Below are positions 1 to 64,000 of a stretch of 64,000 nt of DNA, piece by piece; position 1 is the stretch's first letter, and each line of letters starts with the position of its first letter. The position numbers were made by a program, and so were the translations under genes. Source of the DNA: Actinacidiphila rubida (GTDB lineage: Bacteria > Actinomycetota > Actinomycetes > Streptomycetales > Streptomycetaceae). Under the pieces are notes generated by a model. It saw only the letters and a list, made by a program, of their open reading frames with translations, was not told the DNA's origin and did no database searches. Location: assembly GCF_900110255.1 (NCBI RefSeq), contig NZ_FODD01000007.1:186001-250000 (forward strand), given 5' to 3'.

Positions 1-1436
1 TCGAGCCCGCCATCCGCGAGGCCGCGTCCGTCCTGGCCGGCAACCACGGCATCCTCCAGGCGCACACCCTGACGGGCGGCGCCCAGGAGTGGCTTTTCAA
101 GCAGATCGACCCCGGCGGCCGGCTGGCCAGGATCAGCCCGTCCGGCTGGTGTCTGTGCAGCCAGAACGACCTCGAGCCGGTGCTGCTCGACTGCGCCCGC
201 GACCTCGGCGGCGACATCCGGTTCGGCACCGAGCTGATCTCCGCCGAGCAGGACGCCGACGGGGTGACCGCCGTCGTCCGCGACCGCGGGACCGGCCGCG
301 ACACCACCGTGGTCGCCGACTACCTGATCGCCGCCGACGGGCCGCGCAGCCCGGTCCGCGAGCGGCTGGGCATTCCCATGAACGGGCCCGGCGACCTGTT
401 CCACAACGTCAGCATCACCTTCCGGGCCCCCGGCCTGGCCGAGGCCGTCGGCGACCGCCGGTTCATCGTCTGCTACCTCACCAACCCCGACAGCCCCGGC
501 GCGCTGCTGCCCGTCGACAACGAGGAGGCCTGGGTCTTCCACGCCCCCTGGAAGCCCGACACCGGCGAGACGCTGGAGGACTTCGACGACGAGCGCTGCG
601 CGCGGCTGATCCGTACCGCCACCGGAGTGCCGGACCTGCGGGTGGAGATCACCGGGAAGGCGCCCTGGCACGCCGCGGAGCGCACCGCCGCCCGCTACGG
701 CCGCGGCCGGATCTTCCTGGCCGGGGACTCCGCGCACGAGATGTCGCCGACCGGCGCGTTCGGCTCCAACACCGGCATCCAGGACGCCCACAACCTGGCC
801 TGGAAGCTCGCCGCGGTGCTGCACGGCTGGGCCGGGCCCGCCTTGCTGGAGACCTACGACACCGAACGGCGCGCCGTCGCGCTGGCCACCGGCGCCCGGG
901 CCTCCGCCCGCTCCGCCGAGCACAGCCACCCCGGCTACGACGTCGCCCCCAGCGGCGGGCCGCAGGCCGGGATGCTCGCGGTCGTGCTCGGCTACCGCTA
1001 CCGGGCGGGCGCGGTGCAGGGTGCCGACGCGGACGCGCCGGTGATCCCCGAGGACTTCCGTCCCGTCACCGAACCCGGCGGCCGCGCCCCGCACATGTGG
1101 GTGCGCCAGGACGGGCGGCGGATGTCCACGCACGACCTGTACGAGCGGGTACCGGTGCTGCTCAGCGGCCCCGACGGCGGGGAGTGGCACCGGGCGGGCC
1201 TGCGGGTCGCCGAGCGCACCGGCATCCCGATGGAGTGCTACCGCATGGGCGAGGACCTGGTGCCCGAGGGCGGCGGCGACGAGGCCCCGGACTGGGCGCG
1301 GCTGCACGCCACCACCGACGAGGGTGCGGTGCTGGTCAGGCCCGACGGGTTCACCGCCTGGATCACCAAGGGCCCGGACGAGGACTACGAGCGGACGCTG
1401 GAGGAGGTGCTGGAGCGGGTGTTCCGCCGCGGCTGA
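1..1436 (+). CDS. FAD-dependent aromatic monooxygenase (5' partial)
   Basis: The C-terminal 477 residues of a class A flavoprotein hydroxylase are visible; the start and the N-terminal GxGxxG FAD motif lie before the window. Seen directly: a DG motif (YLIAADGPRSPVRERLGI) and the ribityl-binding GD motif (GRIFLAGDSAHEMSPTGAFG followed by NTGIQDAHNLAWKL). The tail has the thioredoxin-like C-terminal domain ending in VRPDGFTAWITKG, close to the RPDGxVAWR ending of polyketide and phenolic hydroxylases. Family knowledge: such enzymes use NAD(P)H and O2 to hydroxylate phenols or aromatic polyketides in the cytosol. The substrate cannot be told, and no biosynthetic cluster is visible in the window. 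It converges on the multicopper oxidase with a shared terminator between them. Confidence 0.9.
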   Translation, partial: EPAIREAASVLAGNHGILQAHTLTGGAQEWLFKQIDPGGRLARISPSGWCLCSQNDLEPVLLDCARDLGGDIRFGTELISAEQDADGVTAVVRDRGTGRDTTVVADYLIAADGPRSPVRERLGIPMNGPGDLFHNVSITFRAPGLAEAVGDRRFIVCYLTNPDSPGALLPVDNEEAWVFHAPWKPDTGETLEDFDDERCARLIRTATGVPDLRVEITGKAPWHAAERTAARYGRGRIFLAGDSAHEMSPTGAFGSNTGIQDAHNLAWKLAAVLHGWAGPALLETYDTERRAVALATGARASARSAEHSHPGYDVAPSGGPQAGMLAVVLGYRYRAGAVQGADADAPVIPEDFRPVTEPGGRAPHMWVRQDGRRMSTHDLYERVPVLLSGPDGGEWHRAGLRVAERTGIPMECYRMGEDLVPEGGGDEAPDWARLHATTDEGAVLVRPDGFTAWITKGPDEDYERTLEEVLERVFRRG

Positions 1437-1468
1437 CGGCACCGTGCGCCGGACGCATCCGGCGCACC

Positions 1469-1513
1469 CGCGCCGCGGGGCCGTACGCGGATCACGTACG
1501 GCCCCGCGGCGCG
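1469..1513. terminator. Bidirectional terminator hairpin
   Basis: A 19-bp perfect stem (arms 1469-1487 and 1495-1513, loop of 7) lies between the convergent stops at 1436 and 1539. There is no U-tract, as is usual in streptomycetes. Confidence 0.85.
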
Positions 1514-1538
1514 AGCACGAACGGGAGGGACCGGCCGG

Positions 1539-2807
1539 TCAGCCGGTCACCGTGTAGCCGCCCGCCATGCCGCGGGACATGTGGCCGGGCAGGTGGCAGT
1601 GGTAGAGCCAGTCGCCCGGGTTGTCCTCGGTGTACTCCACGGTCAGCGTCGTCGCCGGGCCGAGCACCTGCGAGTCCACCCATCCGGCGGCGGACAGCCA
1701 GCGGTGGCCGTGGATGTGGAAGACGTGGAAGGAGTTGCCGAGCGTCCCCACCCGCCAGCGCACCCGCTCACCGGTCCTCGCGGTGTACGTGGGCGCGTTG
1801 CCGACGAACGCGCCGCCGTTGCACAGCGACAGCTCGCCCTTCACCGACGGCGCCTCGCCGGGCGACACGTCGTGGAAGAACAGCACGAACTCCCGGTCCA
1901 CCTGCGGGGTCCGGTCGTCGGTGACGGCGATCATCCCGAACAGGCCGAGCGTCGCGCCGATCTCCGCCACCGCGCCGCCCGGCGCGGCCTGCGCGTCCCC
2001 GCCCGGGGGCGCGCCGTGCGCGTCCTTCGTGCCCTGCGTACTCTGTGCGCCCTGTGCGCCCTGCGGGCTGCCGCCGCCGGACGGGCGCGGCGGCGCCTGC
2101 GGCGTCGAGTGGTCGTGGTAGGGCCAACTCCCCACGGATCCCGGGGTGCACTGCCAGGTGTAGGTGTAACTGCCCTTGTAGGGAACGGCCGTTCCGGGCT
2201 TGTCGGGGGTGTCGGCCATCCACCCGCCGTCGCTGCCGGGGGAGTAGCGCACGCCGTGCGGGTGCATGCTGTGCGGCCACTTGTAGTGGGCGTCGTTGTT
2301 CCGGAAGTGCACGCGGATCGTGTCGCCGACGTGGCCGCGCAGCACCGGCCCCGGGATGCCGGAGTTCGCGCCGATGCCCTCCGGGCCGAAGTCGGCCGGC
2401 AGCGGGCTGCCCCAGCCGGGGCTGTAGGCGCGGAACCCGATCGCCTGGAACGTCGTCTGGTCGGCGGTGAACTTCGCCCCGGTCATCATGTCGTGGCCGT
2501 TGGGCACCGCGTTGTGCGGGAACGAGTCGGCCTGGACCCAGTACTCGCGCAGCCGGCCGGTGGGCGCGAACCGGTCGAGGGTGAACGGGTCGGCGGCGGG
2601 CCGGCCCGCCGGCCGCGTGGGCGCGGGGCGGGCCGCGGCGGACGCCTGCGGCGCCGCGGTCAGGCTCAGCGCCGCCAGGGCGCCGCCGCCGGTCAGTGCG
2701 CGCAGGAGGTTCCGGCGGCCGCTGCCGGGGCGCGGGTCATCTGCCGGTGCGGAAGCGGGGGCCGGAACCGGGGCTGAAGCCGGGTCCGACGCGGGGTCCG
2801 AAGCCAT
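1539..2807 (-). CDS. Secreted two-domain multicopper oxidase (laccase-like)
   Basis: A 422-residue protein. The start at 2807 is chosen for the GAGAGGA ribosome site just upstream; a longer reading frame exists but lacks one. The N-terminus has a Tat-like signal (RRNLLRALTGGG, then a hydrophobic stretch and AAPQASA). All four copper motifs are present: HPH (H182, H184), HDH (H231, H233), HIHGH (H364-H368) and HCHLPGHMSRGM (C404 as type 1 Cys, M414 as axial ligand). The size suggests a small two-domain laccase, a family that works as a trimer and oxidises phenols or metals with O2. An oddity is a low-complexity Gly/Gln/Pro/Ala insert of about 40 residues directly after the HDH motif. Substrate unknown. 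Confidence 0.9.
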   Translation of the reverse strand: MASDPASDPASAPVPAPASAPADDPRPGSGRRNLLRALTGGGALAALSLTAAPQASAAARPAPTRPAGRPAADPFTLDRFAPTGRLREYWVQADSFPHNAVPNGHDMMTGAKFTADQTTFQAIGFRAYSPGWGSPLPADFGPEGIGANSGIPGPVLRGHVGDTIRVHFRNNDAHYKWPHSMHPHGVRYSPGSDGGWMADTPDKPGTAVPYKGSYTYTWQCTPGSVGSWPYHDHSTPQAPPRPSGGGSPQGAQGAQSTQGTKDAHGAPPGGDAQAAPGGAVAEIGATLGLFGMIAVTDDRTPQVDREFVLFFHDVSPGEAPSVKGELSLCNGGAFVGNAPTYTARTGERVRWRVGTLGNSFHVFHIHGHRWLSAAGWVDSQVLGPATTLTVEYTEDNPGDWLYHCHLPGHMSRGMAGGYTVTG

Positions 2808-3267
2808 GGCGTCCTCTCGGGGTGCGAATGCGGGTGCGGGGCGGAGTCCCCGGGCGGGCAGGGGGACGGCGCCGGTCCGGCCCTGCCGGGTCCGGGCGCG
2901 GCGGTCTCCCACCCGCCACAGTCGTCACTACCCGGCCCGCCCCGCCGCCCGGTCCCGCCGGGCGGGTGACCTCCCCGGACGGGTGCCGCTCCGGCCGCCC
3001 CCGGCGCTCCCCGCTGACGTCCCGTCGTCAGCCAACTCCCCAAGCCGAGTTGGCGAGGTCTGACGGATCGACGGACACAGTTCCTGACGGATCGACGAAC
3101 ACCGGGTCTGACGCACCGCCACCCGAAGAGCGGAGCCGACCCACCCTGGCGGCTCTTCCGAGTGGCAGGGATCCGGAATGCGACTGACGGTGATCACGTC
3201 GCCACTGCACTTTCCAGGGCCGGCATGAAGCCGACCGGTGTACGTGTCGACGGAAGGAACCTTCTCC
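2808..3267. other. Intergenic region between divergent genes with repeats
   Basis: These 460 bases separate the multicopper oxidase from the Ser/His-rich protein gene and must hold both promoters. I see no convincing gene. An inverted repeat (GCCAACTC at 3031-3038, GAGTTGGC at 3047-3054) and a direct repeat (3060-3078 and 3084-3102) lie in the half nearest the repeat-protein gene and could be a regulator site. Confidence 0.5.
3060..3102 (+). repeat. Direct repeat, 19 bp, period 24
   Basis: CTGACGGATCGACGGACAC (3060-3078) recurs as CTGACGGATCGACGAACAC (3084-3102), a single mismatch. The repeat ends about 165 bases upstream of the start at 3268. It could be a regulator-binding repeat; no regulator is assigned. 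Confidence 0.6.
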
Positions 3268-4101
3268 ATGCGTACTGCTCGCACCGTTCTGGCTGGTGCC
3301 GCGCTCACCGCGTGCCTGGCCATCGCCGCGCCGGCCGCCCACGCCACGGGCGCCGTCAACGCCTACGACCCCAACAGCCACGGCCAGTCGTCCTCCAGCG
3401 ACCCCCAGTCGTCCCAGTCGTCCACGTCGTCGCAGTCGTCGCAGTCGTCCTCGTCGTCCTCGACGTCGCACCGGCCCGCGTCGTCCGACCACAGCGCGTC
3501 GTCGAACAGCTCGTCCGACAGCAGCTCGTCGGACAGCTCGGCGTCCTCGTCGGACCCGCACGGCGACCACCACGGTGACCACCGCCCGCACGGCGGCATG
3601 GACACCGGCGGCGGCGCGACGGCCCTGGCCCCGGGCGCGTACGACCCGAACAACCACCCGAACGGCCGTCCGTCCGCGGGCACCGACAGCTCCTCCAGCT
3701 CGTCCGACAGCAGCGCGTCGTCGAACAGCTCGTCCGACAGCAGCTCGTCGGACAGCTCGGCGTCCTCCTCGGACCCGCACGGCGACCACCACGGTGACCA
3801 CCGCCCGCACGGCGGCATGGACACCGGCGGCGGCGCGATGGCCCGCGCGATCGGCGCCTACGACCCGAGCGGCTCCGGCTCCGGCTCCGACTCCTCCAGC
3901 TGGGGTGGCGGCGACCAGTCCGGCTCCTCCAGCTGGGGTGGCGGCGAGCGCCCGCACGGCGGCATGCACACCGGTGGCGGCGGCATGTCGCTGGCCTCCG
4001 GCGGCGGCCTGGCGGCCGGCTCCGTGCTGCTGCTCGGCGGCCTCGGCGCGGGCGCGGTCGTGCTGCGCCGTCGCCGTGGCGCCGGCGCCACGATGGCCTG
4101 A
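3268..4101 (+). CDS. Secreted Ser/His-rich repeat protein with membrane-anchor tail
   Basis: A 277-residue protein starting after a GGAAGGA ribosome site (3252-3258). It has a Sec signal peptide (MRTARTVLAGAALTACLAIA, cleavage near AHA), then long Ser/Asp-rich stretches. Three copies of an RPHGGM-x-TGGG module follow, two of them preceded by the His/Asp block DPHGDHHGDH. The tail has a hydrophobic helix (LAAGSVLLLGGLGAGAVVL) followed by RRRR, the shape of a cell-wall sorting signal, but neither LPxTG nor LAxTG is present; the nearest string is LASGG. The His/Asp blocks could bind divalent metal (inference). A class F sortase follows 166 bases downstream. Not a family I recognise; probably cell-surface. 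Confidence 0.8.
   Translation: MRTARTVLAGAALTACLAIAAPAAHATGAVNAYDPNSHGQSSSSDPQSSQSSTSSQSSQSSSSSSTSHRPASSDHSASSNSSSDSSSSDSSASSSDPHGDHHGDHRPHGGMDTGGGATALAPGAYDPNNHPNGRPSAGTDSSSSSSDSSASSNSSSDSSSSDSSASSSDPHGDHHGDHRPHGGMDTGGGAMARAIGAYDPSGSGSGSDSSSWGGGDQSGSSSWGGGERPHGGMHTGGGGMSLASGGGLAAGSVLLLGGLGAGAVVLRRRRGAGATMA
3484..3843 (+). repeat. In-frame 141-bp direct repeat inside the Ser/His-rich gene
   Basis: Bases 3484-3624 and 3703-3843 are nearly identical (about five mismatches in 141), offset by 219 bp or 73 codons. This implies a recent in-frame duplication and possible copy-number variation between strains. Confidence 0.85.
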
Positions 4102-4134
4102 TCCGGTCCTGACCGGCAGTCGCACGCCCTGAAC

Positions 4135-4169
4135 GGCGTGGCCACCGCCCCCGCGGCGGTGGCCACGCC
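4135..4169 (+). terminator. Terminator of the Ser/His-rich gene
   Basis: A perfect 15-bp stem (4135-4149 and 4155-4169) with loop CCCGC sits 33 bases after the stop at 4101. It separates this gene from the sortase gene, so the two are probably transcribed separately or with attenuation. Confidence 0.8.
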
Positions 4170-4267
4170 CGTCCTGTTCCCGGCCCCGGACCCCGGCCCG
4201 GACCCCGGGCAGCACCCGCACCACCCGTTCCCGCCCGCCCGGGCGGGCCGTTGAAAGGCAGCGCCTC

Positions 4268-4975
4268 ATGGCCGTGCAGCATCCGCCGACCGGCGGGCCG
4301 GCGCCGGATCCCGCACCGGCGCGCGACAGCGGATCCCGCGTCCTGCGCTGGGCCGCCGCCGCGGCACTCCTCGGCACCCTCCTGGTCTACAACTCCCTGA
4401 ACCCGTCGTCCTCCGACACCGCCAACGGGGTCCCCGTGCCACCGGTCTCCACCGGCTCCGCGGCCACCTCCGCGGGTGCGCCCTCCGCCCCCGGCAGCAC
4501 GGAACCCGGGATGAGCCCCTCGGTGCCCACCAAGCTGTCGATCCCCTCCATCGGCGTCGACGCCCCGTTCGTGCCGCTGACGCTCGGCTCCGACGGCACG
4601 CTGACGCCGCCGCCGATGAGTACCCCCAACGTCGTCGGCTACTACGCCGGCGGGCCCACCCCGGGCGAGAAGGGCGACGCGATCGTCGCCGGGCACGTCG
4701 ACACCAAGACCGGGCCCGCGGTGTTCCTGCTGCTGTCGCTGGTCAAGCCGGGCGCCACGGTGTCCGTCAGCCGCGCCGACAGCTCGACGGCCACGTTCAA
4801 GGTCGACTCCGTGCAGACCTTCTCCAAGTCCTCGTTCCCCGACCAGAAGGTGTACGGCGACACCCAGGACCCCGAGCTGCGGATCATCACCTGCGGCGGC
4901 ACCTTCGACCGGACCAAGCAGGACTACCAGGACAACGTGGTGGTCTTCGCCCATCTGGTGTCGTCCAAGAGCTGA
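4268..4975 (+). CDS. Class F sortase
   Basis: A 235-residue protein with an N-terminal membrane helix (about residues 24-42) and a Ser/Pro-rich spacer. The sortase barrel runs from about residue 80 (PTKLSIPSIGVDAPFVPL). The catalytic triad is visible as H143 (AGHVD), C209 (IITCGG) and R215 (TFDRT). The ITCGG context and short length fit the actinobacterial class F group rather than classes A or E. The active site would face outward, cleaving a sorting signal and transferring the protein to the wall or another nucleophile. Natural substrates of class F enzymes in streptomycetes are poorly known; the protein encoded just upstream is a candidate. Confidence 0.88.
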   Translation: MAVQHPPTGGPAPDPAPARDSGSRVLRWAAAAALLGTLLVYNSLNPSSSDTANGVPVPPVSTGSAATSAGAPSAPGSTEPGMSPSVPTKLSIPSIGVDAPFVPLTLGSDGTLTPPPMSTPNVVGYYAGGPTPGEKGDAIVAGHVDTKTGPAVFLLLSLVKPGATVSVSRADSSTATFKVDSVQTFSKSSFPDQKVYGDTQDPELRIITCGGTFDRTKQDYQDNVVVFAHLVSSKS

Positions 4976-5130
4976 GTCTTATGCCGTCCCTTGGCCATCC
5001 TTAAGCCCGTCATAAGAACCCGGGCGACGGCCCTCAACTGGGCTTTCGTCCGATCCGTGACCGCTAGCGTGCTGCCCGCGCCACCGCACCCCGGTACCCC
5101 CGGGTCCCCCCATTCCGAGGCAGGCAGCAC

Positions 5131-6627
5131 ATGGCAACCACTCACCGCCGCCGTCCCAGCCGCACGGTGCAGCTGATCGGCGCCGCCACCGCCGCGGCCG
5201 CGGCAGCCGGCGGGGCCTTCGCCCTCGCCGGCTCCGCGAGCGCCGCGACGGTCGGCGCCGCCTACGCCAGGACCAGCGACTGGTCGACCGGCTACACCGG
5301 GCAATACACCATCACCAACTCCACGGGCAGTGCCCTCGACGGCTGGACGCTGAGGTTCGACCTGCCCGCCGGCACCGCCGTCAGCTCGCTGTGGAACGGC
5401 GACTACACCGTCTCGGGGCAGACCGTCACGGTGAAGCCGGCCGGCTGGAACGCCACCGTCGCGCCCGGCGCGTCCGTCGAGGTCGGCTTCGTCACCAAGG
5501 CCGCCGCGCACGCCGCCGACCCCGTCGACTGCCTGATCGACAACGCCAAGTGCTCCGTCGACGACAGCCCGGCGCCCACCCCGACCGGCCGTCCCACCCG
5601 TACGGCGACGGCCACCGCGACGCCGACCCGCACCGCGACCGCGACGCCCACGCCGACGCCGACCCGCACCGCGACCACGGCGCCCACCCCCACCCCCACG
5701 CCGACCGCGGGCACCGGCGGCGGCTCCACCTCCGGCGGCGGCTTCGCCCCCTACGTCGACACCTCGCTGTACCCGGCGTACGACCTGACCGGCGCGATGA
5801 AGGCCAACGGCGTCAAGCAGTTCAACCTGGCCTTCGTCGTCTCCGGCGGCGGCTGCACCCCGAAGTGGGGCGGTGTCACCGACCTCGGCAGCGACGCGGT
5901 CGCCGCGCAGATCGGCGCGGTCCGCGCGGCCGGCGGCGACGTCCGGGTCTCCTTCGGCGGCGCCAACGGCACCGAACTGGCCGCCGCCTGCTCCTCCGCG
6001 GCCGACCTCGCGGCCGCGTACGGCAAGGTCGTCGACCAGTACAAGCTGACGAAGGTCGACTTCGACGTCGAGGGCGGCGCGCTCCCCGACACCGCGAGCA
6101 ACACCCGGCGCGCCCAGGCCGTGGCCCAGCTCCAGCGGACCCACAGCGGCCTGCAGGTCTCGTACACCCTCCCGGCGATGCCCACCGGTCTCACCCAGGA
6201 CGGCATCGACCTGCTGTCGAACGCCAAGGCCAACGGCGTGGACGTGCACGCGGTCGACATCATGGCGATGGACTACGGCTCGTCCTTCGGCGGCGACATG
6301 GGCCAGTACGCCATCGACGGCGCCACCGCCACGCAGGCCCAGGTCAAGAGCGTGCTCGGGCTGTCCGACACGGCAGCCTGGCAGAAGATCGCGGTCACCC
6401 CGATGATCGGCGTCAACGACGTGAGCAGCGAGACGTTCACCGTCGCGGACGCCACCAAGCTGGTGAACTTCGCCCGGAGCAAGGGCATGGCCTGGCTGTC
6501 GATGTGGTCCGCGTCCCGTGACAGGCAGTGCGCGGGCGGCGCCCAGAGCTGGGCCGACCCGACCTGCAGCTCCGTCGTCCAGAGCGCCGGCGCCTTCTCC
6601 CAGGCGTTCGCCGCCTACACCGGCTGA
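5131..6627 (+). CDS. Secreted CBM2-GH18 chitinase
   Basis: A 498-residue protein. Order: twin-Arg-like or Sec signal peptide (HRRRPSRTVQLIGAATAA, cleavage near ASA), CBM2 carbohydrate-binding domain (about residues 42-140, with SDWSTGYTGQYTITNSTGSA and the WNG signature), a Thr/Pro linker (about 150-197), then a GH18 barrel. The catalytic signature is KVDFDVEGG with E314 as acid/base, and the MAMDYG strand that ends in the conserved Tyr is present. The barrel resembles the subgroup of bacterial chitinases related to Pyrococcus ChiA rather than ChiA/ChiC of Streptomyces. Role: extracellular chitin hydrolysis with substrate-assisted catalysis. It converges on bglC. Confidence 0.9.
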   Translation: MATTHRRRPSRTVQLIGAATAAAAAAGGAFALAGSASAATVGAAYARTSDWSTGYTGQYTITNSTGSALDGWTLRFDLPAGTAVSSLWNGDYTVSGQTVTVKPAGWNATVAPGASVEVGFVTKAAAHAADPVDCLIDNAKCSVDDSPAPTPTGRPTRTATATATPTRTATATPTPTPTRTATTAPTPTPTPTAGTGGGSTSGGGFAPYVDTSLYPAYDLTGAMKANGVKQFNLAFVVSGGGCTPKWGGVTDLGSDAVAAQIGAVRAAGGDVRVSFGGANGTELAAACSSAADLAAAYGKVVDQYKLTKVDFDVEGGALPDTASNTRRAQAVAQLQRTHSGLQVSYTLPAMPTGLTQDGIDLLSNAKANGVDVHAVDIMAMDYGSSFGGDMGQYAIDGATATQAQVKSVLGLSDTAAWQKIAVTPMIGVNDVSSETFTVADATKLVNFARSKGMAWLSMWSASRDRQCAGGAQSWADPTCSSVVQSAGAFSQAFAAYTG

Positions 6628-6766
6628 CCCCCCTCCGGCCGGACATCCCCTCCGGCCGGACGCCGGTCCGCCCGCGGTGTTCCTCTCCCACCCCCACGGG
6701 AGAGGAGCGCCGCGGGCGCCCGCGTTCGGGTGCAGGTCCCCGGGCGGGCGCGGAGGGCAAGGAAAA

Positions 6767-6806
6767 GGAGCGGTACGGCAGCACCCTCGAACTGCCGCAC
6801 CGCTCC
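6767..6806. terminator. Bidirectional terminator between chitinase and bglC
   Basis: A 15-bp stem (6767-6781 and 6792-6806, one wobble pair, loop of 10) sits between the convergent stops at 6627 and 6820. The rest of the 192-base gap shows nothing else. Confidence 0.75.
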
Positions 6807-6819
6807 CCTCACCGTTCCT

Positions 6820-8301
6820 TCAGGACGTCCCGTCCTCCTCCGGGCTGTCCGGAAGGACGTTGTCGCGCGCCACCGCCGCGTACCAGTGGGCGCTCTGCTT
6901 GGGAATCCGGCGCTGCGTGCCGAAGTCGACGTAGACCGCGCCGAACCGCTTGCTGTACCCGTACGCCCACTCGAAGTTGTCCATCAGGGACCACAGGAAG
7001 TAGCCGCGCACGTCCGCGCCGTCGGCCAGCGCCCGGTGCACCGCCGACAGGTGGCCGCGCAGGTACGCGATCCGGTCCGGGTCGTTGACGGTGCCCTCGG
7101 GCGAGATGTAGTCGTCGTACGCGGCGCCGTTCTCCGTGACCATCATCGGCAGCCCCGGGTGCTCCCGGTGGATCCGCATCAGCAGGTCGTACAGGCCGCT
7201 GGCGTCCACCGCCCAGCGCATCGCGGTCGTCTCGCCGGGCGCCAGGTGGAACGCCACGTGCTCCGAGCCGGGCCACGGCGAGTGGTCGCTGGCGCCGTGC
7301 CCGTCGTTGCGCGGGAGCCCGGCACCGTCCACGTGCGCCCTGCCGTCCGAGACCAGCGTCGGCGTGTAGTAGTTGATGCCCAGCAGGTCGATGGGGCGGG
7401 AGATCTCCGCCAGGTCGCCGTCCTTGACCAGCCGGTCCCAGTCGACGATGTGGCCGGTGTCGGCCATCACGTCCGCCGGGTAGGCGCCGTCGAGGATCGG
7501 CCCGAGCCACACCCGGTTGCCGACCGCGTCGATCCGGCGCGCGGCGTCCAGGTCGGCCGGGGAGGTGCTGAGCGGCCGGATCTGGTGGAGGTTGAGGGTG
7601 ATCGACGTCTGGGCCGTCGACGGGAGCAGCGAGCGCAGCGCCCCGATGGCCCGGCCGTGGGCCAGGTTGAGGTGGTGCACCGCCTTCAGCGCGGCCTCCG
7701 GGTCGGTGCGGCCCGGCGCGTGCACGCCGGAGCCGTAGCCCAGATACGCCGAGCACCAGGGCTCGTTGAGCGTCGTCCAGAACGGCACCCGGTCGCCCAG
7801 CGCCGACGCCACGATCTCGGCGTACTCGGCGAACCGCTCGGGGGTGTCCCGGACCGTCCAGCCGCCGATGTCCTCCAGGTCCTGCGGCAGGTCCCAGTGG
7901 TAGAGGGTGGCGACCGGCGTGATGCCCTTCTCCAGCAGCTCGTCGACCAGCTGCCGGTAGAAGTCCAGGCCGCGCTGCACGGCCGGGCCCCGGCCGGTGG
8001 GCTGCACCCGCGACCAGGACACCGAGAAGCGGTACGCGGCCAGGTTCAGGTCCGCCATCAGGGCGACGTCGTCACGGAAGCGGTGGTAGTGGTCGGCCGC
8101 GATGTCACCCGTGTCCCCGTTGTGGACGCGGCCGGGCGTGTGGCTGAAGGTGTCCCAGATCGAGGGGGTGCGGCCGTCCTCGGCCGCGGCGCCCTCGATC
8201 TGGTAGGCGGCAGTGGCCGCCCCCCAGACGAAGCCGGGGGGGAAGCGGTACGAGGCCGGGCTCTGCGAGAGCTCGGGACTCTCGGAACGGACAGCTGTCA
8301 T
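6820..8301 (-). CDS. bglC: GH1 beta-glucosidase (cellobiase), BglC type
   Basis: A 493-residue protein without a signal peptide, so cytosolic. GH1 hallmarks: [19 protein letters not shown] at the N-terminus, acid/base E180 in TLNEPW, nucleophile E390 in VTENGA, and the C-terminal [17 protein letters not shown] block. It hydrolyses imported cellobiose and cello-oligosaccharides to glucose. It is the last gene of the cebE-cebF-cebG-bglC unit, 61 bases after cebG, the same order as the studied Streptomyces ceb loci in which BglC breakdown of cellobiose resets CebR. No operator lies directly in front of it, so expression should come from the cebE promoter. Confidence 0.95.
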
Positions 8302-8362
8302 GCGGGGACTCCACGGAATCAGGGGGTCGTCGGGAGGAGTGGGGGAGCGCGGGCGCGCGGGC

Positions 8363-9283
8363 TCAGCTCTTCACGGCACCCGCCGTGATGCCGCTGACGA
8401 TCTGCCGGCCCAGCACGGCGAAGACCAGCAGCAGGGGCAGCGTGGAGACCAGCGCGGCGCAGACCACCACGGCGTGGTCGATCGAGTGGTTGCCGGCCCC
8501 GACGCCGGCCAGCGCGACCTGGACCGTCGGGTTCTGCTGGCTGAGGGCGATGAACGGCCAGAAGAAGTCGTTCCAGGACTGGACGAACACCAGCATGCCC
8601 AGCACCGCCATGGCCGGCCGGGCGATCGGGAACACCACGTGCCAGATGATCCGCAGGCTGTGCGCACCGTCCACGCGGGCCGCCTCGACGAGTTCGATGG
8701 GCAGCGCCTCGGCGAGGAACTGCCGCATGAAGAACACGCCGAACGCCGCGACCAGCGACGGCAGGATCACCGACTGCAGGTGTCCGACCCAGCCCGCCTT
8801 GGTGATGATCTGGTACAGCGGGATCACGGTGAGCTGCGGCGGGACCGTCATCGTGGCGACCACCACGGTCAGCAGCGCGTTGCGGCCGCGGAACTCCAGC
8901 TTGGCGAAGGCGAATCCGGCCAGGGTGGCGAACAGCACCGTGCTGAACGCGACGGTGCCCGCCACGATCGTCGAGTTGATCAGGGCCGTGGTCATGTCGA
9001 CCTGGTCCCAGACGATCTTCAGGTTGTCGATCAGGTGGCTGCCGGGCAGCAGCGGCGTGGGCGGCGTGACGATGTCGGTGTCGGTGTGCGACGCCGCGAC
9101 GACCGTCCAGTAGAGCGGGAACAGCGAGACCAGCGTGGCGATGATCAGGAACGCATACGCGATCGGGCCGCCGTTCTGCTGCTTGCCCGCACCGCCCACG
9201 CGCAGCCGGCGCCGTGCCCGCCGGGGCGCGGCCGAGGAGTGCCGGGCTCCGGAGGACCGGACCGGCTCGGTGAGTTGTGCCAT
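8363..9283 (-). CDS. cebG: Cellobiose ABC transporter permease CebG
   Basis: A 306-residue integral membrane protein of the MalG type with six predicted helices. The conserved EAA loop is [24 protein letters not shown]. The N-terminal extension is basic and cytosolic. It pairs with CebF to form the channel for cellobiose/cellotriose delivered by CebE. It starts 2 bases after the cebF stop, so the two are translated together. No ATP-binding subunit is encoded nearby; in streptomycetes this part is supplied by the shared MsiK ATPase elsewhere in the genome. Confidence 0.92.
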
Positions 9284-9285
9284 GG

Positions 9286-10296
9286 TCAGCCCCCAAGCTT
9301 CCGGCGGTTGCTGCGTACGAAGAGCAGCTGGACGGCGCCGATGAGCAGCAGGATCAGCAGCATGACCCAGGCGACCGCGGACGCCTGGCCGAGTTGCCCG
9401 ACCTGCCAGCCCTTGTCGTACATGTACAGGCTCAGCGTCTGGTACTGGTGGTCGGTGCCGCCCGTCGGGCCGACGCCGCCGCCGTAGATCAGCGGCTCAC
9501 CGAAGAGCTGGGTGGCGCCGATCGTCGAGACGATGATGGTGAAGAAGATCGTGGGACGGATCGAGGGGATCGTGACGCTGATGAACTGCCGCCAGCGCGA
9601 CGCCCCGTCCAGGGCCGCTGCCTCGTAGAGGTCGGCGGGGACCGCCTGCATGGCGGCCAGGTAGATCAGCGCGTTGTAGCCCGTCCAGCGCCACGTCACG
9701 ATGGACGAGATGGCTATCTGCGCGGGCCACTTGGAGGAGTCCCAGCGGATGCCGTCGACACCGAAGTGGCCGAGGAGCTGGTTGATCATCCCGTAGTCGG
9801 GGTTGAACAGCTGCACGAAGACCAGGGCCGCCGCGGCGATCGAGGTGGCGTACGGGGCCAGGATGGCGACCCGGAAGAAACCGCGGCCGCGGAGCTTGAA
9901 GTTGAGCAGGTGGGCCAGGCCGAGGGCCATCAGGAGCTGCGGCACCGTGGAGATCACCCCGAGGGTGAAGGTGTTGCGCAGCGCCTTCCAGAAGAACTGG
10001 TTGTCCCACAGGTTGGTGTAGTTGTCGAAGCCCACCCAGCTGCCCGACCCGCTCTCACCCAGCTGCACGTTGTGCAGCGAGAGCCAGCCGGTGTAGATCA
10101 GCGGGAACAGGCCGAAGGCGGCGAAGACGAGGAAGAAGGGGGCGATGTAGGCGTACGGCGAGGCCTTGGTGTCAAACCGGTAGAGCCGGGTACGCCAGCC
10201 GCCCGGAGCGCCGGGGTCGCCGCGGCGGGACGTGCTGGGGGCGGGCCTGGACGACGGGGGGCTGCCGTCGGACGTCGCCCTGACGGAGGTGGCCAC
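9286..10296 (-). CDS. cebF: Cellobiose ABC transporter permease CebF
   Basis: A 336-residue MalF-type permease. I place the start at the GTG at 10296 because GGAAGGA lies eight bases before it; upstream codons in frame lack such a site. Helices begin at about residue 40 (ASPYAYIAPFFLVFAAFGLF), and the EAA loop is YEAAALDGASRWRQFISVTIPSIRPT. It makes the membrane heterodimer with CebG. The gene follows cebE after a 94-base gap that contains a perfect 14-bp hairpin, which probably makes the binding protein more abundant than the permeases. Confidence 0.92.
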   Translation of the reverse strand: MATSVRATSDGSPPSSRPAPSTSRRGDPGAPGGWRTRLYRFDTKASPYAYIAPFFLVFAAFGLFPLIYTGWLSLHNVQLGESGSGSWVGFDNYTNLWDNQFFWKALRNTFTLGVISTVPQLLMALGLAHLLNFKLRGRGFFRVAILAPYATSIAAAALVFVQLFNPDYGMINQLLGHFGVDGIRWDSSKWPAQIAISSIVTWRWTGYNALIYLAAMQAVPADLYEAAALDGASRWRQFISVTIPSIRPTIFFTIIVSTIGATQLFGEPLIYGGGVGPTGGTDHQYQTLSLYMYDKGWQVGQLGQASAVAWVMLLILLLIGAVQLLFVRSNRRKLGG

Positions 10297-10343
10297 GAGG
10301 GCGTCCTTCCCGTAGGGGTTCGGCGGGGTGCGCGAGAGGGTGC

Positions 10344-10381
10344 GGGCCGCCCGGCAGGTGGGAGTCACTGCCGGGCGGCCC
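10344..10381 (-). terminator. Attenuator-like hairpin between cebE and cebF
   Basis: Perfect arms at 10344-10357 and 10368-10381 with a 10-base loop. The position between a binding-protein gene and its permease genes is typical of a partial terminator or 3' stabilising stem that raises the binding-protein to permease ratio. Confidence 0.8.
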
Positions 10382-10390
10382 CGAGCGGGA

Positions 10391-11746
10391 CTACTCGCCG
10401 ATCTTGTCCTTCACCTGGGCCTTGACGTTGGACCAGGCCTTGTCGGCGGAGGTGCCGCGCTGCTCCATGTCCAGCAGGCCGTTCTTGGTGATGATGTCCT
10501 TCACCGTGCCGTCGTCCGGGCCGATGGGCGCGGGCTGGATGCTCTGCGCGGTGGTGGCGAAGATCTTGCCGGTCGGCGCCGGCTTGCCGGGGGCGCCGAA
10601 GTAGTCGTTCGTGGTGTTCTGCACCGCCGGGTCGGACAGACCGCCCTTGTTCGACGGGATGTTGCCGAACTTCTGGAAGATCTTGACCTCCTGCGCGGCG
10701 CCGGTCAGCCACTGCGCCAGCGCCGCGGCCTCGGCCGGGTGCTTGCTGGCCTTGGTCACCGCGAGGAACGAACCGCCCCAGTTGCCCGCCTGCGGCGGCT
10801 GCGCGATGTCCCACTTGCCCTTGTTCGCCGGGCCGGAGTTGGTCTGCACGAGGCCGACCATCCAGCTCGGGCAGGCGACGGTGGCGAACTTGCCGGTCTT
10901 GAAGGCGGCCGACCAGGTGTTGTTCGAGTCGAACTGCTGGAGCTTGGCCGTCAGACCCTCCTTGACCGCCTGGGCGGACAGGTCCCAGGCGGTCTTGACG
11001 CCCGGGCTGGAGTCGTAGACCAGCTTGCCGTCCTGGTCGGAGTACTGCGTCGGCTGGCTGGACAGGACCGCGTTGAACAGGCCGCCGGCCGAGTCGGTGA
11101 AGGCCACGCCGCTCGGCGCCTTCGCCTTGAACTGCTCGCCGACCTGGACGAACTTCGACCAGTCACCGTTCCACAGCGCCGCGACCTGGTCCGGGTCGGT
11201 CGGCAGGCCGGCCTGCTTGAAGAAGTCGGACCGGTAGCAGATCGCCGTCGGGCCGATGTCCGTGCCCACGCCGATGACCTGGCCGGAGGCGGTGGTGGCC
11301 TGCTTCTCCTTGTAGGAGACCCAGTCGTCGGCGCTGAAGCCCTTGACCGTCTTGAAGTCGAGGAACTTCGAGGCCAGCGCGGGCTGGATCGCCTCGGCGA
11401 TGTAGCCGACCTCGATCGCCTGGATGTCGTCGAGGCCGCTGTTCTGCTGCAGGTGCAGCTTGAGGGAGTCCCAGTACTGCTGGCCGTCGGTGACGTTGTC
11501 CTCGACGATCTTGATGTTCGGGTGCAGGGCCTCGTACTCCGAGAAGAGCTTCGCCCCCGTCTTGTCGTTGTATCCGAACTCGTTGAAGTCACCGATGTGC
11601 AGCGTGATCTGCTCCGAGGAGGACGACTTCCCGCCCTTGGAGCCGTTGTTGTCACTGCTGCTGCAGCCGGTGATCAGCGTCGCGCAGGTCGCGAGACCCG
11701 CGACCGCGATGACAGCGGCCTTGCGGGTTCTGCCTGAAGTGCGCAT
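10391..11746 (-). CDS. cebE: Cellobiose-binding lipoprotein CebE
   Basis: A 451-residue family 1 solute-binding protein. The start at 11746 follows an AAGGAGAG ribosome site; the open frame runs further upstream but through the promoter. The signal peptide ends in the lipobox LITGC with C28 as the lipidated Cys, followed by a flexible SSSDNNGSKGGKSSSS tether. The mature protein has the usual two-lobe pattern (HIGDFNEFGYNDKTG near the start, and NTWSAAFKTGKFATVACPSWM in the middle). It captures cellobiose and cellotriose outside the membrane for CebFG. It is preceded by a TTGACA promoter and a perfect CebR operator. Confidence 0.93.
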   Translation of the reverse strand: MRTSGRTRKAAVIAVAGLATCATLITGCSSSDNNGSKGGKSSSSEQITLHIGDFNEFGYNDKTGAKLFSEYEALHPNIKIVEDNVTDGQQYWDSLKLHLQQNSGLDDIQAIEVGYIAEAIQPALASKFLDFKTVKGFSADDWVSYKEKQATTASGQVIGVGTDIGPTAICYRSDFFKQAGLPTDPDQVAALWNGDWSKFVQVGEQFKAKAPSGVAFTDSAGGLFNAVLSSQPTQYSDQDGKLVYDSSPGVKTAWDLSAQAVKEGLTAKLQQFDSNNTWSAAFKTGKFATVACPSWMVGLVQTNSGPANKGKWDIAQPPQAGNWGGSFLAVTKASKHPAEAAALAQWLTGAAQEVKIFQKFGNIPSNKGGLSDPAVQNTTNDYFGAPGKPAPTGKIFATTAQSIQPAPIGPDDGTVKDIITKNGLLDMEQRGTSADKAWSNVKAQVKDKIGE

Positions 11747-11831
11747 TCCACTCTCCTTGTCAGGGTGGGTCGGCGTGCGGGTGGTGCGGTCCCCGGGTAC
11801 GTGCTCGCGGGTGCCCTGTGAAGGGCGTGTG

Positions 11832-11845
11832 TGGGAGCGCTCCCA
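11832..11845 (-). promoter_or_regulatory. CebR operator of the cebEFG-bglC operon
   Basis: The perfect palindrome TGGGAGCGCTCCCA, identical to the published Streptomyces CebR box. It lies about 15 bases downstream of the -10 element and 86 bases before the cebE start, so a bound repressor would block transcription start or elongation until cellobiose releases it. Confidence 0.95.
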
Positions 11846-11860
11846 CGTAGGCTTTCCGGA

Positions 11861-11890
11861 ACATTCACGCCTGGGAGGGGTCAGTGTCAA
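11861..11890 (-). promoter_or_regulatory. cebE promoter
   Basis: On the minus strand a perfect -35 TTGACA (11890-11885) is followed after 18 bases by GAATGT (11866-11861). The CebR box lies just beyond. The -10 is imperfect but shares the xAxxxT pattern of the GH48 promoter of the same regulon. Confidence 0.7.
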
Positions 11891-12001
11891 GATGTGAAGT
11901 CCATTTCGTTGCCGGAACGTGTCCGGGGCGGGGCGGGCGTTACTTCTTGAACGAACGCCGGGGAAACCGCGGGCCGACCGGCCTGCCTGGGACTTGTACG
12001 G

Positions 12002-12015
12002 TGGGAGCGCTCTCA
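12002..12015 (+). promoter_or_regulatory. CebR operator in front of cebR
   Basis: TGGGAGCGCTCTCA, one mismatch from the perfect box, 74 bases before the cebR start. A possible -10 TACGGT (11997-12002) abuts it, so CebR probably limits its own synthesis. Confidence 0.85.
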
Positions 12016-12089
12016 CGCGCTCTCTGACGCGGGAAGAAGCGGGCGCTAAGGTGGCGCGCAGCGGGAAGCAGCGGGAGGCGGAAGTGGCC

Positions 12090-13112
12090 ATGAACGGGCG
12101 GCACAGCGGACGGCCCACCCTGGAGGAGGTGGCCGTGCGCGCCGGGGTCGGGCGGGGCACCGTCTCGCGCGTCATCAACGGCTCACCCCGGGTGAGCGAT
12201 CGGGCCAAGGCCGCCGTCGAGGCCGCCATCGCCGAGCTCGGCTACGTGCCCAACCGGGCCGCCCGGGCGCTGGCCGGCAACCGTACCGACGCCATCGCGC
12301 TCGTCATCCCCGAACCCGAGACCCGGCTCTTCGCCGAGCCGTACTTCTCGGACATCATCCGCGGGATCGGCGCCGAACTCGCCGACACCGACATGCAGTT
12401 GCTGCTCACCCTGATCCGCACGCCCAAGGAGCGCTCGCGCTTCGCCCAGTACCTCGCCGCGCACCGCGTCGACGGCGTGCTGCTGGTCTCCGTCCACGAG
12501 GACGACCCGCTGCCCGACCTGCTGGAGCAGCTGGAGATGCCCGCGGTGCTCAACGGCCGCCGCAGCGACCTGGAGTCGGTGTCGTACGTCGACGCGGACA
12601 ACGTCGGCGGCGCCCGGGCCGCGGTCTCCCATCTGCTGGCCCGCGGCCGCCGCCGGGTCGCCACCATCACCGGGCCGACCGACATGTACGTGGCGCGCTG
12701 CCGGCTCGACGGCTACCGGCAGGCGGTCGAGGCGGCCGGCCTCGGCGTCGACGACGGCCTGGTCGCCGGCGGCGACTTCACCGAGGAGGGCGGCCGCCGG
12801 GCCATGCGCGAGCTGCTGGCCCGCCGCCCCGACGTCGACGGCGTGTTCGCCGCGTCCGACCTCATGGCGGCGGGCGCCCGCGCGGTGCTGCGCGAGGAGG
12901 GCCGCCAGGTGCCGGACGACGTCGCCCTGATCGGCTTCGAGGACTCCGCGATCGCCCGCCACATGGACCCTGCGCTCACCAGCGTCCGCCAGCCCACCGA
13001 GGAGATGGGCCGCACCATGGCCCGCGTCCTGCTGGAGGAGATCGCCGAACGCGCCTCCGTCCGGCGCCACGTGGTCCTGGCCACCGAACTCGTCCAGCGC
13101 GACTCCGTCTGA
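12090..13112 (+). CDS. cebR: Cellobiose-responsive LacI-family repressor CebR
   Basis: A 340-residue protein. The start at the ATG at 12090 is favoured by GGGAGGCGG eight bases upstream; a GTG two codons earlier is an alternative. The N-terminal LacI helix-turn-helix is PTLEEVAVRAGVGRGTVSRV followed by INGSPRVSDRAKAAVEAAI and the hinge helix PNRAARALAGNRTDAIALV. The rest is a periplasmic-binding-protein-like effector domain (NGRRSDLESVSYVDADN, GGRRAMRELLARRPDVDGVF, ALIGFEDSAIARHMDPALTS). By family knowledge it binds the 14-bp box and leaves it on binding cellobiose. It is divergent from cebE, and its boxes also precede the GH64, GH5 and GH48 genes. Confidence 0.95.
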   Translation: MNGRHSGRPTLEEVAVRAGVGRGTVSRVINGSPRVSDRAKAAVEAAIAELGYVPNRAARALAGNRTDAIALVIPEPETRLFAEPYFSDIIRGIGAELADTDMQLLLTLIRTPKERSRFAQYLAAHRVDGVLLVSVHEDDPLPDLLEQLEMPAVLNGRRSDLESVSYVDADNVGGARAAVSHLLARGRRRVATITGPTDMYVARCRLDGYRQAVEAAGLGVDDGLVAGGDFTEEGGRRAMRELLARRPDVDGVFAASDLMAAGARAVLREEGRQVPDDVALIGFEDSAIARHMDPALTSVRQPTEEMGRTMARVLLEEIAERASVRRHVVLATELVQRDSV

Positions 13113-13186
13113 CGCCCGCCCGCAGCGGAAACGGCCGCCCGCCCGCGTGGTGCCCGGGCGCGGAGCCGCGGCCCTAGGGTGGCGGG

Positions 13187-14143
13187 ATGAGCGACGAGGT
13201 GAGGGTGCCGCGCGGGGTGGGGCTGGCCGAGACGCTGCTCGACCTGGGCGTGCCCTACGCGGCGACGAACGGGGTGCTCGCGGCCGCCGAGAGGGTCGCC
13301 GGGGACGCCACCGCGCACGGGCAACTGGTCGGCGCTGTGCAGGAGTTCATTCGCGACATGGGGGAGGTCGGCGGCGGCCCCGGGGGCGGGCCGGCCCTCG
13401 GGCCCGACCTGGACGCGCGCGCCGCGCGGGCGGGCGCCGCCCCCGGGCCGTGGTTCGCGCTGCTGGTGCTGGCCGCGACCCGCCCGCACACCGCCGCGTA
13501 CCACCGCGCGCTGGGCGTGCCGGAGGAGGTCACCCGCAGGACGCTGGCCGACGTGGGCCGCCACATGGCCGTCCACGCGCGCCGCCACGGCACGCCCGGC
13601 CTCGCCAACACCTCATGGCTGGCACGGCACTTCCGCGGCGTGCTCGTCCAACTCGGCCGGCTCCAGTTCGAGCGGACCCGCCTCGGCGGCAGGACCGGGA
13701 CCGCGCTCGCCGCCGCCGGGGTCGCGGCGGGCCCCGGCACCCGCGCGCTCGGCCTGCACATCCCCGACTTCACCGGCCCGCTGGATCCCGCCGCGTGCGA
13801 CGCCTCGTTCGACCGGGCCCGCGCGTTCTTCGCGCGCCACCACCCGGACGAGCCCGCCGCGATCGTCACCTGCCACTCCTGGCTGCTGGACCCGCAGCTC
13901 GCGGAGTACCTCCCCCGGGACTCCCGCATCCTCGCGTTCCAGCGCCGTTTCACCGCGGTGTGGGCCGGCCCGGAGCCGGACGACGCGACCACCCTCGGGT
14001 TCGTCTTCGGCGACCCCGCGGCGGACCCCTCCGCGCTCGTGGCGCGCAGCGCGCTGGAGCGGGCCGTGCTGGCCCACCTGGCGGCCGGCCGGCACTGGAC
14101 CGGTGGCACGGGCTGGCTGCCGCTGCCGCCCGGAGCGGCGTAG
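13187..14143 (+). CDS. N-acyltransferase with GNAT-like C-terminal domain
   Basis: A 318-residue cytosolic protein. The C-terminal half carries the block LGLHIPDFTGPLDPAACDAS and the downstream TCHSWLLDPQLAEYLPRDSR-ILAFQRRF typical of the paired NAT_N/GNAT_C acyltransferase family, which transfers acyl groups from acyl-CoA or a carrier. The N-terminal half is helical with an Ala/Gly-rich linker at about residues 55-85. The substrate is unknown. It lies 74 bases after cebR on the same strand without a visible CebR box, and converges on the DUF2087 gene with a 34-base gap. No evidence links it to cellulose use. Confidence 0.7.
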   Translation: MSDEVRVPRGVGLAETLLDLGVPYAATNGVLAAAERVAGDATAHGQLVGAVQEFIRDMGEVGGGPGGGPALGPDLDARAARAGAAPGPWFALLVLAATRPHTAAYHRALGVPEEVTRRTLADVGRHMAVHARRHGTPGLANTSWLARHFRGVLVQLGRLQFERTRLGGRTGTALAAAGVAAGPGTRALGLHIPDFTGPLDPAACDASFDRARAFFARHHPDEPAAIVTCHSWLLDPQLAEYLPRDSRILAFQRRFTAVWAGPEPDDATTLGFVFGDPAADPSALVARSALERAVLAHLAAGRHWTGGTGWLPLPPGAA

Positions 14144-14177
14144 CGGGCGCCGTACGGCCCGGCGCGGGCGGGCCCGC

Positions 14178-14462
14178 TCAGCGCAGGCGCTGGTAGACCG
14201 CGCCGTCCCTGGTGCGGCCGAGGAAGCCGCCCTCGACCAGATAGCGCCGCAGCGCCGACGTGTCCTCGTGGACCGTGGCCAGCGCCTCGTTGACCTCGCG
14301 CTCGGTGTAGACGCGGCCGCCGGTGAACAGGCGCGCGGCAAGGTAGCCGAGGAGCTGCTCGCGGCGGGCGGGGCGGCGCGGCACGGCGGTCAGCCGACCG
14401 TGCGAGAACAGGTCGGTCACGCCGTGGGCCGCCTGCCGGGCTTCGTCGTCGTCGGTGCTCAT
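14178..14462 (-). CDS. DUF2087 family small protein
   Basis: A 94-residue cytosolic protein. The start at 14462 is placed at the ATG beginning MSTDDDEARQ; an AGGG site precedes it. The pattern (VTDLFSHGRLTAVPRRPARR, then GRVYTEREVNEAL, then LRRYLVEGGFLGRTRDGAVY) matches the DUF2087 domain, which resembles a winged-helix fold and is sometimes fused to ArsR-type regulators. Here it stands alone. Function unknown; nucleic-acid binding is possible. Confidence 0.7.
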   Translation of the reverse strand: MSTDDDEARQAAHGVTDLFSHGRLTAVPRRPARREQLLGYLAARLFTGGRVYTEREVNEALATVHEDTSALRRYLVEGGFLGRTRDGAVYQRLR

Positions 14463-14689
14463 CGGGCCACCCTGCCCCGGCCGCCGGGGCCCGGCAACGC
14501 ATTTCCGCGACGCCGGGCGCGGGGCGAACGCACGCCGCACGCCGCACACCGCTCGCCGGACGCACGCCGCACACCGCTCGCGCGGCCGGCCCCGCGACGG
14601 AAGACGGCCGCCGGGGCCGGGACCTGGCTGGTCCCGTGTCCCGGCGGCCGGTGGGGGGAAGGAGATGGCTCAGTGCTGCCGCGGCGGGC

Positions 14690-16507
14690 TCACCAGCCGA
14701 CCGCGACCTCCATCCACTGCGGGTTCTGCATCGAGGTGTACGCGGCCTGGCCGGCCACGTCGTCGTACGGGAACCCGTACGCCAGGTTGTTGATCGCGTG
14801 GTCGTGCCAGAACTTGGCGTACCAGTTGGCGGGGTCGCCGGAGTAGAACTTCGACGGGTCCTGCTGCTGGTCGGAGGGGAGCGTCGCGGTGTGGCGGTTG
14901 AGCGCCGCGCACATCGAGGGGTTCCCCGCCAGGCTCCCGGCGCAGCCGAAGATGTTCGACGTCGGCTCGTTGATGCCCACCGAACTGGCGTAGGAGGTGT
15001 AGTAGTTCGCGTTGGCGCCGCCGGCCCGGAAGCTGGGGTCGCTGCCGGGCGCGATGATGCGGTACGGCGCCTGGGTCTGGGCGAGCACCTTGAACTGCTG
15101 CGGCACGGCGTTCTGGAACTGCTGGAACACCTGGTCGCGAGTGCTGGTGAACAGGTCCTGGCTGTCGCCGAGTTGCACGTCCTGGCCGGAGTGCGAGTGC
15201 AGCCGGACGGCCAGCGGCAGGCCCCACGCGTCGACCCGCGTGGTGTTGCCGTTGAAGACGGCCGGGCCGATGGTGAACTCGATGAAGTCGTAGTACTGGC
15301 TCGCCGCCGAGCCCAGGTAGAAGTACATCCGGCCGGAGGAGTTGGCCGGCATGTCGAAGTACGGCTGGTCGGCGATGGAGTGCGTCTGGCCGTTGAAGCT
15401 CCAGTACACCTGGCTGTCCGGGTACTGGCCGTTGGTGCGGTTGAGGACCGCGACCTCCATCACGTTCTGGGCGGCCGGGATCTTGCTGGTGTCACCCCAG
15501 AAGGAGTCCGGGGGCGGAGAGGTGGGCGGCGTGGTCGGCGGGGTGGTGGTGCCGGTGGGCACGTGCACCTGGAACTCCCACAGCGAGTAGCCGTAGGCGG
15601 TGGCCCGCGCGGTGCCGTAGACGCGCACATAGCGGCCCGTGCCGGACACCGTCAGGTTCTGGACGCCGCCGGTGCCGGTCGTCGTGGAGTAGACGTCGGT
15701 CCACGCCGTGCCGTTGTCCGAGACCTGGATCTTGAAGGAACTGGCGTACGCGGCCTCCCAGTTGAGACCGACCCCGCAGACCGGGACGGAGGCTCCGAGG
15801 TCGACCTGGAGCCACTGGGGGTCGCTGAAGGCGCTGGACCAGCGGGTGCCGGTGTCCCCGTCGACCGCCGCGGACGCCGGGGTGCCGGCGTTCTCGGTGG
15901 AGGAGGCGGTCGCCGGGCGGCCCTGTGCCGCGTCGTCGGTGCCGCAGGCGGACTGCGTGGGGCCGGACCCGCCGTAGACCTGGAACTCCCACAGCGAGTA
16001 GCCGTAGGCGGTGGCGCGGGCGGTGCCGTAGAACCTGACGTAGCGGCCGGAACCGTTTACGGCCAGGTTCTGCACGCCGCCGGTGGCGGTCGTCGTGGAG
16101 TAGACGTCGGTCCACGTCGAGGCGTTGTCGGACACCTGGATCTTGAACGACGTGGCGTACGCCGCCTCCCAGTTGAGCGTCACCTGGGAGACGGTCTGGG
16201 TCGAGCCGAGGTCGACCTGGAGCCACTGGGGGTCGCTGAAGGCGCTGGACCAGCGGGTGCCGGTGTTGCCGTCGACCGCCGCGGACGCCGGGAAGGTGGC
16301 GTTCTCGGCGGAGGAGGCGGTGGCCGGCTTGCCCTGGGACAGCAGCGTCCCGGCCGCGCCGGCCGGGGACTGCGCGGTCACCGTGAGCGCGACGCCGGCC
16401 AGCAGCGCGCAGAGCAGAGCGAGGATCAGATACGGCCGCGACCGGTCGGCGCTGCCGCCGCTCCCGGCATACCGGCGGCGCACCACCGGGGACGTGCTGC
16501 CTGACAT
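14690..16507 (-). CDS. Secreted CBM32-CBM32-GH64 endo-beta-1,3-glucanase
   Basis: A 605-residue protein after a GAGGAG ribosome site. It has a signal peptide or signal anchor (YLILALLCALLAGVALTVTA), then two F5/8-type (CBM32-like) domains (about 52-185 and 190-320) that are strongly alike (both contain NTGTRW or DTGTRW, SSAFSDPQWLQVDLG and GYSLWEFQV). A Thr/Pro linker precedes a GH64 domain from about residue 345. Within it E410 (FIEFTIG) and D426 (TRVDAWGLPL) are 16 residues apart, the same spacing I recall for the catalytic Glu154/Asp170 pair of Streptomyces matensis GH64. It would release laminari-oligosaccharides from beta-1,3-glucan. A CebR-like box lies 61 bases upstream, which is unexpected for this substrate. 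Confidence 0.85.
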   Translation of the reverse strand: MSGSTSPVVRRRYAGSGGSADRSRPYLILALLCALLAGVALTVTAQSPAGAAGTLLSQGKPATASSAENATFPASAAVDGNTGTRWSSAFSDPQWLQVDLGSTQTVSQVTLNWEAAYATSFKIQVSDNASTWTDVYSTTTATGGVQNLAVNGSGRYVRFYGTARATAYGYSLWEFQVYGGSGPTQSACGTDDAAQGRPATASSTENAGTPASAAVDGDTGTRWSSAFSDPQWLQVDLGASVPVCGVGLNWEAAYASSFKIQVSDNGTAWTDVYSTTTGTGGVQNLTVSGTGRYVRVYGTARATAYGYSLWEFQVHVPTGTTTPPTTPPTSPPPDSFWGDTSKIPAAQNVMEVAVLNRTNGQYPDSQVYWSFNGQTHSIADQPYFDMPANSSGRMYFYLGSAASQYYDFIEFTIGPAVFNGNTTRVDAWGLPLAVRLHSHSGQDVQLGDSQDLFTSTRDQVFQQFQNAVPQQFKVLAQTQAPYRIIAPGSDPSFRAGGANANYYTSYASSVGINEPTSNIFGCAGSLAGNPSMCAALNRHTATLPSDQQQDPSKFYSGDPANWYAKFWHDHAINNLAYGFPYDDVAGQAAYTSMQNPQWMEVAVGW

Positions 16508-16567
16508 GTGTACTCCTCAACCGGGTGGGGGTCCGTGATGGAGGTACGGAGAGCACCGCGAGCATGG

Positions 16568-16581
16568 TGAGAGCGCTCTCT
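16568..16581 (-). promoter_or_regulatory. CebR-type operator before the GH64 gene
   Basis: TGAGAGCGCTCTCT keeps the GAGCGCTC core of the CebR box but differs at outer positions. It lies 61 bases upstream of the GH64 start. A different LacI-family regulator could also recognise it. Confidence 0.6.
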
Positions 16582-16727
16582 GGCGAGGTGATGTTTACAA
16601 GCGCCGTACATCCCCGTCAATAAGTTGTTCCATACTGGCCCGTTCGCCCCTCGATCGTTTCGAGTCCCGAACGAGTGCCGGTCCCCGGGCGGCCGGCGAC
16701 CGCCGCAGCTCACAGGCCCCGCGCGAG

Positions 16728-16768
16728 GGGGCGGCCCCGTGCACGCCATCCATGCACGGGACCGCCCC
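16728..16768 (-). terminator. Terminator of the GH5 endoglucanase gene
   Basis: Arms 16728-16743 and 16753-16768 form a 16-bp stem with a single mismatch, 40 bases beyond the GH5 stop on the minus strand. It separates GH5 from the GH64 promoter. The remainder of the 300-base gap (16508-16807) holds the GH64 promoter region and the operator at 16568. Confidence 0.75.
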
Positions 16769-16807
16769 GGTTCGCGGGTGCCCGGCCGCCGCCGGGCGCG
16801 CGTCACC

Positions 16808-18334
16808 TCAACTCAGGCCCGCCAGATGGTTCTTGAAGCCGATGCCGTAGTTGGTCGGGGTCCCGTTCCAGTCCGAGACCAGCGACGGGCCGGAACTGCA
16901 GTCCCAGTTGTTCCAGGTCCAGCCCAGGTAGCCCAGTTGGTGCGTGTCCAGCCAGTTCATGAACGTGTCGATGAATCCGTGCGCGCAGTCGTTCTCGCCG
17001 ATCTCGGTGGCCAGCAGCGGCACCTTGGCCGCGACCGGGGCGAGTTGGGAGTCCCAGCAGGACGAGGACGAGCACGTGTTGAAGTTGTAGACGTGGACGA
17101 CCGCGCCCAGGTTGCCGGTCGGGTCGGTCGGCTCGTGGGCCAGCCACCCGGTGAGGTCGTTGGAGTACGCGAGCCCGCCGAGCAGGATCACGTTCTGCGC
17201 GCCGGTGCCGCGCACCGCGTCGACCAGGTTCTGCATTCCGGCCACCTGGTAGCCGATGCCCGGGCAGGTGCCGCCGTCGCGCCAGCAGGCCCAGGCCTGG
17301 TCGGTGGTCGAGGTGGCCCGGTCCGGGTAGGGCTCGTTGAACATCTCGAAGACGACCGAGGTGTCGTTCTTGAAGGTGTTCGCGACGCTCGTCCAGAACG
17401 GGATCGCGTACTGCGCGTCCGGCATCGGCTTCTGGCAGGTCGCGTTGACGTCCGAGCAGCCCGCCGAGTTGCCGGTGTACGTGCCGTGCGTCCAGTGCAG
17501 CTCGACGATCGGCGTGATGCCGTGCGCCACCAGGCGGTTGACCCAGTCGGTGACCGCGGCGACGTAGTTCGCGCCGCCGTCCGCGGCGGGCACGTACGAC
17601 AGGCCCTCCCAGCAGTCCTCGTTGAGCGGGACGCGGACCGCCGCGACGCCCTTCCAGCTCTGGATGGCGTCGATCGCGGTGTCGTCGACCGGCCCGTTGA
17701 AGATGCCGTTGCCCTGCGCGCAGGCGAACTCGGTGCCCGAGCGGTTGACCCCGTGCAGGACCACCTGCTTGCCGGTGGAGTCCACCAGCTCGTTGCCCGA
17801 GACGTGCAGCTTGGGCGGCGGGGCGTCGCCGCCGCCGGGCGGTGTCGTCGGGGGCGTGGTCGGCGGTGTGGTCGGGGGAGTGGTGGGCGGCGTCGTGGGG
17901 GGTGTGGTGCCGTCCGTGTTGCAGGTCGTGCCGTTGAGGGTGAACGTGGTGGGCGCCGGGTTGGCGCCCGACCAGCTGGCCAGGAAGCCGGCGCTGACGC
18001 TGGCACCCGTGCCGAGGGTCCCGTTGTACGACATGGACGCCACCGACACGGTGCTGCCGGACTGCGTCCAGGTGCCGTTCCAGCCCTGGGTCACCTTCTG
18101 GCCGCCCGGGAAGGCGAAGGTCAGGTTCCAACTGGACGTGGGTGCGGCGTTGTTGGTGATGACCACGTTGCCCTGGAAGCCCGTGTCCCACTGGTTGGTC
18201 ACGGAGTACGCGACCGAGCAGGCGGGTGCGGCACCGGAGGCGGTGGCGCCGAGGGCGGGGAGCAGTGCGGCCGCGGCCGCGGCGGTGGTCACCGCGGCCG
18301 TGGCGAACACCGCGGTGCGCGTGGGTGGTCGCAT
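16808..18334 (-). CDS. Secreted CBM2-GH5 endoglucanase
   Basis: A 508-residue protein; the start at 18334 follows GAGGAGT. The signal peptide (residues 1-35) is followed by a CBM2 (CSVAYSVTNQWDTGFQGNVV, WNGTWTQSGSTV), a PPTT repeat linker (about 137-165), and a GH5 barrel with acid/base E334 (FEMFNEP) and nucleophile E444 (LLATEIGEND). The barrel begins with the dockable GNELVDSTGKQVVLHGVNRS strand common in actinobacterial endo-1,4-glucanases. Role: random cutting of cellulose chains outside the cell. It is divergent from the GH48 gene, and a degenerate CebR box (18387-18400) lies 53 bases upstream. Confidence 0.9.
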   Translation of the reverse strand: MRPPTRTAVFATAAVTTAAAAAALLPALGATASGAAPACSVAYSVTNQWDTGFQGNVVITNNAAPTSSWNLTFAFPGGQKVTQGWNGTWTQSGSTVSVASMSYNGTLGTGASVSAGFLASWSGANPAPTTFTLNGTTCNTDGTTPPTTPPTTPPTTPPTTPPTTPPGGGDAPPPKLHVSGNELVDSTGKQVVLHGVNRSGTEFACAQGNGIFNGPVDDTAIDAIQSWKGVAAVRVPLNEDCWEGLSYVPAADGGANYVAAVTDWVNRLVAHGITPIVELHWTHGTYTGNSAGCSDVNATCQKPMPDAQYAIPFWTSVANTFKNDTSVVFEMFNEPYPDRATSTTDQAWACWRDGGTCPGIGYQVAGMQNLVDAVRGTGAQNVILLGGLAYSNDLTGWLAHEPTDPTGNLGAVVHVYNFNTCSSSSCWDSQLAPVAAKVPLLATEIGENDCAHGFIDTFMNWLDTHQLGYLGWTWNNWDCSSGPSLVSDWNGTPTNYGIGFKNHLAGLS

Positions 18335-18386
18335 GTGCGACTCCTCGTGAGGTGGGGGGATCGAGAGGTCGAGTGCATGTGAGAAG

Positions 18387-18400
18387 TGGACGCGCTCCCA
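18387..18400 (-). promoter_or_regulatory. Degenerate CebR operator before the GH5 gene
   Basis: TGGACGCGCTCCCA matches the perfect CebR box at 12 of 14 positions. It is 53 bases before the endoglucanase start, so repression should be looser than at cebE or GH48. Confidence 0.7.
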
Positions 18401-18559
18401 CTGGTCCGCGGCAGACCCTAGCGGCCAACGGACAGGCCCGGTAGGGGGCCCGCGCCGTCCGTTCGCCTTCCGAACGCGCGTGGGGTGGCGGAGTAGCCGG
18501 TGACGGGTGGGGCCGAGGAGGTGCGAACACGTCATGAACATGCGGTTGAGACCGGGCTC

Positions 18560-18588
18560 TTGACAGTCTTTCGGTCCGCCTCGATTGT
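18560..18588 (+). promoter_or_regulatory. GH48 promoter
   Basis: A perfect -35 TTGACA (18560-18565) and, after 17 bases, GATTGT (18583-18588). The CebR operator begins at the last base of the -10, a position that would directly exclude RNA polymerase. Confidence 0.75.
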
Positions 18589-18601
18589 GGGAGCGCTCCC
18601 A
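18588..18601 (+). promoter_or_regulatory. Perfect CebR operator of the GH48 gene
   Basis: TGGGAGCGCTCCCA, identical to the cebE operator, immediately downstream of the GH48 -10 element and 62 bases before the start codon. Confidence 0.93.
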
Positions 18602-18662
18602 CTGGTTCAGTTGCGCACGTTCTGGCATCCCCCCACCGAGAACCGCGAGGAGGACCTCTCGC

Positions 18663-21602
18663 ATGCCCAGAGGAAGACCGTTCGGTACACGGCTGCGACC
18701 GCGGCTGGGACGACTGGTGACCGCGTTCGCCGCGGCGCTGGCCGTCCCGCTGGCCATGACCGCCGCCGGCGGCGGGCCCGTCGCCCATGCGGCGTCCCTC
18801 CAGTGCAGCGTCGACTACTCGACGAACGACTGGGGTTCGGGCTTCACCGCCACCGCCAAGATCACCAACCTCGGCAGCTCGGCCATCGACGGCTGGACGC
18901 TCACCTACGCGTACGCCGGCAACCAGACGCTGACGAGCGGCTGGAACGGCACCTGGTCGCAGTCCGGGAAGAACGTCACCGTGGTCGCGCCCGACTGGGG
19001 CAAGACCATCCCGGCCGGCGGCAACGCGTCCACCAGCGCCAACTTCAACTACAGCGGCACCAACGCGGCGCCGACCGGCTTCGCGGTCAACGGCACCGTC
19101 TGCGGCGGCGCCCACCAGCCGCCGCTGCCGGTGCTGACCAGCCCGGCGTCCGGCGCCACCTACACCGCGGGCGCCACCATCCCGCTGGCCGCGACCGCGG
19201 TCGCCGCCGACAACGCGACCATCAGCAAGGTGGAGTTCTACAGCGACACCACGCTGCTGGGGACCGACACCACCGCGCCGTACAGCCTCGACTGGTCGGC
19301 CGTCCCGGCGGGTGACTACTCGGTCTACGCCAAGGCGTACGACAGCCTCGGCGCGACCGGCGAGTCCACCCCGGTCGGCGTGCACGTGGCCGCCGGGCCG
19401 TCGATCGTCGCCTCACCGGCCCAACTCTCCGTCCAGCAGGGCAAGACGGGCACGTTCGCGGTGAAGCTGTCCGGCGCGCCGGCGTCGAACGTGACGGTCG
19501 CGGTGGCCCGCAGCTCCGGCAACACCGGCCTGAGCGTGCAGTCCGGCGCGAGCCTGACGTTCACGCCGGCCAACTGGAGCACCGCGCAGAACGTCACGGT
19601 GGCCGCCGACGCGTCCGGCACCGGCACGGCGACCTTCTCGGCCACCGCCACCGGTTACGCCAAGGCCGACGTCACGGCCACCGAGATCGGCGCGACCAGC
19701 GACTACAACGCGCGCTTCCTGTCGCTCTACGGGAAGATCACCGACCCGGCGAACGGCTACTTCTCACCGCAGGGCATCCCGTACCACTCGGTGGAGACGC
19801 TGATCGTCGAGGCGCCGGACTACGGCCACGAGACGACCTCCGAGGCGTACTCGTACATGATCTGGCTGCAGGCCATGTACGGCGAGGTCACCCAGGACTG
19901 GAGCAAGTTCAACGCGGCCTGGGGGACCATGGAGACGTACATGATCCCGCAGCACGCGGACCAGCCGACGAACGCGTACTACAACGCGAGCTCGCCGGCC
20001 ACGTACGCCCCCGAGCACCCGCTGCCCTCGGACTACCCGTCCAAGCTCGACAGCAGCGTCAAGTCGGGCGTCGACCCGATCGCCGGCGAGCTGAAGTCGG
20101 CGTACGGCACCGACGACATCTACGGCATGCACTGGCTCGAGGACGTCGACAACGTCTACGGCTACGGCGACACCCCGGGCGGCGGCTGCGAGCTCGGCCC
20201 GACGGCCTCCGGCCCGTCGTACATCAACACCTTCCAGCGTGGCGCGCAGGAGTCGGTGTGGGAGACGGTGCCGCAGCCGACCTGCGACGCGTTCAAGTAC
20301 GGCGGCAAGAACGGGTACCTGGACCTGTTCACCGGCGACTCCAGTTACGCGCAGCAGTGGAAGTACACCGACGCACCGGACGCCGACGCGCGCGCGATCC
20401 AGGCCGCCTACTGGGCGGACACCTGGGCCAAGGCGCAGGGCAGGAGCGCGGACGTGGCGGCCACCGTCGCCAAGGCCGGCAAGATGGGCGACTACCTGCG
20501 GTACTCCTTCTTCGACAAGTACTTCAAGAAGATCGGGAACTGCACCAGCCCGAGCACCTGCGCGGCCGGCACGGGCAAGGACAGCGAGCACTACCTGCTG
20601 TCCTGGTACTACGCCTGGGGCGGCTCGGAGGGCTCCGGCGGCGGCTGGGCCTGGCGCATCGGCGACGGCGCGTCGCACTTCGGCTACCAGAACCCGCTGG
20701 CGGCCTACGCGTTGACCACCGACACCGCGATGGCCCCCAAGTCCGCCACCGGCAAGGCGGACTGGACCACCAGCCTCGGCCGGCAGCTGGAGTTCTACCG
20801 CTGGCTGCAGTCGAGCGAGGGCGCGATCGCCGGCGGTGCCACCAACAGCTGGAACGGCGCCTACGAGCAGCCCCCGGCCGGCACGTCGACCTTCTACGGG
20901 ATGGCGTACGACTGGGAGCCCGTCTACCACGACCCGCCGTCGAACCAGTGGTTCGGCATGCAGGCCTGGTCGATGGAGCGCGTCGCCGAGTACTACCAGC
21001 AGACCGGAGACACCACGGCCAAGGCCATCCTCGACAAGTGGACGACCTGGGCCATGTCGCAGACCACCATCAACGCGGACGGCACCTTCAAGATCCCGTC
21101 CGACCTGCAGTGGTCCGGCCAGCCCGACACCTGGAACCCGTCCAGCCCCGGCTCCAACGCCGGTCTGCACGTGACGGTCTCCGCCTACGGCGACGACCTC
21201 GGTGTCACGGCGGCCTACGCCAAGACGCTGGCGTACTACGCCGCCAAGTCCGGCAGCACCGCGGCCAAGACGATGGCCAAGCAACTGCTGGACGGCATGT
21301 GGACCCACTACCAGGACCCGCTGGGCATCGCGACGCCGGAGACCCGGGCCGACTACACCCGGTTCGACGACCCGGTCTACGTCCCGTCCGGCTGGACGGG
21401 CACGATGCCGAACGGCGACAAGATCGACAGCAACTCGACCTTCATCGAGCTGCGTTCCTTCTACAAGAACGACCCCAACTGGTCGAAGGTGCAGGCCTAC
21501 CTCGCCGGAGGCGCGGTCCCGTCCTTCACCTACCACCGCTTCTGGGCCGAGGCGGACATCGCCATGGCCATGGGAGCGTACGCGCTGCTGTTCAACGCGT
21601 AG
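18663..21602 (+). CDS. Secreted CBM2-Ig-GH48 reducing-end cellobiohydrolase
   Basis: A 979-residue protein; the ATG at 18663 follows GAGGAGGA (18647-18654). Order: long signal peptide (residues 1-42), CBM2 ([20 protein letters not shown]), a bacterial Ig-like module (about 157-245, [20 protein letters not shown]), a second beta-sandwich (about 246-340, [20 protein letters not shown]), then GH48 from about residue 345 ([20 protein letters not shown]). The catalytic stretch is [18 protein letters not shown]383 and E394 have the 11-residue spacing of Glu44/Glu55 in Clostridium CelF. Role: processive release of cellobiose from cellulose reducing ends, in synergy with GH5. It carries a perfect CebR box. 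The Ig-like modules between CBM and catalytic domain are longer than a simple linker. Confidence 0.93.
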
Positions 21603-21844
21603 GGCTCACGCCCGCGCGACCGACCGGCAGCCCCGGCCCCGGGAACGGGCGGCGGCGGGACGATGACCCGGGCGGCCCTGCCAGGCCCCCGGCCCGCCGC
21701 CCACCCCTTCCCGGGCCCGCAGGCCCGCCCCCGCGGAGAGTGCGCGGGCGGGCCTGCGGCGCGCCCCGCCGGGGGCGCGCCGCGGTTGCGCGCGGCTCCG
21801 CCGGTCCGGGCCGGGGGGGCGGACTCGGCGGGCGTGCGTATGCG

Positions 21845-21880
21845 AAAGGGCGCCGTCGCGTTGCCGCGACGGCGCCCTTT
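21845..21880 (-). terminator. Terminator of tRNA-His
   Basis: A perfect 16-bp stem with a TTGC loop (arms 21845-21860 and 21865-21880), starting five bases after the tRNA 3' end on the minus strand. It could also stop readthrough from the GH48 gene. Confidence 0.85.
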
Positions 21881-21884
21881 GCGG

Positions 21885-21961
21885 TGGGGTGAGTGACGGG
21901 ACTCGAACCCGCGGCATCCTGGACCACAACCAGGTGCTCTACCAGCTGAGCTACACCCACC
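21885..21961 (-). tRNA. tRNA-His (anticodon GTG)
   Basis: On the minus strand the cloverleaf folds fully: acceptor GTGGGTG with CACTCAC, D arm GCTCAGCTGGTAGAGC, anticodon stem CCTGG/CCAGG around loop TTGTGGT, and T arm GCGGG-TTCGAGT-CCCGT. The extra G-1 and the C73 discriminator specific to tRNA-His are both encoded, and CCA is encoded at the 3' end (21887-21885). Confidence 0.97.
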
Positions 21962-22039
21962 ATCAGCGGCGCTGTCCCCGGTCCGGGGTGGCGCCGCATG
22001 CAAAAGTGTACAGGGTGGCGAGGGGTGGTCGCGCCCTCG

Positions 22040-22675
22040 TTATTCCGGGGTGTCCGCCGCCGCGCCGGCGGGCTTCTCCGCGGGGACCACGTGCTTCGCG
22101 GCGATCGCGCGGGCGGTGTCCGTGTCCGGGCCCGGCGCCGGCACGAAGACGGCCTCGCGGTAGTACCGCAGCTCGGCGATGGACTCGCGGATGTCGGCCA
22201 GCGCCCGGTGGTTGCCGTTCTTCTCGGGGCTGTTGAAGTACGCCCGCGGGTACCAGCGGCGGGCCAGCTCCTTGACCGAGGAGACGTCGACGATCCGGTA
22301 GTGCAGGTGCTGCTCGAGCGTGGGCATGTCGCGGGCGAGGAAGCCGCGGTCGGTGGAGACGGAGTTCCCGCACAGCGGCGCCTTGCGGGGCTCGGCGACG
22401 TGCTCGCGCACGTAGTCCAGCACGAGCTTCTCCGCCTCGGCCATCGTGACGCCGCCGGCCAGCTCGTCCAGCAGTCCGGAGGAGGTGTGCATCTGCCGGA
22501 CGATCTCCGGCATCGACTCCAGCGCCTCGGCGGGCGGGCGGATCACGATGTCCACCCCCTCGCCGAGGATGTTCAGCTCGGAGTCGGTGACGAGCGCGGC
22601 AACCTCGATCAGCGCGTCGTGCGCCAGAGACAGCCCGGTCATCTCACAGTCGATCCACACCATCCGGTCGTTCAT
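22040..22675 (-). CDS. orn: Oligoribonuclease
   Basis: A 211-residue DEDDh 3'-5' exonuclease. Motifs: [11 protein letters not shown] (Exo I), [17 protein letters not shown] (Exo II) and [11 protein letters not shown] (Exo III with the catalytic His). It degrades two- to five-nucleotide RNAs and the c-di-GMP product pGpG to mononucleotides. The ATG at 22675 is used, with GGGTGAG upstream; the gene starts 5 bases after the adpA stop, the conserved Streptomyces adpA-orn pair, so they are likely co-transcribed. The C-terminal 30 residues are an Ala/Pro-rich extension. Confidence 0.96.
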
Positions 22676-22680
22676 GTGTC

Positions 22681-23970
22681 TCACCCTACGGGTCGATCAC
22701 GCGGGCCGGGCAGCGCGGCACCCAGGCCGCGCGCGGTCCTCAGCCGGGTGCGCCCGGGACCCTCGGCCACGTCGGACCGCCCGGACTGGTCCGGCACCCG
22801 CACGAACGGCTCGCCGTCCCCCTTGCCGGGCGCGGCCAGGATCTGCGCCACGGGGCCGCGCCGCAGGGCGGGCAGCTCCGGGGTCGGCAGGGACCGCTCC
22901 GGCTCGTCCTGGGGCCGCCTGGCCCGGTACGCGGCCCGGTACGAGGCGGGGGAGGACCCCAGCTGGCGCCGGAAGTGGCCGCGCAGCGCCACCGGGGAGC
23001 GGAACCCGCAGCGCCCGGCGACCTCGTCCACCGAGTAGTCGGAGGTCTCCAGCAGCCGCTGGGCCTGCAGCACCCGCTGGGTGATCAGCCACTGGAGCGG
23101 CGCGCTGCCCGTCAGCGACCTGAACCGGCGGTCGAAGGTGCGCCGGCTCATGTACGCGCGCGCGGCCAGCGCCTCCACGTCGAACTGCTCGTGGAGGTGC
23201 TCCAGCGCCCAGGCGACGACCTCGGCCAGCGGGTCGGCGCCGATCTCCTCCGGTAAAGACCGGTCCAGGTGCCGCTGCCCGGTCTGCCAGTCGGAGCGCC
23301 GCGGCGGCACGACCAGCCGGCGGGCCAGCGCGGCCGCCGCGTCCGTGCCGTGGTCGGTCCGCACGACGTGCAGGCACAGGTCGATGCCGGCGGCGGTGCC
23401 CGCGGACGTCAGCACGTCGCCGTCGTCCACGAACAGCTCCCGCGGGTCGACGTGCACCGACGGGTAGCGCTTGGCGAGGGTGGGCGCGTACATCCAGTGC
23501 GTGGTGGCCGGGCGGCCGTCCAGCAGGCCGGCGGCGGCCAGCACGAACGCGCCGGTGCACAGGCCGATGATCCGGGCGCCCTCCTCGTGGGCGCGGCGGA
23601 TCGCGTCCAGCGCGTCGGGTGGCGGCGCCTGCGAGATCGAGCGCCAGGTCGGCACGACGACCGTGCCGGCCCGCGACAGCGCCTCCAGGCCGTACGGGGC
23701 GGTCAGCTCCAGGCCGCCGGTGGTCCGCAGCGGCCCCTCCTCGCCGGCGCACACCAGCAGCCGGTAGCGGGGCACCCCGGCGTCCTGGCGGTCGATGCCG
23801 AAGACCGACAGCGGTATGGAGCTCTCGAATATCGGGCCACCGCTGAAGAGCAGCACCGCCACGACCTCGGGCCGGCGCCGCGCGGAGAGTTTACGGATGG
23901 CGCGAGGCGATGCGGATGGTGCTTGCGACGAAGTGTCCGTCGCCGTACCGGAACCGGACTCCTGGCTCAT
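22681..23970 (-). CDS. adpA: AdpA, global developmental regulator
   Basis: A 429-residue protein. It has an N-terminal DJ-1/PfpI-like dimerisation domain (about 35-215: [56 protein letters not shown]) and an AraC/XylS double HTH (about 245-345: [40 protein letters not shown]). These blocks match, from memory, AdpA of S. griseus and S. coelicolor almost word for word. The in-frame TTA codon at 23256-23254, between the two domains, is the hallmark of bldA-dependent translation. AdpA controls aerial growth, secreted hydrolases and antibiotics by binding degenerate sites. The C-terminal 80 residues are a disordered Pro/Arg-rich tail longer than I recall for other species. Confidence 0.97.
23254..23256 (-). 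promoter_or_regulatory. TTA leucine codon in adpA (bldA control)
   Basis: The Leu codon in [10 protein letters not shown] is TTA. In Streptomyces this rare codon needs the bldA tRNA, and its conserved place between the two AdpA domains is a known developmental switch. Confidence 0.95.
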
Positions 23971-24797
23971 GGAGCTCTAGCCCCCCTCGTATCGACGCGT
24001 CGTCCCCTCGGTCCTGCACGTGCTCCCCCGTCAATTGGGCGCAGCCGCCTCATGATCAAATCTACTGTGTCAGGTGGGGCGTTAGTGACAACTTCCACAT
24101 CTGACGCTAAGTCGACAAGACAACGTGGCGTAAAGCATTCGATCACGAAGCGTTTCACTCACGGAGCCCGCTGGGAAGTACGCCTCCCGTCACACGAGCC
24201 CCGTCGGGCGCGCGACGCGTCGTTCCGAGCCGACGAGCATCGTAGAACCGCAGGTGGCAGAGGTGTTAGCCGGCCCGTCTTCCAAGAGGGCCGCGGCGCA
24301 AGGAAGTTGGCCGAAAATCGTCGCCATGGCCGTGGAGGGGCGCACGCTGGAGGAGGCGGTGCGCCGGGCCGCGGCGGGCAGTTGCCCGCCAGGTGCTCCG
24401 GACGCCGATCCACGCTCGGCCAGCGGCGTCGTCCGCCCCCGCCCGGCCGGCCGCCGCGGTGCCGCCGCCGGCGGTCTGACCTCGCACGGGATCCGCCGGG
24501 GCGGGCGACCGGGACGCGCCCCCGCGGTGCGCCGGTGCGCCGAACCGTGCCACGGGTTGGCGCGATGGCGTTGCGCTCGCGGCCGTGCTCCGGCATTCTC
24601 CTGGGAACTCCGGGTACGGGAGTCCTTGTGGGGGACCCGCTGAGCCTGTGCAGGCGGTCCCCACGGCCGTACTCTGGAGAGAGTGGGACGGGAAGTGGCG
24701 AACTGGCCGAAACCGGCTGCTGCGGCGGCCCGCCCCGCACGAACCGTCCTGTCCGCTGCTCGGCGCGTCAGCGCCGCCTTCGCCGAGAATCCGCATC
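23971..24797. other. Long adpA upstream region
   Basis: An 827-base divergent region between adpA and the stress-protein gene. Bases 24050-24170 are notably AT-richer than the surroundings and probably contain the adpA promoter; a -35-like TTGTCA (24091-24086, minus strand) and TAGATT (24064-24059) are visible but 21 bases apart, which is too long for a confident call. A plus-strand open frame from 24254 to 24643 starts GTG GCA GAG GTG TTA and looks protein-like only at its beginning, so I do not call it a gene. The rest may be long leader RNA or binding sites for AdpA, BldD or a gamma-butyrolactone receptor, none of which I can prove. Confidence 0.5.
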
Positions 24798-25319
24798 ATG
24801 GCCGGTCATGAGTTCCCCGAGCCTGCCGACGGCAGGCCGCTCGCCGAGTCGGCGGCGCTGCCCGAAGCGGCCCCCGCGCTCCACCACGCATGCGATCCCG
24901 CCTTCCGGCACGGCATCGTCGTCGGCTTCGACGGTTCCGTCTCCAGCGAACGCGCGCTGTCCTACGCCATCGGCATGGCCCGCAGAACCGGCTCCGCGCT
25001 GGTGATCGTGCACGTCGCCAACCGCCTGCCGGCCACGGTGTGGGCGGGCTGCGAGCCCCCGGTCTTCGTCGACGTCCCCGACCACCGCACCGAGGTGCTG
25101 GGCCTGGAACTGGCCTGCGCCGACCACCTCACGGAGATCTCCTGGGTGCTGGTGGAGCGCGGCGGCGACATCTGCCACGAACTGGAGGAGGTCGGCCGCG
25201 AGTACGAGGCGGACGCGATCGTCGTCGGCGGCACCCACGGCCTCGTGGGCCGCATCTTCGGCTCGGTGGCGGGCCGCCTGGCCCGCCGCGCCCAGCGTCC
25301 CGTGGTCGTCATTCCGTAG
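24798..25319 (+). CDS. Universal stress protein (UspA family), single domain
   Basis: A 173-residue cytosolic protein. After about 35 extra N-terminal residues the UspA fold begins (GIVVGFDGSVSSERALSYAI), with the conserved Asp in VGFDGS and the C-terminal VVGGTHGLVGRIFGSVAGRL. The nucleotide loop G-x2-G is followed after only six residues by GS, instead of the usual nine in ATP-binding Usp proteins, so ATP binding may be altered. Role: unknown stress or dormancy function. It is divergent from adpA and converges on glmS across a strong terminator. Confidence 0.85.
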   Translation: MAGHEFPEPADGRPLAESAALPEAAPALHHACDPAFRHGIVVGFDGSVSSERALSYAIGMARRTGSALVIVHVANRLPATVWAGCEPPVFVDVPDHRTEVLGLELACADHLTEISWVLVERGGDICHELEEVGREYEADAIVVGGTHGLVGRIFGSVAGRLARRAQRPVVVIP

Positions 25320-25341
25320 CCGTCCTGCGCATGCGAACGGA

Positions 25342-25368
25342 CGGGCCCCGCCGATCCGGCGGGGCCCG
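25342..25368. terminator. Bidirectional terminator between usp and glmS
   Basis: A perfect 12-bp stem (25342-25353 and 25357-25368) with a three-base loop between convergent stops at 25319 and 25393. Confidence 0.8.
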
Positions 25369-25392
25369 CGCCGTACCGTGCGCGGCGAGCGG

Positions 25393-27207
25393 CTACTCGA
25401 CGGTGACGGATTTCGCCAGGTTCCGCGGCTTGTCGATGTCCCGGCCGAGGGCCAGCGCGGTGTGGTATGCGAAGAGCTGGAGCGGGATGCCCATCAGGAT
25501 GGGGTCGAGCTCGTCCTCGTTCTTCGGTACCACGATCGTGTGGTCCGCCTTCTCCTGCGGCTGGTGGGCCACCGCCAGGATCCGGCCGCTGCGGGCCTTG
25601 ATCTCCTCCAGCGCCGCCCGGTTCTTCTCCAGCAGGTCGTCGTCGGGGACGATCGCCACCGTCGGCATCGCGGGCTCGATCAGTGCCAGCGGGCCGTGCT
25701 TGAGCTCGGACGCCGGGTACGCCTCGGCGTGGATGTAGCTGACCTCCTTGAGCTTCAGCGACGCCTCGCGGGCCACCGGGTAGCCGCGCACCCGGCCGAT
25801 GAAGAGCATGGAGCGGGCGTCCGCGTACTGCTTGGCCAGCTGCTTGATCTCCGGCTCGGTCTTGAGGATCTCGTCGATCTGCCCGGGCAGCCGGCGCAGG
25901 CCCTCGATGATCCGCTTGCCGTCCGCCACCGACAGGTCGCGGATCCGGCCCAAGTGCAGCGCGAGCAGCGCGAAGGCCACCACGGTGTTGGTGAAGCACT
26001 TGGTGGACACCACGCACACCTCGGGCCCGGCGTGCACGTAGGTGCCGCCGTCCGCCTCGCGGGCGATCGCCGAACCCACCACGTTGACGATGCCCAGCAC
26101 CCGGGCGCCCTTGCGCTTGAGCTCCTGCACCGCGGCCAGCACGTCGTAGGTCTCGCCGGACTGCGAGACCGCCACGTACAGCGTGTCGGGGTCCACGACC
26201 GGGTTGCGGTAGCGGAACTCCGAGGCCGGCTCGGCGTCCGCGGGGATGCGGGCCAGCTCCTCGATCAGCTGCGCGCCGATCTGGCCCGCGTGGTAGCTGG
26301 TGCCGCAGCCGAGGATCTTGATCCGGCGGACCCGGCGGGCCTCGCCCGGGTCCAGGTTCAGGCCGCCGAGGTGGACCGTGGCGAACCGGTCGTCGATCCG
26401 GCCGCGCAGCACGCGGTCCACGGCCTCGACCTGCTCGACGATCTCCTTGTGCATGTACGTGTCGTGGCCGCCCATGTCGTACGACTCGGCCTCCCACTCC
26501 ACGGTGGTGGGCGTGGCCGTCGTCAGGGAGCCCTCGGTGGTGTACGTGCGGAAGTCGTCCGCCTTGAGGGTGGCCATCTCGCCGTCGCCGAGGGTCACCA
26601 CCTGGCGCGTGTGGGTGACGAGCGCGGCGACGTCGGAGGCGACGAACATCTCCTTCTCGCCGATGCCCAGCACGACCGGGGAGCCGTTGCGCGCCACGAC
26701 GATCCGGTCCGGGAACTCCTTGTGCATCACGGCGATGCCGTAGGTGCCCTCGACCGCCCGCAGCGCCTCGCTGACCCTCTTCTCCAGCGTCTCGGCGTCG
26801 GAACGGCCGATCAGGTGGGCCAGCACCTCGGTGTCGGTCTCGGAGGCGAACACGACGCCGTCCGCGGTCAGCTTGGCCCGCAGCTCGGAGGCGTTGTCGA
26901 TGATGCCGTTGTGGACGACCGCGACGGTGCCCGCGGTGTCCAGGTGCGGGTGCGCGTTCTCGTCACTCGGCGCGCCGTGGGTGGCCCAGCGGGTGTGCGC
27001 GATGCCGGTCGTCCCCGCGAAGCGCTTGGGGATGCGCGACTCCAGCTCCCGCACCCGGCCCTTGGCCTTGACCGTGCGCAGATCGCCGGACTTCCCGCTG
27101 ATGACGACGCCGGCCGAGTCGTAGCCCCGGTACTCCAGCCGCTGCAGACCCTCCAGCAGCAGCGGCGCGACGTCGCGCCTGCCGATGTATCCGACGATTC
27201 CGCACAT
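25393..27207 (-). CDS. glmS: Glutamine-fructose-6-phosphate aminotransferase (isomerising)
   Basis: A 604-residue enzyme of full family length. It has an N-terminal glutaminase domain beginning MCGIVGYIG with Cys2 as nucleophile, HTRWATHGAPSDENAHPH and VVHNGIIDN. Two SIS sugar-isomerase domains follow (KILGCGTSYHAGQIGAQLIE, AVSQSGETYDVL; MLFIGRVRGYPVAREASLKL, KEVSYIHAEAYPASELKHGP), and the protein ends DKPRNLAKSVTVE. It makes glucosamine-6-phosphate for peptidoglycan. The start at 27207 is preceded by GAGAGGGACGG. No ribozyme-like leader is recognisable in the 191 bases upstream. Streptomycetes often have a second glmS copy, so which copy this is cannot be told. Confidence 0.96.
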   Translation of the reverse strand: MCGIVGYIGRRDVAPLLLEGLQRLEYRGYDSAGVVISGKSGDLRTVKAKGRVRELESRIPKRFAGTTGIAHTRWATHGAPSDENAHPHLDTAGTVAVVHNGIIDNASELRAKLTADGVVFASETDTEVLAHLIGRSDAETLEKRVSEALRAVEGTYGIAVMHKEFPDRIVVARNGSPVVLGIGEKEMFVASDVAALVTHTRQVVTLGDGEMATLKADDFRTYTTEGSLTTATPTTVEWEAESYDMGGHDTYMHKEIVEQVEAVDRVLRGRIDDRFATVHLGGLNLDPGEARRVRRIKILGCGTSYHAGQIGAQLIEELARIPADAEPASEFRYRNPVVDPDTLYVAVSQSGETYDVLAAVQELKRKGARVLGIVNVVGSAIAREADGGTYVHAGPEVCVVSTKCFTNTVVAFALLALHLGRIRDLSVADGKRIIEGLRRLPGQIDEILKTEPEIKQLAKQYADARSMLFIGRVRGYPVAREASLKLKEVSYIHAEAYPASELKHGPLALIEPAMPTVAIVPDDDLLEKNRAALEEIKARSGRILAVAHQPQEKADHTIVVPKNEDELDPILMGIPLQLFAYHTALALGRDIDKPRNLAKSVTVE

Positions 27208-27398
27208 GTGCCGTCCCTCTCCGTCGTCCTGCGTCGCCTTGCGTCGTGTGCGTCCCGGGGAACCGGGACCGGGTCGGTCCGCCGGACCGGGTGGGTCGGC
27301 GGACCGGGTGGCCGCGGGCACCGGGTGGGTGCCCGCGGCCGCGGTGCGTCTGCGGGTGCGCGGGCCGTCCGCTCCGGGCGCTGCCCGGCGGGGACGGC

Positions 27399-27674
27399 TC
27401 AGCCGTAGACGATCCGGCGGAGCTGGCGCTGCGAGAGCGCCGCCGGGGCCACGGCCCGGTGCGGCAGCTCCTCGCCGATCCGCTCGAAGATCTCCGTGTT
27501 CACCAGGCCCTTGGCCTGGAGCTCGCGGTGTCTGCGGCGGACGAACTCCTCGGTCGTCTCGTCGAAGTACGCCAGGACGTCCAGGACCACCCGATTCGCC
27601 TCGCCGCGGTGCAGCGACGTGGTGCGCACCAGGTGGTCGATCAGGTCCTCGTAAGGGGTCCGGCGTTCGAGCAC
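27399..27674 (-). CDS. Conserved-looking small protein, unknown function
   Basis: A 91-residue cytosolic protein read from a GTG at 27674. It is strongly helical and charged (TPYEDLIDHLVRTTSLHRGE, FVRRRHRELQAKGLVNTEIF) and ends QRQLRRIVYG. No ribosome site precedes the start. Instead a promoter (TTGCAA, 17 bases, CAGTAT) ends six bases before the GTG, which implies a leaderless mRNA. It is upstream of glmS on the same strand with a 191-base gap and divergent from the GH20 gene. I do not recognise the family. Confidence 0.7.
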   Translation of the reverse strand: MLERRTPYEDLIDHLVRTTSLHRGEANRVVLDVLAYFDETTEEFVRRRHRELQAKGLVNTEIFERIGEELPHRAVAPAALSQRQLRRIVYG

Positions 27675-27680
27675 CCGACG

Positions 27681-27709
27681 ATACTGGTGTCACGCTCTTC
27701 GGTTTGCAA
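27681..27709 (-). promoter_or_regulatory. Leaderless promoter of the 91-residue gene
   Basis: Minus strand: -35 TTGCAA (27709-27704), spacer 17, -10 CAGTAT (27686-27681), then CGTCGG and the GTG. Transcription is expected to start at or next to the first base of the start codon. Confidence 0.65.
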
Positions 27710-27811
27710 GAATCCTGCCCGATTTCGGGCAGGGAAGCAGTGCAAGGGCGGCCAAAGGGGTGACAACGGGTCGGCACGCGGGTGGCGGGCGCGTCCGCGG
27801 TGCGGGCCGTC

Positions 27812-27841
27812 TTGACCGCTCGGGACGTCGGGGGTTAGTCG
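27812..27841 (+). promoter_or_regulatory. Probable leaderless promoter of the GH20 gene
   Basis: TTGACC (27812-27817) and, 17-18 bases on, TTAGTC/TAGTCG (27835-27841); the GTG start at 27849 follows after about eight bases, with no ribosome site in between. Confidence 0.55.
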
Positions 27842-27848
27842 TGGTGCC

Positions 27849-29672
27849 GTGACACGACTCGACGCCGGGAGCCACCGCACCGCCGCAGACCGGACCGACC
27901 GGGCGGGCCAGGCCGGCCACGCCGACGGTGCGGGCCGCGACGGCCGTGCGGGCGGGTCAGGCCGGGCAGGTGGGTCCGGCGGCTCGGGCACGGCCGGGCG
28001 GGCCCCGAGCGCCCGCGGCGCGCTGCCGCGGGTCCTGTGCGCGCTGATGCTCGCCGCGGGCGCGAGCGCGGCCGGCGCCAGGACCGCGTCCTCCGAGCCC
28101 GCGGGCGCCTCGGCGGCCGCGACCGTCGCCGCCCGCGTGGTGCCCGTGCCGGCCGCCGTGCGGGCCGGCGGCGGCGCGTTCCGGATCACCCGCGGCACGT
28201 CCGTCGAGGTGGCCCGCGGGTCGGCGGGCGCCGCGCCGGTCGCCGCCTACGCGGCGGCGCTGCTGCGGCCCTCCACCGGCTTCCCCCTGCGCGTGGTGGC
28301 CGCGCCCGCCGGCGCGGGCACGGGAGCGGTGTCCGACACGGGCGCGACCACGGCCACCGGCGCCGGGCCGGGCTCCGCCACCGGCATCGTGCTCGCGCTC
28401 GGCGACCCCGACCGGGGCCTGGGCGAGGAGGGCTACCGGCTGCGCACCGGCGCCCGCTCGGTGGTGATCAGCGCCCGCACCCCGGCCGGCCTCTTCCACG
28501 GCGTGCAGACCCTGCGCCAGCTGCTCCCCGCCCGTGTGGAGAGCCGCACCCCCGTGACCGGCACGGACTGGACGGTGCCCGACGCCGACATCCGCGACGT
28601 GCCGCGCTACGCCTACCGCGGCGCGATGCTCGACGTCGCCCGGCACTTCTTCACCGTCGCGCAGGTCGAGCGCTACATCGACGAGCTGGCGCTCTACAAG
28701 GTCAACACCCTGCACCTGCACCTCACCGACGACCAGGGCTGGCGGATCGCCGTCACCTCCCTGCCGCGCCTCGCCTCCTACGGCGGCAGCACCGAGGTCG
28801 GCGGCGGCCCCGGCGGCTCCTACACCCAGGCCGACTACCGGGAGATCGTCCGCTACGCCGCGAGCCGGTTCCTGACCGTCGTCCCCGAGATCGACGGCCC
28901 CGGCCACACCACCGCGGCCCTCGCCTCGTACCCGGAGCTCAACTGCGACGGCAAGGCCCCGCCGCTGTACACCGGGACCAAGGTCGGCTTCAGCTCGCTG
29001 TGCGTGCCCAAGGCCGCGACGTACGCCTTCCTGGACGAGGTCATCAGCGAGGTCGCGGCGCTCACCCCGGGCCCGTACCTGCACATCGGCGGCGACGAGG
29101 CCCACTCCACGAGCGCCGCGGACTACGTCGCCTTCATGGACAAGGTGCAGCCGATCGTCGCCCGCCAGGGCAAGACCGTCATCGGCTGGCACCAGCTCGA
29201 CGCGGCGCACCCCGCGCCCGGCGCCCTCGTCCAGTACTGGGGCACCAAGGGCGACGAGACGGAGGTCGCGACCGCGGCCAAGGCGGGCACCCGGGTCATC
29301 ATGTCCCCTGCCGATCGCGCGTACCTCGACATGAAGTACACCCCGGCCAGCCCCGTCGGCCAGCACTGGGCCGGGTACGTCGAGGCGCGCACCGCCTACG
29401 ACTGGGACCCGGCCGCCGTCGTCGCGGGCGTCCCGGCGAGCGCGGTGTACGGCGTGGAGGCGGCGCTGTGGACCGAGACGGTCACCACCAGCGCCGACAT
29501 CGACTACCTGGCCTTCCCGCGGCTGCCGGGGATCGCCGAACTCGGCTGGTCCCCGGCGGCCACGCACGGCTGGGACGGCTTCCGGGCGCGCCTGGCCGCC
29601 CAGGGCCCGCGCTGGCAGGAACTGGGCGTCGCCTTCTACCGCTCGCCGCAGGTGGACTGGCCGGCGTCCTGA
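27849..29672 (+). CDS. Secreted GH20 beta-N-acetylhexosaminidase
   Basis: A 607-residue protein. The GH20 core carries HLHLTDDQGWRIAVTSLPRL, the EIDGPGHT stretch, and the catalytic pair D416-E417 in HIGGDEAH; a smaller N-terminal domain (about 95-240) precedes it as usual. The start is the GTG at 27849, which gives an unusually long Gly/Arg-rich leader of about 57 residues before the hydrophobic signal (LPRVLCALMLAAGASAAGA), so a shorter start is possible but no ribosome site supports one. Role: removal of terminal GlcNAc from chito-oligosaccharides outside the cell. The last 37 bases overlap the end of desD on the other strand. Confidence 0.9.
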   Translation: MTRLDAGSHRTAADRTDRAGQAGHADGAGRDGRAGGSGRAGGSGGSGTAGRAPSARGALPRVLCALMLAAGASAAGARTASSEPAGASAAATVAARVVPVPAAVRAGGGAFRITRGTSVEVARGSAGAAPVAAYAAALLRPSTGFPLRVVAAPAGAGTGAVSDTGATTATGAGPGSATGIVLALGDPDRGLGEEGYRLRTGARSVVISARTPAGLFHGVQTLRQLLPARVESRTPVTGTDWTVPDADIRDVPRYAYRGAMLDVARHFFTVAQVERYIDELALYKVNTLHLHLTDDQGWRIAVTSLPRLASYGGSTEVGGGPGGSYTQADYREIVRYAASRFLTVVPEIDGPGHTTAALASYPELNCDGKAPPLYTGTKVGFSSLCVPKAATYAFLDEVISEVAALTPGPYLHIGGDEAHSTSAADYVAFMDKVQPIVARQGKTVIGWHQLDAAHPAPGALVQYWGTKGDETEVATAAKAGTRVIMSPADRAYLDMKYTPASPVGQHWAGYVEARTAYDWDPAAVVAGVPASAVYGVEAALWTETVTTSADIDYLAFPRLPGIAELGWSPAATHGWDGFRARLAAQGPRWQELGVAFYRSPQVDWPAS

Positions 29673-31729
29673 GGCGTGGCCCGGCGGGAGCGTGAGGGCT
29701 CCCGTCGGGACGGTTCCCGGTCCGACGGGCCGTGGTTCGACGGGCCGTGGTTCGGCGGGCGGTGCGCGGCCAGCGGGTTGGCGAGCGTGCCGGCGAACTG
29801 CAGCGCGGCCGAAGGGTCGCCGAGGTCCACCATCTGCTGGTTGTCCCGCAGTTGGAGCCGGTTGAGGCAGGACAGCGCGAACCGCGGCGCGAACAGGTCG
29901 TAGCGGGCGAACGCGGGCGCCAGTTCCGGGTGCGCGGCCTGGTAGTCCGCGGTGCACGCGGCGACCGTCCGCCAGAACGCGGTCTCGTCCAGGACCCCGC
30001 TGCTGTGCAGGATCGCGCCGAGGAAGCGCAGGAAGCAGTCGAAGACGTCGGTGAAGACCGACAGCGCGCGCAGCTCCTCGGGCACCTGGGCCTTGATCCG
30101 GGCGACTTCCGGGGGAAGCCGGGCGTCCGGGTCCATCACCACGATCTCCTCGGCGATGTCCTTGAACACCGCGCGCTCCACGGTGCCGCCGTCCTCTCCG
30201 AGGACCAGGATGACGTTCTCGCCGTGCGGCATGTACGCCAGGTCGTAGGCGAACAGGCTGTGCAGCACCGGCACCAGATAGGCGTCGAGGTAGCCGCGCA
30301 GCCAGTGTCCGGCCGGCAGGCCCGAGCGCGCGACCAGCGCGGCCGCCAGCGAGCCGCCGTCGTCGTCCACGTGGAGGAGCGCGGCCATCGTCACGACCGA
30401 GCGGCCGGGCTCCAGGGCGGGGACGGGGCTCTCGCGCCACAGCGCGGCCAGCATCTTCCGGTACGGCGAGCCCTTCTGCGTGGCCTCCTCGAACGGCAGG
30501 TGGCGGTAGCCCACGGCGGCCCGCTCGCGCAGGATCGAGAACCGCGCGGCGGCCAGCGTCGGATCGGCCGCGACCAGCTCCGCGAGCCAGTCGTTGATCG
30601 CCGGTGTGGCCGCCATGTACGCGGCGGACAGGCCGCGCAGGAAGCCCATGTTGAGCACGGACAGCGCGGTCTTGACGTAAGGGCGCTCGGGGCGACCGGT
30701 GTTGAAGAACGTGCGCACCGACTGCTGGGCGCGGTAGGGGTCGTCGCCCTCGCCCAGCAGCACCAGGCGCTCCTGGGCGAGTTCACCCGCGAACGTCACC
30801 GCGAGGCGGTGCTCCCACTGCCAGGGGTGGACCGGGATCAGCAGGTAGCCGTCCGGGTCCAGGCCCCGGCCGGCCAGCACGGCCGCGAACCGCTCGCGGG
30901 TCTCCGGCCCCAACTCGCCGGCGATCAGCGTCTCGTAGTCCAGCCCGGCGCCCGCGTGGAAGTCCGCCACGTCGCGGCGGCCGGCCACCCAGACGAGCCG
31001 GACCGGGGCGGCCGCCTCCGGCGCGTAGCGCAGCAGGTCGTGGGCGCCGAAGCCGATACGGCCGCTGTTCGCGACGAAGCACGGGTGGCCCTCGGTCATG
31101 CCGGCCTCCACCGCCTGGAAGCCCGCCGCGGCCAGCTCTCCGGCGCTCGGCCGCTGCCGGGCGTCCTTGAACGCCAGCGAGGAGAGCGTCGAGGTGATCT
31201 CCTCCAGGTACAGCGGCAGGACCCGCTCGCCGAGGCCCAGGGTGACGCGCAACTCGGTGAAGAACGCCAGCGCGTCCAGCGGCAGTTCGGTGCCCGGCTC
31301 CTGGCCGAGGTCTCCGTTGCCGTTCCCGTTGTGGTCCCTGTCGCGGTCCCCGTCGCCGCCCGCGCCGTGGGGGCCGGGGTCGCGGCGGTGCCGGGTGAGG
31401 GAGGCCGGGTCGATGTGCCAGTGGTCCAGGGCGAGCAGTTCCGCGGTGAAACGGTACGTGGTGCGGCCGTCGTCGCTGGTGACGCCGTACCGCCGGCGCC
31501 CTCCGGGCCTGCTCGGCGCCGGGCCCAGCGGGGTGGGCGTGAGCAGGCGCTCGTGCGCGAACTCGGCGAGCGCCTTGCGCACCAGGTGGCGGGTGGCCCG
31601 CTCCCACCGCTCGGGCGTCAGGTGCGCGGTCGCGTCGTCGCGCGCCGGAGCGGCGCCGTCGTGCGAGGGGGCGGAGTTGCCGGGCGGAAGCGCGGAGTTG
31701 CCGGGCGACGGCGAGGTGGCGTGGGTCAT
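29636..31729 (-). CDS. desD: Desferrioxamine synthetase DesD (IucA/IucC family)
   Basis: A 697-residue NRPS-independent siderophore synthetase. Conserved blocks: EGHPCFVANSGRIGFGAHDL, LLIPVHPWQWEHRL, SVRTFFNTGRPERPYVKTAL-SVLNMGF, HGENVILVLGEDGG and KDIAEEIVVMDP. It oligomerises and cyclises N-hydroxy-N-succinyl- or acetyl-cadaverine to desferrioxamines with ATP. It is about 100 residues longer than typical DesD (near 600, from memory): there is an extended N-terminus, an Asp/Gly/Asn-rich insert at about residue 125, and a C-terminal tail with tandem NHGPS repeats rich in Arg and Ser. It overlaps desC by 4 bases and the convergent GH20 gene by 37 bases. Confidence 0.94.
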   Translation of the reverse strand: MTHATSPSPGNSALPPGNSAPSHDGAAPARDDATAHLTPERWERATRHLVRKALAEFAHERLLTPTPLGPAPSRPGGRRRYGVTSDDGRTTYRFTAELLALDHWHIDPASLTRHRRDPGPHGAGGDGDRDRDHNGNGNGDLGQEPGTELPLDALAFFTELRVTLGLGERVLPLYLEEITSTLSSLAFKDARQRPSAGELAAAGFQAVEAGMTEGHPCFVANSGRIGFGAHDLLRYAPEAAAPVRLVWVAGRRDVADFHAGAGLDYETLIAGELGPETRERFAAVLAGRGLDPDGYLLIPVHPWQWEHRLAVTFAGELAQERLVLLGEGDDPYRAQQSVRTFFNTGRPERPYVKTALSVLNMGFLRGLSAAYMAATPAINDWLAELVAADPTLAAARFSILRERAAVGYRHLPFEEATQKGSPYRKMLAALWRESPVPALEPGRSVVTMAALLHVDDDGGSLAAALVARSGLPAGHWLRGYLDAYLVPVLHSLFAYDLAYMPHGENVILVLGEDGGTVERAVFKDIAEEIVVMDPDARLPPEVARIKAQVPEELRALSVFTDVFDCFLRFLGAILHSSGVLDETAFWRTVAACTADYQAAHPELAPAFARYDLFAPRFALSCLNRLQLRDNQQMVDLGDPSAALQFAGTLANPLAAHRPPNHGPSNHGPSDREPSRREPSRSRRATPQDAGQSTCGER

Positions 31730-32277
31730 CGGGTGGCCTCGAACCGTGCGCGGGTGCAGAAGCTGAGCAGGGCCTGCTTGTGCGGTGTGGTGATCCGCGC
31801 GTGCGGCTCGAACCCGACGGTGCGGTTGAGGTCGTGGACGGCGGTGTTGCGGACGTCCGGCTCGACCACGACGCGGCGGGTCGCGGGGTCGGCGAACAGC
31901 TCCGCCATCACCGCGCCGATCACGGCGCGCGTGAAGCCGTGCACGGGCCGGTCCGCCGGGGCGACCAGGAAGTGCATGCCGACGTCGCCCGGCTCCGCGC
32001 GGTACAGGCCCGCGAGTTCGACCTGCGCCGGGTCGTAGCGCTCCATCAGGAACGCCGGGGCGCCGTCGTACAGTCCGACGAACGCGTCCTGATGCGGGGC
32101 CTGCGCGATGTCGGCGTACGCGCGCTCGACGTCGTACACGTTCGCGTCGCCCATCAGCCAGAACACCGCCTTGGGATGGGTCACCCAGCGGTGCAGCAGC
32201 ACGGCGTCAGCGGCGGGCCGCACGGGGCGGAAGGCGAACCGGCCGGGGGGCAGGAGGGTCGTGGGGGTGGCGGTCAT
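31726..32277 (-). CDS. desC: Desferrioxamine acyltransferase DesC
   Basis: A 183-residue GNAT-fold acyltransferase of the IucB/RhbD type ([65 protein letters not shown]). It acylates N-hydroxycadaverine with succinyl-, acetyl- or longer acyl-CoA. It sits in the desABCD operon with ATGA overlaps at both ends, which indicates translational coupling. Confidence 0.94.
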
Positions 32278-33569
32278 GCGGTGAACTCCTGGAAGGCGAT
32301 GGCCGTTTCGACGCGGTACGGCTCGCGGCCGCCCAGCAGTGCGCGGATGATGCGCGAGTTGCGGTACGCGGCCATGCCGAGGTCGGGTGCGGCGAAACCG
32401 TGGGTGTGCAGCTCGGCGTTCTGCACGTAGATGCCGTGGCCGGTCACGTCGATGGCGTAGTCGCGGGTCACGTCGTAGCGGCCCTTCGCGTCCCAGCGGA
32501 TGCGGTCGCGGACCGGGGCCAGGAACTCCGGCACGCGGTAGCGGTACCCGGTGGCCAGCACCAGGCCCTCGGTGGTCAGGGTGTGGTCGCGGCCCTGCTC
32601 CACCTGCCGCAGCCCCAGCGTGTACGTGCCGGCGGCCGGGTCGTGGCGGACGCTGTCCAGCGAGGTGTTGGTGAGCAGCCGGGTCGGCACCTTGCCCTTG
32701 CGGTTCTTGGCGTACAGCAGGTCGAACACGGCGTTGATCAGTTCGGTGTTGATGCCCTTGTAGAGGTTCTTCTGCGAGGCGCCGAGGCGGTCGCGCACCT
32801 CGGGTGGGAGCCCGTGGAAGTGGTCCACGTACTCCGGGGACGTCATCTCCAGGGTGAGCTTGGTGTATTCGAGGGGGAAGAACCGCGGGGAGCGCGTCAC
32901 CCAGTTCAGGGCGGAGCCGCGGGAGTCGATGTCCTGGAGCAGGTCGTGGTAGATCTCGGCGGCGCTCTGGCCGCTGCCGACGACGGTGACGCTGCGCTTG
33001 CGCCGCAACTCCTCACGCGCCGTGAGGTAGTTGCCGGCGTGGACCGCGTCCCCGCCCAGGCCCTCGGCGGCCGGCGGCACGTAGGGCGGGGTGCCGGTGC
33101 CCAGGACGAGCCGGGGCGCGCGGTACTCCTCGCCGCTGCTCGTGCGCACCGTGTACCGGCCGTCGGCCTCGTCGTAGGCGACCTCGGTGACGGTCCTGCC
33201 GAAGCGGACCGAGCGCAGCCGGGCGGCGGCCCAGCGGCAGTAGTCGTTGAACTCCTCGCGCAGCGGATAGAAGCTCTCGCGGATGTAGAAGGAGTACAAC
33301 CGCCCTGATTCCTTGAGGTAGTTGAGGAAGCCGAACGGCGAGGTGGGGTCGGCCAGGGTCACCAGGTCGGACAGGAACGGGGTCTGCAGGGTCGCGCCCT
33401 CCAGGAACATCCCCGAGTGCCAGTCGAAGTCCGGCTTGCTCTCCAGGAACACGCCGTGGAGGTCGTCGAGCGGCTCCGTGAGGCAGGCCAGACCCAGGTT
33501 GAACGGTCCCAGGCCGATCCCGATGAAGTCCGGTACGTCGCGGGCGGCGGCGTCACGAGGCGTGGGCAA
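32274..33569 (-). CDS. desB: Cadaverine N-hydroxylase DesB
   Basis: A 431-residue flavin-dependent N-monooxygenase of the lysine/ornithine hydroxylase family. FAD site: [21 protein letters not shown] site: [18 protein letters not shown]-terminal [15 protein letters not shown]. It N-hydroxylates cadaverine using NADPH and O2. It overlaps desA by 17 bases and desC by 4, so it is part of the iron-controlled operon. Confidence 0.95.
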
Positions 33570-35019
33570 GGGTCTCTCCCAGGGTCAGGCAGCGGCCGGC
33601 GTGCCCGGCGAGCAGGTCGAGTACGGCCGCGATGTCGGCGGGCGTGGTCAGCGGGTTGAGCAGGGTGAACTTCAGGTAGTGGCGGCCGTTCACGGTGGTG
33701 CCCGCGACGACGGCCTCACCGGAGGCGGACAGCTCCTTGCGGGCGTGGAGGTTGGCACGGTCCACGTCGGCCGGGCCGAACGCACCGCCGGAGCCCTCCG
33801 GCGGCACCCAGCGGAACACCAGCGTCGACAGGGTGGGGCGGGTGACGACCTCGAACCGCGGGTCGGCGTCCAGCAGCAGCCACGCCTGCCCGGCGAGGTC
33901 CAGCACCTCGTCGAACAGCTCGCCCACCCCGTCGGCGCCCATCACACGCAGCGTCATCCACAGCTTGAGGGCGTCGAAGCGGCGGGTGGTCTGCAGGGAC
34001 TTGTCCACCTGGTTGGGGATGCGCTCGGTCACGGCCCGGCGCGGGTTGAGGTAGTCGGAGTGGTGAGTGGCATGACGCAGCACGGCGGCGTCCCGCACCA
34101 CGACCGCGCTGGAACTGACCGGCTGGAAGAAGGACTTGTGGAAGTCCACGGTCACCGAGTCGGCGTGCTCGATGCCGCGCAGCAGGTGGCGGCGGGTGCG
34201 CGAGACCAGCAGCCCGCAGCCGTACGCGGCGTCCACGTGCAGCCAGGCCCGGTGGCGGGCGCACAGCGCGGCGACGTCGGGCAGCGGGTCGACGGACCCG
34301 AAGTCGGTGGTGCCGGCGGTCGCGACGACGGCCATCGGCACCAGCCCGGTGCGGACGCACCGCTCCAGTTCGCGGGCGAGCGCGTCGGGCCGCATCCGCC
34401 GTTCCGCGTCGCAGGGGACGGTGATGACGGCGTCGGCCGGCAGCCCGAGGAGCGAGGCGGACTTCTGGACGCTGAAGTGCCCGCACTTGCTCGCCAGCAC
34501 GCGTAGCCGGGCCGGGTCCGCGCCGCCGGCCAGCGCCTCCTCCCGGGCCAGCAGCAGGGCCTGCAGATTGGACTGGGTGCCGCCGCTGGTGAACACGCCG
34601 TCCGCGCGCGGGCCCAGGCCCAGGCGGGCGGCCGTCCAGTCGATCAGCCGCCGTTCGATGAGGGTCGCGCCCGCGCTCTGGTCCCAGGTGTCGAGGGAGG
34701 AGTTGACGGCGCTGAGCACCGCCTCGGCGGCCACCGCGGGAATCACCACGGGGCAGTTGAGGTGGGCGAGGTAGCGGGGGTGGTGGAAGTACACGGCGTC
34801 GCGCAGGTACACCCCGTCCAGCTCGTCCAGGGCGGCGGCGGTGTCGCCCAGCGGCCGGTCGAGGTCGATCGCGTCGATCCGGGGCGCGAGTGCCTGCGGG
34901 CTGACGCCGGTGAACGGCCGGTCGGTCGCGGCGACGGTGGCCGCCACCCGCTCGACTCCCAGGGTGACGGAGCGTCGATAGTGCTCCGCCGTGGTGCCGT
35001 TGAGCAGGTGTGAGCGCAT
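33553..35019 (-). CDS. desA: Lysine decarboxylase DesA (PLP, group II)
   Basis: A 488-residue enzyme of the aromatic-amino-acid-decarboxylase fold. Seen: the [16 protein letters not shown] region, [40 protein letters not shown], and the PLP lysine K295 in [15 protein letters not shown]. It converts lysine to cadaverine, the first step of desferrioxamine synthesis. The ATG at 35019 follows GAGGGGCC. The operator 40 bases upstream makes it iron-repressed. In S. coelicolor desE and desF precede desA; here the next gene upstream is an acyl-CoA dehydrogenase. Confidence 0.95.
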
Positions 35020-35043
35020 GAGCGGGCCCCTCGTCGGTCAGGC

Positions 35044-35063
35044 GAGCTCGGTCGAGCTCGGTC
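35044..35063. repeat. Tandem 10-bp repeat next to the iron box
   Basis: CGAGCTCGGT occurs twice in tandem (35044-35053 and 35054-35063), running into the left arm of the iron-box palindrome. It lies in the desA leader. Confidence 0.7.
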
Positions 35064-35093
35064 TAGTTAGGTTAGCCTAACCTAACTAGACCG
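35059..35093. promoter_or_regulatory. Iron box (DmdR1/DtxR-type operator) in a 35-bp perfect palindrome
   Basis: The core TTAGGTTAGCCTAACCTAA (35067-35085) fits the streptomycete iron box closely. The symmetry extends much further: arms 35059-35075 and 35077-35093 are perfect 17-bp complements around one central base. It lies 40 bases upstream of desA, so Fe(II)-loaded DmdR1 should shut off the siderophore operon. Confidence 0.93.
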
Positions 35094-35240
35094 GCTCAAT
35101 GGTCCCGCCCGCCACGCTCGTCGCGATGTTCAGTTGTGGTGTGCCGTGCGGGCGCGCCGCCGCCCGCAGTCCCCGCCGTGCGAGCCCCGCCCCGGGCCCG
35201 GGGCTGCCCCCGGGGCCGGAGGCGGGGCCGGGATCAGGGA

Positions 35241-36407
35241 TCAGGCCTCCATGCCCAACTCCCGGGCGATCAGCATCCGCTGGACCTCGCTGGTGCCCTC
35301 GCCGATCTCCAGGATCTTGGAGTCGCGCCACATCCGAGCCACGGGGTACTCGTTCATGAATCCGTAGCCGCCGTGGATCTGGGTGGCCTCGCGGGCGTTG
35401 GTCACCGCGATCTCCGAGGAGTACAGCTTGGCCAGCGCCGCCTCCTTCTTGAACGGCTCACCGTGCACCAGGCGGGACGCGGCGTCCCGCCAGGCCAGCC
35501 GCGCGGTGTGGGCGCGCATCTCCATGTCCGCGATCTTGAACTGGATCGCCTGGTTGGCGCCGATCGACCGGCCGAACGCCTCGCGCTCCTTGGCGTACCT
35601 CAGCGACTCGTCCACGCAGCCCTGCGCCAGGCCGGTGGCCAGCGCGGAGATCGCGATCCGGCCCTCGTCCAGGATCCGGAGGAACTGCGCGTAGCCGCGG
35701 CCCTCCTCACCCAGCAGGTTCTCCGCCGGCACCCGGCAGTCGATGAAGGACAGCTCCCGGGTGTCGGAGGCGTTCCAGCCGACCTTGCTGTACTTCTTCG
35801 ACACGGTGAAGCCCGGCGTGCCGGACGGCACGATGATCGACGAGATCCGCGGCCGGCCCTCGGGGCTGCGGCCGGTCACCGCGGTCACCGTGACCAGGCC
35901 GGTGATGTCGGTGCCGGAGTTGGTGATGAAGCACTTGGTCCCGTTGATCACCCACTCGCCGGTCGCCTCGTCGCGCCGTGCGGTGGTGCGGGTGCCGCCG
36001 GCGTCCGAACCGCAGTCCGGCTCGGTCAGCCCGAACGCGCCGAGCATCTCGCCCGAGCACAGCTTCGGCAGCCAGGTGCGCTTCTGCTCCTCCGTGCCGA
36101 ACCGGAACACCGGCATGGCGCCCAGCGACACCCCGGCCTCCAGCGTGATCGCCACCGAGGAGTCGACCCTGGCCAGCTCCTCCAGGGCCAGCCCGAGCGC
36201 GAGGTAGTCGCCGCCCATGCCGCCGTACTCCTCGGGGAACGGCAGCCCGAACAGGCCCATCCGCCCCATCTCCCGCACGATCTCGTACGGGAACTCCTCC
36301 TGCTCGTAGAACTGGCCGATCTTCGGAGCGACGACGTCGCGGGCGAACTCCGCGACAGTGGCGCGAAGTTCCTCGTGCTCGCCGGACAGACGGTGATCGA
36401 TCGACAT
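35241..36407 (-). CDS. acdH: Acyl-CoA dehydrogenase (isovaleryl/short-branched-chain type)
   Basis: A 388-residue FAD enzyme. Signatures: FGLTEPDCGSDAGGTRTTAR, KCFITNSGTDITGLV, and the C-terminal QIHGGYGFMNEYPVARMWRD-SKILEIGEGTSEVQRMLIAR. The catalytic Glu lies in the EGTSE region as in most short-chain enzymes; isovaleryl-CoA dehydrogenases use a different Glu, so the exact chain specificity is open. It starts 2 bases after the HMG-CoA lyase stop and ends the mccB-mccA-hmgL-acdH operon, which implies oxidation of isovaleryl-CoA or a related branched acyl-CoA from leucine, valine or isoleucine. Confidence 0.9.
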   Translation of the reverse strand: MSIDHRLSGEHEELRATVAEFARDVVAPKIGQFYEQEEFPYEIVREMGRMGLFGLPFPEEYGGMGGDYLALGLALEELARVDSSVAITLEAGVSLGAMPVFRFGTEEQKRTWLPKLCSGEMLGAFGLTEPDCGSDAGGTRTTARRDEATGEWVINGTKCFITNSGTDITGLVTVTAVTGRSPEGRPRISSIIVPSGTPGFTVSKKYSKVGWNASDTRELSFIDCRVPAENLLGEEGRGYAQFLRILDEGRIAISALATGLAQGCVDESLRYAKEREAFGRSIGANQAIQFKIADMEMRAHTARLAWRDAASRLVHGEPFKKEAALAKLYSSEIAVTNAREATQIHGGYGFMNEYPVARMWRDSKILEIGEGTSEVQRMLIARELGMEA

Positions 36408-36409
36408 GG

Positions 36410-37414
36410 CTACTGCTCCCGGTGGGTCAGGGCGCGGACGGTACGGGACGGGCTGGGCCGTCCCAGGTGTTCCGCCATCCAGACGCTTGTGGCGCTGAGG
36501 CGGTCGAGGTCGACGCCGGTGCGGATGCCGAGCCCGTTCAGCATCCAGACCAGGTCTTCCGTGGCGAGGTTGCCGGTGGCGCTCTTGGCGTACGGGCAGC
36601 CGCCGAGGCCTCCGGCGGAGGCGTCCACGACCGTGACGCCGCACCGCAGGGCCGCCAGGGTGTTGGCCAGCGCCTGCCCGTAGGTGTCGTGGAAGTGGAC
36701 GGCCAGGTGCTCGACGGGCACAGCGGCACCGCTGCCGGTGTCGCTGTCGCGGCCGGTCAGGGCGTCGAGCAGGGCCGTGACGTGGCCGGGGGTGGCCACT
36801 CCGATGGTGTCGCCGAGGCTGAGCTCGTCGCAGCCCATCGCGTACAGGCGGCGGGCGGTGGCCGCGACCTGGCCGATGGGCACCGGGCCCTCCCAGGGGT
36901 CGCCGAAGCACATCGACAGGTAGCCGCGCACCCGCGCGCCGGCCTGCCGGGCCCGTGCCACCACCGGCGCGGCCATCTCCAGGGCCTCGTCCAGCGTGCG
37001 GTTGAGGTTGGCCCGCGCGAAGGACTCGGTGGCGCTGACGAACACCGCGACCTCCGTCGCGCCCAGGCCGAGGGCGCGTTCGAGTCCGCGTTCGTTCGGC
37101 ACGAGCACCGGCAGCCGCACGGCGGGGTCGCGTCCGGCGAGGTCGGCGAGCAGCGGCAACAGCGTGTCGGCGTCGGCCAGCTGGGGGACCCAGCCGGGGT
37201 GGACGAAGCTGGTCGCCTCGATGGTGGTCAGCCCCGCGTCGGCCAGCCGGTGCACGAACTCGGCCTTCACCTCGGTGGGGACGGTGGCCTTCTCGTTCTG
37301 CAGGCCGTCGCGCACCCCCACCTCGTGGATGCGGACCTGCTCGGGCAGCCCGGCCGAAGGTACGGCCATGGGCAGTCCCGCGGGCAGCGCCGACGACACG
37401 CGGGAGTCCGTCAT
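36410..37414 (-). CDS. Hydroxymethylglutaryl-CoA lyase
   Basis: A 334-residue TIM barrel of the HMGL-like family. Seen: HEVGVRDGLQNEKATVPTEVK (with R-D-G-L-Q-N-E typical of the active site), HLAVHFHDTYGQALANTLAAL (metal His pair) and GGLGGCPYAKSATGNLATED (catalytic Cys loop). It cleaves HMG-CoA to acetoacetate and acetyl-CoA, the last step of leucine breakdown. It overlaps mccA by 4 bases (ATGA) and is followed at once by acdH. The enzyme linking MCC to this lyase, a methylglutaconyl-CoA hydratase, is not encoded in the operon. Confidence 0.94.
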   Translation of the reverse strand: MTDSRVSSALPAGLPMAVPSAGLPEQVRIHEVGVRDGLQNEKATVPTEVKAEFVHRLADAGLTTIEATSFVHPGWVPQLADADTLLPLLADLAGRDPAVRLPVLVPNERGLERALGLGATEVAVFVSATESFARANLNRTLDEALEMAAPVVARARQAGARVRGYLSMCFGDPWEGPVPIGQVAATARRLYAMGCDELSLGDTIGVATPGHVTALLDALTGRDSDTGSGAAVPVEHLAVHFHDTYGQALANTLAALRCGVTVVDASAGGLGGCPYAKSATGNLATEDLVWMLNGLGIRTGVDLDRLSATSVWMAEHLGRPSPSRTVRALTHREQ

Positions 37415-39456
37415 GACGCCTCCTCGGGACGTGCCGTGGGCGTGACGACCGCCAGGATCTGGTCCATGGCGACGGTGGCCCCGGCCACGACGTCGATCTC
37501 GGTGACCGTCCCGTCGTGCGGTGCGGTGATCACGTGCTCCATCTTCATCGCCTCGACCACCAGCAGGCTCTGACCCGCCGTGACCTCGTCGCCCTTGGCG
37601 GCCTTGACCACCGTGACGGTCCCCGGCATGGGGGCCGTCAGCGTGTCGGCCCCCGCACCCGCGGCCGCGCCGCGCAGCGCGGCCGCCACCGGGTCGTACG
37701 CCTGCACACGCCAGCTGTCTCCCTCGCGGCCCAGCCACTCGCCCGCGTGGTGGAAGGCGGTCACCGTCCCGCCGGTGTGCAGCCGCACCGGCCCGCCGCC
37801 GGGGCCCTCGGTGGCGGGGGACAGCGACGCCTCGAACGGCTCGCCGTCACCGATGCGCACCAGCCCGTCGCGCACCCGCACGGCCACCGGGTCCTGCCCG
37901 GGTACCCGCAGGTGGTGCACGGTCCATGCCGGCTCGCCGCCGAGGCGGAAGCCGCTGGGCACCGAGAAGGGGTCGGTCCAGCCGTCCGGGCCGGGGCCCG
38001 GTTCGAGGGCCCGCTGCCGCAGCAGGGCCGCGGCGGCGTAGACCTCCGCGGGCACCCGCGGCGGCAGCAGCGTGGCCGCGTCCCGGTCGATCAGGCCGGT
38101 GTCGAGGTCGCCCGAGACGACCGCCGGGTGGGCCAGCAGCCGGCGCAGGAAGCCGGTGTTGGTGTCCACGCCGAGCACCACCGTGCCGGCGAGCGCGGCC
38201 CGGAGCCGGCGCAGCGCGGTCGCCCGGTCCGGCCCGTGCGCGATGACCTTGGCCAGCATCGGGTCGTACGCGGTGCCGACCTCCGTACCGCGCGCCAGCC
38301 CGGAGTCCACCCGCACGCCGGGCCCCTGCGGGTCGTGCAGGTCCAGCACGGTGCCGGCCGAGGGCAGGAAGTCCACCCGTCCGTCGCCGGGCCGCGCGGT
38401 CTCCGCGCAGATCCGTGCCTCTATCGCGTGCCCGGTCAGGGTGACGTCCTGCTGGCCGAAGTCCAGCGGCTGCCCGCAGGCGACCCGTACCTGCCAGGCC
38501 ACCAGGTCCAGGCCGGTGACCAGTTCGGTCACGGGGTGCTCGACCTGCAGCCGGGTGTTCATCTCCATGAAGTAGTAGGCGCTCGGGTCGGCTCCCGGCA
38601 CGATGAACTCCACGGTGCCCGCGCCCGTGTAGCCGCAGGAGCGGGCGGCCTGCACCGCGGCCTCGCCCATCGCGGCCCGCGTCCGCGGGTCCAGCAGCAC
38701 CGAGGGGGCCTCCTCGATGACCTTCTGGTGCCGCCGTTGCAGGGAGCACTCGCGCTCGCCCAGGTGCATCACGGTGCCGTGTCCGTCGGCCAGGACCTGG
38801 ATCTCGATGTGCCGCGGGCGGTCGATCCACCGCTCCACCAGCAGCGTGTCGTCGCCGAAGGAGCCCAGCGCCTCGCGCCGGGCCGCGGCGATCTCCTCGG
38901 GCAGCGCCGCGGCGTCCCGCACCAGGCGCATGCCCTTGCCGCCGCCGCCCGCCGACGGCTTGAGCAGCACGGGCATGCCGAGCTCCCGTGCCGCGTCGGC
39001 CAGTTCCGCGTCGCTGAGCCCGCTGCCGCTGCTGCCGGGGACCACCGGCACGCCCGCGGCCCGCACGGTCTCCTTGGCGCGGATCTTGTCGCCCATCAGC
39101 TCGATCGCATCGGCCGGCGGGCCGATGAACACCAGCCCCGCCTCGGTGCAGGCGCGGGCGAACGCGGCGTTCTCCGCGAGGAAGCCGTAGCCGGGATGCA
39201 CCGCCTGCGCACCGGCCGCCCAGGCGGCGCGCACCAGGTCGGCGGCCGACAGGTAACTGCCCACCCGCACCGCGGTGTCGGCCTCCGTGACGTGACGGGC
39301 GTCGGCGTCGGCGTCGGTGAACACCGCCGCCGAGCGCACGCCCAGCTCGCGCAGGGTGCGCATGACGCGGACCGCGATCTCGCCGCGGTTGGCGACGAGG
39401 ACGGTGTCGAACATGGCGGGCGCCGCGGCGCCTGGGGTGATCGTCACGGCACTCAC
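37411..39456 (-). CDS. Acyl-CoA carboxylase biotin-carrying alpha subunit (methylcrotonyl-CoA type)
   Basis: A 681-residue protein. It has a biotin carboxylase domain ([23 protein letters not shown]-grasp [32 protein letters not shown]), a middle BT-like region and a C-terminal biotinyl domain with K638 in EAMKMEHV. The start is the GTG at 39456, which shares bases with the mccB stop (GTGA), so it should be translated by coupling; the ATG at 39414 lacks a ribosome site. It carboxylates biotin with ATP and bicarbonate for the beta subunit. The leucine-operon context favours methylcrotonyl-CoA over acetyl- or propionyl-CoA. Confidence 0.93.
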
Positions 39457-41081
39457 ATCCGGAAGACGCCGTAGCCCGGTGCGGTCGGGTCGGCGGTGGG
39501 CAGGGGGGCGTTGGCACAGGCGGTCAGGGCCAGGCCGAGGACGGTACGGGTCTCCAGCGGGTCGATCATGCCGTCGTCCCACAGCCGGGCGGTGGCGTAG
39601 TAGGCGTTGCCCTGGGTCTCGTACTGGTCGCGGACCGGGGCCTTGAACGCCTCCTCCTCGTCCTCGCTCCATTTCTCGCCGGCCGCGGCCATCTGGTCGC
39701 GCTTGACCGTGGCGAGCACGGAGGCGGCCTGCTCGCCGCCCATCACCGAGATCTTGGCGTTGGGCCACATCCACAGGAAACGGGGGCTGTAGGCGCGGCC
39801 GCACATCGAGTAGTTGCCGGCTCCGTAGGACCCGCCGATCACGACGGTCAGCTTCGGCACCCGGGCGCAGGCCACCGCGGTGACCATCTTCGCGCCGTGC
39901 TTGGCGATGCCGCCCGCCTCGTACTGGCGGCCCACCATGAACCCGGAGATGTTCTGCAGGAACAGCAGCGGGATGCCGCGCTGGTCGCACAGCTCGATGA
40001 AGTGCGCGCCCTTCAGTGCCGACTCGGCGAACAGGATGCCGTTGTTGGCGACGATGCCCACCGGGTGGCCCTGGATGTGGGCGAAACCGGTGACCAGCGT
40101 GGTGCCGTACTCCGCCTTGAACTCCGCGAAGCGGCTCCCGTCGACCACGCGGGCGATGACCTCCCGCACGTCGTAGGGGGTGCGCGAGTCCACCGGCACC
40201 GCTCCGTAGAGGCCCGCCGGGTCCACCGCGGGAGGTTCGGCCGCACGGACGGTCCACGGCGGGGTGCCGCGGGCCGGGAGGGTCGCGACGATGTCGCGGA
40301 CGATGCTCAGCGCGTGGGCGTCGTCCTCCGCGAGGTGGTCGGTGACGCCGGAGGTGCGGGCGTGCACCTCACCGCCGCCCAGCTCCTCCGCGGTGACGAC
40401 CTCGCCGGTGGCGGCCTTCACCAGCGGGGGGCCGCCGAGGAAGATCGTGCCCTGGTTGCGCACGATCACGGCCTCGTCGCTCATCGCGGGCACATAGGCG
40501 CCGCCTGCCGTGCACGAGCCCAGGACCGCGGCGATCTGCGGGATGCCGCGCGCCGACATGGTCGCCTGGTTGTAGAAGATCCGCCCGAAGTGGTCGCGGT
40601 CGGGGAACACCTCGTCCTGGCGGGGCAGGAACGCGCCGCCGGAGTCCACCAGGTAGACGCACGGCAGGCGGTTGTCGAGCGCGACCTCCTGGGCCCGCAG
40701 GTGCTTCTTGACCGTCATCGGGTAGTAGGTGCCGCCCTTGACCGTGGCGTCGTTGGCCACGACCACCACCTCGCGGCCGGCGACCCGGCCGATCCCGGCG
40801 ATGACGCCGGCGGCGGGGGCCTGACCGTCGTACATGCCGTCGGCGGCCAGCGGTGCGAGTTCGAGGAAGGGGGAGCCGGGGTCGAGCAGATGGTCCACCC
40901 GGTCGCGGGGCAGCAGTTTGCCGCGCGAGGTGTGCCGCGTGCGGGCCTTCTCGCCGCCACCCAGGCGTGCGGCGGCCAGCTTCTCGCGCAGCGCGGCGCT
41001 GAGCGCGGTGTGCGCCTGGGTGTTGGCGCGGTACGCCTCTGACGCCGGGTCCGCGGCGCTGGAGAGGGCGGGTGCTGCCAT
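39453..41081 (-). CDS. Methylcrotonyl-CoA carboxylase beta subunit (carboxyltransferase)
   Basis: A 542-residue carboxyltransferase of the crotonase superfamily. Typical MCC-beta strings: [96 protein letters not shown]. It transfers CO2 from biotin to 3-methylcrotonyl-CoA. It is the first gene of the operon, 38 bases or so from a promoter that overlaps twin TetR operators. Confidence 0.94.
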
Positions 41082-41098
41082 GGTTCGGCCCCCCGGAT

Positions 41099-41143
41099 GT
41101 TAGCGAGCGTTAACGTGATGACTCCACGTTAACGTCCGCTAAC
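41099..41143. promoter_or_regulatory. Twin TetR operators between mccB and its regulator
   Basis: Two 16-bp imperfect palindromes, GTTAGCGAGCGTTAAC (41099-41114) and GTTAACGTCCGCTAAC (41128-41143), share the form GTTARCGNNCGYTAAC and are also inverted copies of each other (17 of 19 positions across 41099-41117 and 41125-41143). Their centres are 29 bases apart. They overlap the -35 and -10 elements read in each direction. Confidence 0.85.
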
Positions 41144-41154
41144 TCGATTGTCTA
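41126..41154 (-). promoter_or_regulatory. mccB operon promoter
   Basis: Minus strand: TAGACA (41154-41149), spacer 17, TAACGT (41131-41126). The -10 lies inside the right-hand operator copy, so bound TetR protein would block it. Confidence 0.6.
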
Positions 41155-41158
41155 GACT
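41129..41158 (+). promoter_or_regulatory. Leaderless promoter of the TetR gene
   Basis: TTAACG (41129-41134, within the right operator), spacer 18, TAGACT (41153-41158), then seven bases to the ATG at 41166. There is no ribosome site, so a leaderless mRNA under autorepression is predicted. Confidence 0.65.
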
Positions 41159-41165
41159 CGATCGT

Positions 41166-41786
41166 ATGAACCCGACGAAGACGGCCGGCGGCAGGCGCGA
41201 GCAGATCCTCAGGGAGGCCGCACGCCTCTTCGCCGAACGCGGCTTCCACGGCGTCGGCGTGGACGAGATAGGCGCCGCGGTCGGCATCAGCGGCCCCGGC
41301 CTCTACCGCCATTTCGCCGGCAAGGACGCCATGCTCGCCGAGCTGCTGGTGGGGATCAGCCACCGGCTGCTGTCGGCCGGCCGGATGCGCGTCGCCGAGT
41401 CCGACAACCCGCCCGCGGCGCTCGACGCGCTCGTCCGCGGCCACATCGACTTCGCCATCGACGACCGCCCGCTGATCACCCTGCACGACCGCGAGCTCGA
41501 CCGGCTGCGCGACTCCGACCGCAAGCTCGTCCGCCAGCTGCAGCGGCAGTACGTCGAGGTGTGGGTCGACGTGGTGTGCCAGGTCTATCCGGGCGCGCCC
41601 GAGGTGGAGGTGCGCGCCGCCGTGCACGCCGTCTTCGGCCTGATCAACTCCACACCCCACCTCGGCGCCCGCAGCATCCCGGCCGACCGGGGCGACATGG
41701 CGGCCCTGCTGCGCCGCCTCGCACTGGGCGCGCTCGGCACCCTCGACGACGGGCTGCCCTGGACAGGCCCGCGGACCGGCGGGTAA
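41166..41786 (+). CDS. TetR-family repressor of the leucine/acyl-CoA operon
   Basis: A 206-residue protein. The N-terminal TetR helix-turn-helix is REQILREAARLFAERGFHGV with GVDEIGAAVGISGPGLYRHF-AGKDAML; the C-terminal ligand domain is helical. It is divergent from mccB across twin palindromes, which suggests it represses both the operon and itself until a CoA ester or other acyl intermediate binds. It belongs by context to the regulators of branched-chain acyl-CoA catabolism. The ATG at 41166 is chosen since the -10 ends seven bases upstream. Confidence 0.9.
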   Translation: MNPTKTAGGRREQILREAARLFAERGFHGVGVDEIGAAVGISGPGLYRHFAGKDAMLAELLVGISHRLLSAGRMRVAESDNPPAALDALVRGHIDFAIDDRPLITLHDRELDRLRDSDRKLVRQLQRQYVEVWVDVVCQVYPGAPEVEVRAAVHAVFGLINSTPHLGARSIPADRGDMAALLRRLALGALGTLDDGLPWTGPRTGG

Positions 41787-41787
41787 C

Positions 41788-41806
41788 TTACTGAGCGCTT
41801 GCTTAA
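41788..41806. promoter_or_regulatory. Possible TetR-type box before the second acyl-CoA dehydrogenase
   Basis: TTACTGAGCGCTTGCTTAA, imperfectly symmetric around AGCGCT, lies just after the TetR stop and 46 bases before the next gene. It resembles operators of TetR regulators of acyl-CoA genes but differs from the twin sites at 41099-41143, so another regulator is likely. Confidence 0.4.
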
Positions 41807-41851
41807 TCCGTGTGTGGGTCGGTCCACTCGCTCGTCGATGGGAGGCGCGCT

Positions 41852-43009
41852 GTGCGTCGTACGGTGTACAACGAGGACCACGAAGCGTTCCGCGAGACGA
41901 TACGCGCCTTCATCGAGGCCGAGGTCGTCCCGGTGTACGACCAGTGGCTGGAGGCGGGGCAGGCGCCCCGCGAGTTCTACTACAAGCTCGGTGAGCTGGG
42001 AGTCTTCGGCATCGAGGTGCCCGAGGAGTTCGGCGGCGCCGGCGAGGAGAGCTTCAAGTTCCAGGCCGTCGTCAGCGAGGAGTGCGCCCGCGCGGGCGTC
42101 AGCTTCGGCGGCAGCAGCGTCCACACCGGCCTGTGCCTCCCGTACGTCACTGCCTACGCCACCGACGAGCAGAAGAAGCGCTGGCTGCCCGGCTTCGTCA
42201 GCGGCGTGACGATGTTCGCCATCGCCATGACCGAGCCCGGCACCGGCTCCGACCTGGCCGGCATGAAGACCTCCGCGAAGCTCTCGGAGGACGGCACCCA
42301 CTACGTCCTCAACGGCGCGAAGACCTTCATCACCGGCGGCGTGCACGCCGACCGCGTCATCGTCTGCGCCCGCACCGCGCCCGCGACCGCCGAGGACCGC
42401 AGGGCCGGCATCTCGCTGTTCGTCGTCGACACCAAGTCCCCGGGCTACACCGTCGGCCGCAAGCTCGACAAGCTCGGCCTGAAGACCTCCGACACCGCTG
42501 AGCTGGCCTTCTCGGACGTCGAGGTCCCCGTCGAGGACCTGCTCGGCGAGGAGGGCAAGGGCTTCTCCTACCTCGGCCAGAACCTGCCGCAGGAGCGCCT
42601 GGCCATCGCGATGGGCGCCTACGCGCAGGCCGCCGCCGCGATCCGCTTCGCCCAGGCCTACGTCCAGGACCGCACCGTCTTCGGCAAGACCGTCGCCTCC
42701 TTCCAGAACACCAAGTTCGAGCTGGCCGCCTGCAAGGCCGAGGTGGACGCCGCCGAAGCGGTCGTCGACCGCGCCCTGGACGCGCACGACCGGCACGAGC
42801 TGAGCGCCGCCGACGCCGCCTCCGCCAAGCTGTTCTGCACCGAGGTCGCCGCCCGCGTCATCGACCGCTGCCTGCAGTTGCACGGCGGATACGGTTACAT
42901 GAACGAGTACCCGATCGCCCGCCTGTACGCGGACAACCGGGTCAACCGGATCTACGGCGGCACCAGCGAGGTCATGAAGTCGATCATCGCCAAGTCGATG
43001 GGCCTGTGA
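41852..43009 (+). CDS. Acyl-CoA dehydrogenase
   Basis: A 385-residue FAD enzyme; the start is the GTG at 41852, six bases after GGGAGG. Signatures: FAIAMTEPGTGSDLAGMKTS, GAKTFITGGVHADRVIVCAR, RTVFGKTVASFQNTKFELA, and LQLHGGYGYMNEYPIARLYA-DNRVNRIYGGTSEVMKSIIA. The C-terminal GGTSE supplies the expected catalytic Glu. It is similar in kind to the enzyme of the mcc operon but read on the opposite strand. Substrate length unknown; the TesB thioesterase gene 63 bases downstream suggests a medium or long acyl-CoA. Confidence 0.9.
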   Translation: MRRTVYNEDHEAFRETIRAFIEAEVVPVYDQWLEAGQAPREFYYKLGELGVFGIEVPEEFGGAGEESFKFQAVVSEECARAGVSFGGSSVHTGLCLPYVTAYATDEQKKRWLPGFVSGVTMFAIAMTEPGTGSDLAGMKTSAKLSEDGTHYVLNGAKTFITGGVHADRVIVCARTAPATAEDRRAGISLFVVDTKSPGYTVGRKLDKLGLKTSDTAELAFSDVEVPVEDLLGEEGKGFSYLGQNLPQERLAIAMGAYAQAAAAIRFAQAYVQDRTVFGKTVASFQNTKFELAACKAEVDAAEAVVDRALDAHDRHELSAADAASAKLFCTEVAARVIDRCLQLHGGYGYMNEYPIARLYADNRVNRIYGGTSEVMKSIIAKSMGL

Positions 43010-43072
43010 CCTGCGCGCAGGCCGCACAGGCCCGCCACGAGTACGCCTCCTGACGCAACGAACGGACCACGC

Positions 43073-43975
43073 GTGAACGGCACCCCCGCGGACGGCGATC
43101 CGCAGCCGCTGGACTCCCTGCTCGCCCTCCTCGACCTGGAGCGCATCGAGCAGGACATCTTCCGCGGGGTGAGCCGTCCCGCGGCGGTGCCGCGGGTCTT
43201 CGGCGGCCAGGTCGCCGCCCAGGCCCTCGTCGCCGCCGGCCGCACCGTGCCCGAGGAGCGCCCCGCGCACTCCCTGCACGCCTACTTCCTGCGCCCCGGC
43301 GACCCCGGAGCGCCCATCGTCTACGAGGTCGACCGCATCCGCGACGGCCGCTCCTTCACCACCCGGCGGGTCGTCGCCATCCAGCACGGCCAGCCGATCT
43401 TCCACCTCTCAGCGTCGTTCCAGGCGCACGAGGAAGGCCTGGAGCACCAGGAGCCCATGCCGGACGCCCCGGATCCCGAGACGCTCCCCAGCGCCGAGGA
43501 ACTGCTCCCGCGGCACGCCGACAAGTTCCCCGACCCGCGCGTGGTGGAGCGGCTCCTCGAGGTCCGCGCCGCCATCGACCTGCGCTACGTCGAGGACCCC
43601 CCGTACCTGACCGCGGGCGTGACCCGCGAGCCCCGCTCCCAGGTGTGGTTCCGCACCCGCGGCAAGCTCGCCGACGACCCGATGCTGCACCTGTGCCTGG
43701 CCACCTACGTGTCCGACATGACGCTGCTGGACTCCGTGCTGCTCGCCCACGGGCGCGGCGGCTGGGCCATCGGCGACGTCGTCGGCGCCAGCCTCGACCA
43801 CGCCATGTGGTTCCACCGCCCGCTGCGCGCCGACGAGTGGCTGCTGTACGACCAGCAGAGCCCGTCGGCGTCCGGCGGCCGCGGCCTCGGCACCGCCCGC
43901 ATCTACACCCGGGACGGCCGCCTGGCCGTGTCCGTCATCCAGGAAGGCCTGGTCAGGGTCCCGCGGAACGTGTGA
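43073..43975 (+). CDS. tesB: Acyl-CoA thioesterase II (TesB-like)
   Basis: A 300-residue double-hotdog protein, full family length. Blocks: VFGGQVAAQALVAAGRTVPE, HSLHAYFLRPGDPGAPIVYE, RIRDGRSFTTRRVVAIQHGQ, and in the second hotdog ASLDHAMWFHRPLRADEWLL and DQQSPSASGGRGLGTARIYT. It hydrolyses acyl-CoA to free acid and CoA. It reads from a GTG at 43073; no strong ribosome site is visible. Likely co-transcribed with the upstream acyl-CoA dehydrogenase gene. Confidence 0.9.
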   Translation: MNGTPADGDPQPLDSLLALLDLERIEQDIFRGVSRPAAVPRVFGGQVAAQALVAAGRTVPEERPAHSLHAYFLRPGDPGAPIVYEVDRIRDGRSFTTRRVVAIQHGQPIFHLSASFQAHEEGLEHQEPMPDAPDPETLPSAEELLPRHADKFPDPRVVERLLEVRAAIDLRYVEDPPYLTAGVTREPRSQVWFRTRGKLADDPMLHLCLATYVSDMTLLDSVLLAHGRGGWAIGDVVGASLDHAMWFHRPLRADEWLLYDQQSPSASGGRGLGTARIYTRDGRLAVSVIQEGLVRVPRNV

Positions 43976-43999
43976 GCGGGACGGCCCGCCCCGCCTGCG

Positions 44000-44809
44000 T
44001 CAGGGCGTCGGCACGGGCAGTCCCGCCCGGGTCAGCAGGTAGGCGGTCAGCGGCGCGTACAGGTGCGGTGCCACGTTGTCGTCCAGCGGGACGCTGACCT
44101 CGATGTCGCCCTCCGCCTCCCCGACGAACAGCGCCGGATCGTTGCAGTCCGCGAACCCGACCGTCTCGATGCCCCGCGACCCCGCGTGCCCCGCCCAGCC
44201 GTGGTCGGCGATCACCACGTCCGGCAGCGGCTCCCCGGCGCGCTCCAGCGCGTCCAGGACCTTCCGCATCGGCTCGGGGGAGTGCGTGTGCACCAGCCCG
44301 CCGCCGCGGTGGAGCATGAAGACGCCCGCCACCTGCCGGACCTCCCCGTTGTCCGCGTACAGCCCGTCCACCGGGCCGGCCACGGTGCAGCCCGCGGCCT
44401 CCAGCGCCGCCGCCAGCACCTGGTGCACCGCGAACATGCCCGCCGGATGCCCGCTCGCCACCAGCACCCGCGAGCGGTTGCCGGCCGCCTTGCGCAGCAC
44501 CTCCGCCATCCGGTCCAGCGCGTCCACCGTCAACTCCGCGTCGATGGTGTCCTGACCCGTGCGGTGCTGAGGGTCGGCCACCACTCCGCAGCGCTCCACC
44601 ATCACGTCCAGGACCGCCGACGCGTCGCTCCAGCGGCCGCCGAAGTCCAGGCCCAGCCAGTAGTAGCGGTCGCCCTCGGCCAGCGCCCGGTAGTGGTCGA
44701 GGTTGTTCTCCCGGCTGGTGGCGACGTCCCCGGCTATCCGCGTGCGGACGAGGTGGTCGGCGAGATCCTGGCGGGAAGGGGACGCGGCGGGCGCGGAATC
44801 CAGTGGCAT
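44000..44809 (-). CDS. Phosphatase-like cytosolic protein
   Basis: A 269-residue protein starting at the ATG at 44809. It has no signal peptide and no membrane helix. Visible features are RYYWLGLDFGGRWSDASAVL, AGNRSRVLVASGHPAGMFAV, VFMLHRGGGLVHTHSPEPMR and PDVVIADHGWAGHAGSRGIE, a set of Asp/His/Gly-rich loops. I recall orthologues at this place in Streptomyces being annotated as phosphatase, but I do not see a textbook phosphatase motif and would treat that as tentative. It is convergent with tesB and divergent from the ureohydrolase gene. Confidence 0.6.
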   Translation of the reverse strand: MPLDSAPAASPSRQDLADHLVRTRIAGDVATSRENNLDHYRALAEGDRYYWLGLDFGGRWSDASAVLDVMVERCGVVADPQHRTGQDTIDAELTVDALDRMAEVLRKAAGNRSRVLVASGHPAGMFAVHQVLAAALEAAGCTVAGPVDGLYADNGEVRQVAGVFMLHRGGGLVHTHSPEPMRKVLDALERAGEPLPDVVIADHGWAGHAGSRGIETVGFADCNDPALFVGEAEGDIEVSVPLDDNVAPHLYAPLTAYLLTRAGLPVPTP

Positions 44810-44968
44810 GCACACATTGTCCCGTCCGCCCACCCCGGCCGTCCGGGCGGCCTCCCGATCGACGCGGAGGCGTAATCGACACGACGGATTGGAGGAAACG
44901 TACATTCCGGTGCGATCGGGCAGACACATAGGGTCGGCCGCTGACCCCGAAGAAGAGAGAGGCCCCCC

Positions 44969-45946
44969 ATGACCAGCGCCCAGCCGCGCGGCCCCGTCGA
45001 CTCCTCCCGCATACCCCGCTACGCCGGACCCGCGACCTTCGCCCGGCTGCCGCGGCTGGACGAGGTCGGCACCGCGGACGTCGCGGTCGTCGGCGTGCCC
45101 TTCGACGCGGGCGTCTCCTACCGTCCCGGGGCCCGCTTCGGCGGCAACGCCGTGCGCGAGGCGTCCCGCCTGCTGCGCCCCTACAACCCGGCGCAGGACG
45201 CCTCGCCGTTCGCGCTGGCCCAGGTCGCGGACGCCGGCGACATCGCCGCGAACCCGTTCGACATCAACGAGGCCGTCGAGACGATCGACGCCGCCGCCGA
45301 CGAACTCCTCGGCACCGGGGCACGCCTGATGACCCTCGGCGGCGACCACACCATCGCCCTGCCGCTGCTGCGCGCCGTCGCCCGCCGCCACGGCCCGGTG
45401 GCCCTCCTCCACTTCGACGCCCACCTCGACACCTGGGACACCTACTTCGGTGCCGCCTACACCCACGGCACGCCCTTCCGGCGCGCCGTCGAGGAGGGCC
45501 TGCTCGACACCTCCGCGCTGTCCCACGTCGGCACCCGCGGCCCGCTCTACGGCAAGCAGGACCTCGACGACGACACCAAGATGGGCTTCGGCATCGTCAC
45601 CTCCGCGGACGTCATGCGGCGCGGCGTCGACGAGGTCGCCCAGCAACTGCGCGAGCGCATCGGCGACCGCCCGCTGTACGTCTCGATCGACATCGACGTC
45701 CTCGACCCGGCGCACGCGCCGGGCACCGGCACGCCCGAGGCCGGCGGCCTGACCTCACGCGAGCTGCTGGAGATCCTCCGCGGCCTGGCCGGCTGCCGGA
45801 TCGTGTCCGCCGACGTCGTCGAGGTCGCCCCCGCCTACGACCACGCCGAGATCACCTCCGTGGCCGCCTCCCACACCGCCTACGAGCTGACGACGCTCAT
45901 GACCCGGCAGATCGCCGCGTCCCGCGATGCCTCGACCGCCCCCTGA
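44969..45946 (+). CDS. Agmatinase / guanidino-acid ureohydrolase
   Basis: A 325-residue member of the arginase fold. The two-manganese site is complete: [13 protein letters not shown] and [19 protein letters not shown]. It hydrolyses a guanidino compound to urea plus amine; the family includes agmatinase, guanidinobutyrase and guanidinopropionase, which cannot be separated by eye. Ribosome site GAAGAGAGAGG precedes the ATG. It is followed by a perfect terminator hairpin, so it is probably a single-gene unit. It was often labelled speB. Confidence 0.88.
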
Positions 45947-45962
45947 TTCACCCGAAAGGACT

Positions 45963-45998
45963 ACGACCAAGGTCGCACGCATGTGCGACCTTGGTCGT
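45963..45998 (+). terminator. Terminator of the ureohydrolase gene
   Basis: A perfect 16-bp stem (45963-45978 and 45983-45998) with loop GCAT, 17 bases after the stop. Confidence 0.85.
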
Positions 45999-46109
45999 TG
46001 GTCATGCTGGGAGAGGATGAAACGCGCAGCCCGGCGCGTTCCAGCCTCGGTGGGACAGAGCGGTGCAGGGCGACGAACAGCCGGCGCCCGACAACGGTGG
46101 GAGGACCGC

Positions 46110-49100
46110 GTGAGGACGGCAAGAACGCAACGAGCGGTGGAGCACGACCCCGGGCAGGGGTGGCTCCGGCGCCTGCTCGCGTACTGCTGGCGGTACAAGA
46201 AGACCGTCCTGATGTCCCTCGGCGCGTCCCTCGGCGGCATGGCGGTCACCGCCCTGGTGCCCCTGGTGCCCAAGGTGATCATCGACGACGTCATCGTCGC
46301 CCACGACAAGCCCCTCGCTCCCTGGGCGATCGTCCTGGTGGCCGCCGCCATCGTGGTCTACGTCCTCACCTACCTGCGCCGCTACTACGGCGGCCGCCTC
46401 GCCCTCGACGTGCAGCACGACATGCGCACCGAGATGTTCGACACGATCATGCGGCTCGACGGCCGCCGCCAGGACCAGCTGAGCACCGGGCAGGTCGTCG
46501 GCCGCGCCACCAGCGACCTGCAGCTCATCCAGGGCCTGCTCTTCATGACGCCGATGATGATCGGGAACCTGCTGCTGTTCCTGCTCTCCCTCGTCGTCAT
46601 GCTCATCCTGTCGCCGCTGCTCACCGTCATCGCGCTGGCCGTCGCACCCGCCCTGTGGTTCATCGCCGACCGCTCCCGCAAGCGCCTGTTCCCCGCCACC
46701 TGGTACGCGCAGGGACAGGCCGCCGCCGTCGCCGGCGTCGTCGACGGCTCCGTCACCGGAGTCCGCGTCGTCAAGGGCTTCGGCCAGGAGCAGCAGGAGA
46801 TGGACAAGCTGCGCACCGTCAGCGGCCGGCTGTTCGCCGGGCGGCTGCGCACCGTGCGGCTGTCCGCCCGCTACACCCCCGCGCTCCAGGCCGTGCCCTC
46901 GTTCGGGCAGATCGGCATGCTCGCCCTCGGCGGCTGGCTCGCCGCCCGCCACCAGATCACCCTCGGCACGTTCGTGGCGTTCTCCACGTACCTGGCCCAG
47001 CTCACCGGCCCGGTCCGGATGCTCACCATGATGCTGACCGTCGGCCAGCAGGCCCGCGCCGGCGTCGAACGCGTCCTGGAACTCATCGACACCGAGCCCA
47101 CCCTCGACGAGGGCACCCGCACCCTGGCCCCCGACGCCCCGGCGAGCATCGACTTCGACCACGTCACCTTCGGCTACTCCGCCGACCGCCCGGTCCTCGA
47201 CGGCTTCGACCTGTCGATCGAGCCCGGCGAGACCGTCGCCGTCGTCGGCGCCTCCGGCTCCGGCAAGTCGACACTGTCGCTGCTGCTGCCCCGCCTCTAC
47301 GACGTCACCGGCGGCGCCGTCCGCATCGGCGGCACCGACGTGCGGGACCTGACCTTCGACTCCCTGCGGTCCACGATCGGCCTCGTCCCCGAGGACAGCT
47401 TCCTGTTCTCCGACACCGTCCGCGCCAACATCGCCTACGGCAAGCCCGACGCCACCGACGAGGAAGTCGTCGCCGCCGCCACGGCCGCCCAGGCCCACGG
47501 CTTCATCACCGACCTCCCCGACGGCTACGACACCGTCGTCGGCGAACAGGGCCTGACCCTGTCCGGCGGCCAGCGCCAGCGCATGGCCCTGGCCCGCGCC
47601 CTCATCACCGACCCGCGTCTGCTGATGCTCGACGACGCCACCTCGGCGATCGACGCCCGCGTCGAAGCGGAGATCTTCGACGCGCTCAGCGAGGTCATGC
47701 GCGACCGCACCACCCTGCTCATCGCCCACCGCCGCTCCACCCTCGCGCTCGCCGACCGCATCGCGGTCCTCGACGCGGGACGCCTCTCCGACGTCGGCAC
47801 CCACGAGGAACTCCAGGCCCGCAGCCCGCTCTACCGGGCGCTGCTCACCGACCCCGACGCCCTCGGCGCCGACGTCGTCACCCTCGACCCGGCCGGCGCC
47901 GCCAACGCCCGCCCCGGTACCGCCGGCGGCGGCACCGGGAACGGCGTCACGCCCGAACTGTGGCCGAAGGACCGCCGCACCGACGCCACCGACAACTCGG
48001 CGGCCCCCGGCGCCGGAGCCCCCGCGCGGCCCGCACCCGCCGGCGGAGCCGGCCCCGGCGGCATGGCCGGCGCGCTGGCCGGCATGCCCGCCACCCCCGA
48101 ACTCCTCGCCAAGGTCGACGCCCTGCCGCCCGCCGACGACACCCCCGACATCGACGAGGACGCCGCCCGCGCCGCCGACCAGCGCTTCGGCCTCGGCAGC
48201 CTCCTGAGCGGCTTCCGCGGCCCCCTGCTCTTCAGCCTGCTGCTCGTCGCCGTCGACGCCGTCGCCGGTCTGCTGCTGCCCGTCCTCATCCGCCACGGCA
48301 TCGACGCCGGCGTCCGCCGCCAGGCCCTCGACGCCGTCTGGGTCGCCTCCCTGATCGGCCTCGGCCTGGTCCTCGTCCAGTGGGCCGTCGAATGGGGCTC
48401 CACCCTGCTCACCGGCCGCACCGGCGAACGCATCCTCTACACCCTGCGCGTCAAGATCTTCTCCCACCTGCACCGGCTCGGCCTCGACTACTACGAGCGC
48501 GAACTCACCGGCCGGATCATGACCCGCATGACCACCGACGTCGACGCCCTGTCCACGTTCCTGCAGACCGGACTCGTCACCGCCCTGGTCAGCGTCCTCA
48601 CCTTCGTCGGCATCCTGTTCGCACTCCTGGCCATCGACGTCCAGCTCGCCATGATCGTCTTCGCCACCCTGCCGGTGCTCGTCGTCGCCACCTGGGTCTT
48701 CCGCCGCAAGTCGGTGAAGGCCTACGAACTCGCCCGCGAGCGCGTCGCCGTCGTCAACGCCGACCTCCAGGAGCACGTCGCCGGACTGCGTATCGTCCAG
48801 GCGTTCCGCGGCGAGCGGCAGGGCGCCACCCGCTTCGTGGCCCGCAGCGACGACTACCGCGCGGCACGCATCCGCGGGCAGTTCTTCATCTCGGTGTACT
48901 TCCCGTTCGTGCAGCTGCTGTCCAGCGTCGCCGCCGCTCTCGTGCTGATCGTCGGCTCCCACCGCGTCGCCGACGGCACCCTGACCGCGGGCGCCCTGGT
49001 CGCCTACCTGCTCTACATCGACCTGTTCTTCTCGCCCGTCCAGCAGCTCTCCCAGGTCTTCGACGGATACCAGCAGGCCAGCGTGTCCCTGGGCCGCATC

Positions 49101-49922
49101 CGCCAGCTGCTGCGCGAACCCACCGCCACCCCGGCCGCCGCCCACCCCAAGGCCGTCGGCGCCCTCAGCGGCGACATCGAGTTCCGCGACCTGCGCTTCC
49201 GCTACGGTGGCGCCGACGCCGAGGGCGCCGAGGCGCTCGCCGGCATCGACCTGCACATCCCCGCCGGCCAGACCGTCGCGTTCGTCGGCGAGACCGGCGC
49301 CGGCAAGTCCACCCTCGTCAAGATGGTCGCCCGCTACTACGACCCGACCGCCGGCCAGGTGCTGGTCGACGGCGCCGACATCCGCGACCTCGACCTCACC
49401 GCCTACCGGCAGCGGCTGGGAGTCGTCCCGCAGGAGCCCTACCTGTTCCCCGGCACCGTGCGCGACGCCATCGCCTACGGCCGCATGGACGCCACCGACG
49501 CCGAGGTCGAAGCCGCGGCCCGTGCCGTCGGCGCCGACGCGATGATCGCCACCCTCGACGGCGGCTACCTCCACCAGGTCTCCGAACGCGGCCGCAACCT
49601 GTCCGCAGGACAGCGGCAGCTCATCGCCCTGGCCCGCGCCCAGCTCGTCGACCCGGCGATCCTGCTGCTCGACGAGGCCACCGCCGCACTCGACCTCGCC
49701 ACCGAGGCCACGGTCAACCGGGCCGCGGACCGCCTCGCGATACGCCGGACGACCCTCGTCGTCGCCCACCGGCTCAGCACCGCCGCCCGCGCCGACCGGG
49801 TGATCGTCCTCGACCACGGCCGCGTCGTCGAGGACGGCACCCACGACGCGCTGCTCGCCCGCGACGGCCACTACGCCGAGCTGTGGCGCACGTTCAGCGG
49901 GGAGGTCAGCGCGGCCGCGTGA
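46110..49922 (+). CDS. Fused double ABC exporter (TMD-NBD-TMD-NBD)
   Basis: A 1270-residue full-size exporter. The start is the GTG at 46110 after GGGAGGA. TMD1 spans about residues 30-330; NBD1 has Walker A GASGSGKST (380-388), LSGGQ (484-488) and Walker B LLMLDD with D509 in place of the catalytic Glu. An Ala/Pro/Gly-rich linker covers about 600-690, TMD2 about 705-1000, and NBD2 has GETGAGKST (1060-1068), LSAGQ (1164-1168) and LLLDE with E1189. One ATP site should therefore be degenerate and the other canonical, as in heterodimeric exporters such as BmrCD or TM287/288. The substrate may be a drug, lipid or peptide. No regulator gene adjoins it. Confidence 0.93.
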   Translation: MRTARTQRAVEHDPGQGWLRRLLAYCWRYKKTVLMSLGASLGGMAVTALVPLVPKVIIDDVIVAHDKPLAPWAIVLVAAAIVVYVLTYLRRYYGGRLALDVQHDMRTEMFDTIMRLDGRRQDQLSTGQVVGRATSDLQLIQGLLFMTPMMIGNLLLFLLSLVVMLILSPLLTVIALAVAPALWFIADRSRKRLFPATWYAQGQAAAVAGVVDGSVTGVRVVKGFGQEQQEMDKLRTVSGRLFAGRLRTVRLSARYTPALQAVPSFGQIGMLALGGWLAARHQITLGTFVAFSTYLAQLTGPVRMLTMMLTVGQQARAGVERVLELIDTEPTLDEGTRTLAPDAPASIDFDHVTFGYSADRPVLDGFDLSIEPGETVAVVGASGSGKSTLSLLLPRLYDVTGGAVRIGGTDVRDLTFDSLRSTIGLVPEDSFLFSDTVRANIAYGKPDATDEEVVAAATAAQAHGFITDLPDGYDTVVGEQGLTLSGGQRQRMALARALITDPRLLMLDDATSAIDARVEAEIFDALSEVMRDRTTLLIAHRRSTLALADRIAVLDAGRLSDVGTHEELQARSPLYRALLTDPDALGADVVTLDPAGAANARPGTAGGGTGNGVTPELWPKDRRTDATDNSAAPGAGAPARPAPAGGAGPGGMAGALAGMPATPELLAKVDALPPADDTPDIDEDAARAADQRFGLGSLLSGFRGPLLFSLLLVAVDAVAGLLLPVLIRHGIDAGVRRQALDAVWVASLIGLGLVLVQWAVEWGSTLLTGRTGERILYTLRVKIFSHLHRLGLDYYERELTGRIMTRMTTDVDALSTFLQTGLVTALVSVLTFVGILFALLAIDVQLAMIVFATLPVLVVATWVFRRKSVKAYELARERVAVVNADLQEHVAGLRIVQAFRGERQGATRFVARSDDYRAARIRGQFFISVYFPFVQLLSSVAAALVLIVGSHRVADGTLTAGALVAYLLYIDLFFSPVQQLSQVFDGYQQASVSLGRIRQLLREPTATPAAAHPKAVGALSGDIEFRDLRFRYGGADAEGAEALAGIDLHIPAGQTVAFVGETGAGKSTLVKMVARYYDPTAGQVLVDGADIRDLDLTAYRQRLGVVPQEPYLFPGTVRDAIAYGRMDATDAEVEAAARAVGADAMIATLDGGYLHQVSERGRNLSAGQRQLIALARAQLVDPAILLLDEATAALDLATEATVNRAADRLAIRRTTLVVAHRLSTAARADRVIVLDHGRVVEDGTHDALLARDGHYAELWRTFSGEVSAAA

Positions 49923-49989
49923 GCGTTGCCCCGAAAGCCGGCGCAAGGACGGGTAGGCGCTGGTGGCGGCGCGGCCGGGTGCGGGTCCT

Positions 49990-50009
49990 CGCCAGTGCGG
50001 GTACTGGCG
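49990..50009 (+). terminator. Possible terminator of the ABC exporter gene
   Basis: CGCCAGT/ACTGGCG form a 7-bp stem with a six-base loop 68 bases after the exporter stop. It is weak; the convergent GH3 gene ends at 50081. Confidence 0.4.
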
Positions 50010-50080
50010 CGTGCCTGGGCCGGGCGCCGCTCGTCCCCCGCTCCTCGGGGGGCCGGGCGCTGCCGTCCGGCCCCGGGCCG

Positions 50081-51862
50081 TCAGCCGTCCAGCCCGAAGC
50101 CGATCGGAAACAGGTCGGCTCCCGGGTCGTCGGCCCGGGGGATCGCCACCGGGAGGCGCCCCGCCGGCCGCACCGCGCCCGCGAGGACCCGCGCGGCCGC
50201 CCGCATCGACACGTCCGTCCAGCCGTACGTCGCCAACGACGCGGCCACCGGCGGAAGGAACGCCGCGTCGTACGGATTGCGGACCGCCACCGTCACCACC
50301 GGGACCCCCGTCGCCACCAGCGCCGCGACCAGCGCGACCTGCTCCGGCGTGTCCGCCGTGACATTGCAGGTCGTGACCACCACCGCGTCCGCACCGTCGC
50401 GCGCAGCGGCCACCGCCCCGCCGATGGCCCCCGCGTCCGGCGCGCGACCGGTCGGCAGCGCCCGCGCCGGCACGCCCAGCGCCGTCAACTCCCGGGCCAG
50501 CACCGCCGTCGGGGGCCCTCCGACGCCGGAAGGCGCCGCCGGATCCGCGCCCACCACCAGGACCCGTCGCTCCGTGCCCCGCGCCAACGGCACCACGCCC
50601 GAGGCGTTCACCAGCAGCGTCACACCGCGCCCGGTGACGGCGTCCGCGACCTCACGGTGCTCCCGCGCGCCCACCACCTCGTCCACCGCCGCGGGCGTGG
50701 TGAACGCCTGCTCGAACACACCCCTGCGCAGCTTCATCCTCAGCACCCGCGCCACCGACTCCGCCAGCCGCTCCCGCGACACCTCACCGGAGCGCACCGC
50801 CGCCAGCACCGCCCCGAACGCCACGTCCAGCCGCGGCGGATCGAGCAACTGGTCCGCACCGGCCTTCAGCGCCAGCACCGGCACCCGGTCGTCGCCGTGC
50901 CGCTCGCGCACACCCCGCATGTCCAGCGCGTCGGTCACCACCACCCCGTCGTAGCCGAGCCGTTCCCGCAGCAGGCCCGTGAGGACCGCGTGCGACAGCG
51001 TCGCCGGATCGCCCGAGTCGTCGATCCCCGGCACCAGGATGTGCGCGGTCATCACAGAGTCGACGCCCGCCGCGATCGCCGCCCGGAACGGCGGCGCGTC
51101 GACCCGCTCCCACTCCCGCGGGCCGTGCGTGATCACGGGCAGGGCGACGTGGCTGTCGGTGACGGTGTCGCCGTGGCCCGGGAAGTGCTTCGCCGACGTC
51201 GCGACCCCCGCCGCCTGATAGCCCCTGATCTGCGCCGCCACCAGCGCCGCGACCGCCGACGGGTCCGCGCCGAACGCCCGCACCCCGATCACCGGGTTCG
51301 CCGGACTCACGTTCACGTCGCACACCGGGGCGTAGTTCTGGTTGATCCCCATCGCCGCCAGCTCCGCGCCGACGATCCGCGCGGCGGCGAACGCGTCGTC
51401 CGTGCTGCCGTTCGCGCCCAGCGCCATGCCACCGCCGAACGACGTCACCGGCGCCCCGATCCGCTCGACCGCGCCCTGCTCCTGATCCACCGCGACCAGC
51501 AGCGGCACCCGGGCCCCGGCGGCGAGCCCGGCGCGCTGGATGCCGTTGGACAGGTCCGCGATCTGGTGCGGATCACGGGTGTTGTGGGCCCACGCGAAGT
51601 ACACGACACCGCCCAGGTGGTAGCGGGCGACCAGCTCCGCGGCGTTGTCGACCCCGTTGTCGACCCGGTTCGCGGCCACGTCCGCGGGGTCCGGGTCGGA
51701 AGCCGACGTACCGAACACCCGCGCCACGAAGAGCTGCCCGACCATCTCCTCCAGCGTCATCCGCCCGATCAGGGCGCGGACCGCCGCCCGCTCGTCGGCG
51801 CCGCTGGGAGAGCGCGGCGCGGCGGTGGGCAGGGGCGGGAACCCGGGGCGGGGACGTTGCAT
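50081..51862 (-). CDS. GH3 beta-N-acetylglucosaminidase (NagZ-like)
   Basis: A 593-residue protein after GGAAGGAG. It has no clear signal peptide, so it is probably cytosolic. The NagZ-type catalytic loop KHFPGHGDTVTDSH is present, as is nucleophile D311 in VVVTDALDMRGV. A C-terminal alpha/beta domain (from about residue 400) follows, longer than in Gram-negative NagZ. It would release GlcNAc from chitobiose or muropeptides. It complements the GH18 and GH20 enzymes; a role in chitin or cell-wall recycling is inferred. Convergent with the ABC exporter. Confidence 0.88.
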   Translation of the reverse strand: MQRPRPGFPPLPTAAPRSPSGADERAAVRALIGRMTLEEMVGQLFVARVFGTSASDPDPADVAANRVDNGVDNAAELVARYHLGGVVYFAWAHNTRDPHQIADLSNGIQRAGLAAGARVPLLVAVDQEQGAVERIGAPVTSFGGGMALGANGSTDDAFAAARIVGAELAAMGINQNYAPVCDVNVSPANPVIGVRAFGADPSAVAALVAAQIRGYQAAGVATSAKHFPGHGDTVTDSHVALPVITHGPREWERVDAPPFRAAIAAGVDSVMTAHILVPGIDDSGDPATLSHAVLTGLLRERLGYDGVVVTDALDMRGVRERHGDDRVPVLALKAGADQLLDPPRLDVAFGAVLAAVRSGEVSRERLAESVARVLRMKLRRGVFEQAFTTPAAVDEVVGAREHREVADAVTGRGVTLLVNASGVVPLARGTERRVLVVGADPAAPSGVGGPPTAVLARELTALGVPARALPTGRAPDAGAIGGAVAAARDGADAVVVTTCNVTADTPEQVALVAALVATGVPVVTVAVRNPYDAAFLPPVAASLATYGWTDVSMRAAARVLAGAVRPAGRLPVAIPRADDPGADLFPIGFGLDG

Positions 51863-51973
51863 GGCGGTGCTCCTTCCGACGGAAGGAGAGTGTGCCCGGT
51901 CGGTGAAAGTTTCTGCCAGGGTGCGGGAGAATTCCCGGAACTTGCCGCCAATGTCGCGGCGTTCGGCTCCCGC

Positions 51974-52570
51974 CTACCGCTGACCCACCAACCGGAACTC
52001 CGGTGCGCCCGGCACCTGCCCCCTCGGCACCTCGAACACCGCCGTCATCCGGTCCGGCGCGAAACACTCCGGCGGCGGCTCCGGCCGGGTGACCGCCAAC
52101 TGCAGCCGATCACCCGCCACTTGGAGCACCACCGACGTCGCCGCGCTGCACCCCGTGACATCCGCCCACACCACGACCACCGAACGCGAGAAATCCGCCG
52201 CCCGGGTCGCCGCGCCGATCGCCCGAGCCGCATCAGCGTCCCGCGCTCCGAACCGGTCCAGCAGCGCACCCATCGCCGCCCGATCCCGCACCACCTCGTG
52301 CACGCCACCCGGCACATGGTCCGACACCGAGAAGTACACCGGCCGCCATACCCCCTGAGCCGTGCCCGCGGCAGGAGATCCCGACGGCCCGGCCGGTCCT
52401 GACCACCCCGAGGGCTCCGACGCCGCCGACGAACCCGGCACGCCGGGGGAGGACGCCACCGGCGGTGCCCCGACGGGCCCGCCCTCCTGCCCGCAACCCA
52501 CCGCCGACACGCCCACCGAGACGGCCAGCACCGCGGCCGACACCACCCTGCGCCCCGTCACCTTCGCCAT
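51974..52570 (-). CDS. Putative secreted lipoprotein, unknown function
   Basis: A 198-residue protein with a signal peptide ending SAVGC, a passable lipobox, then about 50 Pro/Gly/Ser-rich residues and a compact C-terminal domain (WRPVYFSVSDHVPGGVHEVV, FSRSVVVVWADVTGCSAATS, RMTAVFEVPRGQVPGAPEFR). The ATG at 52570 has an AGGGG site very close; a GTG at 52561 may be the true start. I do not recognise the family. It lies between GH3 and the LysR gene on the same strand. Confidence 0.65.
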   Translation of the reverse strand: MAKVTGRRVVSAAVLAVSVGVSAVGCGQEGGPVGAPPVASSPGVPGSSAASEPSGWSGPAGPSGSPAAGTAQGVWRPVYFSVSDHVPGGVHEVVRDRAAMGALLDRFGARDADAARAIGAATRAADFSRSVVVVWADVTGCSAATSVVLQVAGDRLQLAVTRPEPPPECFAPDRMTAVFEVPRGQVPGAPEFRLVGQR

Positions 52571-52636
52571 GCCCCTACGACGGGAGCCACCGCCGACCGG
52601 TTCCGCCGCGCCACGACCCAGGACCGCCACCCCGGC

Positions 52637-53584
52637 TCACGGCACGGGCAGCGCCGCGCACTCCGCCACCGGCACGGCCCCACCCGACACCACCTGCCAG
52701 CGCGCACGCAGCATCTCCACCGCCACCGCGATCGACGGCCGCCGCGCCGCACCCTCCCGCCACACCGCGTACAGCCTGCGGACCGGCGACGGCTCCAACG
52801 GCACCACCACCACACCCTCGGGCAGCGGACTGCGCCCCAGCCGCGGCACCAACGCGATCCCCAACCCCGCCGCCACCAGCGCCAGATGCGTCGCGTACTC
52901 CCCGGACTGGAACGCCATGTCCGGCTCCGTGCCCGCCTCCCGCAACGTCCGTACCAGCCACGCATGGCACATCGACCCCGGCGGCTGGCAGATCCACCGT
53001 TCCCGCGCCACGTCCGACCGCGTCAACGACACCCGGCCCGCCAGCCGGTGCCCCGCCGGCACCAGCACATCGCACCGGTCGTCACCGATCACCGCCCGCT
53101 CCACGCCCTCCGGAGCGGGCAGCGGAGTGATGTCCCAGTCGTGCGCCACCGCAAGGTCGACCACCCCCCGTGCGACCAGATCCACCGACTGCCGGCTGTC
53201 CACCTCCGTCAACCGGAGCTCCAGCGACGGATGCTCCCGGGCCAGCCCGGCCAGCACCGGCGGCACCAGCCCGCAGGCCGCCGTCGGGAACGCCGCCACC
53301 GTCAACCGCCCGCCCGGACGCCCCCGCTGCTCCTCCAGCGCGACCTCGGCCGACTCCACGATCGCCATCAGCTTCTGCGCCGTCGCCACCAGCAGATTCG
53401 CCGCGTCCGTCAACGCCACCCCGCGGCCCTGCCGCTCCAGGAGCACCGTGCCGGTCTCCCGCTCCAGCTTCGCGATCTGCTGCGAGACCGCCGACGGCGT
53501 GTAGCCCAACGCCGTCGCCGCCGCACCCACCGAACCGTGGGTGTACACCGCGTGCAACGCCCTCAGCCGCGCGAGGTCCAGCAT
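52637..53584 (-). CDS. LysR-family transcriptional regulator
   Basis: A 315-residue protein after GGAGG. The N-terminal winged HTH is LDLARLRALHAVYTHGSVGA followed by AATALGYTPSAVSQQIAKLE; the C-terminal effector domain begins near residue 90 (RLTVAAFPTAACGLVPPVLA). It has one Cys pair (WICQPPGSMCHAW) that may sense or simply be structural. The target is unknown; neither neighbour is divergent to it, so the usual LysR rule gives no hint. Confidence 0.92.
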   Translation of the reverse strand: MLDLARLRALHAVYTHGSVGAAATALGYTPSAVSQQIAKLERETGTVLLERQGRGVALTDAANLLVATAQKLMAIVESAEVALEEQRGRPGGRLTVAAFPTAACGLVPPVLAGLAREHPSLELRLTEVDSRQSVDLVARGVVDLAVAHDWDITPLPAPEGVERAVIGDDRCDVLVPAGHRLAGRVSLTRSDVARERWICQPPGSMCHAWLVRTLREAGTEPDMAFQSGEYATHLALVAAGLGIALVPRLGRSPLPEGVVVVPLEPSPVRRLYAVWREGAARRPSIAVAVEMLRARWQVVSGGAVPVAECAALPVP

Positions 53585-53695
53585 GTGTCCGTCCTCCGTT
53601 CCTTCCTCCGGGGGCCCTTCCCCCCGCCCCCACCCCCGTCCCCCCTTGCGCTGTTCGGTTGTCCCGCGGCGCTCCGGCGCCGCCGCGACCTGGTC

Positions 53696-54493
53696 TCAGG
53701 CCGAGTCGGCCAGCAGCCGGGTCAGGTGGTCCCGGGCGGGGCCGAGCAGGCCGGGCAGCTCCGCGGCATCCGGGTACCAGCGCTTCTCGTACTCCCAGCA
53801 CAGCCAGCCGTCCCAGTAGGCACGGCTGAGCACCTCGACGGTCTCCGCCAGCGGCAGCACACCGGCGCCCAGCGGCAGCGGCGTGGTGTCCGCGGCCGAG
53901 GCGATGTCCTTGACCTGCACGTAGCCCAGGTACGGGGCCAGCGCCCGGAAGCTGACCTGCGGCTGCTCACCGGCGAGCCACGTGTGCATGACGTCCCAGA
54001 TGGCGCCCGCCGCCCGGTGGCCGACCCGTCCCAGCACCCGTGCCACGTCGGCGCCCGAACGGTGGGAGTCATGAGTCTCCAGCAGCACCCGTACTCCCAG
54101 GCTCTCGGCGCGTTCGGCCGCCGTGGCCAGACGCCTCGTGGCCAGCGCATCGGCCTGCTCGGCGGGCTGGTCGCCGCCGCCGGGGAACACCCGGACGTAG
54201 GAGGCGCCGAGGTCCGCGGCCAGCGTCAGCGCGGCGTCGATCTCCTCCAGTACCGGCCCGTCGTCGCCGGGTGCGGCGACCTTCGGATACGCGGCGACGG
54301 TGAGCACCTCGATCCCGGCCTTGCCGAACTGGCTTGCCACGTCGGCGCGTTCGGAGGCCGAAAGGCCGGTGTGGACCGGGCCTTCGTCACTGGCGCGCAG
54401 TTCGACGCCGTGGTAGCCGTGCTCTGCCGCCAGCCGGACGACCTGGTCGATCGCCAGGGCGGGGACCCCGAGGGTGGAGAAGGCGAGTCTCAT
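53696..54493 (-). CDS. TIM-barrel sugar isomerase/epimerase-like protein
   Basis: A 265-residue protein of the xylose-isomerase-like (AP endonuclease family 2) fold. Visible metal-site candidates: E in VRVLLETHDSHRSG, D and H in AGAIWDVMHTWLAGE, and K in YVQVKDIASAAD, with WLCWEYEKRW near the end. The start at 54493 has no ribosome site but stands seven bases after a textbook -10, so translation is probably leaderless. The substrate is unknown; relatives act on inosose, keto-sugars or sugar phosphates. Confidence 0.85.
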   Translation of the reverse strand: MRLAFSTLGVPALAIDQVVRLAAEHGYHGVELRASDEGPVHTGLSASERADVASQFGKAGIEVLTVAAYPKVAAPGDDGPVLEEIDAALTLAADLGASYVRVFPGGGDQPAEQADALATRRLATAAERAESLGVRVLLETHDSHRSGADVARVLGRVGHRAAGAIWDVMHTWLAGEQPQVSFRALAPYLGYVQVKDIASAADTTPLPLGAGVLPLAETVEVLSRAYWDGWLCWEYEKRWYPDAAELPGLLGPARDHLTRLLADSA

Positions 54494-54500
54494 TCGCTCG

Positions 54501-54529
54501 ACGCTAGGCACCGCCCGGTGCCGGGTCAA
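54501..54529 (-). promoter_or_regulatory. Leaderless promoter of the TIM-barrel gene
   Basis: Minus strand: TTGACC (54529-54524), spacer exactly 17, TAGCGT (54506-54501), then seven bases to the A of the ATG at 54493. Confidence 0.75.
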
Positions 54530-54535
54530 CCGGGA

Positions 54536-55246
54536 TCAGCCGCCGACGATGCCCTGGGCGCGGGCCGCCGCGAGCCACTGCGGGAACTCCGCGGTGAGCT
54601 GGTCGTACAGGTCCGCGTCGGATATGGACCGCGGGTCGCTTCCCGCGGGGAAGAATCCCGCGTTGTCGATCACCCGTCTGGCGGGTACCGGCAGTTCGTC
54701 CAGGCGGCGCAGGAAGTGGAACTCGTCGTCGCCGAAACCGATGAACTGCCAGAACAGCGGCAGCCCGGCAGCCTGGCACAGCACCTTGGTCGCCGCACTT
54801 CTGCTGCTGGGCGCACCGTCCGTCTGGAAGACCACGAACCCCGGGACCTGGGCTCCCGACTGCCGGTAGTGGTCGATGACGGCGGTCATCGCCGCGGCGT
54901 AGTCGGTGCGGCCCATGTGGCCGTAACTCTCGTGGAGTTTGTTGACGCGACCCCTGTAGTCGGCGAGGGACACCTCGTCGATGCCGTCGACTCCGGTGGA
55001 GAAGAACACCAGTGGCACGGTGCCGTCGTCGTCGAAGTGGGCGGCCAGGCCGAGAGTCTGCTCGGCGAGGTGCTGCACGGCGCCGTCGCGGTAGTACTCG
55101 CGCATGCTGCCGGAGCGGTCGAGTACGAGGTAGACGGCGGCGCGTTCGCCGGACAGCCCGTGCTTGTCCAGGCTGACGGCGGCCTGCTTGTAGAGGCTGA
55201 TCAGTCCGGGAGCGGTCTGTTCGACCTTTTCCAGTGAGATGGGCAT
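54536..55246 (-). CDS. vWA-domain protein, TerF-like
   Basis: A 236-residue cytosolic protein after GGGGGGAC. The MIDAS metal site is VYLVLDRSGSMREYYRDGAV, with further TDYAAAMTAVIDHYRQSG and FQTDGAPSSRSAATK; later comes FWQFIGFGDDEFHFLRRLDE. This pattern matches the vWA_TerF-like group linked to tellurium-resistance and stress gene sets, but no terD-type gene is nearby. Function unknown. It lies 41 bases downstream of the MarR-GNAT gene on the same strand, so they may share a transcript. Confidence 0.85.
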   Translation of the reverse strand: MPISLEKVEQTAPGLISLYKQAAVSLDKHGLSGERAAVYLVLDRSGSMREYYRDGAVQHLAEQTLGLAAHFDDDGTVPLVFFSTGVDGIDEVSLADYRGRVNKLHESYGHMGRTDYAAAMTAVIDHYRQSGAQVPGFVVFQTDGAPSSRSAATKVLCQAAGLPLFWQFIGFGDDEFHFLRRLDELPVPARRVIDNAGFFPAGSDPRSISDADLYDQLTAEFPQWLAAARAQGIVGG

Positions 55247-55287
55247 GGGTCCCCCCTGGGAGCGTTGCAGTTCGTCAGGCGTCGTCG

Positions 55288-56271
55288 TCAGGCGTCGCCG
55301 TCTGGCGCGGACGCTGTGCCACGGTCGTCCGTGCCCGGTGACGCGGCGTCCAGTGCCAGCATCCAGTCCTGGCCGACCAGGTCGTGGCCGAAGCTGTGGT
55401 GCGGTTTCTCGGCGACCAGTTCGAAGCCCGCGCGCTGGTAGATCCGGCGGGCGTCGGTGAGGACGTCGTTGGTCCACAGTACGAGCCGGCGGTATCCGGC
55501 GTCCTTGGCGAAGGCGACGCAGGCGTCCACGAGCATGCGACCTATGCCGTGGCCGCGCGCGGCGGGGTCGACGACCAGCAGTCGCAGGCGGGCGGCGCCG
55601 GGCTGCTCGTCGCGCATGCAGAAGACACATCCGACGCGTTCGCCGTCGAGTTCGGCGATCCATGCGGCTTCGGTCCTCGGGTCGTGTCCGGCCGCGTAGT
55701 CGGCGACGATCCGGGCGACGAGTGCCTCGTACTCGTCGTTCCAGTCGAACTGCCGGGTGTAGACGGCGGCGTTGAGTTCGATGGTCCAGCCCAGGTCGCC
55801 CGGGCGTGGCGCGCGCAGGGACACGTCGGGACGGAGCGGGCCGCGGTGCCGGTCGTCGTGGAGTATCTCCCGGACGGTGCGCATGGCGTCGGTGAGCCGG
55901 GCGCGATCCTCGCGGGGGAGCGTGCCGAGGAGGGTGCCCACGGCCTCCTCGGAGCGTTCCTCCAGGAGAGACGCCGCTTCGTGACCGCTGGACGTCAGCT
56001 CTATCCGCTGCCGTCGCGCGTCGCGTTCGGAGGGGCCGCGAGTGACCAGCTCCTGCTGTTCGAACTTGGCCAGCATGCGGCTGAGATGCCCGGCGTCGAG
56101 GGACAGTTCGACGCGCAGGTCTGCGGCGTCGGTGTGGCGGCTGTGCGCGAGTTCGTACAGCACGCGCGCCTCGGTCAGCGTGAACGGGGTGTGCAGGTGG
56201 CGGCTGTAGTCCAGCGCGCCGATGAGGTTGGTGTAGAAGCGGTTGAACTCGCGGATCTCCTTGACGGCCAT
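55288..56271 (-). CDS. MarR-GNAT fusion regulator/acetyltransferase
   Basis: A 327-residue protein; the ATG at 56271 follows AGGGGGGC. Residues 1-145 form a MarR winged helix (FTLTEARVLYELAHSRHTDA, LDAGHLSRMLAKFEQQELVT, RGPSERDARRQRIELT). Residues 155-315 form a GNAT acetyltransferase (WTIELNAAVYTRQFDWNDEY, AARLRLLVVDPAARGHGIGR with the acetyl-CoA loop, LVLWTNDVLTDARRIYQRAG). Such fusions are a recurrent actinobacterial family whose acetyl acceptor is usually unknown. A MarR-type palindrome lies 46 bases upstream, so autorepression is likely. Confidence 0.92.
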   Translation of the reverse strand: MAVKEIREFNRFYTNLIGALDYSRHLHTPFTLTEARVLYELAHSRHTDAADLRVELSLDAGHLSRMLAKFEQQELVTRGPSERDARRQRIELTSSGHEAASLLEERSEEAVGTLLGTLPREDRARLTDAMRTVREILHDDRHRGPLRPDVSLRAPRPGDLGWTIELNAAVYTRQFDWNDEYEALVARIVADYAAGHDPRTEAAWIAELDGERVGCVFCMRDEQPGAARLRLLVVDPAARGHGIGRMLVDACVAFAKDAGYRRLVLWTNDVLTDARRIYQRAGFELVAEKPHHSFGHDLVGQDWMLALDAASPGTDDRGTASAPDGDA

Positions 56272-56316
56272 GGTGCCCCCCTGCGGTGCGGTCGCGGCTG
56301 CGATCACTCGGATTTC

Positions 56317-56331
56317 TTTGCCTGAGTCAAA
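56317..56331. promoter_or_regulatory. MarR-type operator
   Basis: TTTGCCTGAGTCAAA has the symmetric form TTTGNCTNAGNCAAA. On the minus strand it overlaps a -35-like TTGACT (56330-56325), so the fusion protein may block its own promoter. Confidence 0.6.
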
Positions 56332-56385
56332 GGTAGACCCGTGGCCGGTCCGGTGGAAGGGGGTGGGGACGGCCTGTGGATAACC

Positions 56386-57489
56386 TCAGGAACGGGTCTT
56401 CGGCGGTGCGGTCGAGGCCCTGACCATGAGTTCGGTGGCGATCGTGGCGACACCGCCGGGCGGGGAGGACTGCCGGCCCATGACGAGCCGGCCCGCCCGC
56501 GCGCCCGCTTCCTGCAGCGGAATGCGGACGGTGGTCAGCGCGGGCGACGCGTCGACGCTGAACGGCAGGTCGTCGAACCCGGCGACCGAGATGTCGCCGG
56601 GAATGTTCAGCCCGCGGTCCCGCAGCGCCGCGCACACGCCGAGCGCGACCGTGTCGTTGGCCGCGACTATGGCCGTCACGTCCGGTTCCCTGCGCAGCAG
56701 TTCGAGTGCCGCGTCGTAGCCGGAGGCGCGGTCGTACCCGCCGTGCACCGTCAGCCGCGACGCATCGCCGCCGGCCGTGCCGTCCGCTCCTGCCGCTGTC
56801 CGCGGTCCCAGTCCGTAGGCGGCCAGGGCCGCTCGGTGGCCCTCCAACCGGTGCCGGGTGGTGCTGCGCTCGAGGGGGCCGGTCACGCAGCCGATCTTCC
56901 GGTGGCCGAGGGAGAGCAGGTGCTCGGTGAGCCGCCGGGCGCCGCCGCGGTTGTCGAAGGCGACCGTCGTCACCCCCGGCGACTCGTCGGGGAACGTCAG
57001 TGGCGGCCGCCCGCAGAGCACCACCGCCGTGCCGGACGCCGCGAGCCGGGCCAGTCGCGCGGTGACCGCGGCGGTGTGGGCCTCGTCCTCCACCGCCCCG
57101 CCGGTGAGCACCACGCCAGCCGCCCGCTGCCGCTCGAGGAGCGTCAGATAGGTCAGTTCGGCCTCCGGAGAGCCCCCGGTGTTGCAGACCACGGCGAGCT
57201 TGCCGCCGGCGGGTCCGGATCCCCCCGCGCCGATCTCGCTCTGGAGGGCGCTGGCGATGAGCCCGAAGAACGGGTCGGCGACGTCGTTGACGAGGACCCC
57301 GACCAGGTCGGAGGTGGCGGCCGCGAGGGCGCGGGCCTGACCGTTGACGACGTAGTCCAGTTCTTCCACCGCGCGCTGCACGCGCTCGCGGGTGCTGCCC
57401 GCCACCGGGTAGTTGCCGTTGAGGACGCGCGAGACCGTCGCCGAGGACACCCCGGCGCGTGCGGCGACGTCGGCCAGAGTCACTGCCAT
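56386..57489 (-). CDS. LacI-family repressor of the adjacent catabolic cassette
   Basis: A 367-residue protein after GAGAGGAA. The N-terminal HTH is VTLADVAARAGVSSATVSRV followed by LNGNYPVAGSTRERVQRAVE and hinge VVNGQARALAAATSDLVGVL. The ligand domain follows with VNDVADPFFGLIASALQSEI, AIVAANDTVALGVCAALRDR and DISVAGFDDLPFSVDASPAL. It is divergent from a three-gene operon across 373 bases containing two operators. By family it senses a sugar or derivative; which one is unknown. Confidence 0.93.
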   Translation of the reverse strand: MAVTLADVAARAGVSSATVSRVLNGNYPVAGSTRERVQRAVEELDYVVNGQARALAAATSDLVGVLVNDVADPFFGLIASALQSEIGAGGSGPAGGKLAVVCNTGGSPEAELTYLTLLERQRAAGVVLTGGAVEDEAHTAAVTARLARLAASGTAVVLCGRPPLTFPDESPGVTTVAFDNRGGARRLTEHLLSLGHRKIGCVTGPLERSTTRHRLEGHRAALAAYGLGPRTAAGADGTAGGDASRLTVHGGYDRASGYDAALELLRREPDVTAIVAANDTVALGVCAALRDRGLNIPGDISVAGFDDLPFSVDASPALTTVRIPLQEAGARAGRLVMGRQSSPPGGVATIATELMVRASTAPPKTRS

Positions 57490-57721
57490 CGGGGTCGGGT
57501 TCCTCTCGTGCTCGCGGCCGCGCCGGTGCGGGTGCCGGTGGTCGTGGTGGTGGTGCGGACGGCTCCCGCTCCCGCGGGCCGCCCCGTGTAGCGGCTCATG
57601 CTCTCACTGACGCGCCACGAGCGGGAGCGGTGCCCGCCCCGTTGTGGGGAAGGGCTCATCGCGGGGGTGCACGAGAGGGAAATCAGAGGACGGTGCCGAC
57701 CGGAGAGCATGAGTACGCGTC

Positions 57722-57735
57722 GGTAAGCGCTTTCC
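57722..57735. promoter_or_regulatory. LacI-type operator, upstream copy
   Basis: GGTAAGCGCTTTCC, a near-perfect palindrome with the AAGCGCTT core. Its centre is 76 bases from that of the second copy. Confidence 0.7.
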
Positions 57736-57758
57736 GCTGCTTATCTCATGATGCCATC

Positions 57759-57788
57759 TTGTCGCTCCTGCCGCCTGCGGGCTAGCTT
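57759..57788 (+). promoter_or_regulatory. Promoter of the dehydrogenase-DUF993-isomerase cassette
   Basis: TTGTCG (57759-57764), spacer 18, TAGCTT (57783-57788). The downstream operator at 57798 would cover the start site. Confidence 0.5.
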
Positions 57789-57797
57789 TGCCTGAGA

Positions 57798-57811
57798 AGA
57801 AAGCGCTTGCT
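57798..57811. promoter_or_regulatory. LacI-type operator, downstream copy
   Basis: AGAAAGCGCTTGCT with the AAGCGCTT core at 57801-57808, just after the predicted transcription start. Together with the copy at 57722 it brackets the promoter. Confidence 0.75.
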
Positions 57812-57862
57812 TCCCGTGGGATGCGCACCCTTCCCCGTGATCGACAGCCGAGGAGAGACCCT

Positions 57863-59014
57863 GTGACACGCAGAACAGTCCGGATCGCCATGAACGGCGT
57901 CACCGGCCGCATGGGATACCGGCAGCATCTGGTGAGGTCGCTGCTCCGGCTGCGCGAGGAGGGCGGCCTCGATCTGGGCGACGGCACCACGCTCTGGCCG
58001 GAACCGGTGCTCGTCGGCCGGCGCGAGCACGCGCTGAGGGCGCTCGCCGAGCGCCACGGCCTGGAGCACTGGAGCACCGACCTCGACGCCGTGCTCGCCG
58101 ACCCGTCGATCGAGATCTACTTCGACGCCCAGGTCACCTCGGCGCGCGAGGAGGCGGTGAAGAAGGCGATCGCCGCGGGCAAGCACGTCTACTGCGAGAA
58201 GCCCACGGGCACCACCCTCGCCGGGGCGGTCGAACTCGCCCGCCTCGCCGACGCGGCCGGGATCAAGCACGGCGTGGTCCAGGACAAGTTGTTCCTGCCC
58301 GGCCTGCTCAAGTTGCGCCGGCTGGTGGAGGGCGGCTTCTTCGGCCGGATCCTGTCCGTGCGCGGCGAGTTCGGCTACTGGGTGTTCGAGGGCGACTGGC
58401 AGAGCGCCCAGCGCCCGTCGTGGAACTACCGTGCCCAGGACGGCGGCGGCATCGTCGTCGACATGTTCCCGCACTGGGAGTACGTGCTGCACGAACTGTT
58501 CGGCCGGGTGCGCAGCGTGCAGGCGCTCACCGCCACGCACATCCCGCAGCGCTGGGACGAACAGGGCAAGCCCTACGACGCGACGGCCGACGACGCCGCG
58601 TACGGCATCTTCGAACTCGAGGGCGGGGCGATCGCGCAGATCAACTCCTCGTGGGCGGTCCGCGTCAACCGCGACGAACTGGTCGAGTTCCAGGTGGACG
58701 GCACCCACGGCTCGGCCGTCGCAGGGCTGCGCAACTGCCGTGTCCAGCACCGCTCGGCCACGCCCAAGCCGGTGTGGAACCCCGACCTGCCCGCCACCGA
58801 GGCGTTCCGCTCCCAGTGGCAGGAGGTGCCGGACAACGGCGAGTTCGACAACGGGTTCAAGGCCCAGTGGGAACTGTTCCTGCGCCACGTGGTGCTCGAC
58901 GCGCCGTGGCGCTGGGACCTGGGCGCCGGCGCCCGGGGAGTGCAGCTCGCCGAACTCGGCCTCAAGTCCGCGGCCGAGGGACGCCGCATCGAGGTCCCGG
59001 AGCTGTCGCTGTGA
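57863..59014 (+). CDS. Gfo/Idh/MocA-family NAD(P)-dependent sugar dehydrogenase
   Basis: A 383-residue protein from the GTG at 57863, six bases after GAGGAGA. The N-terminal Rossmann fold begins VRIAMNGVTGRMGYRQHL and contains the family lysine in HVYCEKPTGT; the C-terminal alpha/beta domain includes GGGIVVDMFPHWEYVLHELF, with the His in the usual catalytic position. The NGVTGRMG loop is unlike the common GxGxxG of the family. It should oxidise a sugar, polyol or glycoside hydroxyl. It heads a three-gene operon with 4-base overlaps and is controlled by the divergent LacI protein. Confidence 0.88.
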   Translation: MTRRTVRIAMNGVTGRMGYRQHLVRSLLRLREEGGLDLGDGTTLWPEPVLVGRREHALRALAERHGLEHWSTDLDAVLADPSIEIYFDAQVTSAREEAVKKAIAAGKHVYCEKPTGTTLAGAVELARLADAAGIKHGVVQDKLFLPGLLKLRRLVEGGFFGRILSVRGEFGYWVFEGDWQSAQRPSWNYRAQDGGGIVVDMFPHWEYVLHELFGRVRSVQALTATHIPQRWDEQGKPYDATADDAAYGIFELEGGAIAQINSSWAVRVNRDELVEFQVDGTHGSAVAGLRNCRVQHRSATPKPVWNPDLPATEAFRSQWQEVPDNGEFDNGFKAQWELFLRHVVLDAPWRWDLGAGARGVQLAELGLKSAAEGRRIEVPELSL

Positions 59015-60165
59015 GCATCGTGCTGCCCCAGGACACCGGCGAAACCCGCACCTATGTGCCGAGATCCGAACCCGTCACCTATGTGACGGATCTGCCGCTG
59101 CGCAGCCGCGTCGTGTACTCGGCGGCGCATGTCGTGGCCGACCCGCTGCGGACCGCCGCGGACGCCCCGGCCGTCGTCGGCTGGGACGCCACCCTCGCCT
59201 TCCGCCGCCACCTGTGGGCACACGGCCTGGGCGTGGCCGAGGCGATGGACACCGCTCAGCGAGGCATGGGCCTGGACTGGGCGGGCGCCGCGGAGCTGAT
59301 CCGCCGCTCGTCCGCGGAGGCCCGGTCCGTGGGCGGACGCATCGCCTGCGGTGTCGGCACCGACCAGCTCACCGTGCCCGCGGCGACCGCCGACGAGGTG
59401 AGGGCGGCGTACGAGGAGCAGCTCGCCGTCGTGGAGGCCGCCGGATCGCAGGCCGTGCTGATGGCCTCCCGCGCGCTGGCGGCCGTGGCCAAGGGTCCCG
59501 ACGACTACCTGGAGGTGTACGGGCACCTGCTGCGCCAGGCCGCGGAGCCGGTGATCCTCCACTGGCTGGGGCCCATGTTCGACCCCGCCCTCGCCGGCTA
59601 CTGGGGCAGCGACGACCTCGACGCCGCGACGGAGACGTTCCTCCAGGTCGTCGCCGCGCACCCGGACAAGGTCGACGGCGTGAAGATCTCCCTGCTCGAC
59701 GCGGGGCGCGAGGTGGCGCTGAGGCGCCGCCTGCCGCAGGGGGTCCGCTGCTACACCGGTGACGACTTCCACTACCCGGAGCTGATCGAGGGCGACGAGC
59801 AGGGCTTCAGCCACGCCCTGCTCGGCATCTTCGACCCCCTCGCTCCGGTCGCTGCGGCCGCCGTCAGCACCCTGGACACGGGCGACGCCGCGGGTTTCCG
59901 CGGTCTGCTCGACCCCACGGTGGAGCTGTCCCGGCACCTGTTCGGGGCACCGACCCGCTTCTACAAGACCGGTGTGGTCCTCCTCGCCTGGCTGGCCGGC
60001 CACCAGGACCACTTCACGATGGTCGGCGGCCTGCAGTCGGCGCGGTCCCTGCCGCACCTGGCGCGGGCCTATGAACTGGCCGACCGCGTCGGGCTGTTTC
60101 CCGACCCCGCGCTCGCGGCCTCGCGCATGCGCGGCCTTCTCGCCGTGTACGGGGTGGACGCATGA
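59011..60165 (+). CDS. DUF993 protein (DapA-like barrel)
   Basis: A 384-residue cytosolic protein. The GTG at 59011 overlaps the previous stop (GTGA). Visible stretches: SRVVYSAAHVVADPLRTAAD, GWDATLAFRRHLWAHGLGVA, AMDTAQRGMGLDWAGAAELI, PVILHWLGPMFDPALAGYWG, KVDGVKISLLDAGREVALRR with a Lys in the place of the Schiff-base lysine of DapA/NAL aldolases, and RCYTGDDFHYPELIEGDEQG. This is the DUF993 family, related to dihydrodipicolinate synthase. No activity is established to my knowledge; a retro-aldol or lyase step is a reasonable guess. Confidence 0.8.
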   Translation: MSIVLPQDTGETRTYVPRSEPVTYVTDLPLRSRVVYSAAHVVADPLRTAADAPAVVGWDATLAFRRHLWAHGLGVAEAMDTAQRGMGLDWAGAAELIRRSSAEARSVGGRIACGVGTDQLTVPAATADEVRAAYEEQLAVVEAAGSQAVLMASRALAAVAKGPDDYLEVYGHLLRQAAEPVILHWLGPMFDPALAGYWGSDDLDAATETFLQVVAAHPDKVDGVKISLLDAGREVALRRRLPQGVRCYTGDDFHYPELIEGDEQGFSHALLGIFDPLAPVAAAAVSTLDTGDAAGFRGLLDPTVELSRHLFGAPTRFYKTGVVLLAWLAGHQDHFTMVGGLQSARSLPHLARAYELADRVGLFPDPALAASRMRGLLAVYGVDA

Positions 60166-61007
60166 CCGGCATCACGGGCAATGGCCTGGCCCGGTTCAGC
60201 CTCAACCAGGAGACCATCCGGCAGTGGCCACTGCCCGCGCTCGCCGACGGGTGCGCTGCCGCCGGTGTCACCCGCGTCGGCCTGTGGCGGGCGCCGGTCC
60301 AGGAGTACGGCGTCGAGCGGGCCGCGGCCCTGATGCGTGACAGCGGGCTGAGCGTCACCTCGCTGTGCCGCGGCGGCTTCTTCACGGCCGTGGAGCCCGC
60401 GGCGCGCGCGGCGGCGCTGGACGACAACCGGGCGGCCGTCGACGAGGCCGCGGCGCTCGGCGCCCCGACCCTCCTGCTGGTCTCCGGCGGCCTGGCCGAC
60501 GGTGAGCGCGACCTCGTGCCGGCCCGGCAGCGGGTCGCCGACGCCGTCGCCGAACTCGCGCCCTACGCGGCCGCGCGCGGGGTGCGGCTGGCGATCGAGC
60601 CGCTGCACCCGATGTACGCGTCGGACCGCTGCGTCGTCTCCACGCTCGGACAGGCCCTCGACATCGCCGAGCGGTTCCCCGCAGAGCAGGTCGGCGTCGT
60701 CGTCGACACCTATCACTTGTGGTGGGACGAGCGGGTCCCGGCCGGGATCGTCCGCGCCGGTGAGGGCGGCCGGATCGCGTGCTTCCAGGTGGCCGACTGG
60801 GTCACGCCGCTGCCCGAAGGGGTGCTCGTGGGCCGCGGTCAGCTCGGCGACGGGTGCGTGGACCTGCGCGGATTCCGCGAGCAGGTCGACGCCGCGGGCT
60901 ATCGCGGCGACATCGAGGTGGAGATCTTCAACGCCGGTCTGTGGGCGCGTGACGGCCGGGAGGTGCTCGCGGAGGTCGTCGACCGCTACCGCCGACACGT
61001 GCTCTGA
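60162..61007 (+). CDS. Sugar phosphate isomerase/epimerase-like protein
   Basis: A 281-residue xylose-isomerase-like barrel. The ATG at 60162 overlaps the DUF993 stop (ATGA). Metal-binding candidates: E in LAIEPLHPMYASDR, D and H in VGVVVDTYHLWWDE, and E in GYRGDIEVEIFNAGLWAR. Members of this family isomerise or epimerise keto-sugars or inososes. As the third gene of the cassette it would act on the product of the dehydrogenase or DUF993 protein. Confidence 0.88.
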   Translation: MTGITGNGLARFSLNQETIRQWPLPALADGCAAAGVTRVGLWRAPVQEYGVERAAALMRDSGLSVTSLCRGGFFTAVEPAARAAALDDNRAAVDEAAALGAPTLLLVSGGLADGERDLVPARQRVADAVAELAPYAAARGVRLAIEPLHPMYASDRCVVSTLGQALDIAERFPAEQVGVVVDTYHLWWDERVPAGIVRAGEGGRIACFQVADWVTPLPEGVLVGRGQLGDGCVDLRGFREQVDAAGYRGDIEVEIFNAGLWARDGREVLAEVVDRYRRHVL

Positions 61008-61368
61008 AAGACCTCCGGAAAATTTCCGGTTCCGGCGTACAACCCTTCCCGCCGGTGGCCGGTCGTACATGGCATCAAGGCTCCCGGGAGGGGTTCGGGG
61101 AGCTGGAGGGTAAGTACGCCCGAGGGGGGCTTCGGGGGTATGGGGGGAACGCGAAGAGGGGTCCGGCATCGCGCCGGACCCCTCTTCGCGTTCGCAGGCG
61201 GGCGTCCGGCCACCGCCCCAGGGGACCCGTCCGGGGCCGCTCCCGGCTGAGGGTCCGCCTCGGCTCGGAGCGGTTGTCCACAGGCCCGCGCTCGGGCCCC
61301 GCGGGCTGTCCGCGGCTGACGGTACCTTCGGAACCGACGACCGCCGGAGCCGCGAAGGGAGGCCGGGG
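61008..61368. other. Gap between the cassette and the helicase gene
   Basis: These 361 bases contain a 21-bp-stem terminator at 61147-61193 and the helicase promoter region. No gene is apparent. Confidence 0.6.
61147..61193 (+). terminator. Very strong terminator hairpin
   Basis: Perfect 21-bp arms (61147-61167 and 61173-61193) around a five-base loop. It ends the LacI-controlled operon 140 bases after its last stop. Confidence 0.9.
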
Positions 61369-63591
61369 ATGAGCGAGTCGCCTCACCTGTCGGTGCTCGA
61401 AGGCGTCCTGGAACGCATCACGTACGCGAACGAGGACAACGGCTACACCGTCGCGCGTGTGGACACCGGACGCGGCTCGGACGACCTGCTGACGGTCGTC
61501 GGCGCACTGCTGGGGGCGCAGCCCGGCGAGTCGCTGCGCATGCACGGCCGCTGGGGGTCGCACCCGCAGTACGGCAAGCAGTTCACCGTCGAGAACTACA
61601 CCACCGTGCTGCCGGCCACGATCCAGGGCATCCGCCGCTATCTCGGTTCGGGCCTGATCAAGGGCATCGGGCCGCGGATCGCCGAGCGCATCGTCGACCA
61701 CTTCGGCACCGGGACGCTGGATGTCATCGAGAGCGAGCCGACCCGCCTGGTGGAGGTTCCGGGACTCGGCCCCAAGCGGACGAAGCTGATCGCCGGCGCC
61801 TGGGAGGAGCAGAAGGCGATCAAGGAGGTCATGGTCTTCCTGCAGGGTGTGGGCGTGTCGACGTCGATCGCCGTGCGGATCTACAAGACCTACGAGGACG
61901 CCTCGATCTCGGTGGTGAAGAACCAGCCCTACCGCCTGGCCGCCGACGTGTGGGGCATCGGTTTCCTGACCGCCGACCGGTTGGCCCAGGCCGTCGGCAT
62001 CCCGCACGACAGTCCCGAGCGGGTCAAGGCCGGACTGCAGTACGCGCTGTCGCAGGCCACGGACGCCGGCAACTGCTACCTGCCCCAGGAGCAGCTGATC
62101 GCCGACGCGGTGAAGCTGCTGCAGGTCGACACCGGACTGGTCATCGACTGCCTCGGGGAGCTCGCCGGCGAGGAGGGTGTCGTCCGCGAGGATGTGCCGT
62201 CCCCCGACGGGGACGGGGAGCCGGTCAAGGCCGTGTACCTGGTGCCGTTCCACCGCGCCGAGATCTCCCTGGCGGCGCAGCTGATGCGGTTGCTGCGCGG
62301 GCCCGAGGACCGGCTGCCCGCGTTCGCCGACGTGGACTGGGACAAGGCCCTGGCGTGGCTGGCCGGCGCCACCGGCGCCGACCTGGCACCCGAGCAGGAG
62401 CAGGCCGTCCGGCTGGCCCTCACGCACAAGGTGGCGGTCCTCACCGGCGGGCCCGGCTGCGGCAAGTCCTACACGGTCCGCTCCGTGGTGGCCCTGGCCC
62501 TCGCCAAGAAGGCGAAGGTGGTGCTCGCCGCGCCGACCGGGCGCGCCGCCAAGCGGCTGGCGGAGCTGACCGGGGCCGAGGCGTCCACCGTCCACCGGCT
62601 GCTGGAGCTCAAGCCCGGAGGAGACGCCGCCTACGACCGGGACCGGCCGCTGGACGCCGATCTGGTGGTCGTCGACGAGGCGTCCATGCTGGACCTGCTG
62701 CTGGCGAACAAGCTGGTCAAGGCGGTGCCGCCCGGCGCCCACCTGCTGTTCGTCGGCGACGTGGACCAGCTTCCCAGCGTCGGCGCCGGCGAGGTCCTGC
62801 GCGACCTGCTGGCCGACGGCGGACCCGTCCCCGCCGTGCGCCTGACGAAGATCTTCCGGCAGGCCCAGCAGTCCGGTGTGGTCGCCAACGCGCACCGGAT
62901 CAACGCGGGGACACCCCCGGTCACCCAGGGCCTGGCCGATTTCTTCCTGTTCGCCGAGGAGGACGCGGAGGAGGCCGCCCGGCTCACCGTCGACGTGGTC
63001 GCCCGCCGCATCCCCGCCAGGTTCGGCCTCGACCCGCGGCGCGACGTGCAGGTGCTCGCGCCGATGCACCGCGGTCCGGCCGGCGCGGGCGTACTCAACG
63101 GACTCCTCCAGCAGGCCGTCACCCCGGCCCGCCCCGACCTGCCCGAGCGCCGCTTCGGCGGCCGGACCTTCCGCGTCGGCGACAAGGTCACCCAGATCAG
63201 GAACAACTACGACAAGGGTGCCAACGGCGTCTTCAACGGGACCGTCGGCGTCGTCACCGCCCTGGACGCCGTCGACCAGAAGCTGACCGTCCGCACCGAC
63301 GAGGACGAGGAGATCCCGTACGACTTCGACGAACTGGACGAACTGGTGCACGCGTATGCCGTGACCATCCACCGATCACAGGGAAGCGAGTACCCGGCGG
63401 TGGTGATCCCCGTCACCACGGGGGCCTGGATGATGCTCCAGCGGAACCTGCTCTACACGGCCGTCACCCGGGCGAAACGGCTGGTCGTCCTGGTCGGCTC
63501 CCGCCGCGCGATCGGCCAGGCGGTACGGACGGTCAGCGCCGGAAAGCGCTTCACGGCACTCGACCATCGGCTGTCCCAGGGCGCAAAATAG
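61369..63591 (+). CDS. recD2: RecD2-like SF1B DNA helicase
   Basis: A 740-residue protein after GGGAGG. The N-terminal OB-like and helix-hairpin-helix region is visible (SGLIKGIGPRIAERIVDHFG, VPGLGPKRTKLIAGAWEEQK). The helicase core has Walker A LTGGPGCGKSYTVRSV (near residue 360), motif Ia APTGRAAKRLAELTG, motif II VVDEASMLDLLLANKLV, LLFVGDVDQLPSVGAGEVLR, FRQAQQSGVVANAHRIN and the C-terminal UvrD-like YAVTIHRSQGSEYPAVVIPV. This is the stand-alone RecD2 type, not a RecBCD subunit; family members are 5'-3' helicases in DNA repair. Transcribed alone. Confidence 0.93.
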   Translation: MSESPHLSVLEGVLERITYANEDNGYTVARVDTGRGSDDLLTVVGALLGAQPGESLRMHGRWGSHPQYGKQFTVENYTTVLPATIQGIRRYLGSGLIKGIGPRIAERIVDHFGTGTLDVIESEPTRLVEVPGLGPKRTKLIAGAWEEQKAIKEVMVFLQGVGVSTSIAVRIYKTYEDASISVVKNQPYRLAADVWGIGFLTADRLAQAVGIPHDSPERVKAGLQYALSQATDAGNCYLPQEQLIADAVKLLQVDTGLVIDCLGELAGEEGVVREDVPSPDGDGEPVKAVYLVPFHRAEISLAAQLMRLLRGPEDRLPAFADVDWDKALAWLAGATGADLAPEQEQAVRLALTHKVAVLTGGPGCGKSYTVRSVVALALAKKAKVVLAAPTGRAAKRLAELTGAEASTVHRLLELKPGGDAAYDRDRPLDADLVVVDEASMLDLLLANKLVKAVPPGAHLLFVGDVDQLPSVGAGEVLRDLLADGGPVPAVRLTKIFRQAQQSGVVANAHRINAGTPPVTQGLADFFLFAEEDAEEAARLTVDVVARRIPARFGLDPRRDVQVLAPMHRGPAGAGVLNGLLQQAVTPARPDLPERRFGGRTFRVGDKVTQIRNNYDKGANGVFNGTVGVVTALDAVDQKLTVRTDEDEEIPYDFDELDELVHAYAVTIHRSQGSEYPAVVIPVTTGAWMMLQRNLLYTAVTRAKRLVVLVGSRRAIGQAVRTVSAGKRFTALDHRLSQGAK

Positions 63592-63715
63592 GCACTCCGT
63601 GCCACATTTCGGCCCGATGGCCGACCCCGAGTGCACACCTGAGTGCCAAATGGGGGACAGTGGACGTAGTCAGGGCACCTCGATGAAGAGGCAACACCGT
63701 CGGTGAGGGAATGAC

Positions 63716-64000
63716 GTGAGCGACAACTCTGTAGTACTGCGGTACGGGGACAGCGAACACAGCTACCCCGTTGTGGACAGCACCGTCGGCGACAAGGGAT
63801 TCGACATCGGCAAGCTGCGTGCCGACACGGGTCTCGTCACCCTGGACAGCGGCTACGGCAACACCGCGGCCTACAAGTCCGCGATCACCTTCCTCGACGG
63901 CGAGCAGGGCATCCTGCGCTACCGCGGTTACCCGATCGAGCAGGTCGCCGAGCGCGGTACCTTCCTGGAGACCGCGTACCTGCTGATCAACGGCGAACTG
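63716..64000 (+). CDS. citA: Citrate synthase (3' partial)
   Basis: The first 95 codons of a type II citrate synthase from the GTG at 63716, preceded by GAGGGA. The N-terminus reads [20 protein letters not shown] and continues to the conserved [20 protein letters not shown] and [13 protein letters not shown]. It condenses acetyl-CoA and oxaloacetate in the citric acid cycle. The active-site histidines and Asp lie beyond the window. In S. coelicolor citA stands a similar distance from the des and adpA loci. Confidence 0.95.

Follow-up and report, generated by a model that had tools for sequence, protein, structure and literature searches.

A LacI-family repressor gene and three divergently transcribed, overlapping enzyme genes in Actinacidiphila rubida form a compact operon with its own repressor, which is kept in most of the Streptomyces relatives examined and is found in many other soil bacteria. 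Our analysis of the window (the whole 64,000-nucleotide stretch, from contig NZ_FODD01000007.1) and of related loci supported a dedicated operon of catabolic type, whose products would oxidise, isomerise and then cleave a sugar-like molecule by Lys-dependent retro-aldol chemistry, a pathway to which we assign a probability of roughly 0.4. The make-up of the operon is near-fixed, yet literature searches for DUF993, PF06187 and IPR009334 found no paper naming the family of its central enzyme. A function for DUF993 would resolve one of the domains so far without any, and would give many soil bacteria an extra catabolic route.

Table 1 Coordinates of the cassette and its associated features in the window
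Feature	Position	Strand	Remarks
Second AP_endonuc_2 protein, possible accessory gene	53696..54529	-	PF01261 E 5.6e-37
LacI-family repressor	56386..57489	-	PF00356 E 5.9e-17, Peripla_BP_3 E 2.6e-30
Operator 1 (GGTAAGCGCTTTCC)	57722..57735	.	With operator 2, the only RGNAAGCGCTTNCY sites of the own genome (9.0 Mb)
Operator 2 (AGAAAGCGCTTGCT)	57798..57811	.	Form commonest among relatives
Gfo/Idh/MocA dehydrogenase	57863..59014	+	PF01408/PF22725/PF02894
DUF993 protein, predicted Lys225 Schiff-base lyase	59011..60165	+	PF06187 E = 1.4e-181
AP_endonuc_2 enzyme (xylose isomerase-like TIM barrel), IolI-like	60162..61007	+	PF01261 E 9.4e-41
Terminator-like perfect 21-bp hairpin	61147..61193	+	Loop 5, no T-run

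The sequence-only reading had described a LacI repressor facing three genes joined by GTGA and ATGA overlaps, and both coordinates and family profiles agreed with this: the Gfo/Idh/MocA dehydrogenase (Gfo) and DUF993 genes share GTGA at 59011-59014, and the DUF993 and xylose-isomerase-like (hereafter isomerase) genes share ATGA at 60162-60165. The 21-bp-stem hairpin said to close the unit was likewise found as a perfect inverted repeat (arms 61147-61167 and 61173-61193) with no T-run 3' of it, and the segment 61148-61200, which holds nearly the whole hairpin, had a folding energy of -43.5 kcal/mol (z = -8.4).

Both features of a local repressor were present, namely an HTH in LacI and a conserved palindromic predicted operator beside its gene. 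Against a shuffle-derived expectation of 0.25, the window held four copies of the core AAGCGCTT, two of them at the cassette. Both sites of the extended pattern RGNAAGCGCTTNCY in the own genome lie at the cassette, nine relatives carry 1 to 18 sites, and a reversed-pattern control also gave 2 sites in the own genome. At least one AAGCGCTT-type match was found in 68/68 Streptomyces LacI-Gfo intergenics tested, with two matches in 8 and one in the other 60. The operators had been proposed to bracket the promoter; the pair itself, 76 bp apart, was confirmed, but a sigma-70 scan of the LacI-Gfo intergenic region found no promoter and only those 8 of the 68 intergenics have two matches. Because the only two extended sites are both at the cassette, a transporter sharing its operator was rejected for the own genome. 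With a dedicated LacI and a two-site regulon, the inducer is directly testable.

DUF993 was present in 113 of 150 Streptomycetaceae genomes and, across the class, in 120 of 394. All three enzymes were matched in each of 80 Streptomyces-type loci (the best 80 of 573, all Streptomyces or close kin), 68 of which also had a divergent LacI homologue, aligned from residue 1 and less than 1.2 kb from Gfo. Outside Streptomycetaceae the trio was colinear in 59 of 60 actinobacterial loci, picked for diversity from 84 genomes with a match, while none of 19 control regions contained any of the three genes. Twenty controls had been drawn, one of them nonexistent, and two came from among four further actinobacterial genomes that were read (G008, G050, G204 and G225). 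In unannotated loci, genes were called by a GC3 rule and blast against our own reference list, by which genes may be missed. Pairwise protein distances of the trio correlated at r 0.78-0.80 across 79 loci. The expected association of DUF993 with the two enzyme families and LacI was thus borne out, and DUF993 was not found to occur mostly without these partners; the exceptions were several proteobacterial plasmids in which other dehydrogenases replace Gfo (plasmids being the sole source of proteobacterial context) and two DUF993 copies beside polyketide synthase genes that have no isomerase. The second AP_endonuc_2 gene had homologues in 46 of the 80 Streptomyces-type loci (47 with the window itself), and its product had no NCBIfam match at 1e-10.

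The DUF993 protein matched the PF06187 profile with 604 bits (cut-off 24), residues 3-382 aligning with profile positions 1-382, and PDB 4dnh (SMc04132, Sinorhizobium meliloti) is an orthologue with 57% identity. Comparison with the DHDPS 3flu_B gave a VIA Z of 30.8 and an rmsd of 2.3 over 286 aligned residues, and the best Foldseek DHDPS row stood at 5.1e-10; a DUF993-DapA profile comparison reached 39% probability, and DUF993 had no Pfam DHDPS match at 0.001. Lys225, which falls in predicted strand 6 and pairs with the DapA Lys in the profile alignment, was invariant in 178/178 DUF993 rows, so the DapA-like Lys noted earlier was upheld and its loss across the family was not observed. The position of the strand-5 catalytic Tyr of DapA, placed by profile alignment, is His184 in 178/178 rows, whereas the Tyr is invariant in 14/14 DapA-family sequences compared. 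After strand 2 the G-x-x-G-E turn of DapA is absent and D80-T-A-Q-R-G stands instead, as placed by secondary-structure order, the profile alignment starting later. Asp80, Thr81, Ala82 and Arg84 were conserved in 118/118 sequences, and in the set of 14 DapA-family proteins E46 was invariant and G45 nearly so. Residue counts exclude two loci with no usable DUF993 (L182 and L183) and count near-identical records separately. Plain DapA membership was therefore rejected on the changed motif and Tyr, and DUF993, having neither a GxxGE-type turn nor the catalytic Tyr, is doubtful as an enzyme for 2-keto acids of the pyruvate type. The statement that DUF993 has no established activity needs a partial amendment: no published function was found, but structural data exist in the form of 4dnh. 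Literature searches on the orthologue PDB codes and S. meliloti pSymA locus tags found nothing relevant, and the chromosomal locus tags of the orthologues returned one mention, in an expression table of PMC12542648.

The partner enzymes also have orthologues already in the PDB: 3oqb for Gfo (E 8.6e-155), and 3ju2, 3qc0 (SMc04130, S. meliloti; 47% identity) and 7vpf for the isomerase. The unusual NGVTGRMG loop of Gfo was confirmed at residues 11-18, and Lys113 of the EKP motif, Asp200, His204 and Gly52-Arg53 were invariant in 162/162 rows. Its best non-orthologous PDB match was 6a3f (E 1.2e-14), which we take to be a levoglucosan dehydrogenase, and its best NCBIfam match was likewise levoglucosan dehydrogenase, at 67 bits far below the equivalog cut-off of 650. 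Among characterised proteins, IolI 1i60 came nearest to the isomerase (profile E 2.4e-14, Z 30.3, 18% identity), which also gave weak matches to IolO and to hydroxypyruvate isomerase (TIGR03234, 32.8 bits, below the equivalog cut-off of 353).

The levoglucosan dehydrogenase matches favour the main rival explanation, which we regard as possible but doubtful. The substrate would be a glycoside or O-methyl cyclitol, oxidised at C3 by Gfo. The TIM-barrel enzyme would then beta-eliminate the partner and DUF993 would hydrate the enone (or eliminate) by way of a Schiff base, before re-reduction of the keto sugar; glycosidic or ether bonds would thereby be broken without hydrolysis, each lineage adding genes for the released part. 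The neighbours found across lineages (iol, uronate/hexarate, glycerate kinase, DUF2264, GH4) would fit such variable aglycones. On the other side, the known DapA-fold enzymes have keto acids as substrates or cleave C-C bonds, and the transporters beside the trio (NMT1-type in 8/60 loci, LIV/urea-like in 6/60 and a tripartite tricarboxylate type in two plasmids) belong to types that frequently serve small acids. Known systems of this type do pair Gfo enzymes with xylose-isomerase-like enzymes (PMC10628242), but they employ a pair of isomerase-like enzymes plus another oxidoreductase, where the cassette (57863-61007) has one of each; the AP_endonuc_2 gene at 53696-54529 would be a candidate for the other isomerase-like enzyme.

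Neighbourhoods elsewhere point to polyols and sugar acids, and inositol or sugar-acid chemistry fits them. Glycerate kinase was near the trio in 8/60 actinobacterial loci against 0/19 controls; its gene starts 18 or 30 bp 3' of the isomerase gene in L212 and L215, and it adjoins the trio in G282, G247, G226, Glaciihabitans and Paracoccus pPAN1, in some with a D-2-hydroxyacid dehydrogenase as well. KdgD lay 43-199 bp 3' of the isomerase gene in 10 loci of f79, hexarate dehydratases were also among the neighbours, and type-B clusters contained CoA and acyl-CoA genes. Pooled sugar-acid/glycerate partners were found in 22/60 loci and 2/19 controls (Fisher p = 0.044, the loci being phylogenetically non-independent). 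Since neighbours vary by lineage, the case for one glycerate-ending route in all lineages is weakened. An rbs-like operon adjoined the cassette in 29 Streptomyces-type loci; as a helicase gene likewise stands beside it in 41 loci with the window counted, this was taken as lineage synteny and a ribose pathway was rejected.

Glycerate kinase also bears on a highly improbable alternative, in which DUF993 would not be an aldolase but would decarboxylate 3-keto acids or do other Schiff-base chemistry. By the logic of UlaD/UlaE, Gfo would make a beta-keto sugar acid, DUF993 would decarboxylate it and the isomerase would epimerise the ketose. The many fold neighbours of the isomerase include UlaE (3cqj, Z 25.7), and several Arg invariant in all three cassette enzymes suit an acid substrate, but the structural-match rows shown for DUF993 are DapA-family lyases and synthases, and the glycerate kinase neighbours would be left unexplained.

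Linkage to inositol genes was seen in part of the sample, by distances compared by eye from two position listings. In f81, where LacI-Gfo-DUF993-isomerase and the iol operon diverge, 17/18 genomes had iolD within 10 kb of DUF993. Of 36 Streptomycetaceae genomes, 23 had the two genes on one contig and no more than 40 kb apart, and in a single f8 genome (G514) the distance was 15.6 kb. This linkage, together with IolI as the relative nearest to the isomerase by profile and fold, speaks for a cyclitol-specific variant, which we nevertheless judge unlikely: the trio would oxidise an inositol stereoisomer or other cyclitol, the IolI-like enzyme would isomerise the keto-cyclitol, and DUF993 would open the ring by intramolecular retro-aldol cleavage, bypassing IolE/IolD. 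The variant gains slightly from Paraburkholderia L114, where the gene 5' of DUF993, for which an enoyl-CoA hydratase assignment was rejected, belongs to the shikimate/quinate-dehydrogenase family, which oxidises cyclitol acids, though the family also includes a 5-ketofructose reductase and such a gene was found in this single locus only. In the seven Streptomycetaceae regions opened, iolD and the cassette are separated by genes for a RecD-like helicase and citrate synthase, so that the linkage may be inherited synteny. The own genome has iolD on contig C47 and no iol gene in the 17 kb from the cassette to the contig end, and no linkage was seen in f79, f3 and f7, where the two genes are mostly on separate contigs. 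With the classical iol set adjacent to the cassette, a bypass of IolE/IolD is not obviously needed, and we know of no part for DUF993 in the iol pathway.

Our preferred reading is oxidation, isomerisation and retro-aldol cleavage. LacI would keep the operon off until a sugar-like inducer arrives. Gfo, probably NADP-dependent, would then oxidise one alcohol group of its substrate (a polyol, cyclitol or sugar acid), and the IolI-like isomerase would shift or epimerise the resulting keto group. DUF993 would form a Schiff base between Lys225 and the ketone, then cleave a C-C bond by retro-aldol reaction to give small (C3) products, which in many lineages would reach glycerate and its kinase by way of hydroxypyruvate or tartronate semialdehyde. 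We counted for this reading the DapA fold, invariant Lys225, colinear trio and correlated distances, as well as the EKP/D/H set of Gfo, the IolI-nearest isomerase with its weak hydroxypyruvate isomerase and IolO matches, and the glycerate kinase, iolD and KdgD neighbours. Against it stand the missing GxxGE-type turn and Tyr, the DapA profile probability of only 39%, the pooled-partner p of only 0.044 and the unexplained type-B CoA/acyl-CoA genes, and against a single fixed product stand downstream genes that vary by lineage (hexarate, inositol, glycerate kinase, none). Of the earlier proposal of a LacI-run catabolic cassette for a sugar, inositol or glycoside, the dedicated operon and fitting neighbourhoods hold, while cleavage and substrate are still suggestions. 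A bolder form, which we hold to be improbable, would make DUF993 a new Schiff-base lyase class with His for Tyr as base, which opens keto-cyclitols or keto-uronates by retro-aldol cleavage; the resulting oxidative cyclitol/sugar-acid pathway, widespread in Streptomyces, would skip the dehydratase and hydrolase steps of iol and have glycerate as its end point.

Among known systems, S. meliloti encodes orthologues of DUF993 and the isomerase under neighbouring locus tags, and their solved structures, to which no function is assigned, bear titles such as hypothetical or sugar isomerase. Levoglucosan and C- and O-glycoside operons (LGDH-LgdB, CGE, AtOGE) share the dehydrogenase and xylose-isomerase-like enzymes, whereas the operon described in section 7 of PMC10628242 includes no DUF993. 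Like DUF993, DapA / N-acetylneuraminate lyase enzymes (PF00701) are (beta/alpha)8 barrels (Z ~30) with the Schiff-base Lys in the corresponding place, but they differ in having GxxGE where DUF993 has D80-T-A-Q-R and Tyr where DUF993 has His184, at ~13% identity. The cassette contains no iolB/C/D/E, in contrast to the iol myo-inositol operon, with which it shares an IolG-superfamily dehydrogenase, an IolI-like isomerase and, in f81 and many Streptomycetaceae, an adjoining locus.

As the sequence-only reading had proposed, a lacI gene stands divergent from three genes that are joined by 4-base overlaps and encode a Gfo/Idh/MocA dehydrogenase (Gfo), a DUF993 protein and an AP_endonuc_2 (xylose-isomerase-like) protein, and computation on the window bore out the perfect 21-bp hairpin closing the unit and the two 14-bp operator sites (core AAGCGCTT, spacing 76 bp) in the LacI-Gfo gap. 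A sigma-70 pattern scan of this gap, where that reading had the two sites bracketing a promoter, returned none. Our first choice, with a probability of about 0.42, is that the trio would carry out oxidation of a polyol or sugar-acid skeleton, isomerisation of the oxidised product, and then retro-aldol cleavage dependent on Lys225 of DUF993.

Coordinates of the cassette and of other features discussed
Feature	Location	Position	Strand
LacI	window	57489-56386	-
Operator site	window	57722-57735	
Operator site	window	57798-57811	
Gfo	window	57863-59014	+
DUF993	window	59011-60165	+
Isomerase	window	60162-61007	+
Hairpin	window	61147-61193	
Glycoside hydrolase family 3 protein	window	50081-51862	-
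Shikimate/quinate-dehydrogenase family gene	L114, Paraburkholderia caribensis plasmid 2	11116-11940	
DUF993 without Gfo or isomerase	L120, Streptomyces yangpuensis plasmid	11998-13188	
DUF993 without Gfo or isomerase	L177, genome G356	from 9200	
Long enolase-superfamily protein	L107	15172-16587	
Long enolase-superfamily protein	L115	9363-10796	
Long enolase-superfamily protein	L109	9396-10784	
Split DUF993 match	genome G008, contig C1	379764-380957	
Split DUF993 match	genome G385, contig C1	750924-752067	
Split DUF993 match	genome G350, contig C1	2808929-2809991	
Split DUF993 match	genome G267, contig C5	13820-14306	

One genome-collection scan, of which the best 80 of 573 loci were taken, supplied 80 Streptomyces-type loci. 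In 68 of them a divergent LacI, alignable from its first residue, stood no more than 1.2 kb from Gfo, and all 68 intergenic regions carried an operator-like site (two sites in 8). The extended operator RGNAAGCGCTTNCY occurred twice in the whole 9.0-Mb A. rubida genome, both times at the cassette, the reversed control pattern also giving 2 sites. Since its sites lie only there, LacI looks like a candidate local repressor with no transporter in its regulon.

All 80 of these loci gave Gfo, DUF993 and isomerase matches, the best Gfo piece of one (L034) spanning residues 1-199 only and ending 2 kb upstream. DUF993 was present in 113 of 150 Streptomycetaceae genomes; for the class the count was 120 of 394 genomes, and for the phylum 19 of 246. 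That DUF993 keeps its partners held beyond the family: in 60 loci taken from 84 other genomes with a DUF993 match, the trio was found in 60/60, colinear in 59, with LacI in 52, against 0/19 for each of the four in control regions lying at a distance of 600 kb, one per genome. The exception (L226) has Gfo apart, adjoining an NMT1-type transporter. Pairwise distances of the three proteins correlated (r = 0.78-0.80, 79 loci outside the Streptomyces set), which common ancestry alone can explain. Four Streptomycetaceae DUF993 matches, one partial, lie in differing contexts in one genome (G252, contigs C55 and C7, L174-L176), and matches split into adjacent pieces in four genomes may be pseudogenes or sequencing frameshifts.

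In 162/162 rows Gfo conserved the Lys of its EKP motif together with the Asp and the His, and also a Gly-Arg after strand 2, the latter suggesting NADP as cofactor; its best NCBIfam matches, levoglucosan dehydrogenase and inositol dehydrogenase, were both weak. The solved isomerase orthologues (7vpf, 3qc0, 3ju2) have no assigned function. Leaving orthologues aside, IolI ranked first both in the profile search (E 2.4e-14) and in the fold comparison (Z 30.3, followed by 27.9); scores for hydroxypyruvate isomerase, IolO and QuiC were far under the cut-offs, and all 32 isomerase members scanned matched these weakly.

Inositol genes adjoin some cassettes. In one genome group (f81), iolD lay within 10 kb of DUF993 in 17 of 18 genomes having DUF993, and one locus (L193) has iolB, iolC and iolD over NCBIfam cut-offs beside LacI-Gfo-DUF993-isomerase, while an IolG-like gene there reached 302.9 bits, short of its cut-off of 355. 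In 23/36 Streptomycetaceae genomes, iolD shared a contig with DUF993 at a distance of no more than 40 kb, a helicase and citrate synthase intervening in all seven regions inspected; in A. rubida iolD is on a different contig, and the 17 kb following the cassette hold no iol gene. Other neighbours were talarate/galactarate dehydratase homologues (12/60 loci vs 1/19 controls), KdgD (10/60 vs 1/19; 43-199 bp after the isomerase in 10 loci of group f79) and glycerate kinase (8/60 vs 0/19), which adjoins the trio in L113, L167, L178-L180 and Paracoccus pPAN1 and whose sole A. rubida gene is on another contig. Pooled, sugar-acid and glycerate genes occurred in 22/60 vs 2/19 (p = 0.044, ignoring relatedness of loci). 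UxaC, GH4, DUF2264 and D-2-hydroxyacid dehydrogenase each occurred in few loci, and transporters varied (Ugp-like, RbsA-like, NMT1-type, LIV/urea-like, tripartite tricarboxylate, MFS). An oxidation-elimination-hydration module, as in levoglucosan and flavonoid glycoside systems (PMC10628242), would explain such variable neighbours better than retro-aldol cleavage, though it is harder to reconcile with the DapA-type fold, and we consider it the less likely rival.

Glycoside hydrolase family 3 homologues lie near the cassette in 31 loci, the window included. An unusually long enolase-superfamily gene (about 470 aa) stands within or ahead of the trio in some alphaproteobacteria; both copies scanned matched MR_MLE_C weakly, and the L107 copy had no PDB relative at 1e-10.

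In ten plasmid records (Sinorhizobium, Rhizobium, Paracoccus, Sagittula, Roseateles, Janthinobacterium), acyl-CoA dehydrogenase and SDR genes replace Gfo beside DUF993, with CoA transferase, hydratase, GMC oxidoreductase and aldo-keto reductases in most; within the stretches covered, 7 have glycerate kinase and 8 have ETF genes. This long plasmid-borne cluster was seen at L106/L022, L108, L110, L119, L121, L118, L116, L023 and L025. Caballeronia has SDR, CoA transferase and hydratase genes, and Paraburkholderia (L114) a CoA transferase; none of the readings offered explains these variants. Directly before DUF993 in L114, in Gfo's place, is a shikimate/quinate-dehydrogenase family gene (annotated ThiF; under curated cut-offs; nearest PDB 4k28, E 4.9e-49), found in no other locus examined. 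This cyclitol-type dehydrogenase leans towards cyclitols, and it slightly raised the weight of a ring-opening version of the retro-aldol reading, still unlikely, while lowering that of elimination.

DUF993, PF06187 and IPR009334 were named in no paper found by a search mostly without subscription journals, a published function elsewhere being possible, and further searches of the same coverage yielded no function. The sole mention found of the S. meliloti orthologue tags, in the available part of PMC12542648, was a row group of an expression table. PF06187 was the only Pfam match, and 4dnh (S. meliloti SMc04132) the one matching PDB chain, two further profile-search rows being at chance level. 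The predicted model (mean pLDDT 90.1) matched 4dnh with Z 52.3 and dihydrodipicolinate synthases with Z about 30 over 286 residues.

DapA enzymes act through a catalytic Lys. When the profile of DUF993 was compared with that of a DapA-family set, 14 proteins from related genomes (E = 3e-4, probability only 39%), Lys225 aligned with it, and this predicted Schiff-base residue, far from being lost, was invariant in 178/178 DUF993 rows. So was His184, and both residues are kept in the L120 and L177 copies, which have in common five substitutions (F190W, G250S, D252T, A269G, G272P) at positions invariant elsewhere. Each of these copies adjoins polyketide synthase genes (by annotation in L120, by Pfam in L177) and an FAD-dependent monooxygenase, the two monooxygenases resembling each other. 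Whereas the DapA-family set conserves a GxxGE turn and a strand-5 Tyr, DUF993 has D-T-A-Q-R and His184 instead; with its DapA-like fold and aligned Lys225 but turn and Tyr replaced, it thus looks like a Schiff-base DapA-fold enzyme outside the plain DapA family.
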